Assembly (NCBI GenBank): GCA_944391225.1 | Contig: CALXSS010000001.1 | Coordinates: forward strand, 1-64,000 | Length of the DNA stretch: 64,000 bases | Source of the DNA: an uncultured Clostridia bacterium | Lineage (GTDB): Bacteria; Bacillota; Clostridia; UBA1381 | Direction: 5' to 3' | Shown: positions 1 through 64,000 of the stretch, one piece after another | Layout of the letters: each line of letters opens with the position of its first letter | Position numbering within the stretch: position 1 is the stretch's first letter | The notes under the pieces: generated by a model | The model's input: the letters and a program-made list of their open reading frames with translations, nothing else | What the model was told of the DNA's origin: nothing | The model's database searches: none | Made by a program: the position numbers and the translations under genes

Positions 1-783
1 GAGATCTTCCTTTACAACATTTTTGATGCCGCTTTCCACAAGCGCCTTTGTAAGCTCGTTATCAAGCTCAGCCTTATATTCATCTGAAAGCTCCTTTACC
101 TCCGACGCGCTCAGAGCTTTGTCATATACTCTGAAATCCTCTATATATCCCTTATACATCGCGTCGCCGTACGGTGAACGGCCGATCCAGTTCTGTACTG
201 TTTTACCAAGATCGGACGGATCCATTTCAAGCTCGCTCTCAGCCACAAGCATTCCATCACGATACATTTTTCCCTCAGCGCCGTCTATGGTGACAATTAC
301 ATTTCCCCACTCGCCCGACACCATGTGCTGATCTGATTCAAGCGCCTGCTCTCCTCCGAAATCTGTCGGAGTTATCGCAAATCTAAGCTTTGAATCAGGT
401 CTCGATGTATTCAAAAACATATAGCCCGTAGAGGAGCTGTTTCCAAAATTCCATGTGAACTGATGTATGGTATCCTGCTCAGGACAGGTGTTTATCGCCA
501 CTGTTACTGACTCCGTATTTTCCAGCAGTCCATCAGGCATTTTTATATAGTCGTCCTCGCCGTCAAAATGTATCCTGCCATATTCAAGCTCCGGCTCGCC
601 GTATACTATGCCGTCGTTTCCGTTCCCTGAAATATCCTTTACTGTCTGAGCATTGTTCACCTCATCAAACCCATACCACAGTACAAGTCCATCATCATTA
701 TCTGCCGCAAATGCCGGCATACACGAGGCAAACATACATACAGCCGCTGTTATTCCTACTGTCTTTTTTATCTTCTTTATCAT
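1..783 (-). CDS. Secreted LamG (concanavalin A-like) domain protein, 5' part only
   Basis: The gene starts at ATG 783 and runs leftward out of the window, so about 261 N-terminal residues are visible with no stop. Residues 1-26 form a signal peptide (MIKKIKK, a hydrophobic core, then AFA before ADNDDG). The following ~220 residues have LamG/Laminin_G_3 features: WYGFDE, SGNGNDG, FDGEDDY, and IGRSPYG followed by a strand ending in FRVYDKALS. Such domains bind carbohydrate and usually sit on secreted glycoside hydrolases. The catalytic part, if any, lies beyond the edge. The Shine-Dalgarno is weak, but the signal peptide supports the start. Localisation outside the cell is inferred; a substrate cannot be named. 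Confidence 0.75.
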   Translation of the reverse strand, partial: MIKKIKKTVGITAAVCMFASCMPAFAADNDDGLVLWYGFDEVNNAQTVKDISGNGNDGIVYGEPELEYGRIHFDGEDDYIKMPDGLLENTESVTVAINTCPEQDTIHQFTWNFGNSSSTGYMFLNTSRPDSKLRFAITPTDFGGEQALESDQHMVSGEWGNVIVTIDGAEGKMYRDGMLVAESELEMDPSDLGKTVQNWIGRSPYGDAMYKGYIEDFRVYDKALSASEVKELSDEYKAELDNELTKALVESGIKNVVKEDL

Positions 784-984
784 GACTTCATTCAAGCAGT
801 ACGAAAGGCATTATATACGATCCCTCCGCGCTTTTCTCCCCTCTTGATCATATTATACTCACAGTATTTCAGCAATTAAAATACATATATTAATTATATT
901 ACACTTTCGGTAATTATTCAAGGCTTTTACAGTATTTTCACACATATTATATATTAAATCGCCAAACAATTGTGCATTATTACC

Positions 985-1014
985 ACAAAAAGAGGAGCTT
1001 GTCAGCTCCTCTAA
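985..1014 (-). terminator. Intrinsic terminator of the sigma/anti-sigma operon
   Basis: A hairpin with AGAGGAGCT / AGCTCCTCT arms and a short loop is followed on the minus strand by TTTTTG. It lies 11 bases past the anti-sigma stop. The AT-rich stretch between here and 783 holds no gene. Confidence 0.8.
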
Positions 1015-1025
1015 AACGTTGCCAT

Positions 1026-1748
1026 TTATTTTTGAATATCAATAAGCTCCTCAGCCATGCTCACAAGCTCATCCTTTGTAAGCGCTGTGTCATGTCCTGA
1101 CAGAGAATATGACGTGCCGTTCTGATCCCAGCCCAGGTATTTAAACTCCGTTATCTCAACATCATCAGTTCCATAGCTGAATATATATTTTCCGCTTGCC
1201 TCGTCCGCTTTATCCTGATCTGTCATAACATAATCTGCCGGAACTGTTTTATACATATTACTGCTGTAATAAAGCTTATATCCGTTATACTCTATGACCT
1301 CGCTTTCATCTTCGTATTCGTCATATCCTTCGGCATTCATACCTAACATGATCGTATCATCTCCGTTGCTGTACTCGCAGGTAAGCACCGAAAAGCTATT
1401 GACCACAGCGCCCTCGTTTGATACATCTCTGGCGCTTCCTTTATATCCTCCCTCAAATGTATATCCGTTTGAAAAGCTTTCCGGCAGATCAGCATAAAAT
1501 CCGAAATCCTTATATATCCTGTCTCTGTCGGCTACGCTTGTATATACAGGTATTGTTGATGATCCGCCCTCCCTTCTTGCTATATAAATATTGCCTGCTA
1601 CCGCTGATCCGCATACAAGAACCGCCGCTGCCGCTGCTGCTACCATTATTCTTCTGAATTTAATATTACCCTTAGCCATGTCTGCCTCCTCAATATATTT
1701 ATCGTCTATCATACCTATTGCTTCAATAAGCTTTCTTTCCTCTTTCAT
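1026..1748 (-). CDS. Membrane anti-sigma factor (DUF4367-like extracellular part)
   Basis: This 240-residue protein has a short charged cytoplasmic N-terminus (~1-32), one membrane segment (~33-53, alanine/valine rich) and a ~185-residue extracytoplasmic part. The C-terminus (YLGWDQNGTSYSLSG, then a helix with SMAEELI) resembles the DUF4367 domain common in Clostridia anti-sigma factors. Its ATG overlaps the sigma factor TGA (ATGA), so the two genes are translationally coupled. That is the usual arrangement of an ECF sigma with its membrane inhibitor. By family logic it holds the sigma factor at the membrane until an envelope signal releases it. No zinc HxxxCxxC motif is present, so it is not a ZAS-type anti-sigma. 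Confidence 0.8.
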   Translation of the reverse strand: MKEERKLIEAIGMIDDKYIEEADMAKGNIKFRRIMVAAAAAAVLVCGSAVAGNIYIARREGGSSTIPVYTSVADRDRIYKDFGFYADLPESFSNGYTFEGGYKGSARDVSNEGAVVNSFSVLTCEYSNGDDTIMLGMNAEGYDEYEDESEVIEYNGYKLYYSSNMYKTVPADYVMTDQDKADEASGKYIFSYGTDDVEITEFKYLGWDQNGTSYSLSGHDTALTKDELVSMAEELIDIQK

Positions 1749-2302
1749 ACCGCTATTCCCTGCCTTTCCAGATATTTTCTTAGTCCTGCTCTCATTCGCA
1801 TCAGCATTGACTTTACCTTGCTTTCGCTGTATCCAAAACGTTCGGCTATCACCTTTATACCATCACAGTACCAGTATCTGCGAACAAACACCTGCCGCTT
1901 TCTCTTGTCTAAGCCTCTAAGATATTCGTTTATATATCCCGCAAGCTCCTTAAGCTCTGCCGCGCGTTCCACGCTCTCGCCGGAGGGCACGCAGTCGCCA
2001 AGCTCGGAAAGAACTATATCCATCCTGCCGCCGCGCTTTTCCGCGTTATTATACCAGTACCTGTCAAAAGCGGCATTCCTTGCTACCTTTCCCAAAAAAG
2101 CTTTGAACGACATCGGTTTTTCGGGTGGTATACTGTTCCACAAAATATTATATACATCGTTTTCGCACTCCTCGCTGTCAGACGGATCTCTCAATATCCC
2201 GCCTACTATTCTGTGTATGTATCCCCCATAGCCTGCCGCTGTCTCCTTTATTGCACTTTCATTTCTTGATGTGTACAGCTCTACTATCTCCTTGTCATTC
2301 AA
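1745..2302 (-). CDS. ECF-type RNA polymerase sigma factor
   Basis: This 185-residue protein has sigma-70 region 2 at about 10-85 (ILRDPSDSEECENDVYNILW, then FKAFLGKVARNAAFDRYW) and region 4 at about 125-180 (LDKRKRQVFVRRYWY, then a helix-turn-helix with SESKVKSMLMRMR). Region 3 is absent, which defines an ECF sigma. The start is TTG 2302, preceded by GAGGAAG at a 9-base distance; no in-frame ATG fits. An ECF-type promoter lies 60 bases upstream, which suggests positive autoregulation. The downstream overlapping gene is its membrane anti-sigma. The regulon and signal are unknown, though the adjacent LamG gene is a candidate target. Confidence 0.9.
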   Translation of the reverse strand: MNDKEIVELYTSRNESAIKETAAGYGGYIHRIVGGILRDPSDSEECENDVYNILWNSIPPEKPMSFKAFLGKVARNAAFDRYWYNNAEKRGGRMDIVLSELGDCVPSGESVERAAELKELAGYINEYLRGLDKRKRQVFVRRYWYCDGIKVIAERFGYSESKVKSMLMRMRAGLRKYLERQGIAV

Positions 2303-2361
2303 ACAATATCACTTCCTCTTTTTAAGAGCTCTTATTTCTCATTTTCAGTCCTGCATATACA

Positions 2362-2389
2362 TAGACGGAAAAAATCCGTATCGGTTGCA
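2362..2389 (-). promoter_or_regulatory. ECF sigma-type promoter upstream of the sigma gene
   Basis: On the minus strand TGCAACC and CGTCTA are separated by 15 bases, so AAC and CGTC are 16 apart. This matches the AAC/CGTC pattern of many ECF promoters and implies autoregulation. The spacer itself contains an inverted ACGGA/TCCGT repeat. Confidence 0.7.
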
Positions 2390-2395
2390 TTTTTT

Positions 2396-2431
2396 TATAA
2401 AAAAATACCGGCGGTGCTGATAATCCGCCGG
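2396..2431 (-). terminator. Intrinsic terminator after the pseudogene
   Basis: CCGGCGG and CCGCCGG arms enclose a 10-base loop, followed on the minus strand by TATTTTTTTAT. It sits directly after the pseudogene and before the ECF promoter. Confidence 0.8.
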
Positions 2432-2437
2432 CAAATC

Positions 2438-3657
2438 TTATTTCTCGCATATCTTTGGACACTTTTCTCCAAGCACTTCATACAGAAAATCTATGCTTTC
2501 CTCCATTCCCAGCCCATCGTGTCCCTTTTTACGTTCAAAATGAAGTATTACCTCTATATTGTTATATTCATGTATGCAATTCATATGCTCCGCCGCTTCG
2601 AGAAACGGCACAAGCTGCTGTTTTTCAGATAATAGTTTTCATTTTTGCCTATTCCCCAACCAAGCTACAAAAATCCGTTAAGATAAAGAGTCGGATCCAT
2701 ACAGAATACTGATGAGGTCTTAAGCAGCTTTGCCCAGCTGTGACGCTGAAAGACCGGAACAGTGACATTCCCTCCCGCTATAGCTCCGTTATTGAATACT
2801 ATAAGCTTTTTGCTGTATGGATTACGGTTTATGAGATATTCATATGGAACTCCATCCTGCATTACTCGCAGCACATACATATATCCGCGGCAAATATCAA
2901 AGCTTTCAAGCTCGCAGTGATCTATTGTATATTCAGGATACGGAAGCTTTTTGATCTTTGAGTGTTCTGCAGCTGACTCGACCGCTTTCTCAATAAGCTC
3001 AGCTGTTTTGTTCACCTCTGTTTTCAGATCAAACTCATTGCCGATATTGAACGGCTTTTTACACCCGTCATATTTATTAAGATAACGAATCATAGCAGCA
3101 GCCAATTCCCTTTCGTTATAATCTATTATTTCGCCACAGCGATATTTTTCAACAAGCTCTCTTGCAACACCGACATCTGTAGAAATTATCGGTGTATTGA
3201 GCACAACGCTTTCTACGAGCGCCAGACAAAAACCCTCGCCAAGCGATGTCAGAACAGTAGCTATGCTGTTTCTGATATACGGATAAGGATTATCAATAAA
3301 TCCCAGTATGCGCACACAGCTTTCAAGACCATTATCCTTGATATATTCCTCAAGCCGTTTTCGCTCATCTCCGTCTCCAAGGATATATACCATAAAATCT
3401 GACCGCTGCTTTTTCAGCTCCTTAACAGCTTTGAGCAGCAGTATATGATTTTTATTATAATCAAGCCTTCCCAAGGTCGTAAACAGTTTTTTCCCCGGCA
3501 GACGAACGCTTTCGCTGCTAAGTCTTTTTATTTTTTCATGATCTACGGAGTTTGACACCCTGTATACTTTCTCAGTTATCCCGAAAAGCTCAGCCAACGT
3601 TCGCTCCGCCACCTCAGATATCACCCGTAATATGATATGATAAACGGCTGTTAAGTG
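2438..3657 (-). pseudogene. Decayed glycosyltransferase / hydrolase gene
   Basis: The main open part (3624 to 2665) reads as the C-terminal half of a GT4-type glycosyltransferase: LGRLDYNKNH, then LGDGDERKRL and SLGEGFCLALVES, followed by ~90 residues ending RHSWAKLLKTSSVFCMDPTL. It lacks the N-terminal Rossmann half of the family. A TAG at 2667-2665 interrupts the frame, but LGWGIGKNENYYL continues in frame after it. A second frame then carries residues ending KGHDGLGMEESIDFLYEVLG, like the C-terminal end of an alpha/beta hydrolase, up to TAA 2440-2438. The visible pieces suggest 5' truncation, a nonsense codon and an internal deletion with frameshift. No promoter is visible behind the terminator upstream. 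A sequencing error could explain one lesion but not all of them. Confidence 0.7.
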
Positions 3658-3673
3658 TTAATTCTCTTTATTC

Positions 3674-3717
3674 AAAAAAAGCGCTCCTTTAAAACCATAA
3701 GGAGCGCTGTTTTTTAT
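3674..3717. terminator. Bidirectional intrinsic terminator
   Basis: AGCGCTCCTT and AAGGAGCGCT arms are flanked by A7 on one side and T6 on the other, so the hairpin could stop transcription in either direction. It separates the MITE from the pseudogene. Confidence 0.75.
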
Positions 3718-3725
3718 TGATTTTT

Positions 3726-3884
3726 GGTTCATATTAAAATGTTGGGGTTGTAGGGGCGGATAGTATCCGCCAGTCATTAGCGCGGCGGGGATGCGGGCAG
3801 ATGATATCTGCCCCTACAAAAAATCGGAAAGCTATCAATTGCCTGTATAACAGATATGCAAACCCCAATATTTATTAATGAATC
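3726..3884 (-). mobile_element. MITE family A, copy 1 (159 bp)
   Basis: The element has imperfect ~22-bp terminal inverted repeats starting GGTTCAT and is flanked by a perfect 8-bp direct repeat TGATTTTT (3718-3725 and 3885-3892). Internally it carries GC-rich inverted repeats (GGCGGATAGTATCCGCC and GGGCAGATGATATCTGCCC). It matches the copies at 40930 and 44165 and lies in inverse orientation to them. It has no coding capacity. The remaining bases up to 4023 hold nothing recognisable. Confidence 0.9.
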
Positions 3885-4023
3885 TGATTTTTTATGGATA
3901 CTATTAATGCGCTACAAAAATTGTATCACAACATTATACGGATTTTATACAGCTCGTTTCTCTCTGCAAAACAAGCTGTATTTGCCTGTTTGGAATATCA
4001 AAAAACCTTATGCTAATCAACGT

Positions 4024-4398
4024 TTATTTCATTCCAGTCAAAATGAAATTCATCAGCTGTTCTACATCATCAAAGTCATCGTAGTCTCCGTTTATGCCTT
4101 CCCTATGATATACAATTCCTTTTTTCTCATTTTCCTCCAAACAATCCAACAGTTTATCTTCACCGTATTTTTTAATAAACATCGTGAAAGCATACGGCTT
4201 TATTTTACTTAATAATCCCTTTTTGCAATCTTCCTGACACATATAGCAATGAGAAAACCCTTTTTCAATAGAACATTTTTTATTCTCACATCTGTCATTA
4301 TCAGGACATTCATTTGAACCGCAGCCATTGCATTTTACGTTTTCCGAACACAGACAGCACGCCAGACCGCATCTTGCAATCCCTAATTCTCTTTTCAT
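4024..4398 (-). CDS. DUF3795 cysteine-rich protein
   Basis: This 124-residue protein starts at ATG 4398 (MKRELGIARCGLACCLC), preceded by GGAGGCGCTT; the longer TTG-started frame is not needed. Ten cysteines lie in the first ~65 residues in the order CGLACCLC, CNGCGSNEC, CENKKCS, CYMCQEDC. This matches the small DUF3795 family, which probably binds metal; its role is unknown. It follows the CANSDC gene by 50 bases and may be the last gene of the polyamine operon, although no functional link is known. No signal peptide or membrane segment is present. Confidence 0.75.
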   Translation of the reverse strand: MKRELGIARCGLACCLCSENVKCNGCGSNECPDNDRCENKKCSIEKGFSHCYMCQEDCKKGLLSKIKPYAFTMFIKKYGEDKLLDCLEENEKKGIVYHREGINGDYDDFDDVEQLMNFILTGMK

Positions 4399-4448
4399 AA
4401 GCGCCTCCAAATTCAGTCATAGCAGCGCAATACGCCAAGTGATCTTCT

Positions 4449-5576
4449 CTATAATCTCATTTTAAAATCATCATAGCCGAATTTGCGAATTATATATATT
4501 TCGCCATTCAGGTTCATTCCGCATATTGACGGCAGACACATTCCATTAAATGTGTTATTCTTCACTGTGGTGTATATTGCCATATCCTTGAATATAAGAC
4601 GGTCGCCTATATTGAGAGGCTTTTCAAAGGAATAATCGCCTATAATGTCGCCGGCAAGACAGGTAAGTGATGAAAGCCTGTAGGTATAGGGCTTCTCGCC
4701 TGCCTCATAGCCGTTCACAAGCAGTGGTCTGTACGGCATTTCAAGCACATCAGGCATGTGGCATGCGGCTGACGCGTCAAGAATCGCTGTCTTTATACCG
4801 TTATCCACTATCTCGCACACGGTGGCGGCAAGATAACCCGCATTGAGCGCCACAGCCTCGCCCGGCTCGAGATATACCTCAACATCATACTTTTCCTTTA
4901 TACGTTTTATCTCCGATATAAGCAGCTCCACATCATAGTCCTTGCGCGTTATATGATGCCCGCCGCCGAAATTGAGCCATTTCATTTTGTACAGGTATTT
5001 TCCGAATTTCTCCTCTACAGCCTCAAGCGTCTTTTTAAGGTCATCAGCATTCTGCTCGCAAAGCGTGTGAAAATGCAGCCCGCTTATGCCCTCAAGCTCG
5101 TCAGGCTCGAAGTTGGCTATTGTCACTCCAAGCCTTGAACCGGGAGCGCATGGATCATATATCCCGTGCTCCTGAGTGGAGCATTCAGGATTTATTCTAA
5201 TACCGAAACTGCCGCCATGAGCAAGAGCTTTTTTACGGTATTTTTTCCACTGCGAAAATGAATTGAACACTATATGATCGCATATATCAAGCAGCTCGTC
5301 AAACTCGCTTTCCTTATATGCCGGACTGAACACATGGTTCTCGCCGCGCATCTCCTCATACGCCAAGCGCGCTTCAAACAATCCGCTTGCAGTAGCTCCG
5401 CTTATATACCGCTTTATAAGCGGATAATAAACATAATTTGAAAACGCTTTCTGAGCAAGCAGTATATGACAGCCCGCCGCTTTCTCTACTTCTCTCAGTA
5501 TCTCAAGATTTCTGATAAGAGCCGCTTCATTTATTATATAGCACGGTGTGGGGACATTCTGCATGGTGTACATCAT
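4449..5576 (-). CDS. nspC: Carboxynorspermidine/carboxyspermidine decarboxylase
   Basis: This 375-residue, PLP-dependent, alanine-racemase-fold decarboxylase removes the carboxyl group of carboxyspermidine (or carboxynorspermidine) to give spermidine (or norspermidine). The PLP lysine is in ILLAQKAFS (Lys43). Other family signatures are FGIRINPE, LNFGGGHHI and YLEPGEAVALNAG. The length equals the family norm. Its start overlaps the stop of the preceding carboxyspermidine dehydrogenase (TGATG), so the two enzymes of the pathway are coupled. The protein is cytoplasmic. Substrate preference between C3 and C4 diamines cannot be read from sequence; the upstream agmatinase makes putrescine, so spermidine is the likely product. 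Confidence 0.9.
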   Translation of the reverse strand: MMYTMQNVPTPCYIINEAALIRNLEILREVEKAAGCHILLAQKAFSNYVYYPLIKRYISGATASGLFEARLAYEEMRGENHVFSPAYKESEFDELLDICDHIVFNSFSQWKKYRKKALAHGGSFGIRINPECSTQEHGIYDPCAPGSRLGVTIANFEPDELEGISGLHFHTLCEQNADDLKKTLEAVEEKFGKYLYKMKWLNFGGGHHITRKDYDVELLISEIKRIKEKYDVEVYLEPGEAVALNAGYLAATVCEIVDNGIKTAILDASAACHMPDVLEMPYRPLLVNGYEAGEKPYTYRLSSLTCLAGDIIGDYSFEKPLNIGDRLIFKDMAIYTTVKNNTFNGMCLPSICGMNLNGEIYIIRKFGYDDFKMRL

Positions 5577-6784
5577 CAGTCCACCAGCTCCGGATCATAG
5601 CTTTCTTTCCATGGCAGACCCCATTTATTGAGAGCGTCCATGAACGGATCCGGATCAAACTCCTCTATATTGAATACACCGGGGCCTTTCCATGTGCCTG
5701 TCATAAGCATCATTGCTCCTATCATAGCCGGAACGCCTGTTGTATATGAGACCGCCTGCGAGCCTACCTCCTTGTAGCATTCCTGATGATCGCATACGTT
5801 ATAAAGATAATATGTTTTATCCTTGCCGTCCTTTTTGCCGCGGAATATACAGCCTATATTTGTTTTTCCCACAGTTCTCGGGCCAAGCGATGATGGATCC
5901 GGCAATACTGCCTTAAGGAACTGGAGCGGCACTATCTGCTTGCCCTCAAACTCTATAGGCTCTATAGACGTCATTCCGACATTTTCAAGACACTTGAGAT
6001 GTGTAAGATAGCTCTGACCAAATGTCATAAAGAATCTGATTCGCTTTATTCCGGGTATATTAAGAGCTAAAGACTCTATTTCCTCATGATGGAGGAGGTA
6101 CATGTCCTTTTCACCTATCTCGGGGAAATTGTACACGCGCTTGATCTCCATAGGCTTCGTTTCCACCCAGTGTCCATCCTCCCAATAGCTGCCGTTTGCG
6201 CTGACCTCACGGATATTTATCTCCGGATTGAAGTTTGTCGCGAACGGATAACCATGATCGCCTGCGTTACAGTCAAGTATATCTATATAATTTATCTCGT
6301 CAAACTCATGCTTTAGAGCATACGCCGCAAATACGCTCGTTACGCCCGGGTCAAATCCGCTGCCAAGCAGAGCTGTTATTCCTGCCTCCTTAAATCTGTC
6401 GCGGTATGCCCACTGCCACTTATACTCAAATTTAGCCGTATCCTCCGGCTCATAATTAGCCGTATCGACATAATGAGTTTTCGTCGCAAGACAAGCGTCC
6501 ATTATTGTAAGATCCTGATAAGGCAGCGCCAGATTCAGGACTACATCCGGCTTGAACTCATTTATAAGCGCTATTATCTCATCTACATTATCAGCGTCAA
6601 GCTGAGCTGTGCTGATGCGCGTTGATGACGTTCCGTCCAGCTTAGCCTTAAGCGCGTCACATTTTGATTTTGTGCGGCTCGCTATCATTATTTCATCAAA
6701 AACCTCGCTGTTCTGCACGCATTTGTGAATGGCAACCGACGCTACACCGCCGCAGCCGATGATCATACACTTTCCCATATTCAT
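5576..6784 (-). CDS. Carboxyspermidine dehydrogenase (saccharopine dehydrogenase family)
   Basis: This 402-residue NADPH-dependent enzyme condenses aspartate semialdehyde with putrescine (or diaminopropane) and reduces the imine to carboxyspermidine. The N-terminal Rossmann motif is MIIGCGGVASVA (from about residue 7). Family signatures LLGSGFDPGVTSVFAAYA and ILDCNAGDHGYPFATNFNPE follow. The length matches LYS1-like CASDH proteins of gut bacteria. It sits between speB and nspC, so substrate and next enzyme come from the same transcript. Two ATGs, 6784 and 6778, both lie near AAGGA; the choice is uncertain by two residues. Confidence 0.9.
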   Translation of the reverse strand: MNMGKCMIIGCGGVASVAIHKCVQNSEVFDEIMIASRTKSKCDALKAKLDGTSSTRISTAQLDADNVDEIIALINEFKPDVVLNLALPYQDLTIMDACLATKTHYVDTANYEPEDTAKFEYKWQWAYRDRFKEAGITALLGSGFDPGVTSVFAAYALKHEFDEINYIDILDCNAGDHGYPFATNFNPEINIREVSANGSYWEDGHWVETKPMEIKRVYNFPEIGEKDMYLLHHEEIESLALNIPGIKRIRFFMTFGQSYLTHLKCLENVGMTSIEPIEFEGKQIVPLQFLKAVLPDPSSLGPRTVGKTNIGCIFRGKKDGKDKTYYLYNVCDHQECYKEVGSQAVSYTTGVPAMIGAMMLMTGTWKGPGVFNIEEFDPDPFMDALNKWGLPWKESYDPELVD

Positions 6785-6841
6785 TCATTCCTTTCAGATA
6801 TTCAGACAGCCGCTGTTATGCAGCTGTTATTATACTTTTTA

Positions 6842-7699
6842 TCAACCCTGTTTATTGTATACAGCAAGAAGCAGCTCTCGCATTATCTTCAATGCCGTTG
6901 CGGTAGATGCTCCGCTCGCGTCAAGCATTGGCGAAAGCTCGTTTATATCCATTCCCACAATATTGAGCTTTGAAACCTTAAGCACAGCGTTAAGAAGCTC
7001 CTTGAATGTTACTCCTCCCGCCTCCGGCGTTCCCGTTCCGGGGAACACTGACGGATCAAGCACGTCAAGATCAAGTGTGAAATACACAGGTCTGTTGCCT
7101 ATATGTTCTATTGTTTCCTCAAGCCCCTCAAAACTGAACAGCTTTGTTTTTACGTGCTGTTTTCCCCATTCAAGCTCCGCGCGGTCTCCGCTCCTTATTC
7201 CAAACTGAAATATGCGTCCGTCACCCAATATATCCCACACGCGGTGTATAACTGCCGCATGTGAAAGCTCCGCTCCCAGATATTCATCACGCAGATCCGC
7301 GTGAGCATCAAAGTGAACTATGCAAAGCTCCGGATATTTTTCAGCCACCGCGCGAACGGCGCCAAGCGTTACAAGATGCTCTCCGCCTATCATAAACGGC
7401 AGCTTGCCGGCGTCGAGTATTTCCCGCGTTCTCGTCTCAATATCGTCAAGCGCAAGCTCAGTCCTGCCAAAGCAAAGCTCCAGATCGCCCGAATCAAATA
7501 TTTTCGCATCCTCAAGATCCAGATCCTGATACGGGCTGTAGGTTTCAAGTCCATACGATTCTGCTCGCATAGTGCGCGGCGCAAATCTTGTGCCGGGTCT
7601 GAACGATGTTGTTGAATCAAACGGCGCGCCGAATATAACTATTTTGCTTTCGTCAAACTCGCTGTCACAGCCGAGAAATGTTTCTATATTCTTTTCCAT
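6842..7699 (-). CDS. speB: Agmatinase
   Basis: This 285-residue ureohydrolase has the manganese-binding motifs GGEH (~105), VHFDAHADLRDE (~128-139) and TLDLDVLDPS (~208-217). It hydrolyses agmatine to putrescine and urea. The start ATG 7699 follows AGAGGAG at a normal distance. It lies 18 bases after speE and two genes after the arginine-type decarboxylase, which supports agmatine rather than arginine or formiminoglutamate as substrate. In some thermophiles a SpeB homologue instead acts on aminopropylagmatine after SpeE. The gene order here would allow that too, but sequence alone does not decide. Confidence 0.92.
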   Translation of the reverse strand: MEKNIETFLGCDSEFDESKIVIFGAPFDSTTSFRPGTRFAPRTMRAESYGLETYSPYQDLDLEDAKIFDSGDLELCFGRTELALDDIETRTREILDAGKLPFMIGGEHLVTLGAVRAVAEKYPELCIVHFDAHADLRDEYLGAELSHAAVIHRVWDILGDGRIFQFGIRSGDRAELEWGKQHVKTKLFSFEGLEETIEHIGNRPVYFTLDLDVLDPSVFPGTGTPEAGGVTFKELLNAVLKVSKLNIVGMDINELSPMLDASGASTATALKIMRELLLAVYNKQG

Positions 7700-7716
7700 T
7701 CGTTGCTCCTCTGTAT

Positions 7717-8577
7717 TTAATATTCTACATCCTTAAGCATATCCTCTACATACGCCGGCACATAAAACGCGCCCTTGTGTATGTGGGTAGTATAATACTT
7801 AGTTTTTATACCCAAAGCCTGCCAGCGCTCCGGATCAAAATCACGCAAAGGATGATATTTCTTCGTGGCAAAGCCAAAAAGCCAATGCCCCGACGGATAC
7901 GTCGGTATATGCGCCTGATACACACGGCACATATCAAACGAGCTTACTATCCGCTTATGAGCGCGCTGCATGGCATACGCGTCCTCATCATAGAACGGGC
8001 TTTCATGCTGATTTACCATTATTCCGTCCTCGTGCAAAGCCTTGAAGCAGTTGCCATAAAACTCCATTGTAAACAGTCCCTCGCCCGGTCCGAAAGGATC
8101 AGTCGAATCAACTATTATAAGATCATACATATCCTCGCAGTGGCGTATATACTTAAGACCGTCCTCATAAAAAAATCTTATCCTGCCGTCCTCGTTCGCA
8201 AGACACGCGGCAGTCTGAGGAAGATAGCGCCTGCAGACCTCCACGACCTGCTCGTCTATTTCGACAAGATCAATGTTTTCAACATGATCATACCTCAGCA
8301 GCTCGCGCACGGTGCCGCCGTCGCCTCCGCCTATAACAAGAATATTGCGCGCATTAGGATGAACCGCCATAGGCACATGCGTTATCATCTCATGATAGAT
8401 AAATTCATCCTTTTCAGTCAGCATCATGTATCCGTCAAGCGTAAGAAACCGCCCGAACTCCGGAGACTCGAACACATCTATACTCTGAAAATCACTTTTT
8501 CCGGAATAAAGCTGTTTTGTTACCTTAACAGAAAAACGCACATTTTTTGTGTGATTTTCCGTAAACCATAGTTCCAT
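7717..8577 (-). CDS. speE: Spermidine synthase (aminopropyltransferase)
   Basis: This 286-residue protein has the family signatures YHEMITHVPM (~61-70), the decarboxylated-SAM binding loop VIGGGDGGTVRELL (~81-94) and the catalytic DSTDPFGPGEGLF (~157-169). It transfers the aminopropyl group of decarboxylated S-adenosylmethionine to putrescine. Its co-substrate would come from SpeD in the same operon and its acceptor from SpeA and SpeB. It duplicates the outcome of the CASDH/CANSDC pair further downstream, which is why this operon is interesting. The start ATG 8577 has a modest AAGGG site upstream. Cytoplasmic; agmatine as acceptor is a possible alternative. Confidence 0.93.
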   Translation of the reverse strand: MELWFTENHTKNVRFSVKVTKQLYSGKSDFQSIDVFESPEFGRFLTLDGYMMLTEKDEFIYHEMITHVPMAVHPNARNILVIGGGDGGTVRELLRYDHVENIDLVEIDEQVVEVCRRYLPQTAACLANEDGRIRFFYEDGLKYIRHCEDMYDLIIVDSTDPFGPGEGLFTMEFYGNCFKALHEDGIMVNQHESPFYDEDAYAMQRAHKRIVSSFDMCRVYQAHIPTYPSGHWLFGFATKKYHPLRDFDPERWQALGIKTKYYTTHIHKGAFYVPAYVEDMLKDVEY

Positions 8578-8647
8578 GTTTCTACCCTTTAACTCCTTTC
8601 ACAAAACGCTCCGAAAATGTATTCCGCATTTTCAGGCTGCAAGACCT

Positions 8648-10087
8648 TTACTTTATAACATTTATTAAATTTGTGTCTATATCCTCAGTGCCAAGCAGAG
8701 TACAGCCCTTTTCCTTGGCATAGGAAATATATTCTATTATCTGATCTGTTATAAGCTCACCCGGCGCAAGTATCGGTATTCCGGGCGGATAACACATTAC
8801 AAACTCTGAGCACACCCTGCCGGCAGATCTCTCAATAGGTATCTGCACCTTATCCGCGTAAAACGCCTGCTGTGGCGTTTCGATAACAAGCGGGTTTATA
8901 TACTCCGTTTCAAGCATTCCTGTCTTGTCACGCTTGAAACGACGCCGTATTTCAGACAGCGCGCTGATAAGACGCTCTATATCCTTTTCCCTGTCACCTA
9001 CAGATATATAGGCAAGAAGATTGCCCATATCGCCAAATTCCGTCTGTATATCATAATCATCACGCAGAATATCGTACACCTCTATACCCGCCAGTCCGGT
9101 ATCAAGAGTGTGTATGGAAAGCTTTGTCTCATCAAAATCATATATTGAATCGCCGTTTATAAGTTCCTTTGAATACGCGTAATAATCTCCTATTTCGTTT
9201 ATCTCGTCACGCGCATAATCTACAAGCCCTTTTATGCGCTCAAATATTCTTTTTCCGTGCAGCGCAAGATTCCGTCTTGAAATATCCAGGCTCGACATCA
9301 GCAGATACGATCCGCTGGTAGTCTGTGTCAGGTTTATTATCTGCCTTACATAATCCGAGTTAACTCCCGGACCCGTAAGCAAAAACGAGCTTTGCGTAAG
9401 AGACCCGCCCGATTTGTGCATACTTACAGAGGCTATATCTGCTCCGGCAGATATTGCCGCCGGCGGCATATCCTCGCCAAAATAGAAGTGTGTACCGTGC
9501 GCCTCATCGGCAAGCACATACATGTTATGCTCGTGAGCAAGCTCTACTATTGATCTTATATCAGAGCATATTCCATAATAAGTCGGGTTGTTTACAACGA
9601 CCGCCTTCGCTGACGGATGCTCCTTTATAGCGCGCTCCACCTCTGACACTCGCATTCCCAGCGATATGCCCAGCCGCGCATTCGTTTCCGGATTTACATA
9701 TATAGGTACCGCACCACAGAGTATCATCGCATTAATGACGCTCCTGTGCACGTTACGCGGAAGAATGATCTCATCTCCTGCCTTTACAGCTGACAGGATC
9801 ATGCTCTGTACAGCCGATGTAGTTCCGCCCACCATAAAAAATGCGTGTGCCGCTCCAAACGCGTCGGCTGCCAGCTCCTCCGCCTCCTTTATCACGGAAA
9901 CCGGATGGCACAGGTTATCAAGCGGCTTCATGGAGTTTACGTCCACCTCCATGCAGCGTCTGCCCAAAAACTCCGTCAAGTCCGGATTACCTCTGCCGCG
10001 CTTGTGTCCTGGTACATCAAACGGAACAATACGCATAGTTTTCAGCTTTGTCAAAGCCTCTAATACAGGCGCTTTGCTCTGGTTCAT
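8648..10087 (-). CDS. speA: Biosynthetic arginine decarboxylase (fold-I Orn/Lys/Arg decarboxylase)
   Basis: This protein of about 480 residues belongs to the aspartate-aminotransferase-fold decarboxylases. Visible features are the N-terminal FDVPGHKRGRG, GGTTSAVQSMI (PLP phosphate region), VLADEAHGTH, the PLP lysine in SMHKSGGSLTQSSF (near residue 225) and the C-terminal CYPPGIPILAPGE. It lacks the N-terminal wing domain of the inducible E. coli enzymes, like Bacillus SpeA. Agmatinase downstream supports arginine as substrate; lysine or ornithine are less likely. The start is placed at ATG 10087, nine bases from AAGGAG; ATG 10093 is only three bases from it. The 109-bp repeat array separates it from speD. 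Confidence 0.88.
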   Translation of the reverse strand: MNQSKAPVLEALTKLKTMRIVPFDVPGHKRGRGNPDLTEFLGRRCMEVDVNSMKPLDNLCHPVSVIKEAEELAADAFGAAHAFFMVGGTTSAVQSMILSAVKAGDEIILPRNVHRSVINAMILCGAVPIYVNPETNARLGISLGMRVSEVERAIKEHPSAKAVVVNNPTYYGICSDIRSIVELAHEHNMYVLADEAHGTHFYFGEDMPPAAISAGADIASVSMHKSGGSLTQSSFLLTGPGVNSDYVRQIINLTQTTSGSYLLMSSLDISRRNLALHGKRIFERIKGLVDYARDEINEIGDYYAYSKELINGDSIYDFDETKLSIHTLDTGLAGIEVYDILRDDYDIQTEFGDMGNLLAYISVGDREKDIERLISALSEIRRRFKRDKTGMLETEYINPLVIETPQQAFYADKVQIPIERSAGRVCSEFVMCYPPGIPILAPGELITDQIIEYISYAKEKGCTLLGTEDIDTNLINVIK

Positions 10088-10117
10088 TCTCATTTTCTCC
10101 TTAAAGTGAATTAGTTT

Positions 10118-10138
10118 TTACGAGGGGCAAGCCCCTCG
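10118..10138. repeat. Short GC-rich hairpin upstream of speA
   Basis: GAGGGGC and GCCCCTC arms enclose a two-base loop between the tandem repeats and speA. No T-run follows, so it is not a clear terminator; it could be an RNA processing or stability hairpin. Confidence 0.45.
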
Positions 10139-10181
10139 CGCTCCCCCTTTGCACGCCGCAATTATTAGTTCTGCAAGTCCT

Positions 10182-10541
10182 GAATAAGGGTGAAATGCGC
10201 CGCTTATCGCGTTCCCTCTGTAACGAGCGGGAGAAGCAAGCAGATTGCCCTTATGAAAGACGACGCTGTACTCATTGTACTGCGAGTCTTGAATAAGGGC
10301 GAGATGCGCCGCTTATCGCGTTCCCTCTGTAACGAGCGGGAGAAGCAAGCAGATTGCACTCTTAATAGACAACTCTATACTCATTGTACTGCGGGTCTTG
10401 AATAAGGGTGAGATGCGCCGCTTATCGCGTTCCCTCTGTAACGAGCGGGAGAAGCAAGCAGATTGCCCTTATGAAAGACGACGCTGTACTCATTGTACTG
10501 CGAGTCTTGAATAAGGGCGAGATGCGCCGCTTATCGCGTTC
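10182..10541. repeat. 109-bp tandem repeat array (about 3.3 units)
   Basis: Units begin GAATAAGGGYGARATGCGCC at 10182, 10291, 10400 and 10509, exactly 109 bases apart. The last unit is cut where it meets the speD stop. Units 1 and 3 are near identical; the second unit has a variant segment (GCACTCTTAATAGACAACTC). The period is not a multiple of three, so it is not a protein repeat, although short accidental frames cross it. It lies wholly within the speD-speA gap, so it would form part of the polyamine operon transcript. Confidence 0.95.
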
Positions 10542-10542
10542 G

Positions 10543-11331
10543 TTACTTGGTAAAAACGTTCTTGCCACTATATATCTCAATCATTTCCTTTTGCAAATTA
10601 TCAAGTATAAGCTCGCGCTCCTCGGGGGTGAGGTCGTAAGCATTGGTGTTAAACAGATAATTGGACAGGTCGAGCTCCTTTATCATAAGCCGTGTATGGA
10701 AAATATTTGCCTGATACACATTTATATCGGTTGCATTGTATATATCAAGAGTAGCCTCGTCGATATAATCTTGGATGGAGGTCATTTTATGATCTAAAAA
10801 CAGCTTCCTGCCATTCACATCACGGGTAAAACCGCGTACACGATAATCCATTGTAATAATATCGGAATCAAAGCTTCCGATAAGATAATCGAGAGTATGC
10901 AGCGGCGAGATCTGACCACAGGTCTCTATATCTATATCTACCCTGAATGTTGCAATACTCGTTTCAGGATGAAATTCGGGATACGTATGCACGGTTATAT
11001 GACTTTTATCAAGATGTCCTAATATCATCTCGGGCGCGCCATCCTCATTCTCAGCCTTGTCAGAATCCTTTTGATGCGCTATACGCGTATCTGCTATAAG
11101 GAACGCCACCGACGCCCCCTGCGGCTCGTAATCCTGTTTAGACACATTCAAAACATGCGCTCCTATCATATCAGTGAGCTTATACAAAATCTTTGTAAGA
11201 CGGTCAGAGCTGTACTGAGAATCAATATATGCGATATATTCAAGCTGATCCGTGTTTGTCTTGGCATAGCATACATCATATATATTAAAGCTCATAGCTT
11301 TTGTGAGATTATTAAATCCATAAAGTCGCAT
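10543..11331 (-). CDS. speD: S-adenosylmethionine decarboxylase, E. coli-type SpeD
   Basis: This 262-residue proenzyme resembles E. coli SpeD (264 residues) along its length: MRLYGFNNLTKAMSFNIYD at the N-terminus, GHLDKSHITVHTYPE in the middle and DYRVRGFTRDVNGRKLFLDH near the end. Self-cleavage before the serine of DKSH (Ser110) would create the pyruvoyl cofactor. The product, decarboxylated SAM, is the aminopropyl donor for SpeE. The start ATG 11331 follows GGAGGTG at six bases; an upstream frame extension lacks a site. A CGCGG/CCGCG hairpin lies just before the Shine-Dalgarno and could modulate translation. It is the first gene of the polyamine operon. Confidence 0.93.
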   Translation of the reverse strand: MRLYGFNNLTKAMSFNIYDVCYAKTNTDQLEYIAYIDSQYSSDRLTKILYKLTDMIGAHVLNVSKQDYEPQGASVAFLIADTRIAHQKDSDKAENEDGAPEMILGHLDKSHITVHTYPEFHPETSIATFRVDIDIETCGQISPLHTLDYLIGSFDSDIITMDYRVRGFTRDVNGRKLFLDHKMTSIQDYIDEATLDIYNATDINVYQANIFHTRLMIKELDLSNYLFNTNAYDLTPEERELILDNLQKEMIEIYSGKNVFTK

Positions 11332-11378
11332 ATAAAACACCTCCGCCGCGGTAAAACCGCGCATATTACTTTAATCGT

Positions 11379-11407
11379 ATTATAACACATAAAATGTTTA
11401 CTGTAAA
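11379..11407 (-). promoter_or_regulatory. Sigma-A promoter of the polyamine operon
   Basis: TTTACA and TATAAT are separated by 17 bases on the minus strand, ending ~50 bases before the speD start. Confidence 0.75.
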
Positions 11408-11516
11408 GAAAAACAAAGTAATTTTTTTATGAAATATATATTCACTAATTATCAACACCGGCCGTGAATATAATTTTTATGTAAACTAAATAAAAACTTT
11501 GTTATCCTCCGGTATT

Positions 11517-11755
11517 CGTGGATAACGTGGATAACTTTTGGAAAGTATTGCAGCTACGGGAAAAATCAGTGTTGATAACTGTGGATAACTTCGTGGATAA
11601 AGTGGATTACATAAAATATTATGCTGATTATGTAACATAATTTTAATATATTGTAACATTTGTGACGGATATTGCAGTGTATTGTAACATTTGTAATATT
11701 AAGTGTGAACAAAGTGAATAACTTCGTGTAAAAAAAGAATAAAAACTGTTGATAA
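11517..11755 (+). other. Cluster of DnaA-box-like 9-mers
   Basis: Six same-strand sites resemble the DnaA box TGTGGATAA: CGTGGATAA at 11517, 11526 and 11592, a perfect TGTGGATAA at 11580, and TGTTGATAA at 11570 and 11747. They lie in an AT-rich gap between the diverging speD and radA genes, with repeated TTGTAACATTTGT-like sequence at about 11650-11695. This could be an origin or a DnaA-binding regulatory cluster; no dnaA or dnaN is in the window. Nothing here looks protein-coding. Confidence 0.6.
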
Positions 11756-11777
11756 TAATACGATGATATTGTATAAT
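11749..11777 (+). promoter_or_regulatory. Sigma-A promoter of radA
   Basis: TTGATA and TATAAT are separated by 17 bases, about 55 bases upstream of the radA ATG. The -35 overlaps the last DnaA-box-like site. Confidence 0.75.
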
Positions 11778-11780
11778 ATA

Positions 11781-11822
11781 TGTATCGGACTAAAAGCCGT
11801 CGGCTTTGTCCGTTCCGATACA
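11781..11822 (+). promoter_or_regulatory. Stable 5' leader hairpin of radA
   Basis: TGTATCGG (11781) pairs with CCGATACA (11815), with an inner GGAC/GTCC and AAAGCC/GGCTTT stem. The hairpin begins at or near the predicted transcript start and ends immediately before the GGAGG of radA. It probably affects mRNA stability or initiation; no T-run follows. Confidence 0.65.
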
Positions 11823-11833
11823 GGAGGAAAATC

Positions 11834-13204
11834 ATGAAATCAAAATCTTCATATATATGCAGCGAATGCGGCTACCGCTCTCTAAAATGGCTTGGGAAAT
11901 GCCCCGGCTGCGGCAGCTGGAACACGCTTATAGAAACGCTCGAGGAACCGGTAAAAGCATCAGCCGCCGCAAAGCAGAGCGCCGCTGCCAAAACATCACT
12001 GAATAAGCCGGTCAAAATATCCTCTGTCAAATACGATAACGAAACGCGTTTCTCTACAGGAATGCGCGAGCTCGACAGAGTCTTGGGCGGAGGAGTAGTA
12101 AACGGCGAGCTGATACTCGTTGGAGGAGATCCGGGAATAGGCAAATCCACCCTGCTTTTACAGATATGCGAGAACGCCGGTAAAACAAAAAAGATACTCT
12201 ATGTATCAGGTGAAGAATCGGCAGCACAGATAAAGCTCAGAGCCGAACGGCTTGGGGTCCATACCGACAATCTGTATCTTATATCTGAAACAGATGTTGA
12301 AACCATATTAGGCGCGATAACTGATACAAAGCCGGATATAGTTATAATAGACTCAATACAGACAATGCACATTGAGGCTATCTCCTCGGCTGCCGGAAGC
12401 GTACCACAGGTCAGAGAGACCACAAACGCGCTGATGAGAACAGCAAAATCAATGTCCATCTCAATGTTTATAGTAGGTCATGTTACAAAAGACGGTTCGC
12501 TTGCCGGTCCGAGAGTGCTTGAGCATATGGTCGACTGCGTGCTATACTTTGAGGGAGACCGGCAGCTTTCGTTCAGGATACTGCGCGCAGTAAAAAACAG
12601 ATTTGGTTCCACAAACGAGATAGGCGTATTTGAAATGAAGGACAAGGGGCTTGTGGAGGTGGACAATCCATCTAAAATGCTTCTGGAGGGACGACCAGAG
12701 GACATTTCAGGCAGCGCGATAGTTTGCACAATGGAGGGAACGCGCGGCATTCTCGCTGAAATACAGGCTCTTGTGACACCTACAGGCTTCGGAAATCCCA
12801 GAAGAATGAGCGCCGGACTTGATCTTAACAGGATCCTGCTGCTTATAGCAGTCCTTGAAAAACGCGCGCGTATGAATCTTGCCAATTCCGATGTATATAT
12901 AAATGTTGCCGGAGGACTGCGCATTGATGAGACCGCGGCTGACCTCGGCATCTGCATCGCTATCGCGGCAGGTCAGGCAGATATTATCCTTCCCCCGGAC
13001 ATGCTGTTCATTGGCGAGGTCGGGCTTGGAGGAGAGCTGAGAGCTGTTTCACAGCTCGAAAAAAGGCTCATTGAGGCGGCTAATATGGGCTTTAAAACAG
13101 CTGTAGCGCCTAAACAGTCGCTTAAGGGGATAAAAATCCCTGGCGGAATAAGGGTATACGGAATAAGAACAATAAGAGAAGCTATCGCGCTTTTCAGAAA
13201 ATAA
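11834..13204 (+). CDS. radA: DNA repair protein RadA (Sms)
   Basis: This 456-residue branch-migration ATPase of recombination has an N-terminal zinc finger (CSECGYRSLKWLGKCPGC, residues 9-26), Walker A GGDPGIGKST (~97-106), the RadA-specific KNRFGS motif and a C-terminal Lon-protease-like domain (DLNRILLLIAVLEKRA, then FIGEVGLGGELRAVSQ). The length is normal. The start is ATG 11834, seven bases after GGAGG; an earlier in-frame ATG lies inside the leader hairpin. It is followed after 27 bases by a DUF6062 gene, so the two are probably co-transcribed. It acts in the cytoplasm with RecA. Confidence 0.95.
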   Translation: MKSKSSYICSECGYRSLKWLGKCPGCGSWNTLIETLEEPVKASAAAKQSAAAKTSLNKPVKISSVKYDNETRFSTGMRELDRVLGGGVVNGELILVGGDPGIGKSTLLLQICENAGKTKKILYVSGEESAAQIKLRAERLGVHTDNLYLISETDVETILGAITDTKPDIVIIDSIQTMHIEAISSAAGSVPQVRETTNALMRTAKSMSISMFIVGHVTKDGSLAGPRVLEHMVDCVLYFEGDRQLSFRILRAVKNRFGSTNEIGVFEMKDKGLVEVDNPSKMLLEGRPEDISGSAIVCTMEGTRGILAEIQALVTPTGFGNPRRMSAGLDLNRILLLIAVLEKRARMNLANSDVYINVAGGLRIDETAADLGICIAIAAGQADIILPPDMLFIGEVGLGGELRAVSQLEKRLIEAANMGFKTAVAPKQSLKGIKIPGGIRVYGIRTIREAIALFRK

Positions 13205-13231
13205 TATAAACTGTGGAAAGGACGGATATGA

Positions 13232-13978
13232 ATGAAAGAAAAAATATACACTATCCCCGTTAATGAGGCTTATGACAAGGACTGTGAGTGCCCGCTCTGC
13301 GAGCTTGAAAGAAAGCTTGAGGAAGAGGGGGTACAATACGCCCTCGGCGCGGCTATGATGGAGCCTGATTACAGGATAGAGTCTAATGCAAAGGGCTATT
13401 GCAGACGGCATTTTTCAATGATGTTTGCGGCGCCAAACAAGCTGCCGCTTGCGCTTATACTTGACACCCACCTCAATGAGCTTAGATCAAAGCTGAAAAA
13501 GCTTGAGAAAAGCACAAAATCGCTCGAAACAGAGCACGCCGGTCTGTTCAAAAAGAACAGCGCGGGGAAAGCGTCAGAAGAAATATCCGAAATGCTCGAA
13601 AAAACAGAAAAAAGCTGCATGATATGCGAAAAGATGGAGCATACTATGGTGAGATACATTGATGTGCTTCTCTATATGTGGGCGAACGATGACGCTTTCA
13701 AGGAAAAATTCGATAAATCAAAGGGCGTATGCCTCCGCCACTTTAAAATGCTTGCCGAAAACTGCACAAAAAGTATAAAGGGCGATAAAGCAGGGCAATT
13801 CCTTGCCGCTCTCATAAAAAAGGAGAACGCGGAGCTTGACCGCATCCAAGAGGATATACATAAATTCACGCTAAAATTTGATTACAGAAACAAGGATATG
13901 GAATGGGGCACCGCAAAGGATGCGCCTGTGCGCACGATCGAAAAGATCGCGGGATACATTACAGAAAGCGAAGAATAA
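13232..13978 (+). CDS. DUF6062 family protein
   Basis: This soluble protein of 248 residues has two similar halves. Each has a CPLCELE or CMICEKME cysteine pair followed some 65-75 residues later by a CRRHF or CLRHF motif (residues ~20-23 and ~60 in the first half, ~131-134 and ~170 in the second). The spacing suggests two metal sites. A charged helical stretch (~85-125) links the halves and could be coiled-coil. It matches the DUF6062 family of Clostridia, whose function is unknown. It sits 27 bases after radA on the same strand and ends at an intrinsic terminator. Confidence 0.8.
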   Translation: MKEKIYTIPVNEAYDKDCECPLCELERKLEEEGVQYALGAAMMEPDYRIESNAKGYCRRHFSMMFAAPNKLPLALILDTHLNELRSKLKKLEKSTKSLETEHAGLFKKNSAGKASEEISEMLEKTEKSCMICEKMEHTMVRYIDVLLYMWANDDAFKEKFDKSKGVCLRHFKMLAENCTKSIKGDKAGQFLAALIKKENAELDRIQEDIHKFTLKFDYRNKDMEWGTAKDAPVRTIEKIAGYITESEE

Positions 13979-14015
13979 AAAACACAGCAATGCGTTTTGC
14001 ATTGCTGTGTTTTTT
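13979..14015. terminator. Intrinsic terminator, bidirectional
   Basis: AACACAGCAATGC and GCATTGCTGTGTT arms with a 4-base loop are followed by T6 on the plus strand and T-rich sequence on the minus strand. It ends radA-DUF6062 and may also stop jag transcripts. Confidence 0.85.
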
Positions 14016-14070
14016 ATTGGGTAAGAATATGTCGGCACAGCGCAAGCCATGCCTTATATTTCCGCAATTA

Positions 14071-15033
14071 TCAATCCTTTGAATGAGCAGCAAGATATTC
14101 CTCAAAATTCTTATACTCTGCCTTATGCTGCTGCGGCTTAAAATCAGCCTTATATGTAGCAGTACTTGCAGATGAGCTGTTCTTCTTCTCTGACTTGTTG
14201 AATGACTGACGGTTGTATCCGCCCCTGCCACTGCCCGACGGACGCTTGCGGCCGCCTTTGCCATAGCCGCCCTTTTTGCCGCCGAACTGCTTAGGATATT
14301 TCGGTGCGATAACTACCTTTCTATATGGTTCCTGACCGATCGAAAAAGTTGTTACAAACTCATTATCCTGAAGATTTGAATGTATTATACGTCTTTCATA
14401 CGGATTCATAGGCTCAAGAGTAAACTTTTTACCTGTGCGCGCCACCTTAGCGGCAAGTCTTGTTGAAAGAGCATTCAAAGCCTCTGAGCGCTTTTCACGA
14501 TAATTCTCCGTATCTATAGATATCTTTATATAATCCTCTGAGCTCTGGTTGACAACGAGCGATGTAAGATACTGAAGGCTGTCGAGCGTATCGCCGCGCT
14601 TGCCTATTACGATACCCATATTTTCGCCGTCAAGATCGATCTTAACCACATCTTCCTCAAGAACAGCTGTCACCTTTACCTCTATACCCATAGCATTGAG
14701 TATATCACTTATAAAGTTCTTTGCATTCTCCGCGGGCGATGGTGATGAATAGAGCTTACCTTCCACAGGCTTAGCCTCCTGCACCGGCTCTGCTGCCGAT
14801 ACGCGTTCTGTCTGAGCCTCAGCCTCCGGCTCCGATCCGGCTGATTTTACCGAAACCTTTACAACCGCTTCCTTAGCTCCTAATCCGAGGAAGCCCTTTG
14901 ATGCTTCCTGAACTATCTCTATTACAGCATCTTCCTTGCTAATATTAAGCTCGTTCAACGCCGCTTCTATAGCTTCCTCAACGCTTCTTGCCTTTTTTTC
15001 CACGCTGATGTTTGTTTTCGGGAACTTTGACAA
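14071..15033 (-). CDS. jag: Jag/KhpB RNA-binding protein
   Basis: This 320-residue protein has an N-terminal Jag domain (SVEEAIEAALNELNI to AVVKVSVKSAG, ~15-70), a variable linker, a KH domain (IVIGKRGDTLDSLQYLTSLV, ~140-165) and an R3H domain (REKRSEALNALSTRLA to PMNPYERRIIHSNLQ). A glycine/lysine/arginine-rich tail (~255-275) and ~45 further residues follow, longer than usual and likely RNA-binding. The start is TTG 15033, six bases after GGGGAGG, and overlaps yidC by 56 bases in another frame. In this family the KH-R3H protein works with KhpA, encoded at 41148, to bind RNA and influence cell division. Confidence 0.92.
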   Translation of the reverse strand: MSKFPKTNISVEKKARSVEEAIEAALNELNISKEDAVIEIVQEASKGFLGLGAKEAVVKVSVKSAGSEPEAEAQTERVSAAEPVQEAKPVEGKLYSSPSPAENAKNFISDILNAMGIEVKVTAVLEEDVVKIDLDGENMGIVIGKRGDTLDSLQYLTSLVVNQSSEDYIKISIDTENYREKRSEALNALSTRLAAKVARTGKKFTLEPMNPYERRIIHSNLQDNEFVTTFSIGQEPYRKVVIAPKYPKQFGGKKGGYGKGGRKRPSGSGRGGYNRQSFNKSEKKNSSSASTATYKADFKPQQHKAEYKNFEEYLAAHSKD

Positions 15034-15943
15034 CTAAGTCCTCCCCTTTCTTTTCAAAATAATAGTACAATACGATCTGCTGAATAATCTGTACTATACT
15101 GCTGATTATCCAGTAAAGACCAAGACCAGCAGGCAATATCAATGTAAAATATGCTGTCATTGCAGGCATCATCCAAATCATTGCCTTATTCATGGCAGCT
15201 GCCTGATCGTTTGAAGTCTTGTTCTTGTCCTGACCTGACATATGCATTGAAATCTTTGTCTGTGCAACCGATGCTATTACGGCGAGCACAGGGATTATCA
15301 ACAGCATTATTACACTTAAATGATTTGCTATATCTGACAAATAATTGAAAGCGCTCCACGGAGTATTTGAAAGATCAAGCCCTAAGAAATTAAAGTTTAT
15401 ATACCACTCATCTTCGCTTCCCAATATGCGGTGAGCCCAGTCTGATATCTGTATCTGTGACTGATCAAGCAATACCGTGGCATCAGTATCCTTAAGCGAG
15501 CCGATGATATCCGGAAACTGTTCGGTCATAGCCTGCTTAAGCATATCTACCTTATTTATAATTTCTGCCGGCACGTCCTTATAGGGGACGTTGAACATGT
15601 AGGTAAGCGGCCTTCTTATAGCCTGATACAGAGCCAGAAGAATAGGCATCTGTATTAACATAGGCAAGCAACCGCCAGCCATACTTACATTGTTCTCCTT
15701 GTAAAGCTTCATCATTTCCTGCTGGAGCTTTGCCTGGTCATTGGCATATTTCTGCTGAAGCTCAGCCACTATAGGCTGTATCTTCTGCTGCTTTCTCATA
15801 GCTTTCTGCGATTTGATATTGAGCGGCAAAAGCAGAAACTTTATCAATATCGTAAACAAAATGATCGCAACACCATAATTCTGGACAAGCTCATAAATAG
15901 TCTTTATGATCCAGCCCATACCTAAAACGATATAATGCCACAT
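14978..15943 (-). CDS. yidC: Membrane protein insertase YidC/SpoIIIJ
   Basis: This 321-residue YidC/Oxa1 insertase has five predicted membrane segments. Signatures are TILIKFLLLPLNIKSQKAMR (the conserved groove arginine region differs by group), KLYKENNVSMAGGCLPMLIQ and GLGLYWIISSIVQIIQQ. A ~60-residue insertion (~150-200) lies between membrane segments 2 and 3. There is no lipoprotein cysteine near the start. The lysine-rich C-terminal tail (KHQRGKKGKKR) fits ribosome contact. It sits in the canonical rpmH-rnpA-yidD-yidC-jag order and may serve sporulation as SpoIIIJ. Confidence 0.95.
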   Translation of the reverse strand: MWHYIVLGMGWIIKTIYELVQNYGVAIILFTILIKFLLLPLNIKSQKAMRKQQKIQPIVAELQQKYANDQAKLQQEMMKLYKENNVSMAGGCLPMLIQMPILLALYQAIRRPLTYMFNVPYKDVPAEIINKVDMLKQAMTEQFPDIIGSLKDTDATVLLDQSQIQISDWAHRILGSEDEWYINFNFLGLDLSNTPWSAFNYLSDIANHLSVIMLLIIPVLAVIASVAQTKISMHMSGQDKNKTSNDQAAAMNKAMIWMMPAMTAYFTLILPAGLGLYWIISSIVQIIQQIVLYYYFEKKGEDLVVKVPENKHQRGKKGKKR

Positions 15944-15969
15944 ATAAATTCCTTTCTGGTGCAGCCCGT

Positions 15970-16182
15970 TTAAGGAACAGGATCATACCCGCCGCCGCCA
16001 AACGGTCTGCAGCGCAGTATACGTCTTACGGCAAGGTATCCGCCTTTTAATGCACCATATTTTTCTACCGCCTCCAATGCGTACTGTGAACAAGTGGGAA
16101 CAAACCGACAGCAGCCGGTACCCTTAAGCGGTGAAATTTGGTGTCTGTAAAATCTGATAATAAAGATCAATATTCTTTTCAT
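15970..16182 (-). CDS. yidD: Membrane protein insertion efficiency factor YidD
   Basis: This short, 70-residue protein starts at ATG 16182 ([18 protein letters not shown]); a longer upstream frame overlaps rnpA and is not needed. The family signature [23 protein letters not shown] is visible, followed by [15 protein letters not shown]. The N-terminal amphipathic helix associates with the membrane, where YidD assists YidC. It starts two bases from the rnpA stop and lies 26 bases before yidC. Confidence 0.93.
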
Positions 16183-16183
16183 T

Positions 16184-16534
16184 CTAACTATTTGTTTGAC
16201 TGCCAAGCAGTCCAAGTGAACGCATGACAAATTCCATATCACGCGAGATCTGCGCGAAGGTTTTGCCGGCGGCGCGGTTACGCGCAACTATTACCATATC
16301 CGAATGACCTGACAATCTGTCCTCAAGGAGTCTGTAGCTTTCGCGCATAAGCCGTTTTGTCCTGTTGCGGACAACGGCCTTGCCCACCGACTTGCCGACT
16401 GTGAAACCAACACGATTAAAATGATACCTATTGGGTCTGCAATATACCACAACAAACCCTCCGGCTGCCGTTTTGCCCCTCGAATACAGACGTCTGAAAT
16501 CTCTGTTCAATTTAAGGCTTTGAGTATTTTTCAA
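16184..16534 (-). CDS. rnpA: Ribonuclease P protein component
   Basis: This 116-residue basic protein binds the RNase P RNA and helps cleave tRNA 5' leaders. It has [13 protein letters not shown] near the start and the RNR motif [18 protein letters not shown] (~55-72). I placed the start at TTG 16534 because AGAGGAG lies ten bases upstream and the family begins near [12 protein letters not shown]. An ATG at 16558 would put the Shine-Dalgarno inside the gene. It follows rpmH by about 105 bases. Confidence 0.92.
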
Positions 16535-16639
16535 ATCAAACACTCTCCTCTGCCACATACGCGGCTTAAAAAATACGGATTGAAAAAAAGAGCGTCTCTT
16601 ATTATTAGCTGTTGCACTAAAGAGACAGCTCTTATTCTA

Positions 16640-16783
16640 TTATTTATCCGAAGTAGTAAGGATCTTTCTGCCCTTAGCACGTCTTGCTGCAAGAACCTTT
16701 CTTCCCGACTTAGTCGCCATTCTTGCTCTGAAGCCATGAACCTTTACTCTCTGGCGCTTCTTTGGCTGAAATGTCATTTTCAT
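16640..16783 (-). CDS. rpmH: 50S ribosomal protein L34
   Basis: This 47-residue protein reads [18 protein letters not shown] at the start, then [20 protein letters not shown] and ends LTTSDK. This is the full L34 family pattern, with slight N- and C-terminal extensions. It has a strong GGAGGTG site and a near-perfect promoter 90 bases upstream. It is first in the rpmH-rnpA-yidD-yidC-jag cluster. In most Bacillota dnaA lies divergently next to it; here hsp20 does. Confidence 0.95.
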
Positions 16784-16874
16784 TATATATACACCTCCTA
16801 TTGATATACGCACAGCCCCTATCGGCTGTATTCATTTCCAAAATATTTAACAGTTATATTTAGACACCATTCTA

Positions 16875-16903
16875 ATTATATTCATAAGCTTGTACTTTGT
16901 CAA
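16875..16903 (-). promoter_or_regulatory. Sigma-A promoter of rpmH
   Basis: TTGACA and TATAAT are separated by 17 bases on the minus strand, a consensus promoter for the rpmH cluster. Confidence 0.85.
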
Positions 16904-17001
16904 GTGTTTTTTTGAAAATTCTCTATATTTTTTTCATATACTCGTTTATACCCTTTTATTCACCGTTTTTTTTCATTTTCCGTAAACACGCGGGACATAT
17001 T

Positions 17002-17028
17002 TTAGCACTCTCCGGTCGAGAGTGCTAA
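17002..17028 (+). promoter_or_regulatory. CIRCE operator (HrcA site)
   Basis: TTAGCACTC and GAGTGCTAA with a 9-base spacer are a perfect CIRCE inverted repeat. It lies ~170 bases upstream of hsp20 and implies HrcA repression released on heat stress. The stretch between it and hsp20 contains a TATAAT-like -10 region near 17085. Confidence 0.95.
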
Positions 17029-17197
17029 AATTCACATTTGGTTCATAATTTATTCAGCGTCAATTCATCATAGTGTTATATAATAATATATGTAGAAAAG
17101 GATAAGAACCTTCGATACATAAACTTAGATCATATATAAAATAAATCACGATTGACCGGGTGACAGTCTCACCCCTTATGCAAGGGAGGTATTTATT

Positions 17198-17641
17198 ATG
17201 TTAAGACGCAGAAACAATGGTTTGTCAGTTTATGATCCGTTCCGTGATCTGGATAGATTTGAAAGGAACTTTTTCGCAGATCCGTTTGACTTTTTCGGAG
17301 ATAGCGGAGCTGCTGACTTCAAAGCGGATATAACAGACGAGGGAGACCACTACATGGTTCAGGCTGATCTGCCGGGATTTGCTAAAGACGATATCCATAT
17401 CGATATTAACGGCAATACTCTGACACTAAGCGCTGAAAGACACTCAGAGCATGAAGACAAGGATAAGCACGGAAAATACATCCGCTGTGAACGCTCGTAC
17501 GGTTCATACAGCAGATCGTTCGACATCTCGAACATTAACGCTGATGATATCAAAGCAAAATACAAAAACGGAGTCCTTACCCTCACGCTGCCAAAAAAGG
17601 AACTAAAGGCGCCGGAAGGAAAGAGACTTGAAATTGAATAA
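17198..17641 (+). CDS. Small heat shock protein, Hsp20/alpha-crystallin family
   Basis: This 147-residue cytoplasmic holdase chaperone has a short variable N-terminus (PFRDLDRFERNFFADPF), an alpha-crystallin domain (~45-140) with DLPGFAKDDIHIDINGNTL, and the conserved YKNGVLTLTLPK near the end. The length is typical. The start follows GGGAGGT. The CIRCE element upstream puts it under HrcA control, which is known for groESL and dnaK and less often seen for hsp20. It ends at a terminator hairpin of the family-B type. Confidence 0.95.
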   Translation: MLRRRNNGLSVYDPFRDLDRFERNFFADPFDFFGDSGAADFKADITDEGDHYMVQADLPGFAKDDIHIDINGNTLTLSAERHSEHEDKDKHGKYIRCERSYGSYSRSFDISNINADDIKAKYKNGVLTLTLPKKELKAPEGKRLEIE

Positions 17642-17655
17642 ACTCAAATCCACCT

Positions 17656-17700
17656 GAGGTCGCTGCAAACTCAACGAGGTTGCAGCGGCCTCTCTTTTTT
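17656..17700 (+). terminator. Terminator hairpin with the family-B loop
   Basis: GAGGTCGCTGCAA and TTGCAGCGGCCTC arms enclose a loop containing CTCAACGAG, followed by TCTTTTTTATT. The loop sequence recurs in hairpins at 25886, 28979 and 37733. Confidence 0.85.
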
Positions 17701-17778
17701 ATTGATCCCATGCCACCAAGGTTCTATACAGAAAAAGCGGCGCAAAGCTTTCGCTTTGCAGCCGCATTACTTTTTACA

Positions 17779-19920
17779 TTATTCAGCAAGAAAATCGCTG
17801 AGCCTCAATACCTCTATTCCTGCAAGCATTACTATGCCTGTACCGTGAGTATCGTTAAGATTCCAGCCCAGCTCATACTTATAATAATCAGGTATGAACG
17901 AGAATTCTGAACCGCGGCATACGCCATATACATTTCCGTCAGCGTCAACGCTCGTCTTTGACATAGCTTTCCATGCCTTAAATACAGCCTTTACATACTT
18001 TTCAGGCTCCTTAAGCCAGCCGTATCTGATACCGCGTGAGAAAGCGTAGATAAACATTGATGTACATGAGGTCTCAGGATACGATTCCCAGTCTGTTATT
18101 ACCTGATGCCACATACCATCATCATCCTGCAGTCTGAGATAGCCCTCGCAAAGAGTGTTCAGGAAATCTATAAGATCGCCGCGCAGCGGATGATCCTCAG
18201 GCAGCTCTGCGAGCAGCTCTGTCATGGAGAATACCACCCAGCCGTTTCCGCGTCCCCACGGAACGCCTGTCTTTGTATCATATTTAAAGTCATATACATG
18301 TGACATTATCTGCTGTTCCGGCATATACAGAAGCTTTTTGAATCCAAAGAACTGCTTTGCAGCATCGTCAGCATACTTTATATCGCCTGTGAATTTATAG
18401 TATCTTGTCAGGAACGGCACGCTCATATACAGATCGTCTGCCCACAGCGTCTGATTGTGGAACGAGTGCATAAGATCCTTTCTAAAGAACGTTCCGTCAG
18501 GAAGTCTCGACATCTTGTTGAATATAAAGTCGCCTACATAGTCAGCCACTTCTTTCACACCGTCAAGCGGCATATACTTATTTACCTCAAGCATAGTTGA
18601 CGCGAATGATCCGCAGTCATCAAGACTATCTATGCTTGTAAGCAGGTTATGTATTGAAGTTGCGCCGCCATACTGCTCCTTATCCCAGAGAGCATATTCA
18701 AGAGTATCGCAGCAAAGCTGTACGTGATCCTTGATGTATGCCTTTATATCCTCAGATCCAATCTCCATCGCAGTATGGAGAAGTCCGTAAATGGTTACGC
18801 CCAAAGGATAGTTCCATCTGCCGTAAAGCGTATTCTCATTGTATGGGCGTACAAATGTATCTGCCGCATTCAATCTCCAGTAGGTCTTGGGTTCGCCTAT
18901 AACATGGTGCATATCGCACGCCTTATCGTACGGAAATTCAAAATCAGCCTCGAACGGTCCAATATACATCCACACATCGTCAAAGCCCTTTACCTCAGCA
19001 GCGCTCTCAAGCTCTACACCGTCAACCGTCAGCTCAAAGCCCCAGTCGCCGCCGCATACGCTTTCAACAAAAATATCATGATCTCCGAATTTTATATCCA
19101 CATCAAACTCAGATGCGCCGCCCTCTGTTGAGTATACCTCTTGTCTATCAACATATACCTTGCATGCCCCGCGGCTGTTCAATCTGAATTTATACGGCTT
19201 TGTTCCCATTTCATCAAAGAACGCCTTTGTCCATGCCATTGCTTTCTTGCCCTCAGGCTGACCGTACATATGACTGAGCTGTCCGAGACCATCGTCAGGG
19301 AATGATATATCAGGATAAAGCTTCTGATCAAAATCAGCCTCGCTCATTCCCACCTCAAATTCAGGAACATATTTATCATCAACAAGCCCTGTATATACAA
19401 AACCTTCCTGTCCATCGCGCTCCTTGGTTGGCATAAGCGTATACAGATCCCATTTTCCTATCCAGGTTCCGAACTGTCCGCCAAAGCCTGCCTTTGTCTT
19501 TTCCCAGCGGAAACGTATATCATTCCAGCCATTATGCAGCTTAATGAATACACGCGTTGCTGTTTCTGAATATCTTTCCTTGAATATATCTGACTTATAT
19601 GCAAGCTCGCCGTTTACATACATCTCCATAGGTCCGAAACAGTTTATATCTATACCGAACGAACCGTCTCCATTATTCCAAAGCTTGGTAAATGCCCATA
19701 CGCAGTCCTTATCCTTGCTCCCCGGAAAGATCTTATTAAAATCAACTATATAACGATAATCCGTTGTACGTACTATTCCCTTATTTGTATATGCGCGGTA
19801 ATATAAGTCATGCTTAAGATTCTGACCCATAAACCTATACGCGAGCGATGTCAATATCGCTTTTACATCTGTTCCTTCATAAGCGTTTATGCTTCTGGAA
19901 TCATCAAAATAATATCCCAT
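17779..19920 (-). CDS. GH105-type unsaturated rhamnogalacturonyl hydrolase with large N-terminal region
   Basis: This 713-residue protein starts at ATG 19920 after GAGAGGAG. Residues from about 370 onward form the (alpha/alpha)6 GH105/GH88 domain: RWNYPLGVTIYGLLHTA, TLWADDLYMSVPFLTRYY, VPWGRGNGWVVFSMTELL and a C-terminal GTGIVMLAGIEVLRL. The family removes the unsaturated galacturonyl unit left by pectate or rhamnogalacturonan lyases. Residues 1-370 are beta-rich and contain two carbohydrate-enzyme-like stretches (YVNGELAYKSDIF; ACKVYVDRQEVYS). They resemble N-terminal jelly-roll parts, roughly doubling the usual ~370-residue length. No signal peptide is present, so it acts on imported oligosaccharides. 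Confidence 0.85.
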   Translation of the reverse strand: MGYYFDDSRSINAYEGTDVKAILTSLAYRFMGQNLKHDLYYRAYTNKGIVRTTDYRYIVDFNKIFPGSKDKDCVWAFTKLWNNGDGSFGIDINCFGPMEMYVNGELAYKSDIFKERYSETATRVFIKLHNGWNDIRFRWEKTKAGFGGQFGTWIGKWDLYTLMPTKERDGQEGFVYTGLVDDKYVPEFEVGMSEADFDQKLYPDISFPDDGLGQLSHMYGQPEGKKAMAWTKAFFDEMGTKPYKFRLNSRGACKVYVDRQEVYSTEGGASEFDVDIKFGDHDIFVESVCGGDWGFELTVDGVELESAAEVKGFDDVWMYIGPFEADFEFPYDKACDMHHVIGEPKTYWRLNAADTFVRPYNENTLYGRWNYPLGVTIYGLLHTAMEIGSEDIKAYIKDHVQLCCDTLEYALWDKEQYGGATSIHNLLTSIDSLDDCGSFASTMLEVNKYMPLDGVKEVADYVGDFIFNKMSRLPDGTFFRKDLMHSFHNQTLWADDLYMSVPFLTRYYKFTGDIKYADDAAKQFFGFKKLLYMPEQQIMSHVYDFKYDTKTGVPWGRGNGWVVFSMTELLAELPEDHPLRGDLIDFLNTLCEGYLRLQDDDGMWHQVITDWESYPETSCTSMFIYAFSRGIRYGWLKEPEKYVKAVFKAWKAMSKTSVDADGNVYGVCRGSEFSFIPDYYKYELGWNLNDTHGTGIVMLAGIEVLRLSDFLAE

Positions 19921-19975
19921 TGTTCTTCTCCTCTCGCTCTGGCGTTTCATATCTGCCAACAAATTATATATATTA

Positions 19976-20005
19976 ATTATACAATAATAATACAGCTATT
20001 GTCAA
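19976..20005 (-). promoter_or_regulatory. Sigma-A promoter of the GH105 gene
   Basis: TTGACA and TATAAT are separated by 18 bases on the minus strand, about 55 bases before the start codon. Confidence 0.75.
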
Positions 20006-20065
20006 TCAATTATACAAAGTTCACGTTTTTTTAAACATTTTCCGCTGTTTGCCTTGTGTTTGCTC

Positions 20066-20094
20066 TTGACAAATAGCTGATAATGCGTTATTAT
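20066..20094 (+). promoter_or_regulatory. Sigma-A promoter of the C69 peptidase
   Basis: TTGACA and TATTAT are separated by 17 bases, about 70 bases upstream of the start codon. Confidence 0.75.
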
Positions 20095-20165
20095 ATCTTA
20101 AATGTATAAAATTACAGTTATTCAGAATACTATCCCATATCAAAATAAAGAAAGGTTATTTAAAT

Positions 20166-21749
20166 ATGTATCTTAAACCAGCAAAAACAATGGCTGTTCT
20201 GTCTGCCGCCGTATTTATAAGCGCAGCGGCATATACCTCGGCGAGCGCCTGCACAGGCGTATATGTGGGTAAGGATGTATCAGAGGACGGCTCGGTTATG
20301 CTTGCCAGAACGGAGGACATGTCAAGCTCATGCAGCAAAAGATTCATTGTCCATTCCGCTGCTGATCACAAGCCGGGCGAGTATTACACCGACGCATACG
20401 GACTTAAGGTAGAATATCCATCGCATACATACAGATACACCGCTGTGCCTTGCTCAGGCAAAAAGGGTATCGGTGACACACCATATGGAGAGGCAGGCTT
20501 TAATGAGTGCGGAGTAGCTGCTACCTCAACTATCACCGCATATCCTAATGAAGCGGCTCTTAAAGCTGATCCGTTTACTGAAAACGGTCTTTACGAGCTC
20601 TCGGTAAACGACATAATCCTTTCCTTTGCCTCAACTGCGCGGGAGGGAATAGAAATAATAGCCGATATAATAGACGAGCACGGCTCTGGCGAGGGTAATA
20701 TAATAATGATAGCTGACAAGGACGAGGCATGGTATATGGAGATACTTTCAGGTCACCAATATGCCGCTATAAAACTGCCTGATGACAAAGCCGCCGTCAT
20801 CCCTAACGCCTATATGCTTGAAACTATAGACTTGGACTCACCGGATACTATCGCTTCAGACGGGCTTGTATCGCTCGCGCGCGACAACGGATTCCTTAAA
20901 GAGGAAAACGGCAAGATAAATATCCGCGACACATACTCTGTTCCCGTTTTCGGCGTTGACGCAGATCCGGCAGATGTTTACGAGGCGAATCTCATACGTG
21001 TCTGGGGAGGCAGACGGCTTTTGGGCGGCGGCGTAAGCGCCGATCCACACAAAGGAGATTACAGTCTGCTGTTTACTCCCAACAAAAAAATCAGCGTAAA
21101 AGACGTTATGGATGTTACCAGATACAGATACGAGGATACAGAGTACAATACCAACCTTGATGAAAACCAGTTCACCAGAATGATAGGCTCATCAAGGCAG
21201 GAGGAATGCCATATATTACAGATAAGGCCGAATCTATCGGTACAGACCAGCTGCATTGAGTGGCTTTGCTACGGAAACAGTGAATTTGCGCCGTTTATAC
21301 CGTACTACGCTGCAGCTCTGACCGAGACCCCGCCCATATGCGCTATTGATTCGCCTGATTACAGTGAATACTCCATGTACTGGACAATGCGTTCACTTAG
21401 CACGCTTTGCTCGCTCGACCGCGAGCTGTTCGGAAACGCTGTAAAGGAATTCTATAGCAAATATGAGGACGCCCTCATAGAGCATATAAAACAGGCGGAT
21501 AATGCAATGACTACCTCCGCCGACAAAACAGCATTCGCAAATAAAGAATGCGCTCTGCTTTCATATGACGCGTTCAACAAATCTCGTGAGATATACAAGC
21601 AGCTTATCAAATTCCTCGCTGAATACGAGGGCAGAAATGAGTTCAAGGACAATGTAAAGGATTTTGTTTTTAAACCTGAGCTTTCCGTTGAGATCGACAG
21701 GAATGCCGCATATGTAACCACACTGCCTACAGTTATAACAATAGACTGA
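20166..21749 (+). CDS. Secreted C69-family dipeptidase (PepD-like Ntn hydrolase)
   Basis: This 527-residue protein starts MYLKPAKTMAVLSAAVF, a signal peptide ending ASA just before CTGVYVGKDVSEDGS. Cys29 would become the N-terminal nucleophile after cleavage, as in C69 peptidases. Further family motifs are ARTEDMSSSCSKRF, NECGVAATSTIT and ADKDEAWYMEILSGHQYAA. It most likely cleaves dipeptides outside the membrane. It stands alone between two intergenic promoters and a terminator. Beta-lactam acylases share the fold, but the motif set fits C69 best. Confidence 0.9.
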   Translation: MYLKPAKTMAVLSAAVFISAAAYTSASACTGVYVGKDVSEDGSVMLARTEDMSSSCSKRFIVHSAADHKPGEYYTDAYGLKVEYPSHTYRYTAVPCSGKKGIGDTPYGEAGFNECGVAATSTITAYPNEAALKADPFTENGLYELSVNDIILSFASTAREGIEIIADIIDEHGSGEGNIIMIADKDEAWYMEILSGHQYAAIKLPDDKAAVIPNAYMLETIDLDSPDTIASDGLVSLARDNGFLKEENGKINIRDTYSVPVFGVDADPADVYEANLIRVWGGRRLLGGGVSADPHKGDYSLLFTPNKKISVKDVMDVTRYRYEDTEYNTNLDENQFTRMIGSSRQEECHILQIRPNLSVQTSCIEWLCYGNSEFAPFIPYYAAALTETPPICAIDSPDYSEYSMYWTMRSLSTLCSLDRELFGNAVKEFYSKYEDALIEHIKQADNAMTTSADKTAFANKECALLSYDAFNKSREIYKQLIKFLAEYEGRNEFKDNVKDFVFKPELSVEIDRNAAYVTTLPTVITID

Positions 21750-21762
21750 TACTCAAAACAAC

Positions 21763-21804
21763 AAAACGCGCCGATCCATCAATGCAAGACCGGCGCGTTT
21801 TTAT
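21763..21804 (+). terminator. Intrinsic terminator of the C69 peptidase gene
   Basis: AAAACGCGCCG and CGGCGCGTTTT arms with an 17-base loop are followed by TATTATA. It also faces the end of the convergent ABC permease gene. Confidence 0.8.
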
Positions 21805-21823
21805 TATATGGAAGTTTACCTTT

Positions 21824-22642
21824 TTATTGAAGATTAAGCTTATTTTTCATAAAATACTTTGTAAGGAACCAATATCCTATTGAGAAAGCTACACTGAAAA
21901 TCAATGATGTCAAAAGAATCATATGTCCTGCTGCATTACTCTCTATATTGCCGCCTGCCGATATAGATATAATGCTGAGCAATACCGTTCCGACAATTTG
22001 CGACGCCATATAGAACGCCACGTACATCCCTATGGATTTCAGCAGCTTTCTGCCATTTGAAGAATAGCCAACACTCATTGACGCATAGAACATAAGATTC
22101 GATTGAATGAACGCAACGAGTACAAGTATTATCACTTCAATAAGTATCAGAGCATCACTCACGGTAACATCAACAAATAAATTCCTTAACCCAGCTGCTA
22201 TATAATCCCAGAGATCCTTTATAGTCGCCGTGCTTGCAAACGCGAATAAAAACCATGATAATAACACAGTTATTATTGCAAGCAGCTCAAACAACGATGC
22301 CGCCAGCAGCTTGGCAAGTATATTCTGACCTGTTGTTACAGGCAAAGTGTTCATAAGATAACCCTCGCCGTCTAACAGGTTCTTTTTAAATCTATATATC
22401 GCAAAAACATAGCTGAATACTATAGTTGACAATGTGAGCATTACCTGCATAACCATAACTATTGTGAATATCGTCGCACCAACAACACTGGAGCTGTCGA
22501 TAGTTATTATACCATTGCTCACCCCCGGCGAAAAACTATATACAACTGCACTTATTATACCCATAAGCACAGTTGCTCCATACAATGGCAGCAGCAGCCT
22601 GCCCATTGCCTTTAACTCATATCTGAACAATTTCTTTAACAT
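21824..22642 (-). CDS. ABC transporter membrane protein (YtrC/ABC-2-like)
   Basis: This 272-residue protein has about six hydrophobic segments and begins MLKKLFRYELKAMGRLLLPL, the typical cytoplasmic entry of ABC-2-like permeases. Its start overlaps the end of the upstream ATPase gene by seven bases, and both lie behind a GntR repressor. The substrate is unknown. YtrA-type operons in Bacillus respond to cell-wall antibiotics, which is a hint about the role and nothing more. Confidence 0.8.
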   Translation of the reverse strand: MLKKLFRYELKAMGRLLLPLYGATVLMGIISAVVYSFSPGVSNGIITIDSSSVVGATIFTIVMVMQVMLTLSTIVFSYVFAIYRFKKNLLDGEGYLMNTLPVTTGQNILAKLLAASLFELLAIITVLLSWFLFAFASTATIKDLWDYIAAGLRNLFVDVTVSDALILIEVIILVLVAFIQSNLMFYASMSVGYSSNGRKLLKSIGMYVAFYMASQIVGTVLLSIISISAGGNIESNAAGHMILLTSLIFSVAFSIGYWFLTKYFMKNKLNLQ

Positions 22643-23337
22643 CTGAATACCTCCCTAAATAAAGCGTCCACACTCTTTCCCTTTTCACCGCGTATATTGT
22701 CAACGCTGTCGTGAAGAACTATATCTCCCTGATTTATAAAAACGACCTCATCGAGCACATTCTCTACGTCAGATATGAGATGAGTCGAGATAACGACAGC
22801 CGCATCGGGTGAATAGTTGGAAATGATCGTATTTAATATATAATCCCTTGTTGCCGGATCCACTCCTCCCATAGGCTCGTCAAGCAGATACAGCTGCGCC
22901 TTACGGCTCATGACCAATATAAGCTGTACCTTTTCCTTGTTTCCCTTTGACAGCGTTTTGAACCGCTGATTTTTGTCCAGATGAAGATTTGCCAGCATCT
23001 CATTCGCCTTATCCTCACTGAAATCCTCATAAAAATCCTTGTAGAATGTCACAAGCTCGCTTATCCTCATCCAATCCGGCAGGCATACGCAATCCGGCAG
23101 ATATGATACTATTTTTCTTGTCTCTACTCCTACAGCAATATCGTTTATTCTTATCTCACCGGCTGATGGTGTAAGCAATCCATTTGCAAGCTTGATAAGC
23201 GTTGTTTTTCCGCTGCCGTTAGGACCAAGCAATCCTATTATTCTACCTCTTCTTAGCTCCAGATTAATATTACGCAACGCTGGAAAAGCTCCGTAGCTCT
23301 TCCACAATCCCCTGCATTCCATAATGACCTCATTCAT
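22636..23337 (-). CDS. ABC transporter ATP-binding protein (YtrB-like)
   Basis: This 233-residue ATPase has Walker A GPNGSGKTT (~39-47), a signature written LSKGNKEKVQ in place of LSGGQ, Walker B QLYLLDEPMGGVD and the switch histidine ISTHLISD. The variant signature is typical of ABC-2/YtrB ATPases. I chose ATG 23337 (MNEVIMECRGLWKSYG), preceded by GGAG; it overlaps the GntR stop (ATGAATGA). It energises the membrane protein encoded next. Confidence 0.9.
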   Translation of the reverse strand: MNEVIMECRGLWKSYGAFPALRNINLELRRGRIIGLLGPNGSGKTTLIKLANGLLTPSAGEIRINDIAVGVETRKIVSYLPDCVCLPDWMRISELVTFYKDFYEDFSEDKANEMLANLHLDKNQRFKTLSKGNKEKVQLILVMSRKAQLYLLDEPMGGVDPATRDYILNTIISNYSPDAAVVISTHLISDVENVLDEVVFINQGDIVLHDSVDNIRGEKGKSVDALFREVFRC

Positions 23338-23713
23338 CCTTGCCATCTCCCTCCATGTTATCACATTTATTTATAAGCTCTATTACTTCATCCTTGCTAA
23401 AGCCTATATTTTTCATATTATACATAAACTCTGTCACAGCCTTGCCCGCGATCTCGTTCTTCAGATCATTTATCATACCTATATCCTCCGTTATGAACCT
23501 GCCGCTGGTGCGGTTAGCATGAACAAGACCCTCCGTTTCAAGCTCCGCAAACGCCCTCTGCATAGTATTCGGGTTAACTCCCGCCTCGAACGCCAGCTCT
23601 CTGACCGCCGGCAGCTTTTCGCCCGCCGCATATTCACCCGATACTATACATCCTTTTATATGCTCTATTATCTGCGAATATATAGGACGGTCATTATCAA
23701 AATCCCAGCTCAT
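23330..23713 (-). CDS. GntR family repressor, YtrA subfamily
   Basis: This short, 127-residue protein is a GntR winged helix (~8-75: IYSQIIEHIKGCIVSGEY, LPAVRELAFEAGVNPNTMQRA, ELETEGLV) with a ~45-residue helical tail instead of a ligand-binding domain. That is the YtrA type. It is first in an operon with ATPase and permease genes. A 17-bp-arm palindrome covers its own -10 box, so it very probably represses this operon. The second operon at 23942-25775 carries a paralogue. Confidence 0.92.
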   Translation of the reverse strand: MSWDFDNDRPIYSQIIEHIKGCIVSGEYAAGEKLPAVRELAFEAGVNPNTMQRAFAELETEGLVHANRTSGRFITEDIGMINDLKNEIAGKAVTEFMYNMKNIGFSKDEVIELINKCDNMEGDGKDE

Positions 23714-23810
23714 ATCCTCTCACTCCTTCCAAAATATCGTTTCATATAACCACAAAACTCTTTTGAAGCTTTCTGTTATCTAAATATTATCAAGCGGTCG
23801 TTTATCGCTT

Positions 23811-23868
23811 GTGTATTATTGTATTAACCTCTTAATACAATAATACACTATATTCCCTGTTTTGTCAA
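23811..23868 (-). promoter_or_regulatory. Promoter and palindromic operator of GntR-ABC operon 1
   Basis: TTGACA (23868-23863) and TATTAT (23845-23840) are 17 bases apart. A perfect inverted repeat with 17-base arms (GTGTATTATTGTATTAA) and a CCTC centre spans 23811-23848 and covers the -10. It is almost certainly the site of the GntR protein. Confidence 0.9.
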
Positions 23869-23898
23869 TACCTTTTTTTTATTTTTTTGCTATAAATA

Positions 23899-23934
23899 TA
23901 AAAACAGAGCCGCCGACAACGCAAACAGCTCTGT
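23899..23934 (-). terminator. Intrinsic terminator of GntR-ABC operon 2
   Basis: ACAGAGC and GCTCTGT arms are followed by TTTTATATTT on the minus strand. It lies just after the second permease gene and before promoter 1. Confidence 0.65.
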
Positions 23935-23941
23935 AACTTTC

Positions 23942-24553
23942 TTAAAGCTCTCTTTTTTCAAAAACTCTTACAGATACAAACCACGAGAATATAAACAACA
24001 GTATAGGTATAATAATTATCATCAATTGCGCTGCTCCTATATCTATACTAATATCTTCACTCATAGTAAACATAGGTATAAGAGCGCATATGATACATAT
24101 TCCAAGTATATATACTATCCTGCCTTTTTCCACTCCAAGCTTGAATATAAGCGGCAACATAACCGCAGACGGCATAATACCTACAGGGGCAAGGACAGAT
24201 ATTATCGAAACATTATCCGATATATCTCCTCCATACACAGCAGCCTTTAACCATTGCACAACAAACGTTAATAAAAGTATCACCGCATATACTACAGCTG
24301 TTATTATATACTTCACGGTTACTATCTGTCTTCTTGAATACGGGAATACTACAGCATAGCTCATCCACTTGCTTTTCTCGTCATACGCTATAAGATTTAC
24401 AGGCAAAATACCTGCCAGCAAAACCGGATATACTGTAAAAAACGAATTTTCTCCTCCGAAAAACGAAACTACCATAAAAACTGCGAATATCAGCAGAAAA
24501 GACATGTTGTATTTCCGCATCATATACAGATCCTTCAAGATCAACCCTTTCAT
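23942..24553 (-). CDS. ABC-2 type membrane protein
   Basis: This 203-residue protein begins MKGLILKDLYMMRKYN, a common ABC-2 permease entry, and has about six membrane segments. Its ATG overlaps the stop of the upstream ATPase gene by four bases. It is shorter than the paralogous permease at 21824 (272 residues) and differs in sequence, so the two operons share layout rather than recent duplication. The substrate is unknown. Confidence 0.82.
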   Translation of the reverse strand: MKGLILKDLYMMRKYNMSFLLIFAVFMVVSFFGGENSFFTVYPVLLAGILPVNLIAYDEKSKWMSYAVVFPYSRRQIVTVKYIITAVVYAVILLLTFVVQWLKAAVYGGDISDNVSIISVLAPVGIMPSAVMLPLIFKLGVEKGRIVYILGICIICALIPMFTMSEDISIDIGAAQLMIIIIPILLFIFSWFVSVRVFEKREL

Positions 24554-25398
24554 AGCGCTCTACCCTCCTTGACCATGAATACAAATAATTCCTCTATCGT
24601 AACAGGGATTATCCTTATCCCTGCCGGTACACACCTGCGCTCAACTACAGCCTCAACATTATAAACCGACTTTTTAACTCCTTTTACACCCTCTTTACGC
24701 ATTCGCGTAAAATCATCCGCCGAACACTGCACTAACACATACTCTTCCAACAATCTGTCCTTTTCTTCACACAGCATAAGCTTTCCTTTATGAAGAAACG
24801 CTATATAATCACATATCTTCTCAAGATCGCTCACTATATGAGATGATATAAGTATCGTATGGCTCTCATCACGGGTAAACTCGCTGAATATATCGGTTAT
24901 CTCATCTCTGACTACCGGATCAAGCCCATTTGTTGCCTCATCAAGTATAAGCAGCTTTGGATCATGCGAAAGCGCCACCGCTATGCCCAGCTTCATTTTT
25001 GTGCCGCGTGAATACTCCTTGAACTGCTTTTTCTCAGGAATATCGAACCTCCTTATGTATTCATAATAAAGCTTTTCATCCCAGTTTTTATAGGTGTATC
25101 TCATTATATTATTAATTTGCTGTGCGGTAATACATTCAGGAAATCCTATGTCATCTAATACTACCCCTATATCCTCCTTAACAAGCTCAAAATTCTCCTT
25201 GTTATCCTTACCCAAAACCGTTATAGAGCCTCCGTCACGGTTTATCATATTCAGAATAAGCTTGATTATAGTGCTTTTTCCCGCTCCATTTTCTCCTATC
25301 AACCCGAGAATACAGCCTGACGGCAAAGAAAAACTTACATTTTCCAGTTCAAAATCCTTATATGATTTTCTGAGTCCATTTATCTCCAACGCATTCAT
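24550..25398 (-). CDS. ABC transporter ATP-binding protein
   Basis: This 282-residue ATPase has Walker A GENGAGKST (~37-45), the signature YSRGTKMKLG, Walker B LLILDEATNGLDP and ISSHIVSD. The ~70-residue C-terminal extension after the nucleotide-binding domain is usual for BcrA-like ATPases. Its start overlaps the GntR stop by four bases and its stop overlaps the permease start. It is part of the second YtrA-type operon. Confidence 0.9.
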   Translation of the reverse strand: MNALEINGLRKSYKDFELENVSFSLPSGCILGLIGENGAGKSTIIKLILNMINRDGGSITVLGKDNKENFELVKEDIGVVLDDIGFPECITAQQINNIMRYTYKNWDEKLYYEYIRRFDIPEKKQFKEYSRGTKMKLGIAVALSHDPKLLILDEATNGLDPVVRDEITDIFSEFTRDESHTILISSHIVSDLEKICDYIAFLHKGKLMLCEEKDRLLEEYVLVQCSADDFTRMRKEGVKGVKKSVYNVEAVVERRCVPAGIRIIPVTIEELFVFMVKEGRAL

Positions 25399-25775
25399 TC
25401 ACTTTCCTCCTCACTCATTATCATAAACATATCCACAATTTCCTTATTGGTAAGGCGGCACGCCTTTGACAGCTGTATTATCTCCTGCATATACCCCTCT
25501 ATGCGCTTGAGCATATCCTCACGTATAAGCTCCACATTCTTAGGCGCTACAAAGCTGCCCTTTGCCGCAACAGTATAAATAAATCCCTCTTTTTCAAGCT
25601 CATCGTAAGCCCGCTTTGTCGTGATAACGCTTATCCCCAGATCCTTTGCAAGATTTCTTATAGACGGCAGCATATCATCCTCTTTCAGCTCTCCGTTTAT
25701 TATCAATCCTTTTATCTGCTTGTATATCTGATCGTATATGGGCACACCGCTTTTATTATCTATATAGATATTCAT
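25395..25775 (-). CDS. GntR family repressor, YtrA/YhcF subfamily
   Basis: This 126-residue protein has a GntR winged helix (~9-75: VPIYDQIYKQIKGLI, MLPSIRNLAKDLGISVITTKRAYDELE) and a helical tail ending MIMSEEESE. It is first in its operon. Its promoter contains an imperfect palindrome over the -10, so autorepression is likely. It resembles the regulator at 23330 in length and architecture; the operators differ in sequence, so the two probably respond separately. Confidence 0.92.
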   Translation of the reverse strand: MNIYIDNKSGVPIYDQIYKQIKGLIINGELKEDDMLPSIRNLAKDLGISVITTKRAYDELEKEGFIYTVAAKGSFVAPKNVELIREDMLKRIEGYMQEIIQLSKACRLTNKEIVDMFMIMSEEESE

Positions 25776-25795
25776 CCCATCACCTCACAGTTATT

Positions 25796-25836
25796 CTGTT
25801 TATATATAGTATATACAGTTATAACAGTTTTGTCAA
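25796..25836 (-). promoter_or_regulatory. Promoter and operator of GntR-ABC operon 2
   Basis: TTGACA and TATACT are 17 bases apart on the minus strand. An imperfect palindrome of the form CTGTATATAC...ATATAAACAG at 25796-25818 overlaps the -10. A second ACTGTTATAACTGT-like repeat lies in the spacer. Confidence 0.8.
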
Positions 25837-25878
25837 TACTTTTTTGAAAAAAAGCTCATTTTTTTCTTACAGCAGGCA

Positions 25879-26020
25879 ATAAAAAAACTGTTGCAAAACT
25901 CAACGAGTTTCGCAACAGCCTCGAATCGAATTTTATACTGAAATTGCTGCCATTCACAAAAATGACTTGCTATCTTTGTTTTATTCACTTTATACAGTCT
26001 GTGGATTTGACTGCAGTCCT
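25879..26020 (-). repeat. Family-B repeat copy; its hairpin also terminates the hydrogenase gene
   Basis: GGCTGTTGCGAAACTCGTT at one end pairs with AACGAGTTTTGCAACAG, then T7 follows on the minus strand, giving a strong terminator at 25879-25923. The rest, up to TTTATACAGTCTGTGGATTTGACTGCAGTCC-like sequence near 26020, aligns with the interior and right end of the element at 37733-38008. It looks like a diverged copy of the same element. Confidence 0.7.
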
Positions 26021-26033
26021 TTCAGATTTTCAC

Positions 26034-27539
26034 TTACGGAAGCTCTATTTCCTCAAGATCCTTTGCCGGTATCTTAGTTGTAGAATCACGCACAAATTTC
26101 TTTACCGCCTGTGCAGCCTGAGGTATAGCTATATTCGTTCCGGCGCCCGCTATACATCCGCCGGGACACGCCATACCCTCGATAAGGCATCCATCCTTCT
26201 TTCCTGCCTTGGCAAGCATCAGCATCTTCTGACAATCCGCGAGTCCCTCTGCATGCTCTATGAACACCTCAACATCAGGATAATATTCGTTGATACACTG
26301 TTCTATCGCAGATGCAACGCCAGTAGCGACAGCATAGCCTCTGCCCGCGCCGGTAGCATCATGAACAGGTACTTCTTTATCATAAGTCTCAAAATCAATA
26401 CCCTTCGCCTCAAACATTGCTGCCAATTCCTCGAACGTTATAACGAAATCCACATCGCTGCGCACCGACCTTCTTGATGCCTCAAGTTTCTTTGAAGCGC
26501 ACGGACCAACAAATACCACCCTTGCGTTCGGCCGTTTCTGCTTTATGCTGCGCGCAGTTGCAACCATTGGCGTGAGCGAATTTGAAACCGTTTCTGCCAT
26601 ATCATCAGACAAGATTCGTTTTGCTAAAACTGACCACGACGGACAACATGAGGTGAGCAGGAACGGGAGCTCGCCCGACTTTACCTTTTCCGCATAATGG
26701 TGAGCCTCTGTTATAGCGCCTATGTCCGCGCCAAGAGCTACCTCGTACACCTCTTTGAAACCAAGGTCAAGCAACGCCGCCTTTATCTTCCAAAGTCTTA
26801 CATCCTTTCCAAACTGACCAACTACCGCCGGAGCAACCGCTGCCACTACCTCGTCGCCCTTCTTTATAGCCCGGATAAGCTGGAATATCTGAGACTTGTC
26901 CGCTATCGCTCCAAACGGACAGCTTACCATACACTGACCGCAGGAAACACACTTTTCATTATTTATGACCGCTCTTCCATGCTCGTCACTCTCAATAGCG
27001 TTTACACCACAGGCTGACGCGCAGGGGCGCATCTTCTTTGCTATAGCGTCATACGGGCATATAGCCTTACATTTTCCGCACTTTATACATTTGTCGCGGT
27101 CTATATATGATTTTCCGTTCACCATTGATATTGCGCCCTTAGGGCATACCTCTATGCACGGATGAGCAACACAGCCATGACACTGGTTAGATACCTCGTA
27201 CACATTATGCTCGCACATGTCACATGCCGAGGGTATTACCTGCATGAGCGGCGGCTCGTAATATTTATCGGAAATATTGCTTGTGCTGAGACCGCTCGTT
27301 ACGTGGACCGGCTTGTTCTCCGGTCTCAGAGAAAGTCCCATCGCCAGTCTTACTCTCTCCGCTGCTATCGCTCTTTCGCGGTATATGCTCTCGCGGTACA
27401 GCGGCACATCTCCCGGTGTTATCTTGTAAGGGATCGCCTCTATATCGTCATTGATATTCTCGGATTCAAACGCAACGCGCGCAACCTCACGGAATACTGT
27501 TCTGCGTATCTTAGTAATCGGCGTTTCAATTCCTCTCAT
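26034..27539 (-). CDS. Monomeric [FeFe] hydrogenase, group B-like
   Basis: This 501-residue enzyme has an N-terminal ~100 residues of unclear role, then cysteines CDMCEHN to CVAHPCIEVCPKG (~106-132), two ferredoxin-type clusters (CIKCGKCKAICP ~151-162; CVSCGQCMVSCP ~197-208) and the H-cluster domain. H-cluster motifs are TSCCPSW (296-302), GPCASKK (345-351) and MACPGGC (456-462). It interconverts protons and H2, probably with ferredoxin. The GPC in motif 2 and GAGT after motif 3 fit group B rather than group A, which has MPC and GGGQP. No maturases (HydE/F/G) are in the window. Its start lies about 114 bases downstream of the SLH gene. Confidence 0.88.
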   Translation of the reverse strand: MRGIETPITKIRRTVFREVARVAFESENINDDIEAIPYKITPGDVPLYRESIYRERAIAAERVRLAMGLSLRPENKPVHVTSGLSTSNISDKYYEPPLMQVIPSACDMCEHNVYEVSNQCHGCVAHPCIEVCPKGAISMVNGKSYIDRDKCIKCGKCKAICPYDAIAKKMRPCASACGVNAIESDEHGRAVINNEKCVSCGQCMVSCPFGAIADKSQIFQLIRAIKKGDEVVAAVAPAVVGQFGKDVRLWKIKAALLDLGFKEVYEVALGADIGAITEAHHYAEKVKSGELPFLLTSCCPSWSVLAKRILSDDMAETVSNSLTPMVATARSIKQKRPNARVVFVGPCASKKLEASRRSVRSDVDFVITFEELAAMFEAKGIDFETYDKEVPVHDATGAGRGYAVATGVASAIEQCINEYYPDVEVFIEHAEGLADCQKMLMLAKAGKKDGCLIEGMACPGGCIAGAGTNIAIPQAAQAVKKFVRDSTTKIPAKDLEEIELP

Positions 27540-27653
27540 GTTTTACCATCTCCATTCTTGTATAAGTTTTATAAGCTCAGGAACAGCTGCACTCCGTCCT
27601 GTAAAATTAAATGTATATATTATACACATAATTATCTGTTTTTATCCCCTGTA

Positions 27654-28307
27654 TTACTGTGCCATACCAGGTATTATCATGCTGTTCAGCACGATATTGA
27701 GCACCTCAACGTTCGCTTCCCTGTCCTCAAGACGGTTGAGCAGCGTGCACAGCTCCGCTCTTGTAAGAGCAGAATACGGCTCAAACCCTGCGTCCTTGCC
27801 GTTCATCATACCATTGTCAATAACCGATGATATAAGAGCACACAGCTCCGCATCCCCTGAATACTCCTGATAATCCCCCATATTTTTTGAAGAACCGCTG
27901 TCGCTGCTCACATCAAGGTCATATATATTTGCCAAAGCCCAAGCAGCCTCATACCGCTGCAAAGCCTCTGACGGGTACAGGTTACCGTCATCATATTCCG
28001 GTATTATCATTCCCGCCGCGCAATACGGACTGTACCAGTCCTCCGCGCTCACATCCCTCCACAGCGTATAGCTATACTCATTCTGTGTCAGACCATAGCG
28101 CAGCGTTATTATTTTCAGAAACTCCGCCCTTGTCACATAATTATCAGGCATAAAGCTCCCGTCAGGATAGCCGTCCAGATAGCCCGCAGACGTCATTTCA
28201 TTTATATCATTTTCAGCCCAGTGTCCAGCAGTGTCTGTAAACGCCATAGCTCCGGCGTTCAGTGCAAGCACAGCAGCGCCGCAAATCGCCGCGATCATTT
28301 TCCTCAT
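27654..28307 (-). CDS. Secreted SLH-domain protein
   Basis: This 217-residue protein has a signal peptide (MRKMIAAICGAAVLALNAGAMA) and three SLH repeats (FTDTAGHWAENDINEM to TRAEFLKIITLRYGL; WRDVSAEDWYSPYCAAGM to LQRYEAAWALANIY; the third ends LTRAELCTLLNRL). Nothing else follows except a ~20-residue tail. SLH triplets hold proteins to secondary cell-wall polymers by pyruvylated glycans. With no other domain it may be a small wall-associated or S-layer-accessory protein. It has its own consensus promoter. Confidence 0.9.
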   Translation of the reverse strand: MRKMIAAICGAAVLALNAGAMAFTDTAGHWAENDINEMTSAGYLDGYPDGSFMPDNYVTRAEFLKIITLRYGLTQNEYSYTLWRDVSAEDWYSPYCAAGMIIPEYDDGNLYPSEALQRYEAAWALANIYDLDVSSDSGSSKNMGDYQEYSGDAELCALISSVIDNGMMNGKDAGFEPYSALTRAELCTLLNRLEDREANVEVLNIVLNSMIIPGMAQ

Positions 28308-28340
28308 GCTTTTTCGCCCTCCGTTTAACCATATATTATA

Positions 28341-28369
28341 ATTATATTATACAACTGTTTTTTTGTCAA
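28341..28369 (-). promoter_or_regulatory. Sigma-A promoter of the SLH gene
   Basis: TTGACA and TATAAT are 17 bases apart on the minus strand, ending ~35 bases upstream of the start codon. Confidence 0.8.
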
Positions 28370-28390
28370 CAACAATTTGACTATACACAC

Positions 28391-28419
28391 TTTACAAATC
28401 TCTTTTACAGTGATACAAT
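28391..28419 (+). promoter_or_regulatory. Sigma-A promoter of the gene at 28454
   Basis: TTTACA and TACAAT are 17 bases apart, ending 35 bases before the start codon. Confidence 0.7.
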
Positions 28420-28453
28420 ATAAGCAAATACATAAGAGCAAGAGGTGAGCAAT

Positions 28454-28963
28454 ATGACATGGTCAGAGCTTGTAAAAAGAAACGAGCAAATTCTCAAAGA
28501 GGCGGCAGCAGAAGCGATAAAAAGCTCGTTAAGGACCGGAGATGATTTTGAGGTGAGGATCGACCCGTTCGGAAATATAGATATTAGGCCGTATATCAAC
28601 GAGATGTACATACTTATTCCCGATGATACTATAGCCTTGTATACAGCCCAAAGCGGATACCCTGATTATGTTGAGGATACGGGCAACGGCAATGATTCCG
28701 TTCTTCCGCTGCTTGAGGCGCTTTCTGAGGAATCCGAGGCAGTAATGGCGTACCTACGCAAAAAGTACAGCGATATTGACACGCCCGGAACAATGTATAA
28801 AAACAGATTTTTTGAAGCTCTTTCGGATATGTATCCTGAAAGCTATAAAAACTACAGGCTTGCTGCAATACAGCCCGCTGTTGAAAGAATACTTGAAAAC
28901 ACAGATATTATAAGTATTATGCTTATGGCGGCTGAAAAAGCCGATAACGAGACTAACGCCTAA
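28454..28963 (+). CDS. Hypothetical cytoplasmic protein
   Basis: This 169-residue protein is not one I recognise. It begins MTWSELVKRNEQILKEAAAE; ATG 28454 follows AGAGGTGA at a normal distance, while a GTG three codons earlier lies inside that site. The sequence is acidic, without signal peptide, membrane segment or cysteines. A strand-rich middle (VRIDPFGNIDIRPYINEMYI) is flanked by helices. It has its own promoter and a family-B hairpin after the stop, so it is expressed as a single gene. Codon use and a good ribosome site support that it is real. Confidence 0.7.
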   Translation: MTWSELVKRNEQILKEAAAEAIKSSLRTGDDFEVRIDPFGNIDIRPYINEMYILIPDDTIALYTAQSGYPDYVEDTGNGNDSVLPLLEALSEESEAVMAYLRKKYSDIDTPGTMYKNRFFEALSDMYPESYKNYRLAAIQPAVERILENTDIISIMLMAAEKADNETNA

Positions 28964-28978
28964 GCGTTTTAACTGTTT

Positions 28979-29064
28979 TTAGAGGCTGCCGCAAAGTTCA
29001 ATGAGTTGCAGCAGCCTCGCGCGCTCAAAAAAACAGCTCAGAACAGATGAAATAAAGCGGCGTC
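28979..29064 (+). repeat. Family-B hairpin and partial element (probable terminator)
   Basis: GAGGCTGCCGCAAA and TTGCAGCAGCCTC arms enclose the TTCAATGAG loop. The ~45 bases after it (CAGAACAGATGAAATAAAGCGG) resemble the start of the interior of the element at 37733, so this is a truncated relative. It follows the stop at 28963 by 15 bases. Confidence 0.65.
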
Positions 29065-29070
29065 GCTCTC

Positions 29071-29925
29071 TCATATCCCGGAACAGATATCTGCCGCGCT
29101 GCGCGACGGAGTTCTGATATATCTTTTAAGCTTATACAGCTGCTCAGGATCATCACCAAGACTGTTCAGCCCCTCCTCACACGAAAGGCTCGCCTTGAAA
29201 CCTAAAGATTTTATTATATCAAGTGATTCCTTGCTTACAAGCCCAAATGGATAAGTGAACGTATCGGGGGCTTTGCCAAGCTTTTCAAGACATTCCTCCT
29301 GCAGCTCACCTACATCGGCTCGGAGCATTTTTTCATATTCCTGCTCACTCTCGCCGCTGTTCCTTTTGCTCCCGCTCCTGCCTTTGTCGAGCGAGTGAAG
29401 ATCGTACGTATGATTCTGTATCTCCACATAGCCTGAATCTGATATTTCTTTTACATTTGCCCATGACATATGGGCATAATTAACATGCGTATCCGGTGTT
29501 TTGCTGTAAAGATCGGTATACGCGCCGACAATAGATATTACCGCCCTTGAATCATATTTTTTAAGCAAAGGATATACATACACATAATTATTGTAATATC
29601 CATCATCAAATGTGAGCACTACAGGCTTTTCCGGCAGCTCTGCTCCATTGTACACATGATCAATCAGATCCTGCATCACAACAGTTGTGTATCCGTTTTC
29701 GCGCAGGTATTTCAGATCACTTTCAAAGTCAGCCGGAGACACAATATATTTATTCCCCTTTGATCCCTCTAAAACCAGATGATACATAAGAATGGGTACT
29801 TTCACCTCCTCTGCCTCCGGAGCAAACGTGCGCACCGCTGTACGCACAGAAAACGCGGCAGCCAGCGTTACTGCCGCGGCTGCCGCAGCTATTGCCATCA
29901 AACGCTTTATGCTGATCACTAACAT
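29071..29925 (-). CDS. Extracellular polysaccharide deacetylase (NodB domain)
   Basis: This 284-residue protein has an N-terminal membrane anchor or signal (~10-30), then VPILMYHLVLEG and a NodB domain: VVLTFDDGYYNN (motif 1), QNHTYDLHSL (motif 2, HxxxxH) and TYPFG (motif 3). The family removes acetyl groups from GlcNAc or MurNAc in peptidoglycan or other glycans, outside the membrane. The start overlaps the M23 gene stop (ATGTTAG) and follows GGAGGGG. The pairing with an M23 protease suggests joint cell-wall remodelling. The exact substrate is not determinable. Confidence 0.9.
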   Translation of the reverse strand: MLVISIKRLMAIAAAAAAVTLAAAFSVRTAVRTFAPEAEEVKVPILMYHLVLEGSKGNKYIVSPADFESDLKYLRENGYTTVVMQDLIDHVYNGAELPEKPVVLTFDDGYYNNYVYVYPLLKKYDSRAVISIVGAYTDLYSKTPDTHVNYAHMSWANVKEISDSGYVEIQNHTYDLHSLDKGRSGSKRNSGESEQEYEKMLRADVGELQEECLEKLGKAPDTFTYPFGLVSKESLDIIKSLGFKASLSCEEGLNSLGDDPEQLYKLKRYIRTPSRSAADICSGI

Positions 29926-30959
29926 CCTTCTTTCCCCTCCAATAAAGCCTCGTAATAATCATACCTGCGCACATATTCGCCGCTCTCCTCATCTCTGTAT
30001 ACCTCACTGCAATTATTTTGCAGCAATTTTAATATATTATACCCGTCAACCCATATCTCGTTAGAGCCATCCTTTTGTGACTCGTCAAAAATGAGCTGTA
30101 TCCCCATATGCAGATGCGGTCGGTTTATATTATTTACATTTTCCTTTTCACTGTAACCTGTCATACCCAAATACCCTATAACATCTCCTGCCTTTACTAC
30201 TGCGCCTTCCTTGATCACGGGTGTATATGGATGATCCTTGCGCAGATGCGCATAATAATAATATCTTTTTTTATCAAAGCTGCGTATCCCTATCCTCCAG
30301 CCGCCGTATCGGTTCCAGCCCACACTCTCTACCACTCCGCTCTCGATCGCCACTACCGGAGTTCCTATGCTGCCAAAAAGATCATGACCTGTGTGCAGGC
30401 GGCTGTAACCATATGTGCGTGCATTGGCAAAGTCATCATAATGGCTGAATGAATAGTTTTTCGCTATAGGGCAAAATACCTTTAAACCATATTTTTTCTC
30501 CCAGACCACAGCGTCATCCGATTCTGTCTGCACGGCAAATTCACCTATATACTCACCAAGTATAGCTTCAAAGCATTCCTTATAATATTGATAATACTTC
30601 ATCTCCTTCGTTATCTCATCCATATCAGTTCCGCCACTCAGCTTTTCGGTCAGCTCCGTCAATGACTTTTCCTTATACCCTGAAAAATCATTTCCGTTTA
30701 CGCAAGCAAGATATGATAACAGCTCTATCCAATCATAGTGCACCGCCTCTCCATACGACGATATATCCGCCTCCATAGTATCCCGCAGCGCCTCGTACGA
30801 GACGTTGAAATCCACCCACTTTATAGGCTCCTGCATTGACGTATCACTGCGCGCCGTCATCACTGAGCGTCCGGAAAAATACCCGGCTGCAGCAGACAGC
30901 AGCGCAGCAGACACAGCCGCAGTCAGCAACAGTTTTTTTCTTGAAACAGCAATAACCAT
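29919..30959 (-). CDS. Membrane-anchored M23 peptidase-like protein
   Basis: This 346-residue protein has an N-terminal membrane segment (~8-30) and a C-terminal LytM domain: RLHTGHDLFGSIGTPVVAIE (zinc H and D), YYYAHL and RPHLHMGIQ (HxH zinc motif). All zinc ligands appear present, unlike SpoIIQ of Bacillus, where one is lost. A helical region (~45-165) lies between anchor and domain. The family cuts peptide bridges in peptidoglycan. It is first in a two-gene operon with the deacetylase. Confidence 0.88.
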   Translation of the reverse strand: MVIAVSRKKLLLTAAVSAALLSAAAGYFSGRSVMTARSDTSMQEPIKWVDFNVSYEALRDTMEADISSYGEAVHYDWIELLSYLACVNGNDFSGYKEKSLTELTEKLSGGTDMDEITKEMKYYQYYKECFEAILGEYIGEFAVQTESDDAVVWEKKYGLKVFCPIAKNYSFSHYDDFANARTYGYSRLHTGHDLFGSIGTPVVAIESGVVESVGWNRYGGWRIGIRSFDKKRYYYYAHLRKDHPYTPVIKEGAVVKAGDVIGYLGMTGYSEKENVNNINRPHLHMGIQLIFDESQKDGSNEIWVDGYNILKLLQNNCSEVYRDEESGEYVRRYDYYEALLEGKEGC

Positions 30960-31139
30960 GTAAGCGCCTCTATTCTATTAATATATAAGCAATTGTGAAA
31001 CCCTTTTGGAATTTTACAATTGCCCAATCAATATATATTTTAAATATATTGAGCTACTCACAAAAAAATACATGGATTTACGCTGCATTTACATATGGGC
31101 TGTTAATGGACCATGTCCTGCAGCTCCTTAAACAGAACA

Positions 31140-31168
31140 TTGACTTTTACATCAAATTGTGCTAAACT
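31140..31168 (+). promoter_or_regulatory. Sigma-A promoter of the gene at 31204
   Basis: TTGACT and TAAACT are 17 bases apart, ending 35 bases upstream of the start. The rest of the gap from 30960 shows only AT-rich sequence and a CAATTGTG/ACAATTG hairpin near 30992-31023. Confidence 0.7.
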
Positions 31169-31203
31169 ATTTTATAAAGACAAAAGATTGAAGGTGTGAT
31201 CAA

Positions 31204-31437
31204 ATGGCTGACGAAAAAAGTATCGAGGCTGCTATAAAGCTGCTCAACGAAAACGATTACATTGTAATACCTGTTACAAAAGGTCAAATGTGCCTTTGCG
31301 ATTCCTGTCAGGAACCGGACGCCGAATGCCGCTACGGCGCGTTCGGATATACCTGCTCAAACTTGCTCTGCATAAATAAATTTATTAAGGAGCAGATCAA
31401 TTACAAAGAGCTTATCGCAAGTATATCCGGAGAATAA
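31204..31437 (+). CDS. Small cysteine-containing hypothetical protein
   Basis: This 77-residue cytoplasmic protein starts at ATG 31204 after AAGGTG. It begins ADEKSIEAAIKLLNE and continues IVIPVTKGQMCLCDSC, with seven cysteines in total at the CLCDSC, CRYG, CSNLLC positions (some may bind metal). I do not recognise the family. It has its own promoter and a strong terminator, so it is a genuine single-gene unit. No membrane segment is seen. Confidence 0.65.
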   Translation: MADEKSIEAAIKLLNENDYIVIPVTKGQMCLCDSCQEPDAECRYGAFGYTCSNLLCINKFIKEQINYKELIASISGE

Positions 31438-31454
31438 AGCATATGGCAAATCTC

Positions 31455-31502
31455 AAAAAAACGAGCCTCGCGCATTTCCATGCGTAAGGCTCGTTTTTTA
31501 TA
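31455..31502. terminator. Intrinsic terminator between convergent genes
   Basis: AAAAACGAGCCT and AGGCTCGTTTTTT arms with an inner CGCGCAT/ATGCG stem are flanked by A and T runs, so it serves the genes on both sides. Confidence 0.9.
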
Positions 31503-31508
31503 TTAGTA

Positions 31509-34139
31509 TCAGTTCTTCTTTTGTTTTTTCTTTTTGAATGACACTTTTATAAGCTTTATTATCTGTATTATAACAAACGCCGCTGCTGAAAGTCCGTAAA
31601 CAGTGAGCAGCTCGCCCACAGTAAGCGGCGACACTTCAAACAGCTTCTGTGCCGGCGGTATAAGGATCACCGCATTCAACAGCACAAATCCTATTATGAA
31701 CGCGCCAATAAGACTCGGATTGTTCCACATCTTCCTTGTGAATGCCACAGGTCTGTCTGACTTACAGTTAAAACCATGAACAAGTCTGGATAGACACAGA
31801 GTTGAAAACGCCATTGTTGTACCCACTGCCTCGCTCCTCATTAGACCTATATGGAACGCTGCTATGGTGAGAACTCCTATTACAACGCCCTCTGTCAGAA
31901 TGTTTGTCATAACACGCTTTGTAAGGATAGACTGTTCCTTTTTACGCGGCTTTTCCTTCATAACGCTGTCGGAATGCGGCTCCACTCCAAGCGCTATAGC
32001 AGGCAGACTGTCTGTCAAAAGATTTATAAACAGCAGATGCACCGCCTTGAACGGGACCGGCAGATATGCAAACGAGGCGTAAAGCACGGCGAGTATCGCC
32101 GCGGAGTTACCCGAAAGCAGAAACTGTATTGAACGCTGAATATTCTTATATATGTTACGACCATTTTCTATAGCCTTTACTATTGTGGCAAAGTTATCGT
32201 CCGTGAGCACCATAGACGCCGCATCCTTTGCGACCTCGCTTCCGGTTATACCCATTGCAACGCCTATATCTGCCTGCTTAAGAGCAGGCGCGTCATTTAC
32301 ACCGTCTCCCGTCATTGATACTATATAGCCCTTGCGCTGCCATGCGCTCACTATCCTTATTTTGTGCTCCGGCGACACTCTCGCATATACCGCTACGTCT
32401 GTTACGAAATCCTCAAGCTCCTTATCGCTGAGCTTCTCTATTGCGCTTCCCTCCACGGCGCGTCTGCCGCCGTCAAGTATGCCTATCTTTTCGGCTATCG
32501 CTGATGCTGTTATAAGATGGTCTCCTGTGATCATTATAGGCATGATACCGGCAGTCTTACATTTTGCGACAGCCTCGGCGCTTTCCTCTCTCGGCGGATC
32601 CTGCATCGCAATAAGTCCAAGCAAGATATAATCCTTTTCATCCTCTACTGATATCTCGACACCACTGACCGTTTTCTCACAGACCGCCAGAACTCTGAGA
32701 CCCATCTTAGAGAACTTCATGTTCACCTCTCTGAGCTCTTCAAGATCAGCCGCGGTAAATTCGCGCTTGCCGTCCATAGTCTTTACCTCAAGTATCCTTG
32801 ACGCGAGCACATCGACAGCGCCCTTTGTAAGCATCTTGTATCCATCGCCTATCTCATGGACTGTGCTCATGAGCTTTCTGTCAGAATCAAACGGTATCTC
32901 GCCAAGACGCGGATATTTTTCTCTCATCTCCTCAGCAGGGAGCTTATGCTTCTTTGAAAAATCTATGAGCGCTATCTCTGTAGGATCGCCTATCTCCTTG
33001 CCGTCCTTGCGTATAGAATCATTGCACAGCGCTCCGTCAATTATAAGCTGACACTGACGCGGATTTATTTCATCGTCCTTATCTATTATCTGACCGTCAA
33101 AGTATATCTTCTGCACAGTCATTTTGTTCTGAGTAAGAGTTCCTGTCTTATCTGAGCATATTATCGATACCGAGCCAAGCCCCTCTACCGCCTGGAGCTT
33201 TCTAATAATGGCGTTTTCCTTAGCAAGCTTCTGCGTGCCCACAGAGAGAACTATGGTAACAATCGAGCTTAAAGCCTCCGGTATTGCCGCGACCGCAAGA
33301 GCTACCGCAAAAACGAACGCGTCTGAGAATACCTTGAGATCCATATCTCCCCTGCTTCTAAAGAGACTGAGTCCCATAACTATAACACACACGCCTATAA
33401 TGATAAGAGAAAGCTTTTTGCCAAAATTGTCAAGGCTTATCTGCAGCGGCGTCTTTTTCTCCTGAGTATTCTTTAACAGCGTTGCTATCTTACCTATCTC
33501 AGTATTCATTCCTGTTGCAGTAACAGCCATCTTGGCTCTGCCGTATGTCGCAAAGCTGCCGGAGTAGAGCATATTTATCCTGTCGCCGAGCGGCTTTTCG
33601 CCCTCAAGCACAGTATCCTGCTTCTCTACAGGCTCGCTCTCTCCTGTAAGCGCGCTTTCGTCAGCCTTAAGCGACGCGTTTTCAATTATTCTGCCGTCTG
33701 CGCATACATAGTCGCCCGCCTCTACAACGACCACATCTCCGACTGCCACGCCCTTGCCCGGTATGACCTTTATTTCGCCGTCGCGTATTACCTTTGCTGT
33801 TGGCGCGGACATCTCCTTAAGACTGTTCAGCGACTGTTCAGCCTTTATGTGCTGCACAGTGCCCAGTACCGCATTTATCGTTATAACGATAAATATTACA
33901 AGCGCGCTTTCCAGATCCCCGAGTATTCCGGAAATAATAGCTGAAACTATAAGTATTATTACAAGAAAGTCCTTGTACTGCTCTAAAAACAGCACCACCG
34001 GATTCTTCTTTTTGCCCTCAACAAGCTCATTTTTTCCGAACTTATTCAGATTCTCTTCTGCCTGACGCTGAGAAAGTCCGTTTTCGCTCGTTCCAAGCGA
34101 TCCCATCACAGCATCCTTTTGCAATTGATACGGTTCCAT
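31509..34139 (-). CDS. P2-type cation ATPase (PMCA/YoaB-like), probable Mn2+ or Ca2+ exporter
   Basis: This 876-residue membrane pump has ten predicted membrane segments, the A-domain LTGES, phosphorylation site ICSDKTGTLTQNK (Asp330), hinge MTGDGVNDAPALKQADIG, membrane-4 motif AAIPEALSSIV (287-292 PEALSS in place of PEGLP) and membrane-6 NLLTDSLPAIALG. Its annotation by homology would be Ca2+ ATPase. However, a yybP-ykoY-type Mn2+ riboswitch precedes it. Lactococcus YoaB and pneumococcal MgtA are known P-type ATPases under the same riboswitch class. Mn2+ export is therefore the better inference. It is a single-gene unit. Confidence 0.9.
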   Translation of the reverse strand: MEPYQLQKDAVMGSLGTSENGLSQRQAEENLNKFGKNELVEGKKKNPVVLFLEQYKDFLVIILIVSAIISGILGDLESALVIFIVITINAVLGTVQHIKAEQSLNSLKEMSAPTAKVIRDGEIKVIPGKGVAVGDVVVVEAGDYVCADGRIIENASLKADESALTGESEPVEKQDTVLEGEKPLGDRINMLYSGSFATYGRAKMAVTATGMNTEIGKIATLLKNTQEKKTPLQISLDNFGKKLSLIIIGVCVIVMGLSLFRSRGDMDLKVFSDAFVFAVALAVAAIPEALSSIVTIVLSVGTQKLAKENAIIRKLQAVEGLGSVSIICSDKTGTLTQNKMTVQKIYFDGQIIDKDDEINPRQCQLIIDGALCNDSIRKDGKEIGDPTEIALIDFSKKHKLPAEEMREKYPRLGEIPFDSDRKLMSTVHEIGDGYKMLTKGAVDVLASRILEVKTMDGKREFTAADLEELREVNMKFSKMGLRVLAVCEKTVSGVEISVEDEKDYILLGLIAMQDPPREESAEAVAKCKTAGIMPIMITGDHLITASAIAEKIGILDGGRRAVEGSAIEKLSDKELEDFVTDVAVYARVSPEHKIRIVSAWQRKGYIVSMTGDGVNDAPALKQADIGVAMGITGSEVAKDAASMVLTDDNFATIVKAIENGRNIYKNIQRSIQFLLSGNSAAILAVLYASFAYLPVPFKAVHLLFINLLTDSLPAIALGVEPHSDSVMKEKPRKKEQSILTKRVMTNILTEGVVIGVLTIAAFHIGLMRSEAVGTTMAFSTLCLSRLVHGFNCKSDRPVAFTRKMWNNPSLIGAFIIGFVLLNAVILIPPAQKLFEVSPLTVGELLTVYGLSAAAFVIIQIIKLIKVSFKKKKQKKN

Positions 34140-34277
34140 TTTTACATCTCCTTACTGTTTTCTTTTAGGCAGCCGCCCTTTTTCCGCTGCGCACATTTGT
34201 GTTAATATGATGCGTTATGTTTTATTTTTTACGTGTGCGCCGTAAATTATAACGTCTATATCCGCGTTCCATATTAA

Positions 34278-34340
34278 GAAAAAAAGAAGCAACACTTTTA
34301 CCGCAGCAAAATAAATCTGCAGTAAAAGTCTTGCTTCTTT
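34278..34340 (-). terminator. Riboswitch expression-platform terminator
   Basis: AGAAGCAAGACTTTTACTGC and GCGGTAAAAGTGTTGCTTCT pair into a ~22-base stem followed by T7 on the minus strand. It lies directly after the aptamer and 140 bases before the ATPase start. Metal binding would be expected to prevent it from forming. Confidence 0.85.
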
Positions 34341-34412
34341 AGAATATGGCACGGATCCTGAGATCGTACTGACGACACCATATTACGCAGCCTGTGCGCA
34401 AGCTACTCCCTT
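34341..34412 (-). ncRNA. yybP-ykoY family (Mn2+) riboswitch aptamer
   Basis: The leader RNA has the family hallmarks: AAAGGGAGTAGC at the 5' side, CGTCAGTACG, a GATC...GATC hairpin, then CGTGCCATATTC, with ATATGG/CCATAT pairing around the core. A long terminator follows at once. The first element has GGGAG where GGGGAG is more common. Placement upstream of a P-type cation ATPase agrees with known members of this class. Confidence 0.75.
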
Positions 34413-34423
34413 TTACGTAAATT

Positions 34424-34452
34424 ATTCTATCACATAAAACGCCGTATGTCAA
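34424..34452 (-). promoter_or_regulatory. Sigma-A promoter of the riboswitch-ATPase unit
   Basis: TTGACA and TAGAAT are 17 bases apart on the minus strand. The predicted start, near 34417, is just upstream of the aptamer. Confidence 0.8.
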
Positions 34453-34501
34453 GAAAATTTTTCATTTAATTTTAGTTTTTTGTATGTTTCAGATGCAAAA
34501 A

Positions 34502-34530
34502 GAGGCTGTTGCAAATTTTGCTACAGCCCC
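34502..34530. repeat. Solo family-B terminal inverted repeats
   Basis: GAGGCTGTTGCAAA and TTTGCTACAGCCCC meet with almost nothing between them. They match the two ends of the element at 37733-38008. It lies just after the GT2 stop and may terminate that gene. Confidence 0.6.
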
Positions 34531-34542
34531 ATCTCATATGAT

Positions 34543-35796
34543 TCAGTTAGTGCTCTTAATATCCGCCAAAGTCTTTGACTGGCTGTGCACAATAGGCTTC
34601 CATTCTACTTTTTTAAACAATGCCACAAATGTTATCGGTATATATGTCATCATAAATATAGGGAAAGTAAAAGTATAAAGTATCTTTTTCCATGTTGATG
34701 TATATATCTTCTTTCTTTCCGAAATAGTAGTTATCGCGCCGATAGTATACATTGTGATATACATGCTCACAAATCCGCCCATAATTGACTCAACCACAGG
34801 CGCGACGCTTATATCTGCCATAAGACCTACAAGTATCGCTGTCATATTTATAACCGCACTGAATATTGTAAGAACCATAGCCGGCATTATAGACATGGAC
34901 ATATCATAGCACGAAAAGCTCTTATCCTTGAATATTCCCTTGATAAGCTTGGCGCCGTAATTGCAAAGCACCTGATAATAGCCCTTTGCCCAACGCATCC
35001 TCTGGCGCACGGACTGCTTGAATTCCTTAGGCTGCTCATCATACAATACAGCGTTCTTTGCGTATCCTATCTTATAGTTGTTTATTACATGATCGACTGT
35101 AAACTCTATATCCTCTGTAAGGAGATAATACTTCCATCCGTTAAGCTCCTTGGCTATTTTCTTGCTGAACATAAAGCCTGTTCCTGAAATAGCACAGCTT
35201 GTGTTCATGAGCATTCTCGAATAGTTCAAATACTTTGATTCACGCAGGAACCAGAGTGAATATCCGGCAGAGATCCAGTTGTCGCCATAGTTCTTGGAAT
35301 TGCGGTAGCTTGTTAATATATCATATCCGCTTGAGAACGTCTTGTTCATTTCCTCTATATAATGCGGATCAAGCACATTGTCTGCATCAAACACAAAAAA
35401 ACCGTCATAGCGCTCGTCATCATACTTGCGGCTGATCTCTCGCAAAAGATAATTGAGAGCGTAACCCTTACCGACATTTACCGTGTCGAAACGCTCATAT
35501 ACGTTTGCGCCGCATTCGCGAGCTATCTCAGCGGTATTGTCTGTACAGTTATCAGCAACCACATATATATCCACCAGCTCAGACGGATAGGTCTGTGATT
35601 TAATACTGTCAAGCAGCTGCTTTATTACCCCGGATTCATTTCTTGCCGAAATAAGAACTGCAAATCTGTTAGCCTTCGGTTCTTTCAAAGGCTTATCTTT
35701 CTTTATATACGGTACGATTATGTAATACATCTGATATAAATAACAAACAACAAAAATAAGCCATATAAAATAGTTGATAGATGTTATCAGCTGCAT
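34543..35796 (-). CDS. Membrane glycosyltransferase family 2
   Basis: This 417-residue protein starts at ATG 35796 after GGAGGAAAGAA. It has an N-terminal membrane segment (~5-27), then a GT2 catalytic domain: VLISARNESGVI, DIYVVADNCTDNTAEIA, FVFDADNVLD (DxD-type), LLTEDIEFT and the processive-enzyme motif RQRMRWAKGY (QRxRW class). Three to four C-terminal membrane segments follow. This layout is that of cellulose/hyaluronan/poly-GlcNAc-synthase-like enzymes, which build a polysaccharide across the membrane. The sugar cannot be identified. No other polysaccharide genes adjoin it. Confidence 0.88.
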   Translation of the reverse strand: MQLITSINYFIWLIFVVCYLYQMYYIIVPYIKKDKPLKEPKANRFAVLISARNESGVIKQLLDSIKSQTYPSELVDIYVVADNCTDNTAEIARECGANVYERFDTVNVGKGYALNYLLREISRKYDDERYDGFFVFDADNVLDPHYIEEMNKTFSSGYDILTSYRNSKNYGDNWISAGYSLWFLRESKYLNYSRMLMNTSCAISGTGFMFSKKIAKELNGWKYYLLTEDIEFTVDHVINNYKIGYAKNAVLYDEQPKEFKQSVRQRMRWAKGYYQVLCNYGAKLIKGIFKDKSFSCYDMSMSIMPAMVLTIFSAVINMTAILVGLMADISVAPVVESIMGGFVSMYITMYTIGAITTISERKKIYTSTWKKILYTFTFPIFMMTYIPITFVALFKKVEWKPIVHSQSKTLADIKSTN

Positions 35797-35959
35797 GATT
35801 TCTTTCCTCCAAAAATAAATACAACCTTCGTTTTTTCTATATTTCCCACTTGAACTTTTGTCATAGATTATTGTAACACATGAAATTGAAATTTGCAAGA
35901 ATTAAATTGAATAAAAACCAACAAACTAATTTAAGTTTATTAATGTTAATATGTTCAGA

Positions 35960-36135
35960 ATGTATCTTTTTATATAAATAATGTTATTTTTTAACTTTAC
36001 TCTCAATTATTGAACAGCTTTAAATTTATCAACTCACATACGCGCGGATAGCATCTGCCACTACAGCCTATTGTCCGCTTTCGCCGCAAACATCAGAACT
36101 CTTACAGCAAAAATTCCCTTATTTCAAAATAATAC
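35960..36135. other. Gene-free AT-rich gap between GT2 and glyS
   Basis: No gene or RNA was recognised. The segment GCGCGGATAGCATCTGCCAC near 36040-36060 resembles part of the MITE interior and may be a decayed remnant, but without ends this stays tentative. No T-box is visible before glyS. Confidence 0.4.
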
Positions 36136-36164
36136 TTGACAAATTAATTCTGTTATTATAAAAT
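36136..36164 (+). promoter_or_regulatory. Sigma-A promoter of glyS
   Basis: TTGACA and TAAAAT are 17 bases apart, about 85 bases before the start codon. Confidence 0.75.
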
Positions 36165-36249
36165 ATACGTTGTATCTATAATAATATTTCATTAAAACAG
36201 AAAAAATAAACGCTGCATAATGCTTGCGTACATCTTATGAGGTGATATA

Positions 36250-37641
36250 ATGAACAATACTGATAAAACAATGGAAAAGATAGTCGCTCTCTGTAAGGGC
36301 AGAGGCTTTATTTTTGCCGGAAGTGAGATCTACGGCGGTCTTGCAAACACATGGGATTACGGTCCGCTCGGCGTTGAGCTTAAGAACAACGTAAAGGCGG
36401 CGTGGAGAAAGAAGTTTGTGCAGGAATCCAAATATAATGTAGGGATAGACTGCGCTATACTTATGAACCCTGAAACATGGGTAGCCTCCGGTCATGTAGG
36501 CGGCTTCTCTGATCCGCTCATGGATTGTAAGGAATGTAAGGCGCGCTACAGAGCCGATAAGCTCATTGAGGACTACGCGGCTGAAAACAACGAGGATATA
36601 TGCTGCGACGGCTGGTCGAACGAGCAGCTCAAGGAATATATCGATTCCCACAGTATTGCATGCCCTAAGTGCGGAAAGATAAACTTCACTGATATTCGTC
36701 AGTTCAACCTTATGTTCAAGACCTTCCAGGGTGTTACGGAGGACTCGGAGAACACTATATATCTCCGTCCGGAAACAGCTCAGGGCATATTTGTAAACTT
36801 CAAGAATGTGCAGCGTTCATCACGCAAGAAAATACCGTTCGGTATAGCTCAGGTGGGAAAATCATTCAGAAACGAGATAACTCCGGGTAACTTCACGTTC
36901 AGAACACGCGAGTTTGAACAGATGGAGCTTGAATTCTTCTGCAAGCCTGACACAGACCTTGAATGGTTCGCTTACTGGAAACAGTTCTGCATAGACTTCC
37001 TTAAGTCGCTCGATCTGCGCGAGGAAAGCCTCCGCTTCCGCGACCACGCAAAGGAGGAGCTTGCTTTCTATTCAAAGGCTACCTCAGATATAGAGTTCCT
37101 GTTCCCGTTCGGCTGGGGCGAGCTCTGGGGCATAGCTGACAGGACCGACTATGACCTCAAGCAGCATATTGAGCATTCAGGTGTTAATCTTGAATATATG
37201 GATCCGGTAACAAACGAAAAATATGTTCCGTATGTAATAGAGCCATCGCTCGGAGCTGACAGAGTAGTGCTCGCATTCCTCTGCGACGCTTACGACGAGG
37301 AAGAGCTTGAGGGCGGAGATACTCGAGTTGTGCTTCACCTGCACCCGGCTCTTGCTCCTGTAAAGGCTGCTGTTCTCCCGCTTTCAAAGAAGCTTGATGA
37401 GCAGGCTACAGAGGTCTATGAGCGTCTTATAAAGAAATACAACTGCGAATATGACAATGCAGGTTCAATAGGCAAGCGTTACCGCCGTCAGGATGAGATC
37501 GGAACACCGTTCTGTATCACATTCGACTTTGATTCTATCGAGGACGGTGCTGTAACAGTAAGGGAAAGAGACACAATGGAGCAGACAAGGATCAAGATAG
37601 ATGAGCTTGAAAGCTTCCTTGATGAAAAGCTCGCATTCTAA
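36250..37641 (+). CDS. glyS: Glycyl-tRNA synthetase, single-subunit (alpha2) type
   Basis: This 463-residue class II synthetase charges tRNA-Gly. It has the motifs [20 protein letters not shown] (N-terminal signature), motif 2 [21 protein letters not shown] and motif 3 [14 protein letters not shown], and an anticodon-binding domain from about 365 ([15 protein letters not shown]). A cysteine-containing insert ([13 protein letters not shown]) may bind zinc. It is the eukaryote/Bacillota alpha2 form, not the alpha2beta2 type. The start follows GAGGTGATATA. It is transcribed alone. Confidence 0.95.
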
Positions 37642-37658
37642 TATATCACAACAGCAAC

Positions 37659-37692
37659 CGCGCCGTTTACCATTGGTATGCGGCGCGTTTTT
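37659..37692 (+). terminator. Intrinsic terminator of glyS
   Basis: CGCGCCG and CGGCGCG arms with a 15-base loop are followed by TTTTTAT, 18 bases past the stop. Confidence 0.85.
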
Positions 37693-37732
37693 ATATCCTG
37701 CTTTCAATTATCATGTTTTCAATTCAAAAAAA

Positions 37733-38008
37733 GAGGCTGTTGCAAAACTCAACGAATTTGCAACAGCCTTGGGGGCTTTAGAAAAATAGTACAGAACGGA
37801 CAAAACGAAGGGGCGCAGCCCCCTTGCCCGAAGGCGTACGGTGGTACGTCGAGCGGTGAGTTTCGTTCGTAACATAAAGCGATTATAATTCTGAAATTTT
37901 CATTTATGAAAATTTCCACCTTAAACTTGATAGCAGTTATCCTTAAAAAATGGCTTAACTGTTTTGTTCTTTTCGCTTTATGTGGTCTGTGCATTTTGCT
38001 ACAGCCCC
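37733..38008 (+). mobile_element. Family-B element, fullest copy (276 bp)
   Basis: It has terminal inverted repeats GAGGCTGTTGCAAAA and TTTTGCTACAGCCCC, and the left end forms the recurring hairpin with the ACTCAACGA loop. The interior holds smaller inverted repeats (GGGGCGCAGCCCC) and no coding frame of note. Diverged or partial relatives lie at 25879, 28979, 34502 and 44331. No target duplication is visible, so it is probably older than family A. Confidence 0.65.
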
Positions 38009-38016
38009 AGCTTTAT

Positions 38017-39162
38017 TTACATATCCTCATTTTCTACCGCGAACAGCTTATACAAGGTCTGCTCAAAGCAAAACTCCTCAGAAATAGCCTTGACCTCGGA
38101 AAGAGCTTTTTCCCTCGCGCTCTTAGGTATTTCTGACTTGACAGCGCGTATAAGTATATTCTTTGGTGTATGCGCCATATCCACAAACTCAAGCAGCTGT
38201 GTTTTATAGCCCATATACTGCAAAAGATTTCCGCGCACTGCATCTGTCATAAGCGCGGCAGTTCTCTCCTTTATTATTCCGTATCTTGTCAGTATCGAAA
38301 GCTTGTCGCTCTTTATCTGCGCGTTTAGCTCATGCTGACAGCACGGCACAGAAAAGATCAGCTCCGCTCCCCAGCTCACCGCATTATACAGCGCATAGTC
38401 GGTAGCGGTATCGCAGGCGTGGAGAGTTATCACCATGTCCGGCTTTTTCTCGCACCTATATCCGTTTATATCACCGATCTCAAACCTCAGCCCCGAATAT
38501 CCATACCTTTGCGCGGCTCTGTTGCACTCCTCTATAACGTCTGCCTTAAGATCAAGCCCGACTATCTCCGCCTTTATACCCATTATCTCGGTCAGATAGT
38601 AGTATACTATGAACGTAAGATATGATTTTCCGCACCCAAAATCAATGATATTAACGCTTTTATAATTCTTGCCGCGGATGCCGTCGTCTATAAGCTCTAT
38701 AAACCTGTTTATCTGCCGGAACTTATCATACATAGTCCTGACTATCTTTCCCTCCTTTGTGAATATTCCCATATCAACCAGAGGAGGTATGACTGTGCCC
38801 TCTTCAATTATATACTTTTTCTTTCTGTTATGAGCTTTGATCGCCGGCGCATTCTGTTGGCTGTTCTTCCTTTTATATGAAATATGTCCTTTCTTTGAGA
38901 TCAAAACAATATGCTCACAGTCCTCAGTCCACGCGTTTATCTGCATATATCCGCGCGCAGCCTCCGCTGCATAGCTATAAAGCCCGCTCTCAGACAATTT
39001 CACATGAAACGCCTGTTTTTCTGTAAAGCATTCCGCCTGCCAGCCATCTTTCATCCGCGATATACATATCCTTTTATACTCTGCCGCCTTTGACGGCTTG
39101 CTGAGCACTATCCTCGACGGCTCCTTTTCAATTATTTCCGATAATATATTGTTTAATTCCAT
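38017..39162 (-). CDS. SAM-dependent methyltransferase (Methyltransf_32/METTL25-like)
   Basis: This ~381-residue cytoplasmic protein has a variable N-terminal ~170 residues, then a Rossmann methyltransferase domain: NIIDFGCGKSYLTFIVYYYL (SAM loop, ~172-191), IVGLDLKADVIEECN and a VITLHACDTATDYAL motif followed by FSVPCCQHELN. Those last two motifs resemble the METTL25/RRNAD family. Its substrate is unknown. ATG 39162 sits eight bases from CGGAG; ATG 39168 is only two bases away. It starts 19 bases after the comEA-like gene and probably ends the ylxM-trmD transcript. Confidence 0.8.
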   Translation of the reverse strand: MELNNILSEIIEKEPSRIVLSKPSKAAEYKRICISRMKDGWQAECFTEKQAFHVKLSESGLYSYAAEAARGYMQINAWTEDCEHIVLISKKGHISYKRKNSQQNAPAIKAHNRKKKYIIEEGTVIPPLVDMGIFTKEGKIVRTMYDKFRQINRFIELIDDGIRGKNYKSVNIIDFGCGKSYLTFIVYYYLTEIMGIKAEIVGLDLKADVIEECNRAAQRYGYSGLRFEIGDINGYRCEKKPDMVITLHACDTATDYALYNAVSWGAELIFSVPCCQHELNAQIKSDKLSILTRYGIIKERTAALMTDAVRGNLLQYMGYKTQLLEFVDMAHTPKNILIRAVKSEIPKSAREKALSEVKAISEEFCFEQTLYKLFAVENEDM

Positions 39163-39180
39163 ATCCATCGCTCCGACCGC

Positions 39181-39618
39181 TTATTCCACGCATATCTTAT
39201 CCCTTATCGCCTGAAGCTTTTTCTCACCTATTCCATTGACAAGAATAATATCCTCCACGCTCTGGAACGGACCGTTTGCCTCGCGGTAATCTATGATCTT
39301 CTGTGCTGTCTTTTCACCGATACCATCGAGCTGGACAAGCAGCTCAATACCAGCCGTATTAATATTTATCTTTCCGTCTGTTACCATTTCCTGCACAGGC
39401 GTTTCCGCGGGCGCTGCCGTTTCTATCGTAGCAGCCTCAGAAACATTCGGTGCTTCCGCCGAGGGAGCCTCCGTCATCTGATTCTCTGTATCAGAGATCG
39501 TTTCCACCACAAACCTATTGTCACGAAAATTCTCCAAAACCATTCCCAATGCCACTGCCGCGATAAAAAGCACGACCATTCCGGCACGGCGCGCATTCTT
39601 ACTGAGCTTTATCTTCAT
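39181..39618 (-). CDS. comEA: ComEA-like helix-hairpin-helix protein
   Basis: This 145-residue protein has a membrane segment (~12-28), a Pro/Ala/Glu/Thr-rich spacer (~45-80) and a C-terminal double HhH domain (KININTAGIELLVQLDGIGEKTAQKI, then VNGIGEKKLQAI). This is the ComEA layout, in which the HhH domain binds DNA outside the membrane during transformation. No comEC follows; the next gene is a methyltransferase. Its ATG lies inside the end of trmD (20-base overlap), a place where rplS is usual. Confidence 0.85.
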   Translation of the reverse strand: MKIKLSKNARRAGMVVLFIAAVALGMVLENFRDNRFVVETISDTENQMTEAPSAEAPNVSEAATIETAAPAETPVQEMVTDGKININTAGIELLVQLDGIGEKTAQKIIDYREANGPFQSVEDIILVNGIGEKKLQAIRDKICVE

Positions 39619-40354
39619 TTTTATCCCCGGCTTTCAGTTTATTTATTATCTCCGCATCCTCGACTGTGAGCCACGCCTTTTCAAGCATATCAGGACGCTT
39701 TCTGAGTGTCGCTTTTAAGGACTGCTCATGCTTCCACTTGTTTATAAGCTCATGATTTCCGGAAATAAGCACCTCCGGCACCTGCTTATCATGCCATATA
39801 AACGGACGCGTATACTGCGGATGCTCCAACAGTCCCTGAAAATGCGACTCGTTCTCATAAGAGCCGTTATTTGAAAGCACGCCCGGGATAAGCCTTGCCA
39901 CTGTGTCAACTACAGCCATAGCAGGTATCTCGCCTCCGGTCAGCACAAAATCACCAAGGGATATTTCCGCATCGACTATCTCGTCAAGAACTCTCTGGTC
40001 TATCCCCTCATAATGTCCGCACAGCAGCACTATATGATCATGCTTTGAAAGATTTATTGCCGTATCCTGTGTGAATACCTGACCCTGCGGCGACATATAT
40101 ATCGTATACGGCTTATAGTCAAGCCCCTCGGCTATAGACATATACGCCCTGTATACAGGCTCCGGCGACATGAGCATACCGCCTCCGCCGCTGTAAGGAT
40201 AATCATCTACCTTGCGGTGCTTGTTTAGAGTAAAATCACGTATATCTATAAAGTTCAGCTCAATAAGCCCTGCGTTCCTCGCTCTGCCTATTATTGACCC
40301 GCCAAGTACCGCCTCGAACATCTCCGGAAACAGGGTAAGAACATCAAACCTCAT
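39599..40354 (-). CDS. trmD: tRNA (guanine-N1-)-methyltransferase
   Basis: This 251-residue SPOUT enzyme methylates G37 of tRNAs that read CNN codons. Signatures: MRFDVLTLFPEMF at the start, RKVDDYPYSGGGGMLMSPEP, LLCGHYEGIDQRVLDEIVD and EISLGDFVLTGGE. The trefoil-knot SAM site is intact. The chosen start, ATG 40354, follows GGAAGGGC and overlaps the rimM end. It occupies its usual place after rimM. Confidence 0.95.
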   Translation of the reverse strand: MRFDVLTLFPEMFEAVLGGSIIGRARNAGLIELNFIDIRDFTLNKHRKVDDYPYSGGGGMLMSPEPVYRAYMSIAEGLDYKPYTIYMSPQGQVFTQDTAINLSKHDHIVLLCGHYEGIDQRVLDEIVDAEISLGDFVLTGGEIPAMAVVDTVARLIPGVLSNNGSYENESHFQGLLEHPQYTRPFIWHDKQVPEVLISGNHELINKWKHEQSLKATLRKRPDMLEKAWLTVEDAEIINKLKAGDKNEDKAQ

Positions 40355-40874
40355 CGTCAAGCCCTTCCATTATGTGCACTGTAACCTTTCCGCCCTCAAT
40401 ATCTATGTTCTTTACCACATCGTCTATCACAGGCAGAAGCAGATTCTTTTTTCCCTCACGCTTTACATCATATATATCGTTAGCTCCGGTATTGAACACA
40501 TCAGCTATCTTTCCTATCTCTGCTCCGGACTCGTCTACAACCGTGAGTCCTATAAGATCAACTATATAGTGTACTCCCTCCGGCAGCTCTCCAAGCTCCT
40601 CGCGCTCTGCGAGCAGGACGCAGTTTTTATACTGCTCAGCCTCGTTTATATCGCTTATCTCCTTGAATTTTACTATAAGGTTATTCTTCTGATATTTTAC
40701 GCTGCTCAGCGTGAGCTTTTTCAGCTCCCTGCGCGTTTTTAGCCAGACAGTTGACAGTTCCTCAAACTCCTCAGGATAATCCATCCACGGCACCACTTTC
40801 ACATCTCCGCGCAGTCCGTGAGTGTTTACTATTTTTCCGACCTCAAGCAAATTATTCTCCATAAACTTCACCAT
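40344..40874 (-). CDS. rimM: Ribosome maturation factor RimM
   Basis: This 176-residue 30S assembly factor has an N-terminal RimM domain (LLEVGKIVNTHGLRGDVKVVPW) and a C-terminal PRC-barrel-like domain (LPEGVHYIVDLIGLTVVDESG to VHIMEGLDDEV). ATG 40874 follows AAAGGGAT; ATG 40862 is a possible alternative. The MITE copy lies upstream between it and khpA, so its transcription from the ylxM promoter now passes through that insert. It overlaps trmD downstream. Confidence 0.94.
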   Translation of the reverse strand: MVKFMENNLLEVGKIVNTHGLRGDVKVVPWMDYPEEFEELSTVWLKTRRELKKLTLSSVKYQKNNLIVKFKEISDINEAEQYKNCVLLAEREELGELPEGVHYIVDLIGLTVVDESGAEIGKIADVFNTGANDIYDVKREGKKNLLLPVIDDVVKNIDIEGGKVTVHIMEGLDDEV

Positions 40875-40929
40875 ATATCCCTTTCATTCAGCCCGTTCCA
40901 TATATGGAACGGATATTGCCTCATAAATG

Positions 40930-41090
40930 GGTTCATTAATAAATATTGGGGGGTTGCCTATCTGCTATACAGGCAATCGATAGCTTTCCGATTTATTGCA
41001 GGGGCAGATATTATCTGCCCGCATCCCCACCGCGCTAATGACTGGCGGACACTGTCCGCCCCCTACGACCCAAACATTTTAATATGGACC
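40930..41090 (+). mobile_element. MITE family A, copy 2 (161 bp), inside the ribosomal operon
   Basis: GGTTCATTAATAAATATTGG at the left and TTTTAATATGGACC at the right are inverted ends, flanked by a perfect 8-bp direct repeat CATAAATG (40922-40929 and 41091-41098). It is homologous to copies at 3726 and 44165. It sits between khpA and rimM, which are normally adjacent. Confidence 0.92.
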
Positions 41091-41103
41091 CATAAATGCA
41101 AAA

Positions 41104-41136
41104 CGGCTGTTTCACAAATACATGAAACAGCCTTTT
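41104..41136 (+). terminator. Hairpin with T-run between khpA and the MITE
   Basis: GGCTGTTTCA and TGAAACAGCC arms with TTTTT on the plus strand. On the minus strand, the sense of the operon, it is followed by a weak GTTTTGC run, so it may attenuate rather than end khpA transcripts. Confidence 0.55.
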
Positions 41137-41147
41137 TAATCTTAGTT

Positions 41148-41378
41148 TTAAACGATATCAACCGAAACCTTTTTATTCTCACGGCTTGCAGCTGCCTTAA
41201 CAACAGTTCGGAGCGCTTTGGCGATCCTGCCCTGTTTGCCGATCACTTTACCCATGTCGCTTTCGGCAACTCTGAGTTCGAGCGTTATCGAGCTGTCCTC
41301 GTTATCAATCTCTGTGATGTTTACCTGTTCCGGATTATCAACGAGCGCTTTGGCGATGATCTCTAAAACTTCTTTCAT
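41148..41378 (-). CDS. khpA: KH-domain RNA-binding protein KhpA
   Basis: This 76-residue protein starts at ATG 41378 (MKEVLEIIAKALVDNPEQ) after GGAGGG. It has a single KH domain with the GxxG loop in VIGKQGRIAKALR. KhpA pairs with KhpB/Jag (gene at 14071) in Bacillota. It lies between rpsP and rimM as usual, but the MITE now separates it from rimM. Confidence 0.95.
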   Translation of the reverse strand: MKEVLEIIAKALVDNPEQVNITEIDNEDSSITLELRVAESDMGKVIGKQGRIAKALRTVVKAAASRENKKVSVDIV

Positions 41379-41392
41379 CTTCCTGCCCTCCA

Positions 41393-41638
41393 TTAGTCGA
41401 TAATATTGGATTTCTTCAGAAGAGCCTTTACAGTATCTGTAGGCTGAGCACCGTTTGCGAGCCACTTCTTTGCGGCATCAGCATCGATTTTTATTGTTGA
41501 GGGGTTTGTGAGCGGATCGTATGTGCCGATTTCATCAATGAACTTACCATTTCTCGGTGATCTTGAATCTGCAACAATTACTCTATAAAAAGGCGCCTTC
41601 TTTGCACCCATTCTTCTCAATCTGATCTTTACTGCCAT
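41393..41638 (-). CDS. rpsP: 30S ribosomal protein S16
   Basis: This 81-residue protein has [20 protein letters not shown] at the start and the S16 pattern [20 protein letters not shown]. Length and motifs are typical. It follows ffh by 78 bases and precedes khpA by 14 bases, with an AGGAGGTG site. Confidence 0.97.
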
Positions 41639-41716
41639 TTCGTTTTCACCTCCTGTAATGATTATGTGCCGGCATTTTATGCCGTATATAAAATATACAA
41701 AAATATATTTAATACC

Positions 41717-43060
41717 TTATTTCTTTCCTTTTCTCAGACGCTTCAGCATTCGCTGCTGCTTTCCGCCCGAGAACTGCTTCATGATCTTCTGCATCTCGCT
41801 GAACTGCTTAAGAAGCTGGTTTACATCCTGCACCCTTGTTCCGCTTCCCTTTGCTATTCTTATCTTGCGGTTAGCTCCGATTATCTTAGGGTTACGGCGT
41901 TCCTCGACCGTCATTGACTGGATGATCGCCTCGATATGCACCATCTTTTTCGCATTTTCTTCAGTATCCACCTGATCGAGCATCTTCTTGTCGATACCCG
42001 GCATCATGCTTAATATCTGCGAAAATGAGCCAAGCTTTTTGATCTGGTTGAGCTGCTCAAGAAAATCGTCCAGGTCAAACTGTGATTTTCTTATCTTCTG
42101 CTCAAGCTCTGCCGCTTTCTTCTCGTCAAACTCAGCCTGAGCCTTATCCACAAGAGAAAGTATATCGCCCATTCCGAGTATCCTTGACGCCATTCTGTCC
42201 GGGTGGAATATCTCAAGATCTCCAAGCTTTTCACCGACAGATGCAAATTTTATTGGCTTTCCTGTTACCTGCTTTACCGACAGAGCCGCGCCACCGCGCG
42301 TATCGCCGTCAAGCTTTGAAAGTATAACGCCTGTGACCTCAAGCTGCTCATTAAACGTCTTAGCCACGTTTACCGCATCCTGACCGGTCATAGCGTCTAC
42401 TACAAGCAGTATCTCGGCAGGATCGGTCTCGCTCTTTATGTCGGCAAGCTCCTGCATGAGCTGCTCATCTATATGAAGTCGTCCGGCTGTATCAAGTATG
42501 ACCGGATCATTTCCATGGACAATAGCATGCTTTACAGCCTCTTTTGCTATTGTAACAGGGCTTACCTCCGTGCCCATTGAGAACACCGGCTGATTTATCT
42601 GCTTTCCAAGCACTTCAAGCTGCTTTACCGCTGCCGGACGGTATACGTCACAGGCAACCATAAGCGGTCTTCTGCTCTGCTTTGAAAGATAGAGCGCCAG
42701 CTTTGCCGTCGCGGTAGTTTTACCTGCACCCTGCAAGCCGCACATCATTATGACCGTAGGCGGCTTCTTTGAAAACTCAAGCCTTGAAGCCTCTCCGCCT
42801 ATCATCTCGGTAAGCTCGTCATTTACTATCTTTACAAGCTGCTGCGACGGTGTCAGCGATTCAAGTATCTCTGCTCCAAGAGCCTTTTCAGATACCCTAT
42901 TGACAAACTCCTTTACTATTTTGAAGTTTACGTCCGCCTCCAAAAGCGCCAGCTTTATCTCGCGCATGGCTTCCTTTATGTCTTTTTCATTAAGTTTTCC
43001 CTTGCCTCTGAGCTTTTTAAATACGCCCTGCAGCTTTTCACCAAGACTTTCAAAAGCCAT
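41717..43060 (-). CDS. ffh: Signal recognition particle protein Ffh (SRP54)
   Basis: This 447-residue GTPase targets membrane proteins co-translationally. It has an N domain (~1-90), a G domain with MMCGLQGAGKTTATAKLA (~106), DTAGRLHID and TKLDGD-like SKLDGDTRGGAA, and a methionine-rich M domain (~300-447) that includes SILSMMPGIDKKML and GSGTRVQDVNQLLKQF. Length is typical. It lies directly after ylxM, its usual partner. Confidence 0.97.
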   Translation of the reverse strand: MAFESLGEKLQGVFKKLRGKGKLNEKDIKEAMREIKLALLEADVNFKIVKEFVNRVSEKALGAEILESLTPSQQLVKIVNDELTEMIGGEASRLEFSKKPPTVIMMCGLQGAGKTTATAKLALYLSKQSRRPLMVACDVYRPAAVKQLEVLGKQINQPVFSMGTEVSPVTIAKEAVKHAIVHGNDPVILDTAGRLHIDEQLMQELADIKSETDPAEILLVVDAMTGQDAVNVAKTFNEQLEVTGVILSKLDGDTRGGAALSVKQVTGKPIKFASVGEKLGDLEIFHPDRMASRILGMGDILSLVDKAQAEFDEKKAAELEQKIRKSQFDLDDFLEQLNQIKKLGSFSQILSMMPGIDKKMLDQVDTEENAKKMVHIEAIIQSMTVEERRNPKIIGANRKIRIAKGSGTRVQDVNQLLKQFSEMQKIMKQFSGGKQQRMLKRLRKGKK

Positions 43061-43095
43061 ATCAATGCGCTCCTTTCAGATCGATTTTTTTTAGC

Positions 43096-43431
43096 TTACA
43101 GCATGACTGATACTGAGTCTGTAAGCTGCATTAGCTCCTTTGTCGCTTCATTCTGCGGCATAGAGCATATTATGCTTCGCATACGGTCTATTTTAGCGTT
43201 TATATCGCCGAATCTTCCGGCAAGCCCGAGCTTTTCCTCAAAGCTCAAAAGATGCCTTTCACCCTGCTTTACAAACGCCATAGCACCCTGACGGCTGATA
43301 CCCATTTCATCAGCGATCTCTCCAAGCGACAGATCCTGATTATAATAAAAATCAAGCGCCGCCGCCTGCTTTTCTGTAAGCAGACCGCCATAGAAATCGA
43401 GCAACATGCCGAGCTTAAGATCCTTTGCCAC
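43096..43431 (-). CDS. ylxM: YlxM/p13 helix-turn-helix protein
   Basis: This 111-residue protein has the pattern LKLGMLLDFYGGLLTEKQA followed by a sigma-like HTH (LSLGEIADEMGISRQGAMAFV). YlxM acts with the SRP in streptococci. I place the start at GTG 43431, seven bases after GGCGGAG; an ATG at 43449 would overlap that site. A consensus promoter lies ~55 bases upstream, so this is the first gene of the operon ylxM-ffh-rpsP-khpA-rimM-trmD. Confidence 0.92.
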   Translation of the reverse strand: MAKDLKLGMLLDFYGGLLTEKQAAALDFYYNQDLSLGEIADEMGISRQGAMAFVKQGERHLLSFEEKLGLAGRFGDINAKIDRMRSIICSMPQNEATKELMQLTDSVSVML

Positions 43432-43485
43432 TGTCGATCTCCGCCTCATAACCAAAGTGTAAAGTATTTTTAATTGACAGTGACT

Positions 43486-43514
43486 ATTTTACACTAATTT
43501 TATTGTTTTGTCAA
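43486..43514 (-). promoter_or_regulatory. Sigma-A promoter of the ylxM-ffh operon
   Basis: TTGACA and TAAAAT are 17 bases apart on the minus strand. It is the only clear promoter for the whole ribosomal operon. Confidence 0.85.
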
Positions 43515-43543
43515 GCCCTTTGTCAGAAAAAATATATGATTTG

Positions 43544-44146
43544 TTACTGGTTATTTTGTGCATTTTTCACTATATCCTCAAGCTCTTCAAGGCTTATGAG
43601 CCGATCGAGAACATCGAGCAGCATATTTGACGAAAGCTTTGACGGCATTCCCAACACATTTGACACATACTCGCGCCTTGCACGCGAATCCGTGCCGCCC
43701 GTCAGACCCAGTCTGTACATATCCGCCTTTGTTATGCCGCGGCTCTGTTTTTTTTCACCTGCACAGCTGTCTATAGTACAGCCCGCCTCTTTTAAAGCCC
43801 TGATTATTATTTCCTCGCTCATTCCCTCTACGCCGAGCAGTCCCTCTGCTGACGCTTTGCTCTTTCTTCTTTCCACTCCCTCTATATCAGGAACATAGGC
43901 ATGCTTGACCTGCTCAGGCGGCAGCTTCTGCTTTATAAAGCTGCGTATGCGGAAGCCGGCAGAATCTGAATCGGTGAGTATGACAACACCTGTTTCCTCA
44001 GCTATTCTTTTTATAGTCTGCACAAGCTCCTCATCATGATATACCGAAAAACCGTGCGTTGCCAAAATGATCCCGTCCAAAAATCCTGACAGTTTTATTT
44101 TGTCATAAACACCCTCAACTATAACCGCTTCTTTTATCTTGTACAT
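43544..44146 (-). CDS. TOPRIM / DUF4093 protein (RNase M5-like)
   Basis: This 200-residue protein has an N-terminal TOPRIM domain (EAVIVEGVYDKIKL, then VVILTDSDSAGFRIRSFI with the DxD acids) and a C-terminal DUF4093 region (GITKADMYRLGLTGG, RREYVSNVLGMPS). RNase M5, which matures 5S rRNA, has the same order of domains, but here the first glutamate context (VEGVYDK) is that of the related Clostridia family. The start is ATG 44146 after GGAGGCGG. Single gene ahead of a MITE copy. Confidence 0.8.
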   Translation of the reverse strand: MYKIKEAVIVEGVYDKIKLSGFLDGIILATHGFSVYHDEELVQTIKRIAEETGVVILTDSDSAGFRIRSFIKQKLPPEQVKHAYVPDIEGVERRKSKASAEGLLGVEGMSEEIIIRALKEAGCTIDSCAGEKKQSRGITKADMYRLGLTGGTDSRARREYVSNVLGMPSKLSSNMLLDVLDRLISLEELEDIVKNAQNNQ

Positions 44147-44164
44147 GACCGCCTCCAAAAAACA

Positions 44165-44322
44165 GGTTCATTAATAAATATCGGGGGTCGCATATCTGTT
44201 ATACAGGCAATTGGTAGCTTTCCGTTTTCTTGTAGGAGCAGATATTATCTGCCCGCGTCCCCGCCGCGCTAACGACCGGCGGATACTATCCGCCCCTACG
44301 CCCCAACATTTTAATATGAACC
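44165..44322 (+). mobile_element. MITE family A, copy 3 (158 bp)
   Basis: It begins GGTTCATTAATAAATATCGG and ends CATTTTAATATGAACC, and is flanked by a perfect 8-bp repeat AAAAAACA (44157-44164 and 44323-44330). It lies 18 bases upstream of the TOPRIM gene start and between that gene and the amidase. Confidence 0.92.
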
Positions 44323-44330
44323 AAAAAACA

Positions 44331-44375
44331 GGAGGCTGGCGCAAAACTCACCGAGTTCGCAGCAGCCTCGCTTTT
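44331..44375 (-). terminator. Family-B hairpin, probable terminator of the amidase gene
   Basis: GAGGCTGCTGCGAA and TTTTGCGCCAGCCTC arms with the CTCGGTGAG loop lie immediately after the amidase stop; TGTTTTTT follows on the minus strand within a few bases. Confidence 0.75.
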
Positions 44376-44380
44376 GTTAT

Positions 44381-46006
44381 TTATTGTATGTTTCCACTTG
44401 GCACATTAACACTATGCACCGTATTGATTATTCCTTCTGCTATTCCCTTTGCGACCTTATTCTGATAGTCGTCGCTGCACATATTTGCAAGCTCTGCCTG
44501 GTTGGATATAAAACCTACCTCAAGAAGAATAGCCGGCATATTAGACCGTCTTATTACCGCCCAGTTCGCCATTTTGACGCCGCGGTTATATGAACCCATA
44601 TTGCTTATCATACCCTTGAGCACGTTTTCAGCAAATGCCTGACTTGTTACACCATATGAATCGCCGTTGTTTTCCTCAGAATAATACACCTCGGTACCAT
44701 ACGCCGATGTCGCCTCTGCCGAATTTATATGTATGCTCACGAATAAAGCACAGTTTTCCGCGTTCGCCTGAGCAGGACGCTCTGTAAGCGACGGGAGCGT
44801 ATCGCCCGTTCTTGTCATGCTCGTTTTATATCCGTTAGCCTCAAGTATCGCTTTGACCTTATATGTTATTGAAAGAGTAAGATCCTTTTCGTTGATCTGA
44901 GTTCCGTTCAGCGTGCCTATAGCGCCCGGATCGCTGCCGCCGTGACCGGCATCAAGCATTATTATCTTTTGGCTGTCTGCCGCCGTCGCCTGGGTTATCC
45001 CCTCAGTATAAGACGGAGTAACAGTATTTGTTGGAGCGCTGCTGCCGGTATCTGTTTTAGGCGGTTCTGTCGCCGCGGGGGCTGATGTATTTCCGCTTAC
45101 CTCAACTATTATCTCCACCGCATTATCCGATACAGCCTCTACGCTGTAATCCACAAGTTCTTCCACATCTACCACTATTCTTGCGCGCTCATCATTATGA
45201 CCGGTCCTTATAGAGGAAATACCATCTGTTCCCACATTGATCGTTTGCTCGCCCTCGCTAAGTCCCATATATGCAAAATCTACCACTACACGCTCCGGAT
45301 CTGTGAGAGTAAACGCGCTGTATCTTCCTGCCACGCTGCCATCGCATTCTACTGTTATTTTCATGCTTGTATCTGAAAGCATCTTATAATTTGTAGATAC
45401 GACGCTCACCGGGGTCTCGGTTTCAACGGGAGTCTCCTGCACCGGCTCCTCTGTCGGGGCAGGTTCCTCAGTCTCCTCTACTCTGACAGGAACATCCTCA
45501 GCCTCATTTGAGGTGATGATTATTTCACCGTTATCGCCGTCAAACTCAACGTCCATGCCCGCCGTCTCGCTTATAAATCTTACCGGCACCATGGTCTTTG
45601 TTTCACCGCCCGGCTTGTTTATCAGCTTAGGCACAACATTATCAGGTATCTCCTGTTTTTTGCCGTTTACATAAGCATAGTTATCGTTGATATACATTCT
45701 TATATATGAATCGTTATACTGTATCTCAACGCACTGCGTTTCCATAGTATAATCAACTATAGCTCCGCATTCCTCAAATATCTCACGCACAGGCACAAGA
45801 GCATGATCATTGAATATTATCGGCTCCATTGCCGCGTTTATCTCGTTTCCGTTAACAATAAGAGAATATATCTCTCCGGTATACCAATGCGTTGCACCGT
45901 CATAGCATATCTGCATGCCTCCGGCTGTCGCCGCTGACGATACCTGCACCAGTGCAGCAGCCGCTATCGCTGATACCGCTGCCAATACTCTGTAAGTAAA
46001 CCTCAC
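44381..46006 (-). CDS. Secreted N-acetylmuramoyl-L-alanine amidase with stalk and AMIN domains
   Basis: This 541-residue protein starts at GTG 46006 (nine bases after AAGGAGC). Its order is: signal peptide (~1-28), copper-amine-oxidase-N-like stalk domain (~45-165: NDHALVPVREIFEECG, TMVPVRFISETAG), a Pro/Glu/Thr linker, an AMIN domain (~205-305), a second linker, and Amidase_3 (~350-535). Zinc and catalytic residues are in MLDAGHGGSDPGA, NEKDL, SIHINSAE and LLEVGFISN. It cleaves the amide bond between MurNAc and L-alanine in peptidoglycan. Confidence 0.92.
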   Translation of the reverse strand: MRFTYRVLAAVSAIAAAALVQVSSAATAGGMQICYDGATHWYTGEIYSLIVNGNEINAAMEPIIFNDHALVPVREIFEECGAIVDYTMETQCVEIQYNDSYIRMYINDNYAYVNGKKQEIPDNVVPKLINKPGGETKTMVPVRFISETAGMDVEFDGDNGEIIITSNEAEDVPVRVEETEEPAPTEEPVQETPVETETPVSVVSTNYKMLSDTSMKITVECDGSVAGRYSAFTLTDPERVVVDFAYMGLSEGEQTINVGTDGISSIRTGHNDERARIVVDVEELVDYSVEAVSDNAVEIIVEVSGNTSAPAATEPPKTDTGSSAPTNTVTPSYTEGITQATAADSQKIIMLDAGHGGSDPGAIGTLNGTQINEKDLTLSITYKVKAILEANGYKTSMTRTGDTLPSLTERPAQANAENCALFVSIHINSAEATSAYGTEVYYSEENNGDSYGVTSQAFAENVLKGMISNMGSYNRGVKMANWAVIRRSNMPAILLEVGFISNQAELANMCSDDYQNKVAKGIAEGIINTVHSVNVPSGNIQ

Positions 46007-46100
46007 TGTTTCGCTGCTCCTTTCACTATTCAAAAATTCCTTACAGCCATTTGGCTGCTCCTCTTATGTAGTTTAAAGTTACACCAAATATTCGCCGCAC

Positions 46101-47108
46101 TCAGTCTCCATACGGGATATCAAAATGCTCATACGCCAGCTTGGTAACTATCCTGCCACGCGGCGTTCTTGATATGAAACCAAGCTGCAAAAGATACGGC
46201 TCATACACGTCCTCTATCGTGTTAGACTCCTCGCCTATCGTTGCGGCTATAGTGTCAAGCCCAACAGGACCGCCGCCAAAGCTCTCTATCATAGTTCTTA
46301 TCATGCGACTGTCTATATTGTCAAGCCCGAGCTCATCGACCTCCATGCGCTTCAACGCCATATCCGCCACCTCGCAGGTTATAACGCCGTTCGCCTTTAC
46401 CTGAGCAAAATCGCGCACACGCTTCAGCATCCTGTTTGCAAGACGCGGTGTGCCTCGTGAACGCGAAGCTATCTCAGCCGCTCCCTCGTCATCTATTGCC
46501 ACGCCTAAGAGCCCGGCGCTCCGCTTTACTATCTGCATAAGCTCCTCTACAGTATAAAGCTCCAAACGGCTTATGACTCCGAATCTGTCGCGCAAAGGCG
46601 CTGTGAGCAGACCTATGCGCGTTGTCGCTCCTATAAGGGTGAACTTGGGCAGATCTATGCGTATAGATTTAGCCGCCGGTCCCTTTCCAATTATTATATC
46701 AAGCGAATAGTCCTCCATTGCCGGATATAGTATCTCCTCTACCGACCTCGACATTCTGTGTATCTCATCAATAAAAAGAATATCATGCTCTGACAGATTC
46801 GTCAGTATTGCCGCAAGGTCGCCCGCTTTCTCTATCGCCGGTCCGCTCGTTATCCTTATATTGACACCCATCTCATTGGCTATTATGCCGGCAAGAGTTG
46901 TTTTTCCCAGTCCCGGCGGACCATAGAGCAGAACATGATCAAGCGCTTCCTTGCGCTCGAGCGCTGCCTGTATATATATTTCAAGATTCTCCTTTGCCTT
47001 TGCCTGACCGATATATTCTTCAAAGCGGTGAGGTCTTAAGCCGTATTCTATCTCGGTATCTTCCTCGATGAATCCGGCTGTGACAAAGCGCTCATCATCA
47101 TCAATCAT
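46101..47108 (-). CDS. ruvB: Holliday junction branch migration ATPase RuvB
   Basis: This 335-residue AAA+ ATPase has [18 protein letters not shown], Walker [13 protein letters not shown], Walker [11 protein letters not shown], sensor [19 protein letters not shown] and the C-terminal winged helix ([21 protein letters not shown]). With RuvA it moves Holliday junctions. It starts 34 bases after ruvA on the same strand. ruvC is not next to it, as is common in Clostridia. Confidence 0.97.
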
Positions 47109-47142
47109 CGCTGCGTCCTTTATCTCCTTTCACCTATCTGAT

Positions 47143-47742
47143 TTACATAAGCTTTGCAAGAGCCTGCTTTATAAGCTGCTCGGTAGTAAGCGTTCCATCA
47201 AGCTTCGCAAGCGCTGTACGCGCCTCCTGCGCACTGTAGCCCAGAACGACAAGCGCGCTCATAGCCTCCGCTTTCGCGTCCGCCAATATTTCTCCGTTTT
47301 CTGCTAATGCTCCTTCTTCAAGCTCCGCTTCAAGTCCGCTTGTATCTATCTTATCCTTTAGCTCAAGTATTATCCTCTGCGCTCCCTTCGGCCCTACGCC
47401 CTGCGCCTTTGTAAGCTGCTTTGCGTTTCCCGTTATAATAGCCGCTGCAAGCTGCGGCGGCGTTAAAACACTCAATATTGCAATAGCTGCCTTAGGTCCT
47501 ACGCTCGACACTGAAATGAGCCTGAGGAACATTTCCTTTTCCTCCTGAGTTATAAAACCATAAAGCTCCATGATGTCCTCGTGCACATTCAGATATGTGT
47601 ACATTGTTATTTCTGAGCCCACAGCGCCCGCTTTTTCCAGACTGTCCGCTGATGTGTATACCATATATCCCACACCGGCGGCGTCTACAACAATATAATT
47701 GCTTCCCTTTAATGCAAGCTTTCCTTTTATATAATAATACAT
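47143..47742 (-). CDS. ruvA: Holliday junction protein RuvA
   Basis: This 199-residue protein has the OB-fold N-terminus MYYYIKGKLALKGSNYIVVD, two HhH motifs (LISVSSVGPKAAIAIL; LTKAQGVGPKGAQRIILEL) and domain III (AMSALVVLGYSAQEARTALAKL). Start ATG 47742 follows GTGGAG; a codon four residues upstream lies in that site. A consensus promoter lies ~130 bases upstream. Confidence 0.96.
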   Translation of the reverse strand: MYYYIKGKLALKGSNYIVVDAAGVGYMVYTSADSLEKAGAVGSEITMYTYLNVHEDIMELYGFITQEEKEMFLRLISVSSVGPKAAIAILSVLTPPQLAAAIITGNAKQLTKAQGVGPKGAQRIILELKDKIDTSGLEAELEEGALAENGEILADAKAEAMSALVVLGYSAQEARTALAKLDGTLTTEQLIKQALAKLM

Positions 47743-47876
47743 CGTATTCTCCACTGCCCGGCTGTTCCCATGGAACGAAACTCAATATGCGGCGCGCCTA
47801 TTCGCGCCCTGAATTTATCCGTTCCGCTCTATTCTGCTTAAGTTTTACTCTGCCGGTTTATTTTTTACGCAATCAT

Positions 47877-47905
47877 ATAATAACATATTAAAAAATAATT
47901 GTCAA
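47877..47905 (-). promoter_or_regulatory. Sigma-A promoter of ruvAB
   Basis: TTGACA and TATTAT are 17 bases apart on the minus strand. It lies just downstream of the radical SAM gene end. Confidence 0.8.
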
Positions 47906-47943
47906 CACAGTTATTAAAAAAATATTAAATTTCTTAACAAATA

Positions 47944-48867
47944 TTACAGAGAGTGTTCATCTTTTCCGCTAAATTCAGGTATAAAGCTCTCGTCCGCCGC
48001 CTCGCCCTCCTGTATGTATACGTTCTCCATACCAAGCTCAGCGCAGCGGTCAACTGCAAACTCATAGCTTTTTCTTTTTACGAGTTCGTTAAGCTCGGAA
48101 AAGCGTTCTGATCTTCTTACGGGCGTATACTGGCTCATAAGGCTGAAATAAACCCTGCTGCCATATTCTGAATTTATATAGTCGATTATATGCAATGTAT
48201 CAGCAAGCCCTCCCGGCAGCATAAGATGACGGATCATCACACCCTTTTTCATCATGCCGTCTGCGTCTATGACCGGTTCGCCCGTCTGCCTGAGCATCTC
48301 CCCTACTGCCGCGCATACCGTTCTTTTGTAATCCGGCGCGGAAGAATATTTCACAGCTCTTTTATCGTCAAAATACTTTATATCGGGCATATATATGTCC
48401 ACATACCCTCTTAGCAGCTTCAATGTTTCTATACTTTCATAGCCGCCTGTATTGTAGACGACAGGTATATCCAGTCCCCGCTCCTTTGCCATATCAAGAG
48501 CGCATATTATCTGCGGCACATACTGGGTAGGCGTTACAAGATTTATATTGTGCGCGCCCTCGTCCTTAAGGCGCAAAAAATTATCTGCCAGCTCTGATAT
48601 GCTTATATCATAGCCCAGCCCTTCAGAGCTTATACGATAATTCTGACAGTAAACACACTTCATTGTGCAGCCCGAAAAAAACACCGTTCCCGATCCTCTG
48701 CCGCCGCTTATACAAGGTTCCTCCCAGAAATGGAGAGCGGCGCGGGCTATTTTCACATTCGCCCCCGCGCCGCAAAATCCTTTTTGTCCACCTGTTCTGT
48801 CTGCCCCGCACTGTCGCGGGCAAAGATGACAGCGGCGGAGCAGCTGACTTACCTCCGTCTCCGTCAT
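47944..48867 (-). CDS. Radical SAM protein, PflA/AmmeMemoRadiSam-like
   Basis: This 307-residue enzyme has an N-terminal cysteine region (CHLCPRQCGADR, GFCGAG), the radical SAM cluster motif CTMKCVYCQNY (~70-80) and later YNTGGYES and PGGLADT strands of the partial TIM barrel. This pattern matches the YgfA/PflX-type group of activating enzymes with unknown targets. The ATG overlaps the RqcH stop (ATGA), so the pair is co-translated. No glycyl-radical enzyme lies nearby. Confidence 0.85.
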   Translation of the reverse strand: MTETEVSQLLRRCHLCPRQCGADRTGGQKGFCGAGANVKIARAALHFWEEPCISGGRGSGTVFFSGCTMKCVYCQNYRISSEGLGYDISISELADNFLRLKDEGAHNINLVTPTQYVPQIICALDMAKERGLDIPVVYNTGGYESIETLKLLRGYVDIYMPDIKYFDDKRAVKYSSAPDYKRTVCAAVGEMLRQTGEPVIDADGMMKKGVMIRHLMLPGGLADTLHIIDYINSEYGSRVYFSLMSQYTPVRRSERFSELNELVKRKSYEFAVDRCAELGMENVYIQEGEAADESFIPEFSGKDEHSL

Positions 48868-50630
48868 CTGTCCTCACCGCTTTCCTCTGCGCTGTTTGGT
48901 ATGCCCGGCTTTACATATACAGTATTGTATCCCTCATATATCACCATTCCCGGCTTTGCGCCGTTAGGCTTCCTTACATTCTTTATCATAGTATAGTCCA
49001 CGGGCACCTGTGACGATTCGCGAGCCTGCGAATAGTATGCGGCAAGCTGCGCCGCCTCAAGTATAGTAGCCTTAGGCACATCCTTGTCTATACCCAGCTT
49101 GATTATAACATGCGAACCGTGTATGTCCTTGGTATGGAACCACCAGTCAGATGTGTTGGCAAGGCGCAGCGTGAGATAATCGTTCTGAGTGTTGTTCCTG
49201 CCAACATATATGTCAAGCCCGTCAGACGACACAAAATGTATAGGCTTTGACTTGGGCGCGCCGCCGCGGCGTTTTACGGTCTTCTGCTTCCTTGTTATAT
49301 AGCCCTGCTCGCCCAGCTCCGCGCGTATAGCGTTTATATCCTCTACAGCCTCTGTATTCTCCACCATCAGCAAAGTGCTTTCAAGATAGCGCAGATCCTC
49401 CTTTGCGGCTTTTATCTGCTTTGTGGCTTCGGTCAGCGCGGTCTTGGCTTTATTGTATTTTTTATAATATCTCTGCGCGTTCATCGCCGGAGACAGCGAT
49501 GGATCAAGCGCTATTTTTACGGGCTTGTTTTCGGGATCATAATAATTATCGACCTCTATGCTTTTCATCCCGTCCTCGAGCCTATATATATTCGCTGTCA
49601 GAAGATCTCCGTATATCTTGTATTTATCACGATTTTCGGCATCACGCAGCGTGCGCTCAAGTATGCCGAGCTTTTTTGCCGTTCGTTCTATATGATTATT
49701 CAGCAGCTTTGTGAGATCCGCGCTTTTCTGGCGCATCCTCTCGTGCATATCCCGCTTATAATAAAACGCGTCCACAAGACTGTTCATCGTATCATACCGG
49801 GTCACCTCTGCCATATCCTCATACTGCTTTATATCTATAGCAGAAAAATCTATTATCCTGCCGCTGCTTTTATCAGTTATAAGGCAGGGCGAAAATCTGC
49901 CCTCCCTCACCTGCTTTGAAAGCCTTATGACCGCCAGCTTAAGCTCCGACGCCTTATTTATATTTATCTGCTGTGAATTTACATCTGTTGTTCCGAACAC
50001 GGAATAAACCATCTCGCGCGCAGTAAGCGGACTTATTCCCGCTACTGAATCGAGCAGAGCCTTATCCGCTTTGAACGGCTTGCCCAGCTCCAGCACGGAA
50101 TCCGAGCCGAACTCTGTAAGCGGCGTTTTGTTCTGCACAGGCGGAGCCTCATATATGCCGCCGGGCAGTATCTCGCGGACTGAGCTTACTGACTCATCCA
50201 CATGCTTGATCGAATCTATCACGCGCCCATCATCATTTATAAGTATGATGTTGGAATAGCGCCCCATTATCTCTACTATCAGATGCTTTGCCGTAAGGTC
50301 TCCAAGCTCATCATAGCTTTCCACGGATATTTTTAGTATTCTTTCAAAGCCCGGCTGCTCAATGGCTGTTATTTTTCCGCTGCCTATATGCTTTCTGAGC
50401 AGCATGCAGAACAGAGGCGCCGTTACCGGATTTTTCTTTGTATGCTCTGTAAGATGTATTCGCGGATGCGCCGAGCTTGCCGATACCACCAGCCTGTAGT
50501 GATCCTCAAATGTGCGCACCTGTATCACTATTTCATCGCGCTCAGGCTGATGCACCTTGTCGATCCTGCCGTTGACAAGACATTGAAGCTCGTCCCTGAG
50601 CGCCTTTATTGCTACCGCGTCAAGTGCCAT
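48864..50630 (-). CDS. rqcH: Ribosome quality control protein RqcH (NFACT family)
   Basis: This 588-residue protein has an NFACT-N domain (MALDAVAIKALRDELQ, GRIDKVHQPERDEI, FCMLLRKHIGSGKI, IMGRYSNIILI), a HhH region (LDSVAGISPLTAREMV), a coiled-coil (~300-430) and a C-terminal NFACT-R domain (IYVGRNNTQNDYLT, DWWFHTKDIHGSHVII). Bacterial RqcH recruits tRNA-Ala to stalled 50S subunits to add alanine tails. Older annotation calls it fibronectin-binding protein. Length is typical. It follows pcrA by 22 bases. Confidence 0.95.
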   Translation of the reverse strand: MALDAVAIKALRDELQCLVNGRIDKVHQPERDEIVIQVRTFEDHYRLVVSASSAHPRIHLTEHTKKNPVTAPLFCMLLRKHIGSGKITAIEQPGFERILKISVESYDELGDLTAKHLIVEIMGRYSNIILINDDGRVIDSIKHVDESVSSVREILPGGIYEAPPVQNKTPLTEFGSDSVLELGKPFKADKALLDSVAGISPLTAREMVYSVFGTTDVNSQQININKASELKLAVIRLSKQVREGRFSPCLITDKSSGRIIDFSAIDIKQYEDMAEVTRYDTMNSLVDAFYYKRDMHERMRQKSADLTKLLNNHIERTAKKLGILERTLRDAENRDKYKIYGDLLTANIYRLEDGMKSIEVDNYYDPENKPVKIALDPSLSPAMNAQRYYKKYNKAKTALTEATKQIKAAKEDLRYLESTLLMVENTEAVEDINAIRAELGEQGYITRKQKTVKRRGGAPKSKPIHFVSSDGLDIYVGRNNTQNDYLTLRLANTSDWWFHTKDIHGSHVIIKLGIDKDVPKATILEAAQLAAYYSQARESSQVPVDYTMIKNVRKPNGAKPGMVIYEGYNTVYVKPGIPNSAEESGEDR

Positions 50631-50651
50631 TGCGGTATTCCTCCTTTTTAG

Positions 50652-52859
50652 TTATATTTTTTCAAGCTTTGCAAACGCCGCCATAAGCCGCTTTGCCCCC
50701 GCGTTATCAAAATCTATAAGCAGTATCGCATCCCTGCCAACCTGCTGCGCGGACACAATGGTACCATCGCCGAATTTTCTGTGGCGGACTCTGTCTCCCT
50801 TTTCAAATACAGGACCCTCCATCGCTGTGACCGGCTTTTTTCTTTCATATACAGGCATATTGCGTTTTTCCGGCACGATTTCCACTCCCGCCTTGCGCAG
50901 CATGCTCTTTGCCTTAACTGCCGGACTGCTGGCATCCTTCATCTGCTCAGCAGGTATTTCATTGAAAAACCTTGACGGCAGAGCCGGTGTAACCTTTCCG
51001 TATCTGAAACGGCTCGCCGCCCGCGTTATATACAGCTGCTCCTTTGCTCTTGTTATGGCCACATAGCAAAGGCGGCGCTCCTCCTCTATATCCTCCTTAT
51101 TTTCCAGTGAACGACTGCCGGGAAACAATCCCTCCTCAAGCCCTGCCAGGAACACTACCGGAAATTCAAGCCCCTTTGCGCTGTGTATCGTCATCATTAC
51201 CACGCAGTCCTGAGTCTGGTCATAATCGTCTATATCTGATACAAGTGTCACAGACTCAAGAAATCCGCCCAGACTTCCGTCTGTTTCCGCGTCCATCATA
51301 TATTCGCGGACTACGTTCATGAATTCATGTATGTTTTCGAGCCTTGTTCCTGCCTCGACCGTGTTTTCGGTCTCAAGCATGGCTATATATCCCGAATCGT
51401 TCAGAACACGCTGAACAAGCAGCTCAATATCAAGTATGCCCGCAAGCTTTCTGAACTCCTTTATCTGAGCCGCAAACGCGCTGAGCCGCGGAGCCGCGCT
51501 GCGCAGGTCGGGATATTCGCCGATATTGCATATCACTTCAAAATTACTTATATCCTTTTCAGCCGAATGACGGCGTATCTTGTCTATTGTCGCCGCGCCT
51601 ATCTTTCTTTTCGGCTCGTTTATTATCCTCTGGAAGCTAACATCATCACTGTGATTGTATACAAGACGCAGATAAGCTATTACATCCTTTATTTCCTTTC
51701 GGTCATAGAACCTGAGTCCGGCAAGCACCTTATATGGTATAGCCTCGTACATGAACGCGTCCTCTATAGCTCTCGACTGTGCGTTGGTGCGGTAGAGCAC
51801 AGCGCAGTCTGACCATTTTCCCGTCTGCGTATAGCGCTTGCGCACCTCGCGCGCTATATACCGCGCCTCGCCCCTGTCCGAATCGCCCTCGTATGTGATT
51901 ATGGGCTCGCCGCCGACCTGAGCCGTCCACAGGTTCTTGCCAAGTCGCTTTCTGTTATGCGCTATCACAGCATTCGCGGCGTTCAGAATATTTGAGGTGG
52001 AGCGGTAGTTCTGCTCAAGCATTATCTTTTTTGCATTCTTGTAATCCTTTTCAAAGTCAAGGATATTGTTCACATTAGCGCCCCTGAATTTATATATGCT
52101 CTGATCGTCATCGCCTACAACGCATATATTGCCGTATCCCTTTGCAAGCAGACTTATGAGCGCGTATTGCGTATTATTTGTGTCCTGATATTCGTCTACA
52201 AGGATATACTGAAAGCGCGCCTGATATTTATCGGCAATATCATCGTTATCTGTCAGGATATTTACAGTAAAACGAATAATATCGTCAAAATCAAGGGCGT
52301 TATTGCTCCTTAGCTTTTTCTGATACAAATAGTAGAGCCTTGCTATAACGGCAGAACGCATGTCCTTACCATATACCCTTTCAAACATGTCCGGATCCAT
52401 AAGGTCATTCTTAGCGTTCGATATAACACTCAGCACTCCGCGGACAGGGAATACCTTTTCATCAACCCCCTGCTCGCGCATGCACTCTTTCATCAGGGTC
52501 CGCGAATCAGCGCTGTCATATATTACAAAATCCGGACGGTAGCCTATGCGGTCTATACAAGTTCTCAGGATCCTTACACACACCGAATGAAAGGTACCGA
52601 TCCACATATCCTTCGCATCCTCACCTATGAGCTTTTCTATTCTTTCTTTCATCTCATTAGCGGCTTTATTTGTAAACGTTATCGCAAGAATATTCCACGG
52701 TCTTGCATAGGTATTCTGAAGTATGTACGCTATACGGTTTACTAACACGGTCGTTTTTCCACTTCCTGCTCCGGCAAGCACAAGCAGCGGTCCCTCGGTA
52801 GTCACGACTGCCTGGCGCTGCATCTCATTTAATTTATTCAGACTGTTTTCTATATTCAT
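50652..52859 (-). CDS. pcrA: ATP-dependent DNA helicase PcrA/UvrD
   Basis: This 735-residue superfamily 1A helicase has the Q motif (LNEMQRQAV), Walker A LAGAGSGKTTVLVNRIA (~27), motif II VDEYQDTN, motif III VVGDDDQSIYKFRGA, motif IV EQNYRSTSNIL, motif V TIHSAKGLEF and motif VI RRLCYVAITRA. A Tudor-like C-terminal segment (FEKGDRVRHRKFGDGTIVS) ends it, as in PcrA. It unwinds DNA in repair and at stalled transcription. It is first in a unit with rqcH and the radical SAM gene. Confidence 0.96.
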   Translation of the reverse strand: MNIENSLNKLNEMQRQAVVTTEGPLLVLAGAGSGKTTVLVNRIAYILQNTYARPWNILAITFTNKAANEMKERIEKLIGEDAKDMWIGTFHSVCVRILRTCIDRIGYRPDFVIYDSADSRTLMKECMREQGVDEKVFPVRGVLSVISNAKNDLMDPDMFERVYGKDMRSAVIARLYYLYQKKLRSNNALDFDDIIRFTVNILTDNDDIADKYQARFQYILVDEYQDTNNTQYALISLLAKGYGNICVVGDDDQSIYKFRGANVNNILDFEKDYKNAKKIMLEQNYRSTSNILNAANAVIAHNRKRLGKNLWTAQVGGEPIITYEGDSDRGEARYIAREVRKRYTQTGKWSDCAVLYRTNAQSRAIEDAFMYEAIPYKVLAGLRFYDRKEIKDVIAYLRLVYNHSDDVSFQRIINEPKRKIGAATIDKIRRHSAEKDISNFEVICNIGEYPDLRSAAPRLSAFAAQIKEFRKLAGILDIELLVQRVLNDSGYIAMLETENTVEAGTRLENIHEFMNVVREYMMDAETDGSLGGFLESVTLVSDIDDYDQTQDCVVMMTIHSAKGLEFPVVFLAGLEEGLFPGSRSLENKEDIEEERRLCYVAITRAKEQLYITRAASRFRYGKVTPALPSRFFNEIPAEQMKDASSPAVKAKSMLRKAGVEIVPEKRNMPVYERKKPVTAMEGPVFEKGDRVRHRKFGDGTIVSAQQVGRDAILLIDFDNAGAKRLMAAFAKLEKI

Positions 52860-53065
52860 CTATAAAAGATCCTTTCGCTTAATTTTATATTTTATGCTGC
52901 AGATCAAAAAAATCTTTAATCGTTTCCGGCAAAACTGCCGCATTTTAAGTATACCACACTTTTTTGAAAATTACCATGCTTTTTTACACCAAAACAAGAA
53001 TAAGTTTTGCAGAATAAAAAAGAGCTCAAATCCAGAAGATATTACAGGAAGGACGGTGAAAAAAT

Positions 53066-54040
53066 TTGCTGAAAATTGTCAGATACGTTACTGCCGCTGC
53101 TGCCTTACTCATATTTGCTTCATCAGCAGCGGCAACAGAATACGTTGCTCCCTCCGGGGAATGCGTCGGAGTAAAGATCTATACCGACGGACTGGTGGTA
53201 GTTGATACCACAGCCGTCACTGACACCTGCGGAAAACAGGTGGACATTGCTGCCGGATATGGGATATGCAAGGGCGATATAATCAAAAGTATAGACGGAT
53301 ATGCCATCGCTTCAAATGAGGAGCTCTCTCAACGGCTAAATGATTCTGATGGCGACATCACCCTCACTATCAGCAGCGGCGGCAAGGAGCGTGATATAAC
53401 CTTAACTCCGGCTGAGACCGACTCCGGTCCAAAGCTCGGGCTTTGGCTGCGCGACAGCACAGCGGGGCTTGGAACTCTGACCTATACAAAGGATGACCGC
53501 TTTGCCGCGCTCGGTCACGGCATATATGATGTTGATACAGGCACTATTATGCCCATAGAACGCGGGATTATACAAAACTGCACAATTACGTCAATATCTA
53601 AAGGGGAAAAGGGCGTTCCGGGAGCGATAACCGGAAATATTGACGGAGCTGAATTAGGCACAGTCATAAAAAATACTGAGCATGGTCTTTACGGAGAGCT
53701 CGGCGGCAGTATTTCCGGAACACCTATTCCGGTTGCCGGATCAAGCGAAGTGCGCACAGGCGCGGCTGTGATACTTGCTGATGTTGACGGTGAAGGTGTA
53801 AAGGAATATTCTATCAATATAAAACGTATTATGCCTCCGTCTCGAGGAGCTCACGATATGGTAATAGAAGTTACAGATCAAGAGCTTATTGAAAAAACCG
53901 GAGGAATTGTTCAGGGCATGAGCGGTGCGCCTATTATACAAAACGGTATGTTTGCAGGAGCAGTGACCCACGTTTTTGTAAACGATCCGCTTTCCGGCTA
54001 TGCTATACTTGCCGAAACCATGCTTTCAGAGGATCAATGA
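53066..54040 (+). CDS. spoIVB: SpoIVB-like S55 peptidase
   Basis: This 324-residue protein has an N-terminal signal or anchor (~5-23), a PDZ domain (~33-115, GICKGDIIKSIDGYAI) and an S55 peptidase domain: GLWLRDSTAGLGTLTY, FAALGHGIYD (His151), VTDQELIEKTGG (Asp271) and IVQGMSGAPI (Ser286). The Asp-Ser spacing of 15 equals that of Bacillus SpoIVB, which triggers sigma-K maturation by cleaving SpoIVFA. It is about 100 residues shorter than that protein. The start is TTG after GGAAGGACGG. It is divergent from pcrA rather than next to recN/spo0A, so paralogy is possible. Confidence 0.85.
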   Translation: MLKIVRYVTAAAALLIFASSAAATEYVAPSGECVGVKIYTDGLVVVDTTAVTDTCGKQVDIAAGYGICKGDIIKSIDGYAIASNEELSQRLNDSDGDITLTISSGGKERDITLTPAETDSGPKLGLWLRDSTAGLGTLTYTKDDRFAALGHGIYDVDTGTIMPIERGIIQNCTITSISKGEKGVPGAITGNIDGAELGTVIKNTEHGLYGELGGSISGTPIPVAGSSEVRTGAAVILADVDGEGVKEYSINIKRIMPPSRGAHDMVIEVTDQELIEKTGGIVQGMSGAPIIQNGMFAGAVTHVFVNDPLSGYAILAETMLSEDQ

Positions 54041-54101
54041 ATTATATAATATAACAAGTTAAAACGCATCAGGATCCCTCGCCTTAATAATGCCCCACAG
54101 A

Positions 54102-54148
54102 TAAAAATGAGCCGCAAGCAGAGAAATGATCTCTGCTTACAGCTCATC
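54102..54148 (-). terminator. Intrinsic terminator after the membrane protein pair
   Basis: ATGAGC and GCTCAT ends with inner GCAGAGA/TCTCTGC arms form a long hairpin followed by TTTTTATC on the minus strand. It also lies between the convergent spoIVB-like gene and this pair. Confidence 0.8.
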
Positions 54149-54158
54149 ATGTTCCTTA

Positions 54159-55001
54159 TTATTCTGCAGCAGCTTCTGTTACTGCTGCCTCTGTTGCAGC
54201 GGCAGCCTCTGTTGACTCCTCCGCAGCAGCCTCTGTTGATTCCTCTGCGGGTGCCTCTGTTATGCCAGCCTGCTCAGCCTCGTACTCTTCCTTCTGCTTG
54301 GTATCGACAATGTTTCTTACCTCTTTCCAAAGAGTATCCTTTGTTATACTGTCATCAAGCCCGAAAGTGCTCTTAAATTCCTCAAACCTATCTTCTCCGA
54401 CATAGTTTCCGATAGTCGTCTGGTCAAAAGCATCTCCTATAGGAGTTTCCTCTGTAATATCGTCACCCCACTGGAGCTGCTCCTTCATGCTTTCAAAATC
54501 CCAGCCTACTATAGCCTCAGCATATCTTCCCGCCGGCATTGCATATACTGCAGCCTGCTGCGGTGTTGATTTTGGCATATCCTTTGGCAGATCGAAATAT
54601 TCCAGAAAATCAGAATATTCCATTCCGTAAAGATCGGCAGTTTCACCAACAGTCATTCCGTTTACATCAACATAATCCTTGATATACGGATTAAACAGCG
54701 TATTTTTGAACATAATAAATAACACAGCTGCTGCAACTACCACAACCGCGGCTATTACTACGCCTATTACTGTACGCTTGCTCTTTTTAGCTGCAGCCTG
54801 GGCTGCAAGCTCCTCCTCAGATACAGCCTTTTCTGTTCCCTCAGCTTCAATCGCTTCTGCTGTCTCTGCCTGAGCTGTTGCCTCTGCTCCGACTGTTTCG
54901 GGTGCCTCTGTTACCTCGCTCGTTCCCGCTGTCTCCTCCTGGACCGGTACATTCTCGTTTTCCGGCTCCTGATTGTTTTCAAACTTGTTTTCTTCGCTCA
55001 T
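54159..55001 (-). CDS. Single-pass membrane protein of unknown function, member 1 of a pair
   Basis: This 280-residue protein starts at ATG 55001 after GGAAGGAAGTA. An acidic Glu/Ala/Thr-rich cytoplasmic part (~1-75) precedes a basic KKSKR stretch and one membrane helix (~79-101). The outer part has the motif TVGETADLYGMEYSDFLEYF, later FEEFKSTFGLDDSITKDT, and a low-complexity tail of repeated ESTEAAAE-type units. The neighbour at 55084 has the same motifs (TVAEVADQQGMEVNDFLAYY; FNAFKAEQGLGDDITKDS) and the same tail type. I do not recognise the family. The tail may extend through the wall. Confidence 0.8.
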   Translation of the reverse strand: MSEENKFENNQEPENENVPVQEETAGTSEVTEAPETVGAEATAQAETAEAIEAEGTEKAVSEEELAAQAAAKKSKRTVIGVVIAAVVVVAAAVLFIMFKNTLFNPYIKDYVDVNGMTVGETADLYGMEYSDFLEYFDLPKDMPKSTPQQAAVYAMPAGRYAEAIVGWDFESMKEQLQWGDDITEETPIGDAFDQTTIGNYVGEDRFEEFKSTFGLDDSITKDTLWKEVRNIVDTKQKEEYEAEQAGITEAPAEESTEAAAEESTEAAAATEAAVTEAAAE

Positions 55002-55083
55002 AATATTACTTCCTTCCCTTTCCCTATACATGGGAAATATGATAATAGATCTTTCCCCTACCAGTTATAATCTATATCCGGAA

Positions 55084-55644
55084 TTATTCAGCTGCTGCCT
55101 CTGTTGCAGCGGCAGCCTCTGTTGCAGCAGCATCAGCCTCTGTTGATGTTTCAGCTGTATCCTCTGCCGGAACAGTTACTTCTGCTGATTCTGTTGCCGA
55201 TGCCTCAAGCTGCTTCTGATACAGATATGATGCATACTGTGTCTTAACATCCGAATCCATGGAATCCTTTGTTATATCATCACCCAGTCCCTGCTCTGCC
55301 TTGAACGCATTGAAATCATCCTCAGTAAAGCTTCCGAAATTGAGCTTAATGTAGTTTTCAAGTGTAAGCTTATCGCCCATCTCGGTAATGCCGGATTTTT
55401 CCGTTATACCGTCCTCTTCAGACAAACCGTAATATGCGAGAAAATCATTTACCTCCATACCCTGCTGGTCGGCAACCTCCGCAACGGTATACTCCCCTCC
55501 ATTATTGATCTGGTTCTGTCTTATGCCATCCGATACCTTACCCCAGACAGCAAATATACCCAATCCAAGCACAGCGATTATAACAACCGCCATAACAATA
55601 TTTATCATGCTTCCGGATGGGTTTGATGAATACCTTCTTGCCAT
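55084..55644 (-). CDS. Single-pass membrane protein of unknown function, member 2 of a pair
   Basis: This 186-residue protein begins MARRYSSNPSGSMINIVMAV with a membrane helix (~13-33), then VWGKVSDGIRQNQ and two outer helical motifs: TVAEVADQQGMEVNDFLAYYGL and ENYIKLNFGSFTEDDFNAFK followed by EQGLGDDITKDS. The tail is Thr/Glu/Ala rich, ending ATEAAAATEAAAE. It resembles member 1 in order and motif but lacks the long acidic cytoplasmic N-terminus. It lies 82 bases upstream of member 1 in the same direction, so they probably form an operon. Function is unknown. Confidence 0.8.
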   Translation of the reverse strand: MARRYSSNPSGSMINIVMAVVIIAVLGLGIFAVWGKVSDGIRQNQINNGGEYTVAEVADQQGMEVNDFLAYYGLSEEDGITEKSGITEMGDKLTLENYIKLNFGSFTEDDFNAFKAEQGLGDDITKDSMDSDVKTQYASYLYQKQLEASATESAEVTVPAEDTAETSTEADAAATEAAAATEAAAE

Positions 55645-55728
55645 TTATTTAAAACTCCTTTCATTTTGAGCAGCTGCTCTTTTGATCCTCCCGGCACAGC
55701 CATATATCATTACCGTGCTCCGCCGCTA

Positions 55729-55760
55729 AAATAAAACTGCTGTTATGTTTCAAACAGCAG
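55729..55760 (-). terminator. Intrinsic terminator of the PRPP synthetase gene
   Basis: CTGCTGTT and AACAGCAG arms with a 7-base loop are followed by TTTTATTTT on the minus strand, ~115 bases past the prs stop. Confidence 0.7.
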
Positions 55761-55874
55761 TAAAAAACAGCGATTGCTCTTCTTCTGTTTGGCACACATA
55801 TTATAATAACACGAACAGAAGAAAAAATCAATATAAACTTGTGAATATTCTGTTAAATTTATAATAAATTATTG

Positions 55875-57023
55875 TTATCTATTCTCATCAAGCTTGTTTA
55901 CCAGACGCTTTATCTTATTTACCGGATCAAGCAGATGTGAAATGGTATCATCGTGATTCAGCGTATTTATAAGCAACGATACGTACTTTGACATATCCAC
56001 CTCATAATACCAATCACGTTCAGCCAGCCCTGGAAGTCTGTATATAAGATTAGTTGTAAATACCTTGTCAATTATTCCGTCCGCATAAGCCTTATCGAAT
56101 ACCTCAAGACCGCTTACAAACAATCCGAACGACGCAAATGCGAAGATCCTCTTTGCTCCGTCCTTTTTAAGCTTTGTTGCAACGTCTATTATCGATTCTC
56201 CCGATGATATCATATCATCAACAATAATGACATCCTTGCCCTCAACATCACGTCCGAGATACTCATGCGCTACTATCGGATTCTTTCCGTTCTCCAGTCT
56301 TGAATAATCGCGACGCTTATAGAACATTCCCAGATCAAGCTGGAGCACAGAGCTATAGTACATACATCTTGACATTCCGCCCTCGTCAGGTGAAATTACG
56401 ATCGTATCAAATTTGTTGAATTTGATGTCCGGCACCGCACGGGCTATTGCCTTTATCATTTGATAGGTCGGCTGTATATCATCAAATCCCGAAAGAGGAA
56501 TAGCATTCGATATACGCGGGTCATGCGCGTCAAATGTTATAACATTTTTTACGCCCATCTGAGTCAGCTCCTGCAGCATCAGCGCCGCATCGAGGGATTC
56601 TCTTCCGCTTCTTCTATGCTGTCTGCCCTCGTAAAGCATCATCATAACAACTGTGACACGTCTTGCCTTACCGCCCATTGCGGCAATAACTCTCTTCAGA
56701 TCCTGATAATGATCGTCCGGGCTCATATGGTTATCAAAGCCGTACATCTTATATGTAACGCCGTAATTGAAGCAGTCACAAATAATATACACGTCATGTC
56801 CTCTGACAGTCTCGTTGATCACACACTTACCCTCACCTGTTCCGAAGCGCGGGCATGTTACATGTGTTACATACGTATCCACATCTTCAAAATCCTTGCG
56901 CATGGACTTAAGATAATTATCAATTTTTCCGGTAAACTGCTCGCAGCCTTTCATACTGATTATGCTCAGCTTACCTACGGTTGGCAGCGCATCGGTCGTC
57001 ACGTCCTGAAATGAATTGGTCAT
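55875..57023 (-). CDS. prs: Ribose-phosphate pyrophosphokinase, long form
   Basis: This 382-residue protein makes PRPP from ribose 5-phosphate and ATP. Recognisable parts are RGHDVYIICDCFNYGV, the flexible loop RQHRRSGRESLDA, ITFDAHDPRI, VISPDEGGMSRCMYYS and the PRPP loop VIIVDDMISSGESI. It is ~65 residues longer than the classical enzyme. The extra residues lie before the N-terminal sheet and in inserts such as the one near YKMYGFDNHMSPDDHYQD. This long type is widespread in Clostridia. It has its own promoter and stands alone. Confidence 0.88.
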   Translation of the reverse strand: MTNSFQDVTTDALPTVGKLSIISMKGCEQFTGKIDNYLKSMRKDFEDVDTYVTHVTCPRFGTGEGKCVINETVRGHDVYIICDCFNYGVTYKMYGFDNHMSPDDHYQDLKRVIAAMGGKARRVTVVMMMLYEGRQHRRSGRESLDAALMLQELTQMGVKNVITFDAHDPRISNAIPLSGFDDIQPTYQMIKAIARAVPDIKFNKFDTIVISPDEGGMSRCMYYSSVLQLDLGMFYKRRDYSRLENGKNPIVAHEYLGRDVEGKDVIIVDDMISSGESIIDVATKLKKDGAKRIFAFASFGLFVSGLEVFDKAYADGIIDKVFTTNLIYRLPGLAERDWYYEVDMSKYVSLLINTLNHDDTISHLLDPVNKIKRLVNKLDENR

Positions 57024-57082
57024 TGTTTTTCTCCTTTTGCTTTATACATTCCTAATTACGTTTAACTTACCTACGCAATTAG

Positions 57083-57111
57083 ATTATAACATTTTTCGAT
57101 TTTTTTTTCAA
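57083..57111 (-). promoter_or_regulatory. Sigma-A promoter of prs
   Basis: TTGAAA and TATAAT are 17 bases apart on the minus strand, about 60 bases before the start codon. Confidence 0.75.
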
Positions 57112-57209
57112 TCGTTATATCTTATTATTTTATATAATTTTTCGGTCATATAATTAGTGAATATATATCAATTTTATCGCAGCGCCACAGATTATCAGTA
57201 TAAATACAA

Positions 57210-57253
57210 CAAAAAAACGAGTGAAACCCCATAGATGTATTCCACCCGTTTTG
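57210..57253 (-). terminator. Intrinsic terminator of spoVT
   Basis: ACGGGTGGAA and TTTCACTCGT arms (one mismatch) are followed by T7 on the minus strand, ~25 bases past the spoVT stop. Confidence 0.75.
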
Positions 57254-57275
57254 CGTATATTTAAAGCTGCTATGC

Positions 57276-57812
57276 TCAGCCTTCCATATGTCTGCCCAAA
57301 AAACCTGCCGCCGTTTCTGCAAGCTTATTTTCGACCTCGGATGGTTTTTCTCCGTCCTTCATCACGAATATTACAGAGCCTATGGTGTCGCCCTCGGATA
57401 CGATAGGCACGACCACTCCCGCATTATACTTGTCATTGCCGTCTGCAATTGAAACAACTCTGCCTGACTCATAGGTAATTGTTATTTTCTCATTCATAAG
57501 ATCGTCCAGCTCATGTGAAACTCTCTTTTCAATAAGGTCCTTCTTTGGCAGACCTGATACAGCTATAACATTATCGCGGTCTGTTATACACGCCCCGCAG
57601 CCGCTCGTTTTAGCAAGCGTCTCTACATAATTAGCCGCGAAATCGCCCAGCTCGCCTATCGGCGAATATTTTTTGAATATGACCTCGCCATCCTTCTCAG
57701 TAAATATCTCAAGAGGATCCCCCTCGCGGATACGCATTGTGCGGCGTATCTCTTTCGGGATCACCACCCTTCCCAGATCATCTATTCTCCTGACAATTCC
57801 CGTTGCCTTCAT
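57276..57812 (-). CDS. spoVT: Stage V sporulation protein T (AbrB family regulator)
   Basis: This 178-residue protein has an AbrB swapped-hairpin DNA-binding domain (MKATGIVRRIDDLGRVVIPKEIRRTMRIREGDPLEIF) and a C-terminal GAF-like domain (~60-178), the SpoVT arrangement. It adjusts forespore sigma-G genes. Start ATG 57812 follows GAGGAGGAAAAG. Length equals Bacillus SpoVT. It is monocistronic. It is the best single indicator that the organism belongs to a spore-forming lineage. Confidence 0.94.
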   Translation of the reverse strand: MKATGIVRRIDDLGRVVIPKEIRRTMRIREGDPLEIFTEKDGEVIFKKYSPIGELGDFAANYVETLAKTSGCGACITDRDNVIAVSGLPKKDLIEKRVSHELDDLMNEKITITYESGRVVSIADGNDKYNAGVVVPIVSEGDTIGSVIFVMKDGEKPSEVENKLAETAAGFLGRHMEG

Positions 57813-58050
57813 ATCTTTTCCTCCTCGAATATTAATAAACAAGTGCTTGCCGAACCGTTCTGAGCCATGTTTCAGACAGCTTTTTTCGCATGTTCCCTGA
57901 CATTTATGCTCAAATTAGTTTTCAGCAAAAAAGCATAAGCCTGATACAGAGTGGCTCCGCTTCTTTTTTTATGGTTTTATTATGTGGAAAGAGACGGGAT
58001 TTATACTGGTATTTTTTTCATTGAAAGATCTTTATTTTAAGCCGCGCACG

Positions 58051-58073
58051 AAAAAAAGGAGCCGAAGCTCCTT
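58051..58073 (-). terminator. Intrinsic terminator of the infC operon
   Basis: AAGGAGC and GCTCCTT arms with a TTCG tetraloop are followed by T5-7 on the minus strand, 13 bases past the rplT stop. The gap between here and spoVT (57813-58050) shows no gene. Confidence 0.9.
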
Positions 58074-58085
58074 AATATCTCTTTA

Positions 58086-58442
58086 TCAGTTTCTTGCAGC
58101 CTTTGCTGTCTCCACAAGCTTTGCGAATGCAGCAGGATCTGCTATAGCAACCTCTGAAAGAACCTTTCTATTCATGTTTATGCCTGCCTTCTTAAGACCA
58201 TCCATGAATGTTGAATAGTTCATTCCGTTCATCTTTGTTGCAGCGCTTATTCTTGCTATCCAAAGTCTTCTGAAATCTCTCTTCTTATGCTTTCTGCCTA
58301 TATAAGCATTAGCCATAGCACGCATAACAGCCTGATTAGCTGAACGATACTGCTTGCTTAAAGCGCCGTAGTAACCCTTAGCCTGCTTTAAAATCTTCTT
58401 ATGATGCTTCTTGGTACCTATACCACCTGTAACTCTTGCCAT
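58086..58442 (-). CDS. rplT: 50S ribosomal protein L20
   Basis: This 118-residue protein reads [20 protein letters not shown], then [20 protein letters not shown] and [18 protein letters not shown], the L20 pattern. It is last in the infC-rpmI-rplT operon. L20 is the known autoregulator of this operon in several bacteria, acting on the leader. Confidence 0.97.
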
Positions 58443-58467
58443 TTATATCTTACCTCTCTTTCACCGA

Positions 58468-58671
58468 TTATTTGTAAGGAATAAGCTTCTTTATAACTGC
58501 TGCATTTGCCTTTGAGCAGTATGCCTGCTTTCTGAGATGTCTCTTTCTCTTTGTTGACTTCTTGTTCAAGATATGTCTTCTGAAAGCTCTGTTCTTCTTA
58601 ACCTTACCGTTTTTTGTGAGGTTGAATCTCTTCGCTGCGCCTCTATGTGTCTTTATCTTTGTTTTAGGCAT
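58468..58671 (-). CDS. rpmI: 50S ribosomal protein L35
   Basis: This 67-residue basic protein begins [20 protein letters not shown] and includes [18 protein letters not shown], the L35 signature. It lies 25 bases before rplT and 74 bases after infC, in the universal order. Confidence 0.97.
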
Positions 58672-58745
58672 AGTCTTACACTCCTTTTAAAAATATACTT
58701 AGGCTGTCATAAAACCAAAACCGGTCTTACGTTCGTCTAAACTGT

Positions 58746-59261
58746 TTACTGCGATACGGGAGAAATAAACATTATCATATTTCTGCCCTCAAGCTTAGCC
58801 GCTTTTTCTACTGTTCCGAATTCCTTTAAGGTATCTGCAAAACGATCAAGCAGAGCTTTACCTATTTCAGAATGACTAAGCTCACGGCCTCTGAAACGCA
58901 CCTTGACACGAACCTTGTCTCCCGACTTCAGAAACTTTGCTGCCTGTCTGGCCTTTGTGTTGAAATCGTTTGTGTCGATGGACGGTGAAAGCTGTACTTC
59001 CTTGATGTTTATGACTTTCTGATTCTTTCTGTTTTCCTTTTCCTTTTTTGCAAGCTCGAATTTATATTTTCCAAAATCCATTATCTTGCAAACAGGCGGC
59101 TTTGCATTAGGCGCGACCTTTACAAGATCAAGTCCTTTTTCATTTGCAAGCCTCTGTGCCGCTCTGGCATCCATAACACCAAGCTGCTCTCCGTCCGCCG
59201 CAATTACGCGAAGCTCATTATCACGAATCTGTTCGTTGACCTGTAGTTCATTCTTACTAAT
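58746..59261 (-). CDS. infC: Translation initiation factor IF-3 (ATT start)
   Basis: The full 171-residue frame begins at ATT 59261, translated ISKNELQVNEQIRDNELRVI, eight bases after AGGAGGGG. The first in-frame ATG lies 29 codons in and would delete the conserved N-terminal helix, so the rare AUU start is real. AUU is the known IF-3 autoregulatory start in many bacteria: IF-3 itself discriminates against it. Domain order is N domain (to ~70), linker KKEKENRKNQKV, C domain with SPSIDTNDFNTKARQAAKF and VRVKVRFRGRELSH. Operon with rpmI and rplT. Confidence 0.95.
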   Translation of the reverse strand: MSKNELQVNEQIRDNELRVIAADGEQLGVMDARAAQRLANEKGLDLVKVAPNAKPPVCKIMDFGKYKFELAKKEKENRKNQKVINIKEVQLSPSIDTNDFNTKARQAAKFLKSGDKVRVKVRFRGRELSHSEIGKALLDRFADTLKEFGTVEKAAKLEGRNMIMFISPVSQ

Positions 59262-59297
59262 GGTAAACCCCTCCTTTTATAATCATATCCAAAATCA

Positions 59298-59410
59298 ATA
59301 AAAAAACGGATGAAACCATCCGCCTACATATACAGCGCAAATACACGCCTGCATATTTACCGCAAAGCCTGTGCCGTACGGTGAGAGCGAATGCTTCTGC
59401 TTGTTTTCCA
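59298..59410 (-). promoter_or_regulatory. infC leader with attenuator terminator (L20-type leader)
   Basis: The leader is ~150 bases from the predicted start. CCGTATGG pairs with CCGTACGG (~59410 to ~59370), a second structured part follows (CAGGCTTTGCGGTAAATATG), then a terminator CGGATG/CATCCG with T7 at 59298-59322. This placement fits the L20/infC leader attenuators of Bacillota, in which free L20 promotes termination. Class assignment is by position and layout only. Confidence 0.65.
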
Positions 59411-59416
59411 TACGGT

Positions 59417-59445
59417 ATTATAACACCTTATCGTACAGTTGTCAA
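59417..59445 (-). promoter_or_regulatory. Consensus sigma-A promoter of the infC operon
   Basis: TTGACA and TATAAT are exactly 17 bases apart on the minus strand. Confidence 0.9.
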
Positions 59446-59825
59446 GATGTTTTTTCTATCAAATCTCGATTTGTGCATATCTCACAACAGTTATAGCCTT
59501 ATCCATGTTTTTATATACATCGATAAGTTTACGAATACCATCACCGCCGCGCGAATATTATACCGCTGCATTTTACTATTTATTACATTTCTCTGTCCCC
59601 CGTAATTACCATTTCATTTAAAATCTATATACATTTTATTAACAATTATATAATTTAATTCCATTATTTCTATTATTTTACTCGCCTAAGATATAGCTTT
59701 GTTATGCGGTTTTCGCGTATTTTTCATATATTTTACATGGATATTATTATATTTTGTGTTAATCTATTGTTAACTTTGCACTATTTTCCCATGGTATATT
59801 TGTGGAATTTGTTGTCAAAAAATCC
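59446..59825. other. AT-rich gene-free region between infC and the secreted orphan
   Basis: No gene or RNA was recognised. The short open frames here have no ribosome sites and unlike codon use. The region is very AT rich near 59640-59790, which may form an upstream element for the promoter at 59826. Confidence 0.5.
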
Positions 59826-59854
59826 TTGAATTTTTACTCATTTTATGATATGAT
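59826..59854 (+). promoter_or_regulatory. Promoter of the secreted orphan gene
   Basis: TTGAAT and TATGAT are 17 bases apart, about 40 bases before the start codon. Confidence 0.65.
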
Positions 59855-59894
59855 ATATTCAACAAATAAAATTAACCTTAAGGAGGGGACACTT

Positions 59895-60719
59895 ATGAAA
59901 CTCAACAAAAAAATCACCAGTCTTGCAATTCTGGCAGCTATGTCATTATCATCATTGACCGCTTTTGCTATGCCTACAGAGGGTATGGACGATTACGTTG
60001 GCGGTCCGGTAGATACTTATACTACTCCGATGGTAAACAACCTTACTGTTCCTGTTCCTGTATATTCAGGCAATAAGGAAGCTACATACGCTCAGGCTCA
60101 GGATCTTTACAGCAACGGCTTCTATTTTGAGGCTCATGTTGTTCTTGAGGCTATGATCAATTCAGGCACACTCACACCTGCAGAGTGGGCGATCGCCAAC
60201 GTATTCCTTGGTCAGATCGAAGACGCTATTGACAGAGTTATAATTGAAGAGGCTTTCGCTGATGTAGAGGCTTACATGGCTGATAATTACTATGCAGAAG
60301 CAGCTGATATCCTTATCAATGATGTTCACAAGCTCGCTCTTGGACTGGCTACTGCTTCAACCATCACAGGCGCAGCAAGCGGCAGCTCAGAGATACTCTA
60401 TGATGCAAGCAACTTCACAACAGACGACTGGTACAGAGCAAGATGTCTCGAAGCTAAGATCAGCGACGCTCTCGGTGACAACGCTAACACTCCGGAAGCC
60501 GCAATGAGAAGAGTTAATTTCCTGTATGATATCCCTGCAGATGTATGGATGGAGGCCGTTCCGGTAGGCACAAGAACTGATATATATCTGAAGAAAGTTG
60601 TATTCGGCGTAGTTGTAACAGTTGGTACGATCGACATTTCAAACAATGGTGATGTGCTGCGCGCTGATATGGGCGCATTTACTATGAAGCCGGTATTCAA
60701 CAACCCTGTTGAATGGTAA
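59895..60719 (+). CDS. Secreted protein of unknown function
   Basis: This 274-residue protein starts at ATG 59895 seven bases after AGGAGGGG. Residues 1-25 form a signal peptide (MKLNKKITSLAILAAM to LTAFA before MPTEG). The mature part has helical, TPR-like stretches (YAQAQDLYSNGFYFEAHVVLEAM; AFADVEAYMADNYYAEAADILI) and a C-terminal strand region (DIYLKKVVFGVVVTVGTIDI). No cysteines beyond one, no wall-binding motif. I do not recognise the family. A strong ribosome site and frequent C/T-ending codons suggest high expression. A good terminator follows. Confidence 0.75.
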   Translation: MKLNKKITSLAILAAMSLSSLTAFAMPTEGMDDYVGGPVDTYTTPMVNNLTVPVPVYSGNKEATYAQAQDLYSNGFYFEAHVVLEAMINSGTLTPAEWAIANVFLGQIEDAIDRVIIEEAFADVEAYMADNYYAEAADILINDVHKLALGLATASTITGAASGSSEILYDASNFTTDDWYRARCLEAKISDALGDNANTPEAAMRRVNFLYDIPADVWMEAVPVGTRTDIYLKKVVFGVVVTVGTIDISNNGDVLRADMGAFTMKPVFNNPVEW

Positions 60720-60742
60720 TATCTTAAATTGATAAACTCAGT

Positions 60743-60772
60743 CGGAGCGTGAATATCACGCTCCGTTTTTTT
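60743..60772 (+). terminator. Intrinsic terminator of the secreted orphan gene
   Basis: CGGAGCGTG and CACGCTCCG arms with an AATAT loop are followed by T8. The ~330 bases after it, to 61102, hold no gene; no clear sigma-A promoter was found there, so a sporulation sigma might be used by the next gene. Confidence 0.9.
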
Positions 60773-61102
60773 TGCCATTTGTGCTAATATACAAATGGTA
60801 ATATACAGCAGCGCCGTATCGGTTAATATACATTTGCCTTTTCTACAACAACAAGAAAGAAAATTAATATTTTTTTATCAAACCCCTTGCAGTCCGATGA
60901 GTTTTTTTATAAAATAAGAATATAGCATATATGGACCTGTCTTAAGAATAGTTTGCAGCAATCCCATTTTACAGGATCCTTCATGCTTAAGCTTTTTTCA
61001 AAAAAACTTAAAATGTCACCGCAACATTTATCATTAGACCGTAAACCATATTATTTTTAAAGACCTGTAATTATCTATACAGCTCACCGAAAGGAGGAAC
61101 TT

Positions 61103-62362
61103 ATGAAAAAGCTTGCTTTGGGAACAGTTTTTACATCAGCCTCGCTGCTACTCAGCTGCGCGGCATTTGCGTCAGGCACCACTATCCGATACTGTGATAA
61201 CTCAGCATACATAAACAACTACCCTATACCTTGCTACGACATAAACGAATACTGTGGCATATACGTAAAGGACCTTGTTAATTACGGCTTTGACGTCAAT
61301 TACAGCGAGGCTACCGCAACCGTAAGCATAACAAGAAACGGCAGCTGCACACAGATAACCGGAATGGGAGAGGTAAAGCTTCCGTATCAGCGCAGCGGCT
61401 CTAAATACGCAGAATCGGGCAGCTCATCAATAAAAGTGATGCTTAACGGCATTGAAACCGAATCCTATTGGGTGGACGGATATATGATGATACTACTGGA
61501 TAATATGAACATTTTCGGGAAAACATATTGGGACAATAACGCAAAAGCTTTTTTCCTTACCATCCCGGATCTGCCCAAAATTGAATATATTCCACTTGAA
61601 AAAGCAAAACGGGAATACACCCGCATCAAGGTCAGCTCTGCCGAACTCGATCTTGATCACTACGCGCAATTCCCCACAGAGGAATGCAACTGGGGTTTTA
61701 CACGAGTAGAAGGAGACGAGCCTGTGCTTTATGACTGGCAGAAATCTATGCTCTCAAAATTCGATGCCTATTACATCGATCATAACCGTCCCCACGCCAT
61801 ATATCTTACATTTGACGAAGGCTATGAGGCCGGATATACCCAGCAGATAATCGACACGCTATACAAATACAATGTCCCCGCAACTTTCTTCGTGACCGGC
61901 GAATACCTTGACAGCAGCCCCGATCTTGTAAGACAGATGATAGACAAGGGTTTTTCTGTAGGTAACCACACAGTGAACCACCCAAATCTTGCCCGTGCAA
62001 GCACCGGAACCATAGTAAATGAAATAGAGGCGCTGTCGGAAAGACTCCGATACGAATTTGGATACGAATCATATTATATGCGTCCCCCCGAGGGAGCTTT
62101 CAACGAGAAAACGCTTGCTATTGCAAAGGATATGGGGTATAACACTATTCTGTGGAGCTTTGCTTATTATGACTATGACACCTCGTCTCAACCGGGCACA
62201 GACACAGCATACGACATGATAACACGCTATATGCACGACGGCGCAATTTATCTGCTCCACGCCGTATCCAAAGACAATGCAGCAGTTCTTGAAAGCGTTA
62301 TCCAATACGCACTCGAAAACGGGTATGAATTCAGGTCGCTTGATGATCTCTGCAACCCCTAA
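61103..62362 (+). CDS. pdaA: PdaA-like muramic acid deacetylase with an N-terminal stalk-type domain
   Basis: This 419-residue secreted protein has a signal peptide (~1-23), a copper-amine-oxidase-N-like domain (~25-155, NDLVNYGF-type strand: YVKDLVNYGFDVNYSEATAT) and a NodB deacetylase (~215-415). The deacetylase reads YLTFDEGYEAGYTQQIIDTL, TFFVTGEYL, VGNHTVNHPNL, YMRPPEGAFNEKTL, ILWSFAYYDYD and GAIYLLHAVSKDNAAVL. These match Bacillus PdaA closely, which makes muramic delta-lactam in spore cortex. PdaA has TFDNG where this has TFDEG. Start after GAAAGGAGG. The next gene is dacF-like, 65 bases on. Confidence 0.88.
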   Translation: MKKLALGTVFTSASLLLSCAAFASGTTIRYCDNSAYINNYPIPCYDINEYCGIYVKDLVNYGFDVNYSEATATVSITRNGSCTQITGMGEVKLPYQRSGSKYAESGSSSIKVMLNGIETESYWVDGYMMILLDNMNIFGKTYWDNNAKAFFLTIPDLPKIEYIPLEKAKREYTRIKVSSAELDLDHYAQFPTEECNWGFTRVEGDEPVLYDWQKSMLSKFDAYYIDHNRPHAIYLTFDEGYEAGYTQQIIDTLYKYNVPATFFVTGEYLDSSPDLVRQMIDKGFSVGNHTVNHPNLARASTGTIVNEIEALSERLRYEFGYESYYMRPPEGAFNEKTLAIAKDMGYNTILWSFAYYDYDTSSQPGTDTAYDMITRYMHDGAIYLLHAVSKDNAAVLESVIQYALENGYEFRSLDDLCNP

Positions 62363-62427
62363 CAAAATATAACAGCTGCAAAAGCTGCTGTATTGCAGAC
62401 AAAGATAGAAACCGGAGGATAAATCCA

Positions 62428-63675
62428 ATGAAAAAACGCATGTTTATATCTCTTGCGTCAGCATTGATGTTGTTAAACAGCATCAATGTTTCAGCTATGG
62501 ACATTACATCACACGCCGCCTGTGTTATAGATGCACAAACCGGAAAAACCTATTACTCCTACAACGAAAATGAACCCCTTGCTCCCGCAAGCATGACAAA
62601 GGTCATGACTGTATACATAGTATATGAGAAAATAGCAGACGGAACGCTGTCCAAGAATACGCTCATAACTGCCGACGCAGAGGACGAGGCAGCCTCGAAC
62701 GACAGCGAGGCCACTAATGTCCCCCTTATCTGCGGTACTCAGTACAGCGTTGACGAGCTTATAGGAGCAATTCTTGTCCCTTCCGCCTGCGCAGCAAGCG
62801 CAATGATAGGCAAATATATAAGCGGCAGCGAACAGAAATTTGCCCTGCTGATGAACAGCACCGCAAGCGCTCTTGGCATTAACGCCTATTATGAGGACGC
62901 ATCAGGGCTTTCAGACAACAACCGCATCACTGCCGCCTCTATGGCACAGCTTGCCAAGGTCTTGATCACAAAATATCCTGATGTGCTGAACTACACATCA
63001 CTTACAAGCATTAATTTCAAGGGCAAATCATATAAAAGCACAAACAATATGCTTCCCGGAAAATCATACGAATATCCCGGAACAGACGGTCTAAAAACCG
63101 GCACAACTCAACTTGCCGGCTGCTGCTTTACAGGCACAGCAGTTGATGATGATATACGTCTCATATCGGTGACAATGCACTCAGAATACAGCTCTGCAAG
63201 ATTCGAAGATTCTATCCAATTGCTCAGCTATGGCTTTGAGCAGGCTCACTATATGTATGACAACATACTCGCAACAGATATGAGGCTTTTCATAAACGGA
63301 AACGAGGTTCCGGCGTTCGCGTACTCAGGTCCGGGAGAAGGACTATATTTCATAATCGAGGATCTAAAAGACTATGGTTTTGATATAGCCTGGGATCCAA
63401 GCGCAAAAACAGTTACTGCACATCTGAATTCTGATAAACCAGTTACCCCTATACCTCTTGATATTTACAAGGGATATCCGGCAGGAAGCATATTTATGCC
63501 TATAGAAAAAGACACAGCTCTCTCTGCAGGAGTCAGTTTGGGCAAAACAACGTATACATTTAAACATGTGTACTCACTTAACGGATATACCGCCGTATCC
63601 GCCGATGAGCTGGGCAGCATATCAGCCTCCTGCACATGGGATCCCGCCGCAAAGCGCCTCGACATTATAACATAA
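62428..63675 (+). CDS. dacF: DacF-like D-alanyl-D-alanine carboxypeptidase with C-terminal stalk-type domain
   Basis: This 415-residue protein has a signal peptide (~1-23), a penicillin-binding S11 domain (~28-270) and a copper-amine-oxidase-N-like domain (~285-415: FIIEDLKDYGFDIAWDPSAKTV). Active-site motifs are SMTK (Ser55, Lys58) and KTG (223-225). The middle SxN motif appears as SAC (119-121), so the usual asparagine is cysteine. The C-terminal domain resembles that at the N-terminus of the PdaA-like neighbour, in place of the PBP5 C-terminal domain. It trims the terminal D-Ala of stem peptides; a spore-cortex role is inferred from the neighbour. Confidence 0.88.
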   Translation: MKKRMFISLASALMLLNSINVSAMDITSHAACVIDAQTGKTYYSYNENEPLAPASMTKVMTVYIVYEKIADGTLSKNTLITADAEDEAASNDSEATNVPLICGTQYSVDELIGAILVPSACAASAMIGKYISGSEQKFALLMNSTASALGINAYYEDASGLSDNNRITAASMAQLAKVLITKYPDVLNYTSLTSINFKGKSYKSTNNMLPGKSYEYPGTDGLKTGTTQLAGCCFTGTAVDDDIRLISVTMHSEYSSARFEDSIQLLSYGFEQAHYMYDNILATDMRLFINGNEVPAFAYSGPGEGLYFIIEDLKDYGFDIAWDPSAKTVTAHLNSDKPVTPIPLDIYKGYPAGSIFMPIEKDTALSAGVSLGKTTYTFKHVYSLNGYTAVSADELGSISASCTWDPAAKRLDIIT

Positions 63676-63691
63676 TATGACAGCTATACAT

Positions 63692-63733
63692 AAAAAAACT
63701 ATGCCCTCCGGCCGGAAGGCATAGTTTTTTATT
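63692..63733. terminator. Bidirectional intrinsic terminator
   Basis: AACTATGCC and GGCATAGTT arms with inner CTCCGGCCGGA are flanked by A7 and T6 runs. It ends both the dacF-like gene and the antiporter gene. Confidence 0.88.
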
Positions 63734-64000
63734 TTTCATTATTTCCCTGTTTTGCGTCATTATGCAGCTTGATGGCAACCTGAGACATTTTCTCAAGCTC
63801 ATGCTTTTCGGCGTGCTTTTCAAGCAGCTTAGTTGAAATATGCTTATCATCCTCAATATGCTGATAATGCTTATCCTGCCACTTGTATACCGCCTTCAGC
63901 ATGATAGGCGTTACTATGGTTGTCACAACGACAACTATGATTATCGGAGCAAAAAACTCCTGAGTCATAAGTCCGACTGCCGCTCCTTTAGTAGCAACTA
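63729..64000 (-). CDS. Cation/proton antiporter, C-terminal part
   Basis: Only the last ~90 codons are inside the window. The visible sequence includes VATKGAAVGLMTQEFFAPII, then the hydrophobic VVVVTTIVTPIMLKAVYKW and a charged tail (YQHIEDDKHISTKLLEKHAE) to the stop at 63729. This is the end of a Kef/NhaP-like CPA-family antiporter, last membrane helix plus a cytoplasmic tail. An ATG at 63968 lies inside the helix and is not the gene start. The ion cannot be told. Confidence 0.75.
   Translation of the reverse strand, partial: VATKGAAVGLMTQEFFAPIIIVVVVTTIVTPIMLKAVYKWQDKHYQHIEDDKHISTKLLEKHAEKHELEKMSQVAIKLHNDAKQGNNEK

Follow-up and report, generated by a model that had tools for sequence, protein, structure and literature searches.

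An ISL3-type MITE with 8-nt repeats has been described from Microcystis (PMC11448079), and in Anabaena variabilis dimers of the GTAG-15 REP lie inside long palindromes (PMC3733652). The element reported here, from a gut-type Clostridia genome, shares features with both. It is a MITE of 159 bp, with no coding capacity, dispersed at approximately 40 sites, and we regard it with considerable confidence as a non-autonomous ISL3-type element: one with ISL3-type ends and a REP-dimer core, half of whose copies lie at terminators. Three of its copies lie in the window (the whole stretch of 64,000 nucleotides that was analysed); these, together with their duplications, core palindromes and adjoining hairpins, are listed in Table 1.

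Table 1. Positions of the MITE copies in the window and of the features within and beside them.
Feature	Position	Strand	Remarks
Terminator hairpin (intrinsic) AGCGCTCCTT...AAGGAGCGCT then GTTTTTTATTG	3680..3708	+	T-tract is a few bases upstream of copy 1
Copy 1 target duplication TGATTTTT, left	3718..3725	.	8 bp, perfect
MITE copy 1	3726..3884	-	159 bp; 98% identity to family consensus
GTAG-tagged palindrome (REP-like), copy 1 core, first of head-to-head pair	3750..3772	+	
GTAG-tagged palindrome (REP-like), copy 1 core, second of head-to-head pair	3795..3817	-	
Copy 1 target duplication TGATTTTT, right	3885..3892	.	8 bp, perfect
Copy 2 target duplication CATAAATG, left	40922..40929	.	8 bp, perfect
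MITE copy 2	40930..41090	+	161 bp; KH-domain gene on one side, rimM on the other
Copy 2 target duplication CATAAATG, right	41091..41098	.	8 bp, perfect
Terminator-like hairpin GGCTGTTTCA...TGAAACAGCC	41105..41132	-	beside copy 2; matching hairpin in genus relatives without the MITE
Copy 3 target duplication AAAAAACA, left	44157..44164	.	8 bp, perfect
MITE copy 3	44165..44322	+	158 bp
GTAG-tagged palindrome, copy 3 core	44232..44254	+	
GTAG-tagged palindrome, copy 3 core, head-to-head partner	44277..44299	-	
Copy 3 target duplication AAAAAACA, right	44323..44330	.	8 bp, perfect
Terminator hairpin GAGGCTG...CAGCCTC	44332..44369	-	T-tract is the copy 3 target; similar hairpin in relatives without the MITE

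Dispersed copies, target duplications and empty sites

The first-pass annotation had described three copies of approximately 160 bp, each with its own 8-bp duplication and with imperfect terminal inverted repeats of 22 bp. Both statements were borne out: all three duplications are perfect, and the two ends – GGTTCATTAATAAATATTGGGG and GGTTCATATTAAAATGTTGGGG – have 17 of 22 bases in common. A pattern for the MITE ends is expected zero times in shuffled windows. The predicted single-strand fold is strong (DNA z = -4.1). When copy 2 was used as a BLAST query on the whole assembly (144 contigs, 2.63 Mb, 81% complete), 45 matches resulted, approximately 40 of them near full length; separate searches with each end added truncated copies. 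Rfam recognised no RNA family in the window, the window ORFs scanned matched no transposase family, and searches found neither the MITE in plasmids nor its left end in viral contigs.

Left and right flanks were compared at 47 oriented MITE boundaries (a few of which are composites in a tandem array), with duplication lengths from 4 to 12 tried. At a length of 8 the flanks are 70% identical, as against 37% when flanks are randomly re-paired (z = 10.3); z is 5.1 at a length of 7 and 4.3 at 9, and length 8 alone stands out. Among 42 non-redundant elements the duplication matches at 8/8 positions in 11 and at >=6/8 (at least six) in 26. Duplications are AT-rich (82% AT vs 57% in flanks).

The locus that holds copies 2 and 3 is conserved in the genus, with genes for rimM, a KH-domain protein, SRP54, a Toprim protein and an amidase. 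At the site of copy 2 many genus relatives have 60-107 nt of intergenic sequence with a hairpin of the GGCTGTTTCA type, or a similar one, and no MITE; the corresponding stretch in the window is 273 nt, or 104 nt once the 161-bp MITE and a single 8-bp duplication are subtracted. The site of copy 3 likewise lacks the MITE in relatives, where it is mostly 41-151 nt and in several cases carries a GGCTG...CAGCC hairpin; the window spacer is 56 nt after subtraction of the element and one duplication. In a few relatives the spacers at these loci are longer and unrelated. Because the sites of copies 2 and 3 are empty in genus relatives, their insertions are recent relative to the genus. Neither of the two findings that, according to the first-pass annotation, would have spoken against it was obtained: copies elsewhere in the genome have the 8-bp duplication, and at the two loci compared relatives lack the element. 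Together with the number of copies, these results support the earlier proposal of insertion in trans by a transposase, here taken to be of the DDE type, that is encoded outside the window.

Tandem repeats were also recorded. Arrays with a unit of approximately 112 bp, made up of the right part of the MITE and approximately 20 bp of flank, occur at G000:C48:16960-17392 (L095) and G000:C76:2-316 (L074) and possibly arose by recombination between repeated core hairpins. Separately, window positions 10171-10541 hold 3.4 copies of a 109-bp unit, with genes for an Orn/Lys/Arg decarboxylase and an S-adenosylmethionine decarboxylase either side.

Insertion at terminators

A terminator-like hairpin accompanies each of the three window copies, which are located at its T-tract or only a few bases away. 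For the genome as a whole, an insertion among the 42 elements was scored as terminator-associated if a hairpin of -8 kcal/mol or better ended at the duplication, on the side that reads as T; by this strict rule copies 1 and 2 are excluded, their hairpins being a few bases too far away. Control sites were intergenic, with genes masked by a simple ORF rule. Of the 42 insertions, 21 had such a hairpin. The number expected was 8.2 with controls of matching base content and 8.4 with controls of matching A/T run length, and 21 was never reached, in 5,000 or in 10,000 resamples. Hairpins on the wrong side numbered six. The orientation of the MITE relative to the A/T tract showed no significant bias (25 vs 15, p = 0.15).

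As read from the sequence, a hairpin whose T-tract receives an insertion still has a T-tract afterward, the 8 bases being duplicated. In this genome the persisting copies are concentrated at sites of this kind, in the T-tracts of intrinsic terminators. Because the duplication returns a T-tract to the upstream hairpin, the burden on the host is expected to be small, which may be why terminators are favored.

Whether this pattern arose by choice of target or by purifying loss of insertions made elsewhere is, in our judgment, an even call, and the latter is compatible with an ISL3-type MITE. The ISL3 IS ends of other Clostridia are AT-rich but show no clear preference (a terminator at 3 of 21, vs 6% of matched sites), so that the preference seen here may reflect retention rather than targeting; a general ISL3 preference for terminators is accordingly not supported. 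Most MITE copies in this genome are, moreover, old. Against purifying loss stands the enrichment over intergenic controls matched for A/T runs, though targeting and retention both fit that result.

A second dispersed repeat, GAGGCTGTTGCAAAACTCAACGAGTTTTGCAACAGCCTC, is also terminator-like. It occurs in the window at 25878-25910, 37727-37759 and 44326-44358, frequently precedes GGCTTTAGAAAAA at other places in the genome, and has several MITEs inserted beside it.

ISL3-type ends and the probable mobilizing transposase

Duplications of approximately 8 bp are produced by the IS256, IS1595, IS66 and ISL3 families alike. The first-pass annotation had named IS1595, ISL3 or IS256 as possible mobilizers; ISL3, the sole one of the three compared, fits both end sequences. 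A search of relatives for ISL3 transposases yielded a same-genus example (G011), frameshifted and without a recognizable duplication, at a locus that appears identical to one in a goat-caecum Clostridia MAG (L188). The ends of this IS are GGCTCTATAATAAATATTGGGGTGA and GGCTCTTTGTCAAGAGTTGGGGTGA, the first of which agrees with the MITE left end at 20/22 positions. A complete IS of 1613 bp (L156) does slightly better, at 21/22, and its second end resembles the MITE right end (19/26). The right end is matched more weakly than the left, with 16/22 and 19/26 against the other, different ISL3 IS end. Within both loci (7.7-8 kb each) no other place matches the MITE left end as well as the IS end does; the next best falls 4-5 bases short.

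The open frame of the complete IS is an ISL3 transposase by both Pfam and NCBIfam. A scan of GTDB contigs for the exact pattern GGYTCWWWAATAAATATTGGGG returned 55 stretches, with record titles of Clostridia or other Firmicutes; coding sequence for an ISL3 transposase lies inside the end in 23 of the 55, even though many contigs break approximately 100 bp inside the IS. Proteins encoded beside such ends were confirmed as ISL3 (PF01610, E 3e-67; PF14690; PF13542; NF033550, E 2e-93). In the genome that carries the MITE – an assembly 81% complete, in 144 contigs – no ISL3 transposase domain (PF01610) was found, as would be expected if the IS is missing from the assembly or has been lost. Single ends elsewhere in this genome might have belonged to an autonomous IS, but the ones examined proved to be either truncated MITEs or chance matches.

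On these sequence matches we infer that the MITE was moved by an ISL3-family transposase acting in trans. This DDE enzyme would bind the two unequal ends of approximately 22 bp and insert the element into AT-rich 8-bp targets, which would thereby become duplicated. That the mobilizer belongs instead to another family that duplicates 8 bp (IS256, IS1595 or IS66), the ends resembling those of ISL3 by chance, seems improbable: the shared duplication length and the lack of an ISL3 gene in the assembly would allow it, but ISL3 ends, that of the same-genus IS among them, agree with the MITE at 20-21 of 22 bases, and exact-pattern ends in other Clostridia adjoin ISL3 transposase genes.

A further observation is a near-perfect palindrome of 61 bp at L180 (JAJQEM010000017.1), which consists of two ISL3-type ends back to back and is possibly a minimal ISL3 MITE.

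A REP-like core

At consensus positions ~66-143 the MITE contains the palindrome GTAGGGGCAGATATTATCTGCCC and, inverted, GTAGGGGCGGATAGTATCCGCC, with the GTAG tags outermost. In copies 1 and 3 the sequence GTAGGGGCRGATNNNATCYGCCC occurs in opposite orientations, 45 bp start to start. A head-to-head GTAG REP dimer is built in just this way, from inverted pairs in which each GTAG tag precedes a palindrome. Such core pairs (42-52 bp start to start), and single units as well, are present in other genera of the family without the MITE ends; at some loci the stem sequence differs yet the palindrome is kept (e.g. GGGCGACCCTCGCGGTCGCCC). Because core pairs occur across the family without these ends, the MITE appears to be composite, with ISL3 ends around a REP dimer that would have been captured rather than being ancestral. 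At four loci in other genera (L203, L204, L211 and L219) pairs of GTAG hairpins lie between stretches resembling TAAATTTTGGTTTA; these may represent a further MITE family that shares the core.

An 8-bp duplication is not expected of RAYT-type movement. It is therefore most unlikely that a RAYT (an HUH tyrosine transposase) spread the repeat as a REP/BIME family, the outer sequences being merely conserved flanks: the core does have the head-to-head GTAG REP anatomy reported in the dimer description (PMC3733652), partial units stand in tandem at C48 and C76, and RAYT-like genes occur in several members of the family and order, but the 8-bp duplications flank the outer ends exactly, and the assembly (81% complete) yielded no RAYT, its only Y1 match being an IS200 fragment. 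As mobilizer of the whole element RAYT is contradicted by the duplication; the core alone may have undergone RAYT-type spread.

Returning to the composite element, a fuller scheme can be offered tentatively, and we hold it to be less likely than not. ISL3 ends would carry the REP dimer around the genome, and the element would be directed to the T-tracts of terminators, where the duplication would restore the terminator, such that a DDE transposon would spread a RAYT-type repeat into near-neutral sites.

Age, spread and implications

Copies of the MITE have a mean identity of 92.5% to the consensus and a median pairwise divergence of 12%, the closest pair differing by 2%. The earlier description of the family as active is not supported, given this median divergence, the small share of perfect duplications (11/42) and the absence of an autonomous partner from the assembly. 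Among 70 genomes of the family, full-length copies are present in this genome only, and the MITE family spread in this lineage after its split from the sampled relatives. A genus mate (G002) carries degenerate pieces, one shorter copy among them, so the family probably predates this species. That shorter copy (L289; G002:C251:11500-12000), of approximately 80 bp, also adjoins a terminator hairpin.

An orphan MITE is in this way tied to a transposase family. The merging of two systems of mobile repeats in a single element, as proposed here, can be put to the test, and the preference for T-tracts, together with their duplication, suggests a route to dozens of copies at little cost.

Comparison with known systems

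Among systems with the same kind of ends, the MITE resembles the ISL3 MITE of Microcystis (PMC11448079) in being a non-coding miniature with imperfect ends that match an ISL3 IS, in its 8-nt direct repeats and in a mobilizer inferred to act in trans; the end sequence (GGCTCTTCG) and the host phylum differ, and the description of the Microcystis element, as far as it extends, includes neither a REP-dimer core nor an association with terminators. With the ISL3 ISs of Clostridia (L156 and L188) it shares 20-21 of the 22 bases of the left end, the other end being weaker; unlike the MITE, which has no gene, these are 1.4-1.6 kb in length and encode a transposase.

The interior invites a different set of comparisons. 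Two inverted GTAG-tagged palindromes separated by a short spacer, as in the MITE core, are the arrangement given in the pertinent sections on head-to-head GTAG REP dimers (PMC3733652) and on REPINs (PMC3116915). Unlike the dimers and REPINs portrayed there, that of the MITE sits within DDE-type ends and an 8-bp duplication, in an assembly with no RAYT detected. The GTAG-15 repeats of A. variabilis provide a parallel for REP dimers nested in a longer inverted-repeat element, although the corresponding part of their description (PMC3733652) links the outer palindrome neither to an IS family nor to a target duplication. No description of the present family was found in the literature searched. 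Elements of this kind are known, and the MITE is a new family among them; its composite interior and its association with terminators are unusual.
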